14,059 bases of DNA from a bacterium (GTDB taxonomy: Bacteria; 4484-113; JALSIF01). This document shows positions 1-14,059 of this stretch, one piece after another. The stretch lies in contig JALSIF010000214.1 in the NCBI GenBank assembly GCA_026981635.1, positions 1 through 14,059 on the forward strand, in the 5' to 3' direction. The notes under the pieces are model-generated. The model had not been told where the DNA came from. It made no database searches and worked only from the letters and a program-made list of their open reading frames with translations. The first letter of the stretch is position 1; every line of letters begins with the position of its first letter. The position numbers were made by a program, and so were the translations under genes.

Positions 1-872
1 TGATGGAGCGCCATGGCCTGATTGACACCGAGGCAGCCGCCCGCACCTCTGGCCATGCCTTCTACTTCCTGCGCGGGGCGGGCGCCCGCCTCCAGCGCGC
101 CCTTATCCAGTTCATGCTGGACCTCCACACCCGCCTACACGGCTACACCGAGCTCTACTCGCCCCACCTGGTGCGGGGGGAGACCATGGTGGGGACGGGA
201 CAGCTGCCCAAGTTTGCCGAGGACATGTACAAGCTGGAGGGGGAGGACCTCTGGCTCATCCCCACCGCCGAGGTCTCGGTGACCAACTACTTCCGCGAGA
301 CCATCATTGACGACCCGCTCACCGAGCCCATCAAGTTCGTCTGCCACACCCCCTGCTACCGCCGGGAGGCGGGAAGCTATGGCAAGGAGGTCAGGGGCCT
401 GCTTCGGGTCCACCAGTTTGAGAAGGTGGAGCTGGTCAACTTCACCCACCCAGACCAGGGGCGGGAGCAGCTTGAGGTGCTCACCGCCGAGGCGGAGGCG
501 GTGTTGGAGAAGCTGGGCCTGGCCTACCGTCGGAAGTTGCTTCCCGCCGGCGACATGACCTTTGGCTCGGCGATGACCTACGATCTTGAGGTGTGGCTGC
601 CTGCCACCGGCGCCTGGTCCGAGGTGTCCAGCGCCAGCTGGTACCGCGACTTTCAGGCCCGCCGTGCACGCATCCGCTTCCGGCCCTCACCCGGCGCGAA
701 GCCCCAGTTCGTCCACACCCTGAACGCAAGCGGGCTCGCCCTGCCCAGGTTGATCGCCGCCATCGTGGAGAGCGGCCAGCGGGAGGACGGAAGCATCGCT
801 CTCCCCGCCGCCCTGGAGCCCTACTTCGGCTCCCCCGAGCTGGTTCCGGCTCCGGCGCTGGAAAAGAAATAG
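1..872 (+). CDS. serS: Seryl-tRNA synthetase, 5'-truncated by window edge
   Basis: Class II aminoacyl-tRNA synthetase that charges tRNA-Ser with serine in the cytoplasm. About 290 residues of the C-terminal catalytic core are visible; the family is usually about 420-430, so the N-terminal coiled-coil arm lies left of the window. The frame is open to base 1, and the ATG at 3 is most likely an internal Met. Counting from that Met: motif 1 region about 24-52 with the GTGQLPKF signature at 64-71, the serine-binding TAEV at 88-91, motif 2 at 118-143 (CYRREAGSYGKEVRG...HQFEKVEL), the DLEVWLP strand at 194-200, and motif 3 around 240-272 with its arginine at 249 (ASGLALPRL). The usual SSCS after the DLEVW strand reads SSAS (209-212). 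The last 52 bases overlap ispE on the other strand. Identity is secure from the motifs. Confidence 0.96.
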   Translation, partial: MERHGLIDTEAAARTSGHAFYFLRGAGARLQRALIQFMLDLHTRLHGYTELYSPHLVRGETMVGTGQLPKFAEDMYKLEGEDLWLIPTAEVSVTNYFRETIIDDPLTEPIKFVCHTPCYRREAGSYGKEVRGLLRVHQFEKVELVNFTHPDQGREQLEVLTAEAEAVLEKLGLAYRRKLLPAGDMTFGSAMTYDLEVWLPATGAWSEVSSASWYRDFQARRARIRFRPSPGAKPQFVHTLNASGLALPRLIAAIVESGQREDGSIALPAALEPYFGSPELVPAPALEKK

Positions 873-1732
873 ATGCGCAGGGGCGTCCCCCCTGCCGCCA
901 GGATAAGGCTGCGGGCAAGCTCAACTAGCCTCTCTCTCTCTGGGTGGAAGGCAAATAGGCTGGGCCCTGACCCGCTCATCCCACACAGGCCCTCCTTCTC
1001 CCGGGCAAAGGAGGAGAGCTCCCCGAGCATTGGCTCCAGCCGCTCCTCCCAGAGGGGAATGAAGTCGTTTTCCAGCAGGCCGTCATCACGGCGTGGCAGG
1101 GTGGGAAGTTCCCCAATCACTCCCCCGCTCTCCCTAGTCAGCTCAAGGTCGTCCAGCCGCCGGTAGAGATCGCCGGTAGATTTGTCAAGGCGGGGCACCA
1201 CCAAAAGCAGGTGCTCCGGAAGCTCAACCTGACACGGCTCAACCTCCTCGCCCGCTCCTCCTACCAGCGCAGACTGATACCCGCTGAGGAAGAAGGGGAG
1301 GTCAGCCCCCACCATGAAACCCAGTTTAAAGACCTCCTCCTTGGACAGCCTCGCCCCGCTCACGCCAAGGAGCCAATTTAAGAACTCGGCCCCGTCGCTT
1401 GCGGCTCCGCCCAAACCGGAGGCTAGAGGGATGCGCTTGTGGAGAACTGCCCTCGCTCCGATGGGAAGCTGGTCTCCACTCAGCTTCTCCTTCGCTGCCT
1501 GCCAAGCTAGGTGGAGGGTGGTTTGGTACGGGTCAAGCTCCGCCCCCCTTACCGTTAGTGAGAGGCCAGCGAGGGGTGAAGGGCTGACAACTAGCTCGTC
1601 CCTTAGTGGCACCCTCACCATCAGGGAGGATATCTGGTGGTAGCCGTCCTCCCTGATCGGCCCTACTCTTAGTACCAGGTTGAGCTTGGCTTCGGGAAAC
1701 AGCTTCACTGTTGCCTTGGAATTGAACACCAC
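821..1732 (-). CDS. ispE: 4-diphosphocytidyl-2-C-methyl-D-erythritol kinase
   Basis: GHMP-family kinase that phosphorylates CDP-methylerythritol with ATP in the MEP isoprenoid pathway. 303 residues from the first GTG, normal for the family. Visible: substrate-binding PEAKLNLVLRV with Lys16 and Asn18, EDGYH at 28-32, the glycine-rich phosphate loop IPLASGLGGAASD at 101-113 (one Gly of the usual GGGSSD is Ala), the GADLPFFLSG segment with catalytic-type Asp144, and the C-terminal GMSGSGPSLFAF at 251-262. The start is uncertain. GTG at 1732 has a weak AGGGG about 4 bases upstream. An internal GTG at 1708, 5 bases after AAGG, gives an N terminus (VKLFPEAKLNL) that fits the family better. The gene diverges from the lipoprotein gene and overlaps the serS end by 52 bases. 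This suggests use of the MEP rather than the mevalonate route. Confidence 0.95.
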   Translation of the reverse strand: MVFNSKATVKLFPEAKLNLVLRVGPIREDGYHQISSLMVRVPLRDELVVSPSPLAGLSLTVRGAELDPYQTTLHLAWQAAKEKLSGDQLPIGARAVLHKRIPLASGLGGAASDGAEFLNWLLGVSGARLSKEEVFKLGFMVGADLPFFLSGYQSALVGGAGEEVEPCQVELPEHLLLVVPRLDKSTGDLYRRLDDLELTRESGGVIGELPTLPRRDDGLLENDFIPLWEERLEPMLGELSSFAREKEGLCGMSGSGPSLFAFHPERERLVELARSLILAAGGTPLRIYFFSSAGAGTSSGEPK

Positions 1733-1862
1733 GCCGCCCCTGACGTCAGATTCTAGGCCGGTTTTGACGGGGTAGGGGACTGGTAGAATTGACCCCAGGC
1801 CTATACTTCGCCGGAGCGTGAGAGCGGTCGGCGAGGATGCTTGTCAGGCTGAGGTGAGAGGT
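1733..1862. promoter_or_regulatory. Divergent intergenic region with candidate promoters
   Basis: This 130-base spacer between ispE (leftward) and the lipoprotein gene (rightward) must hold both promoters if each gene has its own. Leftward, TAGAAT at 1750-1755 (minus strand) is a 5/6 match to a sigma-70 -10 box, without a convincing -35. Rightward there are two candidates: TAGAAT at 1784-1789, with TTGACG at 1764-1769 but a short 14-base spacer, and TATACT at 1802-1807, with no good -35. The two TAGAAT hexamers form an inverted pair (ATTCTA...TAGAAT). A GAGGTG Shine-Dalgarno about 7 bases before the ATG at 1863 decides the lipoprotein start. All promoter calls are by eye and tentative. Confidence 0.35.
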
Positions 1863-4067
1863 ATGACGCGAGGAAAGGTTATCTCCCTAGTCGTCGGCTG
1901 GACTCTGCTGATGACCTTTGTTGCCGTCTATGGCGGCTGCACCAGCAACCAGAGTACCCGCCAGGCCAGCACCAATCCCAACTACGCCCAGCAGTACAAG
2001 GAACCCCAGCGCCAGAGCCGGGTGACCTCCAGCGGGGCGGGTGCTCAGCAGCAGCAGACCATCGCCCAGCTCCAGCCGGTGACCATCGTCCAGATGGCCA
2101 CCCTGGAGGGGAAGATCATCCCCGGCCAGGAGTACATCGTATACGCCGACATCTCCAACCCCAGCAACCGCGACCTCACCTTCCGCTGGGAGATCAAGGG
2201 AGGCGTCTTGCTTCCTCCGCCGGAGGAGAAGAAGGCCGAAGTGCTGAACATGCTGAGAAGCGGCGAGCTTGCCCCGCCTGAGCCCAACCAGGCCATCCCC
2301 AGCGAGGAGATGCTGGAGGAGGGGAAGGCCAAGCCCGCCGCCCAGGCTGCCTCCCCCGCTCCTAAGCCTCAGGGCAAGCAGGAGGTCTCCACGACCCCCG
2401 AGGGCGCCTCAGTGCAGGAGCAGAGGCGGGCAGAGTTTGCCAAGACCGAAGTATCCGAGGTGGAGAAGGCCGCCAAGCAGCGCCAGGCGATAAAGGAGGA
2501 GAAACCCAAGCAGGGAGAGGAGCAGGCTCCCCCTGCCAGGGCGGTGACCAAGGAGAAGCCCAGCCAGACTTCCTCCCTGATGGACCTCATCACCCCCAAG
2601 ACCCGTTTACTAGCCCAGGAGAGTGGTGAGGAAGCAGCGGAGGGTGAGGAAGAGGTACCCGCCGAGGAGGTGAAGGAGCCCGGTGCCCTGGAGGCTGAGC
2701 CGGTGGAGGAGGGGCCGGCAGGCGAGAGCAAGGCTGAGGAGAGCCCCGTGGCCGAGGAGGAGCCGGCGGCCAAGGTAGAGGAGAAGACCGAAGCCGAGGC
2801 TCCGGTCATCAAGCCGGGCAGGATCGACGCCTCCATAAGGCCCGAGCTTGAGGCGGTCTCCCCCACCCAGGAGGAGGGTGAGGCTCCCCTGGTCAGGCCG
2901 GAGCGGCTGGGCAAGACCCGCCTGCTCACCAAGGACCCGGTGGTGAGCTTCATCCCCGACCGGGTGGGCAAGGTTGTGATCACCCTCACCGTGCTCAACC
3001 TCAAGGGGGAGGAATTGACCGACCCCCGCCAGCTCATCATTGAGGCCACCGAGCCCGACCCGGCAGTGGTGCTGGACTTCAACCAGAACCAGGTGATGAC
3101 CGAGGGCAGCTACATCTACCTGGACCTCAAGGGGGAGCACCTCAAGGACTTCCGCCGTGGTCTCTTTAACATCCAGTTTGACAATGAGCGCCTCGCCTTC
3201 AAGGGAGCCGCGCTGGGCGACTTCTTTACCGACGAGTCCAAGGTGCAGTTCTTCTACGCCCAGCCCGACAAGGATGTGGGCGTGGTGACCCTGGGCATAA
3301 GTTGGAACGACCCGGCCAAGAACCTTTCCGGGAGTGGAATTCTTGCCACCCTTCGCTTCAAGGTGCTGCGCTCCATTGACGACCCCAGCACCCTAAACTT
3401 CACCGCCGACCGCGATCCGGTCAAGTTCTATGTGCTTGATTCCTCCGGGGAGAACATTCTTCCCGATCCCAACCTGACCTACCCGCCCTTCGCCAACAAC
3501 CGCATCGTGCCGGCGGGCGGTCAGCCTGCCGCCCCTGCTCGCCAGTCTCCCACACCTCCCGCCGCCGGAGGCAACATAACCATGCCCTCGGAGCCCCAGC
3601 CACCCCAGTCAGGGGAAAAGGAGAAGGGGAAGGGGGAGGTAAAGCAACCTCCCGTCACCCCGCCCAAGGCAACCGCCAAGCCTCCCGCCGCCACCCAGAC
3701 CAAGCCGGGGGCTGAACAGGAGGGGGGTGCGGGCGGCATGCCCACCGCTCCTCCTCCCCCTGGCTCCGGGGTGGCCAGCCGGCGCACCCAGCTCGGTGGC
3801 GAGAGCCCACCCCCTCCACCGTCGCCTAGCGTGAGCGCCGGTGCCCAGGAGTCTGGCTCCGGGGGCGGCGAGATGCCTACCTGGCGGGGCAAGCCCATTG
3901 ACCAGTACACCCCAGACGAGCTGCGCAGTGTCATCCAGAGCTGGGAGGATTTCAATGAGTACACTTCCATGTGGGCTGGTCATCCCATCCCTGACGAAAT
4001 TGCCCAGGTGCTGGAGGAACTGAGTGAGAAGTTCCCACCTCCGGGAGCGCCCCGGCTGGGGGGATAA
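1863..4067 (+). CDS. Probable lipoprotein with split Ig/PKD-like and cohesin-like domains
   Basis: A 734-residue exported protein of unknown specific function. The frame is open from 1818, but ATG 1863 is chosen because it follows GAGGTGAGAGGT and starts a signal peptide (MTRGKVIS, then a hydrophobic core) ending in VYGGC, a lipobox-like site with an unusual Tyr at -3; I see no other cysteine in the mature part. Domains, numbered from 1818: Gln/Ser-rich linker 42-88; first half of an Ig/PKD-like fold about 88-130 (PGQEYIVYADISNP...FRWEIKGG); a Glu/Pro/Ala-rich, presumably disordered stretch about 131-371; the second half about 375-412 (VSFIPDRVGKVVITLTVLN); a cohesin-like beta-sandwich about 415-565 (FNIQFDNERLAF, then SGSGILATLRFKV); a Pro/Gly/Thr-rich linker; and a distinct C-terminal tail 686-749. 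The amidohydrolase follows in the same frame after 45 bases. Cohesin-type folds also occur outside cellulosomes, and no dockerin is visible, so a surface or envelope scaffold role is only inference. Confidence 0.8.
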   Translation: MTRGKVISLVVGWTLLMTFVAVYGGCTSNQSTRQASTNPNYAQQYKEPQRQSRVTSSGAGAQQQQTIAQLQPVTIVQMATLEGKIIPGQEYIVYADISNPSNRDLTFRWEIKGGVLLPPPEEKKAEVLNMLRSGELAPPEPNQAIPSEEMLEEGKAKPAAQAASPAPKPQGKQEVSTTPEGASVQEQRRAEFAKTEVSEVEKAAKQRQAIKEEKPKQGEEQAPPARAVTKEKPSQTSSLMDLITPKTRLLAQESGEEAAEGEEEVPAEEVKEPGALEAEPVEEGPAGESKAEESPVAEEEPAAKVEEKTEAEAPVIKPGRIDASIRPELEAVSPTQEEGEAPLVRPERLGKTRLLTKDPVVSFIPDRVGKVVITLTVLNLKGEELTDPRQLIIEATEPDPAVVLDFNQNQVMTEGSYIYLDLKGEHLKDFRRGLFNIQFDNERLAFKGAALGDFFTDESKVQFFYAQPDKDVGVVTLGISWNDPAKNLSGSGILATLRFKVLRSIDDPSTLNFTADRDPVKFYVLDSSGENILPDPNLTYPPFANNRIVPAGGQPAAPARQSPTPPAAGGNITMPSEPQPPQSGEKEKGKGEVKQPPVTPPKATAKPPAATQTKPGAEQEGGAGGMPTAPPPPGSGVASRRTQLGGESPPPPPSPSVSAGAQESGSGGGEMPTWRGKPIDQYTPDELRSVIQSWEDFNEYTSMWAGHPIPDEIAQVLEELSEKFPPPGAPRLGG

Positions 4068-4073
4068 GACAGC

Positions 4074-4104
4074 CTATCCTCCCGCTGGCCAGCTTGTCGG
4101 ATAG
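4074..4104 (+). repeat. Inverted repeat in lipoprotein-amidohydrolase spacer
   Basis: Arms CTATCC (4074-4079) and GGATAG (4099-4104) flank a 19-base loop that contains a perfect 10-base palindrome, GCTGGCCAGC (4085-4094). It lies in the 45-base gap just after the lipoprotein stop. No T-run follows the right arm, so it does not look like an ordinary intrinsic terminator. It could fold in the mRNA and reduce downstream translation, or be chance. Confidence 0.35.
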
Positions 4105-4112
4105 ACTCTCCT

Positions 4113-5177
4113 GTGGTGTGGGACCATCATGCCCATCTGATACCGACCGCCCTGCGCTACCGGGTGGGCATTCCTGAGCCGGGCTTTGACCGGCCAGAAG
4201 AACTTTCCCGCCACGCGGAGAGGCTCGCCACAGAGCGGGGCATCGGCCACCTGATGGGAGCTTGGCGGGGAGACCTGGAAGAGCTCGCCCCCGTCCTTCC
4301 CCTCCACCTGAGAAAGGTTCCCCTCTACCTGGGTCACCTCTGTGGCCACGCCGCCCTGGTCACTCCGCCCCTGCTTGAGGACCTGGGGCTTGGAGACCTC
4401 AGGGGCAAAGAGGTGGCGGGCTTTCTCCTCTTTTCCGGCAGCGACTTTCTCCGCCTGGCCAAGGCAGTCTACTCCCTCCACCCCAGGGAGGAGAAGCGGC
4501 GCGCCCTGGCAGTCTTTCTCCCTGAGCTTCGCCGCCGGGGCATCTCTGGGGTGACCTGCTTTGACGGCTTTGGGGAGGACCCCAGGGGAGAGCTGGAGCT
4601 GATCCTGGAGCACTCCTCGGAGGATCTTCCCCTAGTCCCCGTGCCGCTCCTCTCCCAACTTGATCTGGCCCTCACTGAGGGACTGTCGCTGGTGGGCGGC
4701 GACCTCTGGCTGGATGGCTCCATCGTGGCAGCAACCGCCTGCTTGAGCGATGCCGACTGCCCCCTGTACCTGACCGACGAGGAGCTTTTGGCAAACCTGA
4801 GCAAGGCAGCCGAGCACGACCTCACCCTCACCGTCCACGCCATCGGTGCCCGGGCCATTGACCAGGCCCTGCGGGTGCTTGAGCGGGCGAGGCAGACCCA
4901 TCCCTCGGCCCACCTGCGCATTGAGCACGCCTGCGAGCTTCTCCCCCACCACCTCCCCCTCCTGCGTCGTCTCGGCGTGGTCCTCTCCATGCAACCTGCC
5001 TTCAACCGGGTCTTCGGTGGGCTCTATGCCCGCCGGCTGGGCAGGGAGCGGGCGGCAGGGCTTAACCCGGTTGCCCTGGCAAGGCAGGCGGGGGTTAGGG
5101 TCCTTCTGGGAAGCGACGCCTTCGTCACCCCCATGCGCCCAGAGTGGATCAGAGCTGAAGTAGAGCCCCTAGGCTAG
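4113..5177 (+). CDS. Truncated YtcJ-type amidohydrolase
   Basis: A 354-residue protein of the metal-dependent amidohydrolase superfamily (Amidohydro_3/YtcJ-like). Members hydrolyse C-N bonds such as N-formyl or N-acyl groups; the substrate here is unknown. Visible metal-site elements: DHHAHL at 4-9 (HxH = His6, His8), LWLDGSIVA at 198-206, TVHAIGARA with His242, RIEHA with His272, and LLGSDAF with Asp335. The position of the usual bridging lysine (xKxxxDGS) is Asp197. YtcJ proteins are typically 500-550 residues. This one starts at the HxH strand and stops just after the beta-8 aspartate, so the flanking small beta domain is missing at both ends. The start is GTG 4113 (GTG 4116 also possible), the only in-frame choice after the lipoprotein stop, with no clear ribosome binding site. 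It may be a compact active enzyme, a derived non-enzymatic form or a decaying remnant; there is no internal frameshift. Confidence 0.8.
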   Translation: MVWDHHAHLIPTALRYRVGIPEPGFDRPEELSRHAERLATERGIGHLMGAWRGDLEELAPVLPLHLRKVPLYLGHLCGHAALVTPPLLEDLGLGDLRGKEVAGFLLFSGSDFLRLAKAVYSLHPREEKRRALAVFLPELRRRGISGVTCFDGFGEDPRGELELILEHSSEDLPLVPVPLLSQLDLALTEGLSLVGGDLWLDGSIVAATACLSDADCPLYLTDEELLANLSKAAEHDLTLTVHAIGARAIDQALRVLERARQTHPSAHLRIEHACELLPHHLPLLRRLGVVLSMQPAFNRVFGGLYARRLGRERAAGLNPVALARQAGVRVLLGSDAFVTPMRPEWIRAEVEPLG

Positions 5178-6340
5178 ATCACGTTCCGCTCGTGGATGAG
5201 CTCCCCGCGCGCAAAGCGCTGATAGGTGAGGGGGCTTATGTCCAGGCTCTTTGGCTCCCCAAAGACCAGCCACTCGGCCATCAGCCTTCCGGTGGCGGGC
5301 GAATGCATCGCCCCGTGGCCGGAGAAGCCCGCCGCCATGAAGAGGTTCTCCCAGGGGTCCAGCCGGTCAATCACCGCGTGGTGGTCCGGGGTGGTGTCGT
5401 AGAGGCCCCACCAGCCATCCCGGAGCTTCGCCTCCGCCAGGACGGGCACCCGGTGGATGGCCATCTCTACCACCTTCATCTTCCACTCCCAGTCCACCTC
5501 CCCCTCAAAGCTGGGCTCGGTGGGGTCGGCCCACCCCATGAGCACCGTATTTCCCGTGTCGGGACGGAAGTAGAAGCCGGTGTGGATGTCAATGGTGAGC
5601 GGGTTGGTCATCGGGATCTGGGGGATGGGCTCGGTGTCCAAAAGCTTTCGCACGATGGGCTCAATGGGCACCTCAACCCCGACCAGCTTGGCGATCCTTC
5701 CGCTCCACGCCCCCGCCGCGATCACCACCTGCTCACACTCAATCAATCCCTTGCTGGTTACCAGGCCTGAGACTCGGTGGTTGGTGCTCTCAAAGGCGGT
5801 TACCTCTGCTCCCAGGAGAACTTTTACTCCCGCTTCGCGGGCCCTCTTCTGGTAGCCCATCATGATCTCGTAGGGATCAAAGAAGCCGTCCGAGGGGGAA
5901 AAGGTTCCCCCCACCAGGTCCTCCACGTTGATCACCGGAGAGTATTTGAGCAGCTCCCTAGGTTCCTCAATCAGCACCACCTCTTCAAGCCCCAGCTCAC
6001 GCTGAAAGCTCACGTTCTCCCGAAACTGATTTAGCTCCTCCTCGGTGGTGGCAAGGAAAAGGTATCCCACCTGCTGAACATAGGCGTTGGGATCAACCTC
6101 CTCGGGGAAGCGGATAAGCTCGGGAATGGAGAGCAGGCTCATGCGGATGTTGATCTCCGAAGTGAACTGGGCGCGAAAGCCCCCTGCGCTCTTGCCCGTA
6201 GAGTGGAGCCCCAATGCCTCCTCCCGCTCCACCACCACCACATCGCTCTCCCCCAGCTTGGTCAGGTGGTAGGCGATGGAGAAACCGACCAGACCTCCTC
6301 CGACAATGGCGATCTTTGCCCGGTAAGTAGTTTCTGCCAT
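5174..6340 (-). CDS. DAO-family FAD-dependent oxidoreductase
   Basis: A 388-residue flavoprotein of the D-amino-acid oxidase fold, closest by eye to sarcosine oxidase beta subunit, glycine oxidase and proline/hydroxyproline dehydrogenase-like proteins. These oxidise the C-N bond of secondary or small amino acids. The FAD-binding Rossmann motif IVGGGLVGFSIAYHL is at 12-26 with the ribose-binding Glu38 at the end of beta-2 (VVVVERE). Also seen are HSTGKSAGGFRAQF at 46-59, the AAGAWSG segment, and the C-terminal AAGFSGHGAMHSPATGR with the ISPLTYQRF ending typical of the group. Length is normal. The start is ATG 6340, needed to keep the Rossmann strand. No Shine-Dalgarno is present; the ATG is preceded directly by the T-run of a terminator. 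Its TAG shares the CTAG at 5174-5177 with the amidohydrolase stop. The electron acceptor (oxygen or a carrier) and the substrate cannot be told from the sequence. Confidence 0.9.
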   Translation of the reverse strand: MAETTYRAKIAIVGGGLVGFSIAYHLTKLGESDVVVVEREEALGLHSTGKSAGGFRAQFTSEINIRMSLLSIPELIRFPEEVDPNAYVQQVGYLFLATTEEELNQFRENVSFQRELGLEEVVLIEEPRELLKYSPVINVEDLVGGTFSPSDGFFDPYEIMMGYQKRAREAGVKVLLGAEVTAFESTNHRVSGLVTSKGLIECEQVVIAAGAWSGRIAKLVGVEVPIEPIVRKLLDTEPIPQIPMTNPLTIDIHTGFYFRPDTGNTVLMGWADPTEPSFEGEVDWEWKMKVVEMAIHRVPVLAEAKLRDGWWGLYDTTPDHHAVIDRLDPWENLFMAAGFSGHGAMHSPATGRLMAEWLVFGEPKSLDISPLTYQRFARGELIHERNVI

Positions 6341-6380
6341 AAGAAAAAGACCCGGCGAGCATTCTACACCCGCCGGGCCT
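6341..6380 (-). terminator. Rho-independent terminator
   Basis: Read on the minus strand: AGGCCCGGCG, a 13-base loop, CGCCGGGTCT, then TTTTCTT. The arms (6371-6380 and 6348-6357) form a 10-bp stem with one G.U pair and a perfect 7-bp CCCGGCG/CGCCGGG core, and the T-run adjoins it. It lies 24 bases after the stop of the secreted-protein gene and should end the transcript coming from the nuo genes. The plus-strand side has no T-run. The T-run abuts the ATG of the FAD oxidoreductase gene, so that gene needs its own promoter or readthrough. Confidence 0.85.
6361..6366 (-). promoter_or_regulatory. Candidate -10 box inside the terminator loop
   Basis: TAGAAT on the minus strand lies in the loop of the terminator, about 20 bases before the oxidoreductase ATG. 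It matches 5 of 6 bases of the sigma-70 -10 consensus. A weak -35 (CAGACG, 3 of 6) sits 18 bases further upstream. If real, the transcript would start about 14 bases before the ATG, giving a short leader without a Shine-Dalgarno. The call is by eye and tentative. Confidence 0.3.
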
Positions 6381-6404
6381 TCCCCGTCTGGCTTGGGTCA
6401 GTCC

Positions 6405-7367
6405 CTAGGGCATGAGGGGGTTGCGGTGTTTGGACTCGTAGTCCCGCTCCGGCTTGTATTTGCCGGTGGAGGTAACCGGCTGCTTGCTGGGCAGATACTG
6501 GCCCACCTGCTTCCAGCCGCTAAGCAGGGCGGGACTGAGCTGGTAGAGGACGGATGCCTTCTGCCAGCCCTTGAGCTCACGCCTGACGTAGTAGAAGGGG
6601 TCGCTTATCACGATCCAGAGCTTCACATCCCGGTCCCGCTGAATGAAACTCAGCATGTCGTCGATGGTCTGCTGGTCAACCTTGAACTTGAGGGTGATGG
6701 AGTAGGTCTTGGTAGTCAGCGACCAGACCGGCTCTCCCGCCTCCGGGGTGATGCCGCGCACGTAGGTGGCCGCCGGGTCCAGGGCATACTTGCCCCAGCG
6801 CAGCTTCTCCTGCGGGATGGGCTCGTAGTCAATCTCGGTCCGGTTCCATAGCTGGTTGAGCTTCTGCTGCTCGCCCCAGTGGCCGTAGGCCAGATAGACG
6901 TGGTTGGCGAGATCGTCCAGGAAGTCTTGGAAAACCCGGGTGTTCATCCGCGGGGCCATCACATTCACGTTGAGCACCACCTCACCCCACTTGGGAGTGA
7001 CCGGCTCGTAGTAGTCAATGATCTGCTGGATCTGATCGGGATCGGTGATGTTGTACTCGTCAATCTCCCACTGGATGCGCCGCTTGATGGAGTCGCGGGT
7101 GATGATGTTTACCCAGACCTGGTAGTTGGCCCGGTCCTTCTTAAGCTTCAGACGGAGGTCAAAGAACTTGGTGTAAAAGCGACGGAACGAGTCTCTGGCA
7201 CGGCTGGGGTCGGCCGCCCGAAAGTCTGCCGGGGTGAGGCTTCCGTCGCCCATCTCCAGGCCATAGCCGGTGGACTTGGTGGCCTGTCCACTCTCCTGCT
7301 GGGCCAGTGCCGCCCCTGCAAAGACCAGAAGAGCCACCGCTGTGAGAAGCACGGTTCTAAGTCCCAT
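6405..7367 (-). CDS. Secreted protein of unknown family
   Basis: I do not recognise this protein. The frame is open from 7547, but ATG 7367 is chosen: it has a strong upstream GGAGAGGAAGG and opens a clear signal peptide (MGLR, a hydrophobic core, then the ALA cleavage site at 20-22 followed by QQ). This gives a 320-residue precursor and about 298 mature residues. The mature part has no cysteine, no further membrane segment and no repeat. It is rich in aromatic and charged residues (WVNIITRDSIKRR, YYEPVTPKWGEVVLNVNV, SDPFYYVRRELKGWQK), which suggests a folded periplasmic or extracellular domain rather than a linker. It follows nuoM on the same strand after 148 bases and is closed by the terminator at 6341-6380, so it is probably at least partly co-transcribed with the nuo genes. 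Whether it has a role with complex I is unknown. Confidence 0.8.
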   Translation of the reverse strand: MGLRTVLLTAVALLVFAGAALAQQESGQATKSTGYGLEMGDGSLTPADFRAADPSRARDSFRRFYTKFFDLRLKLKKDRANYQVWVNIITRDSIKRRIQWEIDEYNITDPDQIQQIIDYYEPVTPKWGEVVLNVNVMAPRMNTRVFQDFLDDLANHVYLAYGHWGEQQKLNQLWNRTEIDYEPIPQEKLRWGKYALDPAATYVRGITPEAGEPVWSLTTKTYSITLKFKVDQQTIDDMLSFIQRDRDVKLWIVISDPFYYVRRELKGWQKASVLYQLSPALLSGWKQVGQYLPSKQPVTSTGKYKPERDYESKHRNPLMP

Positions 7368-7399
7368 AACCTTCCTCTCCTTCCCAGACTGTTTCCGGG

Positions 7400-7416
7400 C
7401 TCGCCCCAAGGGCGAG
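7400..7416 (-). other. Small hairpin in leader of secreted-protein gene
   Basis: CTCGCCC and GGGCGAG form a perfect 7-bp stem with a 3-base loop, ending 33 bases before the ATG at 7367. No T-run follows, so it is unlikely to be a terminator. It could stabilise or process the mRNA between nuoM and the secreted-protein gene. The rest of the 148-base spacer (7368-7515) shows only a possible TAGAAC -10-like hexamer and the Shine-Dalgarno. Confidence 0.35.
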
Positions 7417-7515
7417 TGAAGTCTACCACAAGGAGTTCTATTAGACCCCTCCCTGGTGGATTGGTTCCCGTCCCCAAGCCGCTTCTCGCCCTCTGCCGGG
7501 GGAGATAAGGAGCGG

Positions 7516-9240
7516 CTAGCCGCCAAACTTGGCGATGTTTTCCGCAATCTCCCCCATCAGGGTAAGGGTATTTACTGGAAAGCCCACAAACAGGTTGAAG
7601 ATGGGGGCAGGATAGAGCCCATAGCCCACCGTCATGATGATGAGGGGAAGGAAGGCGGCAAATTCGGGCCAGCTAAGATCCGCCACCTCCCTGGTGCGCT
7701 CGGTAAGCTTTCCCCAAAGCACCCCCAGAAGCAGCCTCAGCACGTAGGCGGCAGAAAAGACCACCCCCAGGGCGGCAAGCACCCCGAGGAGGATATAGAG
7801 CCCCTTGTCGGAGAGGCCGGCCATGGTGACCCGGTCCGACCACTGGGCGTGGTAGCCGAAGGTGCCGATTACCACCGGAAACTCGCCCCAGAAGGCGATC
7901 AGCCCCGGCACCCCCACCGCAGCAAATCCAGCCACGATGAGGCTCAGGGCCAGGCGGGGGGTCTTGGTGAGCAGGCCACCCAGCTCATGGATGTCGCGGG
8001 TACCGGTACGCTGCTCAATGATCCCCACCAGCCAGAAGAGGCTGGCCGCAATGATCCCGTGGGCAAACATCATGTAGATTGCCCCCCTAAACCCGACCAC
8101 GTTGAGGCTGGCGATGCCCAAGGTGATGAATCCCATCTGGGCCAGGGAGCTGTAGGCGACGATCCGCTTGATGTCGGTCTGGGCAAAGGCTACCAGCGCC
8201 CCGTAGATGATCATCACCACCCCCACTACCCCCAGGTAGGGAGCCACCTTGTCCATCTGGTCGGGGAAGAGGGGGACCGCCACCCTGAGCAGTCCATAGG
8301 CCCCGGTCTTGAGGAGCACCGCCGCCAGCACCATGGACATGGGGGCGGGCGCCTCGGTGTGGGCGTCGGGCATCCAGGTATGGAAGGGAAAGATGGGGAT
8401 CTTTACCCCGAAGGCAAATAGGTAGGCCAGAAACATGGCCAGCCTGACGCTGTCGCGAAGCAGGATGGTGGGGTTGTTGGCCGGGTCGGCGTTGAGGAAC
8501 CGAAGGATGTGGGTCTGGTAGCCGGTGGCCGCTGCCCCCAGGTTCACCTCCAGGATGCCGATGATGATGGGAAAGAGCATGAAGATGGAGGCAAACACCG
8601 TGTAGATGAAGAACTTGAGCCCCGCCGGCCGGGCCCCCTTGCCCCCCCAGTAGGTGATGAGCAGGTACATGGGGATGAGCATCAGCTCCCAGAAGACATA
8701 AAGCAGGATCAGGTCCAGGGCGAAGAAGACCCCATAGACCGCCCCCTGCAGGATAAGGAAGAGCATGAAGTAGCGCTTGAGGTCCTTCTTGATCAGTTGC
8801 AGGCTGGCCAGGGTGGCGAGGGTAAAGACGATGGCCGAAAGCACCACCAGCACCATGGAGAGCCCGTCTACTCCCAGGCTGTAGGAGATGAAGAAGGAGG
8901 CGTCGCGGGGGATCCAGGTGAAGATCACCCGCGGGTTCTCCAAAAGCCCATACTCGGCCGAAAAGCCCCTCAGCCGGTAGTCGATCAGGCTGATTCCCGA
9001 CTGGGCGAGGAAGCTGGCGATGCGGGGGCTGATCATGCCGGCGATGGGTATCCAGGGAAGCAGGGTGAAGATGAGGGCCACCAGCCCCACCGCCCGCCGC
9101 TCCCGGGCGTCCCCCCGCTTCCAGGGCATAAGCCCCACCACCAGCATCCCGATCATGGGAAGGAAAATGATCTGGTTGAGGGGGCTAAGTATGAAGGCCC
9201 GAAGCTGGTTGAGCAGGGTTTCGCCCTGGAATGCCTCCAT
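7516..9240 (-). CDS. nuoM: NADH-quinone oxidoreductase subunit M (antiporter-like)
   Basis: Integral membrane, Mrp-antiporter-like proton-pumping subunit of complex I. 574 residues, longer than the usual 480-530. The extra length is mainly near the N terminus, around residues 70-120 before the LGVDGLS segment. Key charged residues are in canonical settings: Glu185 (YVFWELMLIPMY), Lys280 (FAFGVKIPIFPFHTW), Lys311 (LLKTGAYGLLR), the TDIKRIVAYSSLAQMG broken-helix region at 355-370 and Glu453 (AFWGEFPVV). About 14 membrane segments are expected. The ATG directly follows the nuoL TAG with no spacer; its ribosome binding site (GGAGG) lies inside the nuoL end, so translation is probably coupled. Of the three antiporter-like subunits seen or expected, this looks the most conventional. 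No nuoN follows. Confidence 0.96.
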   Translation of the reverse strand: MEAFQGETLLNQLRAFILSPLNQIIFLPMIGMLVVGLMPWKRGDARERRAVGLVALIFTLLPWIPIAGMISPRIASFLAQSGISLIDYRLRGFSAEYGLLENPRVIFTWIPRDASFFISYSLGVDGLSMVLVVLSAIVFTLATLASLQLIKKDLKRYFMLFLILQGAVYGVFFALDLILLYVFWELMLIPMYLLITYWGGKGARPAGLKFFIYTVFASIFMLFPIIIGILEVNLGAAATGYQTHILRFLNADPANNPTILLRDSVRLAMFLAYLFAFGVKIPIFPFHTWMPDAHTEAPAPMSMVLAAVLLKTGAYGLLRVAVPLFPDQMDKVAPYLGVVGVVMIIYGALVAFAQTDIKRIVAYSSLAQMGFITLGIASLNVVGFRGAIYMMFAHGIIAASLFWLVGIIEQRTGTRDIHELGGLLTKTPRLALSLIVAGFAAVGVPGLIAFWGEFPVVIGTFGYHAQWSDRVTMAGLSDKGLYILLGVLAALGVVFSAAYVLRLLLGVLWGKLTERTREVADLSWPEFAAFLPLIIMTVGYGLYPAPIFNLFVGFPVNTLTLMGEIAENIAKFGG

Positions 9241-11298
9241 CTACTCCTCCCCCTCCTCAGCCTGCTGGTTGGGTGCGGGACTCTCCTCCTGCTTGATCGG
9301 CGATAGCACCTGGTCTCCCACCTCCTGCGGCGAGATACCCAGGCTGCGGCAGACCTGCTTGAGGGCGGTGCCCTCTACAGCCAGCGTGTTGCACAGGTAG
9401 TTTCGGGTCATCAGTGCCCCCAACACCATCATGAGAAACATGGAAACAAAGATGTTAAACAGGTAGGTCTGAATGTAGCCCGACTGGATGGGGCGGAGCA
9501 CAAAGCGCACCCCCAGCCACATGCGGGCGGCAAGCATCACCGCCCCGTCCACCACCAGCCGGTCGGTGAGGTCGGCCGCCTCCCTCAGGAGCACCGCCCC
9601 GTAGCCCACAAGCCGCACCATCCCGTCAATCACTAGCCGGTCGGTGGCCTCGGCCAGCCGGGAGAGCCAACTGTACGCCCTGCCCACCGCCAGGGGAAGC
9701 CGTTCCTCCAGCCCCAGGCCCCCCTCGGCAAGCCGAAGGAGGGGAGCGGGAAGAGGCTTTGCCCCTAGGTAGATGCCCGCGCCCAGGCCGGCTAGCACCA
9801 ACACCCCGCTGAGGAGGCCGTGCAGCGGAGAGGAAGCCGATTCCAGAGCCATCAGCCGTGAGGAGGTAAATCCGGCTAGGCTGAGGAGGAGGAAGATGGT
9901 GAGGGGCAGGGCGATGGCCGGGTCAAGGGGGAGTGGGTAGAGGGGATAGAAGGCATAGCGGATGAACTTGCCCAGGTAGAGGCCGGCAAGCAGAGCATAG
10001 AGGACAAAGAGAAGGCCCAGAGGAGTGGTGAGGTTGAGCCCGGCCAGGCTTTTGCCCCAGTAGACCCCGATGAAGGGCGCCCCCCCCACCGACAGGGCCA
10101 GCAGGAGCCCCAGCAGGGCAAAGCTCCTCGGCTTGTGGACGATGCCGATGCGCTCCAGGGAGAGGCTGCCCGCCGCCCGCTCCAGGGCACCTGAGCAGAG
10201 AAAGAGCCCCGCCTTGGCCGGCCCGTGGAGGGAAAGCCAGACCAGGGCCGCCGCCGGATAGCCCAGGCCGGTGAGGGCAAAGACCGCCCCCAGCTGGGAG
10301 AGGGTGGAGTAGGCCAGCAGCCGCTTGATCCCCCCCTGCAGGAAGGCCAGGCCCGCTCCGCCCAGGGCGGTTATCAGGCCGAGGAGGACAAGGGTGCGGC
10401 CGGCCGGCGGGGAGAGGGCGATTAAGGGATGGAAGCGGTAGATCAGCCAGCCTCCCGCCGAGACCATGGCCGCCCCGTGGAGCAGGGCGGAGACCGGGGT
10501 GGGAGCCACCATCGCCCGGGCAAGCCACCCCGTAAAGGGGAAGACGGCCGCCTTACTGGCCGCCCCCAGCACCACCAGCACCAAGGAAAGGTCAAGAAAG
10601 GCCCCCACAAAGGGGCTTGCCGCCTGCAGGGTGACCAGGTCCTGTCCCTTAAGCAGGGACACCAGTTCGCTCACCGTGGTTGATCCCAGCCGGCTGACGA
10701 AGTCAACCCCGGGGCTGGGGTTTAGGGCGTAGGCGGAAAAGCCTACCAGCCCGGCGATCCCCATCACCAGCAGGGCCGAGCCGGTGAGGGTGTTTAGCAG
10801 GGCGGTGCGGGCTGCCCGCCGCTGCTCCTCCTCATCCTGCCCATAGGCGATGAGCAGGAAGCTGGAAAGCCCGATCACCTCCCAGGCAATAAGGATGGAG
10901 ACTAGTGAATCAGAGAGGACCAGCAGGTTTACCGCGGAGAGGAACATGAGGGCGAGGGGGAAAAATGCATGGGCCCTGGGGTGGCTCCGGAAGTACCAGG
11001 GAGCGTAGAGGAAGACCCCCAGAAAGACCAGCCCGGCCGAAAGGAGGAAAAGCAGTTCCGGTCGGCCAAGCCGCATGAGCAGGTCAAACCCCAGCGCGCC
11101 GGTGTAGTGCTCCAGGAAGTAGGTGGGCTCCGGCCCCCTGAGCACAGAGGCCCCCAGCACGGCAAGCAGGGCGAGGTTTGCCAGGCCCACCAGCACCGCG
11201 ACCGCCGGGGCCAGGGCCGAGATGCGCCTCCCGGTAAGGATCAGCCCCAGCCCGGCCAGGGCGGGAAGCAGCACCACTGTGATAAGCAGGTTGCCCAT
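9241..11298 (-). CDS. nuoL: NADH-quinone oxidoreductase subunit L, divergent
   Basis: Distal antiporter-like proton-pumping subunit of complex I, 685 residues. Conserved channel residues are present: Glu140 (LIAWEVIGLSSFLLIAYG), Lys249 (GAASKAAVFPF), His274 (PTPVSALLHGAAMVSAG), Lys325 (GGIKRLLAYSTLSQLG) and His358. The normally strict [22 protein letters not shown] block reads WLARAMVAPTPVSALLHGAAMV, and the TM12 lysine region reads VYWGKSLAG, so the protein is clearly divergent. The C-terminal segment keeps the NuoL-type IDG...LRPIQSGYIQTY signature around 556-611. A TDRLV(I/V)DG unit is duplicated at 552-577 and 578-603. After the last membrane helix (about 612-630) comes a 55-residue soluble acidic tail. 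It starts 3 bases after the nuoK stop. It could be mistaken for a hydrogenase-4 or MrpA subunit, but the gene order supports NuoL. Confidence 0.93.
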   Translation of the reverse strand: MGNLLITVVLLPALAGLGLILTGRRISALAPAVAVLVGLANLALLAVLGASVLRGPEPTYFLEHYTGALGFDLLMRLGRPELLFLLSAGLVFLGVFLYAPWYFRSHPRAHAFFPLALMFLSAVNLLVLSDSLVSILIAWEVIGLSSFLLIAYGQDEEEQRRAARTALLNTLTGSALLVMGIAGLVGFSAYALNPSPGVDFVSRLGSTTVSELVSLLKGQDLVTLQAASPFVGAFLDLSLVLVVLGAASKAAVFPFTGWLARAMVAPTPVSALLHGAAMVSAGGWLIYRFHPLIALSPPAGRTLVLLGLITALGGAGLAFLQGGIKRLLAYSTLSQLGAVFALTGLGYPAAALVWLSLHGPAKAGLFLCSGALERAAGSLSLERIGIVHKPRSFALLGLLLALSVGGAPFIGVYWGKSLAGLNLTTPLGLLFVLYALLAGLYLGKFIRYAFYPLYPLPLDPAIALPLTIFLLLSLAGFTSSRLMALESASSPLHGLLSGVLVLAGLGAGIYLGAKPLPAPLLRLAEGGLGLEERLPLAVGRAYSWLSRLAEATDRLVIDGMVRLVGYGAVLLREAADLTDRLVVDGAVMLAARMWLGVRFVLRPIQSGYIQTYLFNIFVSMFLMMVLGALMTRNYLCNTLAVEGTALKQVCRSLGISPQEVGDQVLSPIKQEESPAPNQQAEEGEE

Positions 11299-11301
11299 GG
11301 C

Positions 11302-11685
11302 TCAGTCGTGAAGCTCCCGGTAGCTTTCTGGTCGCGGTGAGGCCTTGAGCCGGTAGTAGCTGATGGCGATGGCCAGCCCCACCGCCACCTCAGCCGCCGC
11401 CACGATGGTGATGAAGATCATGAACATCTGCCCGATGGGCGACTGAACCTGCTCCAGCGATGAAAAGACCACCCGGGTGATGGTGATGCCGTGGGCGTTG
11501 CCGAAGGTGAGAAAGAGCAGGTTGTCGGCCGCAAGCATAAGCTCAAGCCCCATCAGCACCACCACGATGTTTCGCCGCGTGATCACGGTAAGAAAGCCGA
11601 TTACAAACAGGAGCACCGCCAGGATGTAGTAGTGCTGGTAGCTTACGATCAGGGGAGCCTGCGGGTTGAAGTTCTCCAGTGCCAC
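11302..11685 (-). CDS. nuoK: NADH-quinone oxidoreductase subunit K
   Basis: Small three-helix membrane subunit of complex I, homologous to MrpC. 127 residues against about 100 normally: there are about 15 extra N-terminal residues before the YQHYYILAVLLFVIG helix, an approximately 20-residue insert between helices 2 and 3 (about 62-85) and a polar C-terminal tail. The membrane glutamates of the proton path are present: Glu48 (VLMGLELML) and Glu99 (VAAAEVAVGLAI). The usual asparagine-rich ELMLNAVNL reads ELMLAADNL. The start is GTG 11685, placed 3 bases after the nuoJ stop, with AAGGAG inside the nuoJ end as Shine-Dalgarno. Confidence 0.94.
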   Translation of the reverse strand: MALENFNPQAPLIVSYQHYYILAVLLFVIGFLTVITRRNIVVVLMGLELMLAADNLLFLTFGNAHGITITRVVFSSLEQVQSPIGQMFMIFITIVAAAEVAVGLAIAISYYRLKASPRPESYRELHD

Positions 11686-11688
11686 CTT

Positions 11689-12207
11689 CTACCACTCCTT
11701 TTTGGCGATGATGGCCGCCCCTACCAGGGCAACCAGAAGGATTACCGAGGCGATCTCAAAGGGCAGGGTGTAGGTGGCAAACAGGGACCAGCCGATCAGC
11801 TTGGGGTTGGGGATGAGGCTGAACTGGCGCTCGGTCCTGAACATGAAGGACCAGCCGGCAAAGCCGTAGACCAGGAAGAAGACCACCCCCACCGCCACCG
11901 CCGGCCACAGCCAGCGGTTGAAGCGGTGCTCGTGGACCCCGACGTAGGTGCGGGTCATGAAGATGCCGAAGACCAAAAGCATGGTGATGCCGCCCACAAA
12001 GACGAAAAACTGCACCGCCGCCATGAATTCGGCATTGAGAAGCAGAAACAGGCCACCCAGGGAGGTGAGGGAGACGATGAGGGAGAGGGCGCAGTGGAAG
12101 ACATTTCTCAGCAGCAGGACCCCTAGCCCTGAGGCCACCGCGATGATGGCGAAGAAGTAGAAGAAGAAGTGGGGGGCGTAGTAGGAGAGAAGGCCGTAGT
12201 CAATCAT
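11689..12207 (-). CDS. nuoJ: NADH-quinone oxidoreductase subunit J
   Basis: Membrane subunit of complex I, 172 residues with five expected helices, normal for the family. The signature region is recognisable: NVFHCALSLIVSLTSLGG, then LLNAEFMAAVQFFVFVGG and an LVFGIFM helix. The canonical VYVGAIMVLFLFVVM, which holds the pi-bulge tyrosine, reads VFVGGITMLLVFGIFM, so that tyrosine is Phe. The C-terminal helix (IASVILLVALVGAAIIAKKE) is conventional. ATG 12207 overlaps the stop of the upstream nuoI-like gene as ATGA, implying coupled translation. Confidence 0.95.
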   Translation of the reverse strand: MIDYGLLSYYAPHFFFYFFAIIAVASGLGVLLLRNVFHCALSLIVSLTSLGGLFLLLNAEFMAAVQFFVFVGGITMLLVFGIFMTRTYVGVHEHRFNRWLWPAVAVGVVFFLVYGFAGWSFMFRTERQFSLIPNPKLIGWSLFATYTLPFEIASVILLVALVGAAIIAKKEW

Positions 12208-13268
12208 GCCTCGCCCACCTCCCCGCTAGCCGCCTCGCCCTGCTCCGCCCTAGCAAGCTCAAGCAGGTCAACCACCAGCTCCTCCCTGCCACGGGTGAGA
12301 AGCCTTCGTCGGGGAACAAACTCAAGCACCCCGTGGCGGTCGGCCTCCACGCAGAGCCCGCAGAAGTAGCAGCGGGAGACGTCATAGAGCACCCTCACCG
12401 GCCGCCCTCCCTCCTCCTCAACCCGGATGAGCCCGTCAGGACAGGCCGCCGCGGCAGCTTTCAGCGCCTCTGCCGGTGCTTCAAGCTGCCCCAGCTTGCC
12501 CAGGTCTAGCCTGAGCATCCCCCGGCTTTGGCGGGGCACCGGCACTGGTTGACTGGGATGGCGATAGGTGGCGGGGGGCTGAAACAGGGCTATGTCAAGG
12601 GTGGTGAGCATGGAGGTTAGGATGGAGACCCCGTTTTCCTGCATCAGCCTCAGGGCGTGGATGATGCCCCGGTAGGTTGCCCGGATGGCGGGCCAGAAGG
12701 CCGAGGCCACCACCAGCCAGAAGATCAGCCACAGCCCATACCAGACCACCTCAAAGGTGTATGGGAAGTAGATCACCTGCCCCCAGGCGGTCCTGAAGCC
12801 GGTGAACTTCTTGAAGTCCAGGATGGCCCGCTGCACCCGGTTTAGCGGGTCAAGGAAGACAAACAGGAAGAAGAGCTGGAAGCCGAAGTAGAGCAGGGTC
12901 CCCCACAGGCGGCCGTCCCTGTACCTCAGCGCCCACTGGGAGTATCCGGTGACGAACTTGGCCAGCCGCCACATCCAGTAGAGCAGGATGGCCAGGAAAT
13001 AGACCGCCACCGCCGCCATGAGGATGACGAAGAAGGTCTTGGTGCCGCCGGCGGGCATCTCCCGCACGGTGGAGACGAACCCCTGATAGCGGGTCCAGAT
13101 GAGCAGGACGAAGAAGGGGATGATGGCCCCCCAGGTGAGGTAGGTGAGCCAGAGGGGGATCAGGCGCTCCACCCCATAGACCGTCTGGTCGGCGAAGTGG
13201 AAGGTGCGCTCTCCCGTCTTCAGCCACTCCTCCCGGACCAGCTCCACCTCGCGCTCCCTCTGGCTCAT
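12204..13268 (-). CDS. NuoI-like protein: four-helix membrane domain plus single-cluster ferredoxin
   Basis: Occupies the nuoI slot between nuoH and nuoJ, joined to both by ATGA overlaps. 354 residues, against about 130-180 for normal NuoI. Residues 1-195 are a novel N-terminal part with four predicted membrane segments (about 37-60, 79-104, 120-140 and 172-193) and no histidines in them, so it is not a cytochrome b. From about 200 the sequence follows NuoI: an amphipathic segment, then a linker (LFQPPATYRHPSQPVPVPR) and RG at 249-250. In normal NuoI two CxxCxxCxxxCP motifs bind two [4Fe-4S] clusters. Here motif 1 keeps only its fourth cysteine (Cys276, AAAAACPDG), and motif 2 keeps its first three (Cys300, Cys303, Cys306; RCYFCGLCVEAD) with Asp310 in place of the fourth. 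That is precisely the ligand set of one cluster (N6b by Thermus numbering). The frame is intact, so this is not a frameshift. The role is probably electron transfer to the quinone site, with an altered entry point. Confidence 0.85.
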   Translation of the reverse strand: MSQREREVELVREEWLKTGERTFHFADQTVYGVERLIPLWLTYLTWGAIIPFFVLLIWTRYQGFVSTVREMPAGGTKTFFVILMAAVAVYFLAILLYWMWRLAKFVTGYSQWALRYRDGRLWGTLLYFGFQLFFLFVFLDPLNRVQRAILDFKKFTGFRTAWGQVIYFPYTFEVVWYGLWLIFWLVVASAFWPAIRATYRGIIHALRLMQENGVSILTSMLTTLDIALFQPPATYRHPSQPVPVPRQSRGMLRLDLGKLGQLEAPAEALKAAAAACPDGLIRVEEEGGRPVRVLYDVSRCYFCGLCVEADRHGVLEFVPRRRLLTRGREELVVDLLELARAEQGEAASGEVGEA

Positions 13269-14059
13269 GTCTGGGGCGCCTCCTTCCTCCGCACAGCAAG
13301 CTCACGGTAGCGCCTGCGCCTTGCCGCCCGCTTCCTCATCACCCGATAGACAAGGACGGCGAAAAAGCCCGCCATGATGAAAAAGCCGATCCAGTAGAGG
13401 GTGTGGAAGGTTAGCTCGGCAAAGTTATAAAAGTCGCTTGCCCGGCGAAGCTCGTCGGTGACCAGTTCGGGCCGGAAGAGCTGGTAGGCCCCCCAGGGGG
13501 TGGGGACCGGCACCTGGTCCTTCAGGTTGGCGATGGGGTTTATCACCTCCATGTTGCCCATGTACCAGGGGTGGCGATAGGCCACCGCCAGCCCCACCAG
13601 GATCAGGTTGTAGAGGGAGAGGGGGAGAAGAAACTTCCACGAATAGTCCATCAGCTGGTCAACCCTGAAGCGTGGAAGGCTCCCCCGCAGCCAGAAGAAG
13701 AGCATGGTGACAAGGAGCAGTTTCAGCATGAACCAGAAGGTGGTGGAGACGATCATCATGCTCTCGGGCAGAGCCAGCCGCTCAATCCCGGGGATGTGGC
13801 GGAAGGGGCTTAGCCAGCCGCCGAGGAAGGAGATCACAAACAGGGCGGAAAAGATCAGGATCTGGGCATACTCGGCAAGGTAGAAGAGGGCAAAGCGTAT
13901 CCCCGAGTACTCGGTGTGGTAGCCTGCCGCAAGCTCAGATTCGGCCTGGGGCAGGTCAAAGGGGTGGCGCGAGTCCTCTGCCAGGATGGCACAGAAGAAG
14001 ACGAAGGCACCAAAGAACTGGGGCACCAGAAACCAGATGCGCTGCTGGGCCTCAACGAT
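13265..14059 (-). CDS. nuoH: NADH-quinone oxidoreductase subunit H, 5' end outside window
   Basis: Complex I membrane subunit that forms most of the quinone-binding tunnel. 264 C-terminal residues are visible. The frame runs open to the right edge (IVEAQQRIWFLVPQFF), and a GTG at 14026 is internal. Conserved elements: the loop AEDSRHPFDLPQAESEL AAGYHTEYSG, which lines the quinone site, then FALFYLAEYAQ, and the LRGSLPRFRVDQLMDYSWKF loop leading into LPLSL. Normal NuoH ends shortly after the following helix. This one continues for about 100 residues (13265-13573): a roughly 55-residue polar loop (HPWYMGNMEVINP...TPWGAYQLF), an additional predicted membrane helix (YWIGFFIMAGFFAVLVY) and a very basic tail. 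Its stop overlaps the ATG of the nuoI-like gene. Confidence 0.96.
   Translation of the reverse strand: MVEAQQRIWFLVPQFFGAFVFFCAILAEDSRHPFDLPQAESELAAGYHTEYSGIRFALFYLAEYAQILIFSALFVISFLGGWLSPFRHIPGIERLALPESMMIVSTTFWFMLKLLLVTMLFFWLRGSLPRFRVDQLMDYSWKFLLPLSLYNLILVGLAVAYRHPWYMGNMEVINPIANLKDQVPVPTPWGAYQLFRPELVTDELRRASDFYNFAELTFHTLYWIGFFIMAGFFAVLVYRVMRKRAARRRRYRELAVRRKEAPQT

What the first reader, a model, noticed from the sequence alone, without database searches (positions are those of the whole stretch)
12204..13268. NuoI replaced by a membrane-anchored variant that has lost exactly one [4Fe-4S] cluster
Seen: the gene in the nuoI slot keeps Cys276, Cys300, Cys303 and Cys306. The three first cysteines of motif 1 and the fourth of motif 2 (now Asp310) are gone. 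In two-cluster ferredoxins, motif 1 Cys1-3 plus motif 2 Cys4 bind one cluster, and motif 2 Cys1-3 plus motif 1 Cys4 bind the other. The retained set is therefore one complete cluster and the lost set the other complete cluster. Known: NuoI and its hydrogenase homologues normally bind two clusters, N6a and N6b, in the chain to N2. Inference: N6a is lost and N6b kept, so electrons cannot follow the standard N5-N6a-N6b route. About 195 added residues with four membrane helices may anchor the subunit or dock another donor. The ATGA overlaps and intact frame argue for a working gene.
Basis: partly seen in the sequence, partly recalled or inferred. Interest (0 to 1): 0.88.

Follow-up and report, generated by a model that had tools for sequence, protein, structure and literature searches.

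The report
Complex I losing its iron-sulfur clusters
A bacterium from a little-known phylum carries a spare version of respiratory complex I whose NuoI part keeps only one of its two iron-sulfur clusters, and its likely closest relatives have lost every electron-carrying site of that complex while keeping the ion-pumping half intact.

Summary
The minus-strand gene at 12204-13268 is NuoI: its C-terminal domain matches NuoI by sequence and predicted fold. Its only cysteines are C276, C300, C303 and C306, one complete ligand set (N6b by homology). The N6a set reads A266, L269, A272, D310. A domain with four membrane helices precedes it. The gene is intact in nuoH-I-J-K-L-M.

The genome also has a normal 8-Cys NuoI in a separate nuoG-H-I-J-K-L operon. 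The window belongs to a second, NuoEFG-less complex. Nine of ten genomes of its class have the membrane-fused NuoI, so the anchor is not tied to cluster loss. Five relatives keep all 8 Cys. Three genomes of another family (one labelled UBP7), which group with the window, have lost all 8, all four N2 cysteines of NuoB, and the quinone-site His and Tyr of NuoD. Their NuoH has an insertion in its conserved quinone-side loop. NuoL/M/N/K ion-path residues remain.

Best reading: the redox chain of this complex is being dismantled, and the window is an intermediate. The window's own NuoB and NuoD are missing from the assembly, so its remaining redox activity is unknown. No description was found in the papers searched.

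The parts
12204..13268 (-). nuoI variant, 354 aa: four-helix membrane domain fused to a one-cluster ferredoxin domain
12636..13268 (-). N-terminal membrane domain, residues 1-211; hydrophobic segments 39-57, 78-96, 121-139, 174-192; class-specific, without Pfam or PDB match
12309..12632 (-). NuoI-type ferredoxin domain, residues 213-320
12453..12473 (-). lost N6a ligands of motif 1: A266, L269, A272
12441..12443 (-). C276, motif 1 Cys4, retained N6b ligand
12351..12371 (-). C300, C303, C306, motif 2 Cys1-3, retained N6b ligands
12339..12341 (-). D310 in place of motif 2 Cys4 (fourth N6a ligand)
13265..14059 (-). nuoH, 3' part; the contig ends inside the gene. Loop reads EDSRHPFDLPQAESEL where 8-Cys relatives have ETNRxPFDxxEAESEx
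11689..12207 (-). nuoJ
11302..11685 (-). nuoK; both membrane glutamates kept
9241..11298 (-). nuoL; key Glu and Lys residues kept
7516..9240 (-). nuoM; key Glu and Lys residues kept

Best explanation
The gene is the NuoI subunit of a second, NADH-module-less (11-subunit, A-D and H-N) complex I that is characteristic of this bacterial class, in which NuoI is fused to a four-helix membrane domain. In the lineage of the window plus a related family the electron chain is being taken apart while the ion-translocating membrane arm is kept. The window shows an intermediate stage: N6a is gone and N6b is kept. In the related family both NuoI clusters, N2 and the quinone-site residues are gone. Shown: the cysteine pattern, the operon, the second normal NuoI, the class-wide membrane domain, the full loss in three genomes, and the kept ion-path residues. 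Inferred: the window's N6b still binds a cluster and either takes electrons directly from a donor or is the last relay left; the complex works increasingly as an ion translocator; the end state in the related family runs without redox chemistry, for example as an Mrp-like cation/proton antiporter.
For: NuoI identity. One complete ligand set kept. Second canonical operon with 8-Cys NuoI and a NuoG end in the same genome. Membrane domain in 9 of 10 class genomes and in none of about 375 others. Relatives with all 8 Cys. Related family with 0 of 8 Cys in NuoI, NuoB without N2 ligands (GLDYATLE, GAGAISG, VPGDPPRP), NuoD without the His and Tyr of the quinone site, NuoH with extra hydrophobic segments inserted in its conserved loop. 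Glu/Lys residues retained in NuoL/M/N/K. The window groups with that family: 100/100 on HIKLM, NuoL and NuoI each strong alone; shared 6-residue hairpin deletion. dN below dS in the redox-less complex. No Mrp antiporter: the class genomes with full counts hold exactly six Proton_antipo_M proteins, two sets of NuoL/M/N.
Against: NuoB and NuoD are not found in the window's assembly, so N2 and the quinone site cannot be read in this genome. N6b being kept despite fast evolution argues that some electron transfer remains. Without NuoL and NuoI the grouping with the related family is unresolved, and the window's branch is very long. Ion transport without redox chemistry is inferred from residues only.
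Confidence: 0.6

Rival explanations
1. The window's complex is a fully working one-cluster enzyme: a ferredoxin-like or membrane-bound donor passes electrons straight to N6b, then N2, then quinone, and N6a is dispensable because no NADH module sits on top.
For: All four N6b ligands kept while only 35% of other invariant positions are. The operon type lacks nuoE/F/G, and for 11-subunit complexes soluble donors such as ferredoxin are proposed (PMC11238625).
Against: The five class relatives with the same NuoEFG-less operon keep N6a. NuoH loop residues near the quinone chamber are altered. The related family lost all centres.
Confidence: 0.27
2. The window's complex is already redox-dead; the four cysteines are a relic or bind a structural metal.
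For: Grouping with the redox-less family, very long branch (1.6-2.3 changes per site), a Glu-to-Gln change in the NuoH loop of the same kind as in that family.
Against: Exact retention of one complete ligand set over a long branch.
Confidence: 0.1
3. The gene is decaying or is an assembly artefact.
For: Fast evolution; fragmented assembly of 317 contigs, 85% complete.
Against: Open frames and ATGA overlaps through H-I-J, intact J-K-L-M, ion-path residues kept, substitutions at four separate codons, hairpin deletion shared with three independent genomes.
Confidence: 0.03

Closest known systems
11-subunit NuoEFG-less complex I-like enzymes (e.g. Desulfitobacterium hafniense, PMC11238625)
   Same: Subunits A-D and H-N without E, F, G; NuoI at the electron-entry side
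   Different: NuoI fused to four membrane helices; N6a absent in the window; nuoN unlinked
Canonical respiratory complex I (E. coli, Thermus)
   Same: NuoI, H, J, K, L and M are clear homologues; membrane-arm residues kept
   Different: No NADH module in this operon type; one of the two NuoI clusters lost
Mrp cation/proton antiporters
   Same: Antiporter-like subunits with kept Lys/Glu residues and, in the related family, no redox site found
   Different: The complex I set including NuoB, C, D, H and I is kept; no Mrp copy was found in the class
Loss of the off-path N7 cluster in NuoG of other organisms (PMC8357420)
   Same: Cysteine ligands of one complex I cluster replaced (Asp/Ser in sheep)
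   Different: N7 is off the main path; N6a, N6b and N2 are on it

Membership tests
NuoI (complex I subunit I) | Sequence and fold homology of the ferredoxin domain to NuoI | tested here: met
   PDB sequence match E 3.6e-7 to E. coli NuoI; model pLDDT 77, best Foldseek hits are NuoI
NuoI (complex I subunit I) | Gene position between nuoH and nuoJ in a nuo operon | tested here: met
NuoI (complex I subunit I) | Two CxxCxxCxxxC motifs ligating N6a and N6b | tested here: not met
   N6a set replaced by A266, L269, A272, D310; N6b set complete. Hence a variant of NuoI, not a standard member
[quoted passage not shown]
   In the window nuoH to nuoM are present and the contig ends in nuoH; operons A-D, H-M plus an unlinked nuoN are seen in class relatives; a variant-type nuoN lies on C79 of the window genome
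[quoted passage not shown]
   Genes not found in the window genome; met in G002, G003, G004 and G009, not met in G001, G005 and G007
Mrp antiporter | MrpA-G gene set | tested here: not met
   The gene set is nuoH-M, and the Proton_antipo_M proteins of the class are accounted for by two NuoL/M/N sets where counts are full
Mrp antiporter | Cation/proton antiport activity | not testable with these tools
   Needs a transport assay
Redox-free complex I (proposed) | No ligands for any electron-transfer cofactor | tested here: not met
   The window keeps the N6b set; met on sequence for NuoI and NuoB only in G001, G005 and G007

The most novel reading that the evidence does not exclude
A lineage of this phylum has turned a complete complex I into a redox-free ion translocator: one family has lost the ligands of N6a, N6b and N2 and the quinone-site residues in all three readable genomes while keeping the subunits and the ion-path residues, and the window genome preserves a halfway stage with N6b only.
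Probability: 0.45. Interest if true: 0.95.

Novelty: new variant of a known kind. Interest (0 to 1): 0.8.

Why it matters
How electron transfer in the peripheral arm drives proton movement far away in the membrane arm is a long-standing question. A natural series from 8 cysteines to 4 to 0, with the membrane arm kept, offers complexes in which the two halves may have been uncoupled by evolution and can be compared directly. It also bears on whether complex I and Mrp antiporters can interconvert in function.

Tried and rejected
The full-length AlphaFold2 model of the window NuoI was poor (pLDDT 49) and was not used for a fold search. No Pfam or PDB relative was found for the membrane domain. 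PF01058, PF00346, PF01512 and a NuoB query from G001 found no nuoB, nuoD or nuoF in the window genome; I attribute this to assembly gaps, because the canonical operon's contig C96 also begins inside a nuoG end. CxxCH heme motifs were sought in the window and in the G001, G005 and G007 operons and none was printed. N2-less NuoB was sought outside the class: 3 of 24 GTDB hits and 3 of the 30 best loci from 385 genomes lack the cysteines, all from the same three genomes; the first scan used two short patterns and the second looked only at the best hits, so distant cases are not excluded. Extra small membrane ORFs in the related operons gave no clear family. A tree without NuoL and NuoI did not resolve the window's place. 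Paper searches on lost Fe-S ligands in complex I, fused NuoI and UBP7 found nothing describing this; a large complex I survey does not use the word cysteine.

Full report
What is in the window. On the minus strand lie nuoH (cut by the contig end at 14059), the gene in question, nuoJ, nuoK, nuoL and nuoM. The gene encodes 354 aa and overlaps nuoH and nuoJ by ATGA. Its C-terminal part matches NuoI of solved structures, best E. coli NuoI, E 3.6e-7. A model of residues 205-354 built on a ten-row alignment reached mean pLDDT 77, about 91 in the core, and its listed PDB matches are NuoI subunits apart from one homologous formate hydrogenlyase subunit.

The cysteines. The only cysteines are 276, 300, 303 and 306. 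Against relatives, motif 1 Cys1-3 read A266, L269 and A272 and motif 2 Cys4 reads D310; motif 1 Cys4 and motif 2 Cys1-3 are kept. By the crossed ligation of two-cluster ferredoxins (general knowledge) this is one full set. By homology with NuoI, where N6a takes motif 1 Cys1-3 and motif 2 Cys4 (general knowledge; PMC10212512 lists the two clusters), the kept set is N6b. Retention is unlikely to be accidental: 17 of 48 other invariant columns are kept, against 4 of 4 N6b cysteines and 0 of 4 N6a cysteines.

Not the only NuoI. The same genome has a normal 8-Cys NuoI on contig C96, in the order nuoG (end), H, I, J, K, L. The class therefore has two complexes: a canonical one, with NADH-module genes seen in relatives, and a second one without NuoEFG, order A-B-C-D-H-I-J-K-L-M, with an unlinked nuoN. 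Where counts are full, each class genome has exactly six Proton_antipo_M proteins, which fit two NuoL/M/N sets and leave none for Mrp.

The membrane domain is class-wide. A profile of the N-terminal domain matched 9 of 10 class genomes and none of about 375 others; the tenth genome is fragmentary and its variant contig stops in nuoJ. Five relatives with the domain keep all 8 cysteines. The anchor is thus independent of the cluster loss.

The related family. NuoB has GLDYATLE for GLACCAIE, GAGAISG-type for GSCAISG-type and PGDPPRP for PGCPPRP, so all four N2 ligands are gone. NuoD reads GPQHPSLxxP for GPQHPSTHGV and EW for DY at the quinone-site His and Tyr (their roles from general knowledge). 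NuoH carries an insertion with extra hydrophobic segments inside its conserved loop. The canonical NuoB of G001 and G007 is normal. Key Glu and Lys residues of NuoL, NuoM, NuoN and NuoK are kept. Between G007 and G008 the NuoL and NuoK of this complex have dN/dS near 0.4, against about 0.1 for canonical NuoB: constrained, but less tightly.

Placement. The window's operon joins this family with 100/100 on HIKLM; NuoL alone and NuoI alone also separate it from the 8-Cys group, and both share a 6-residue hairpin deletion in NuoI. H, K and M without L leave it unresolved and its branch is very long, so long-branch effects are not excluded.

Reading. The simplest account is stepwise loss of the electron chain in one lineage: 8 cysteines in the other families, 4 in the window, 0 plus loss of N2 and the quinone site in the related family, with the ion path kept throughout. 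In the window N6b probably still binds a cluster. Whether electrons still reach quinone cannot be told because nuoB and nuoD were not found in its assembly. What drives the redox-less complex is open; an Mrp-like antiport role is an inference.

Novelty. No paper found in the searched library describes NuoI without N6a or NuoB without N2; loss of the off-path N7 cluster is known (PMC8357420). The library lacks most subscription journals, so absence of a description is not proof of novelty.

Noticed in passing
L026:8140-8950 (G001): A nucleotidyltransferase-like and a HEPN-like ORF, resembling a MNT-HEPN pair, sit between the variant nuoH and nuoI (read by eye, not searched).
   Followed up: no
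L045:4400-9500 (G007): About 5 kb of other ORFs lie between variant nuoB and nuoC.
   Followed up: no
L046:10201-11300 (G005): Two extra small membrane ORFs between nuoH and nuoI, one with a weak, below-cut-off DsbB match; possible added subunits.
   Followed up: partly
window 6405-7547 (-): 380 aa ORF downstream of nuoM with no Pfam family above cut-off.
   Followed up: partly
window 1818-4067 (+): 749 aa proline- and glutamate-rich protein with a weak cohesin-domain match.
   Followed up: no
window 11998-12000 (-), nuoJ residue 70: NuoJ has Phe where the class relatives read have a Tyr before the glycine pair (FVFVGGITML versus IIYIGGIMVL).
   Followed up: no
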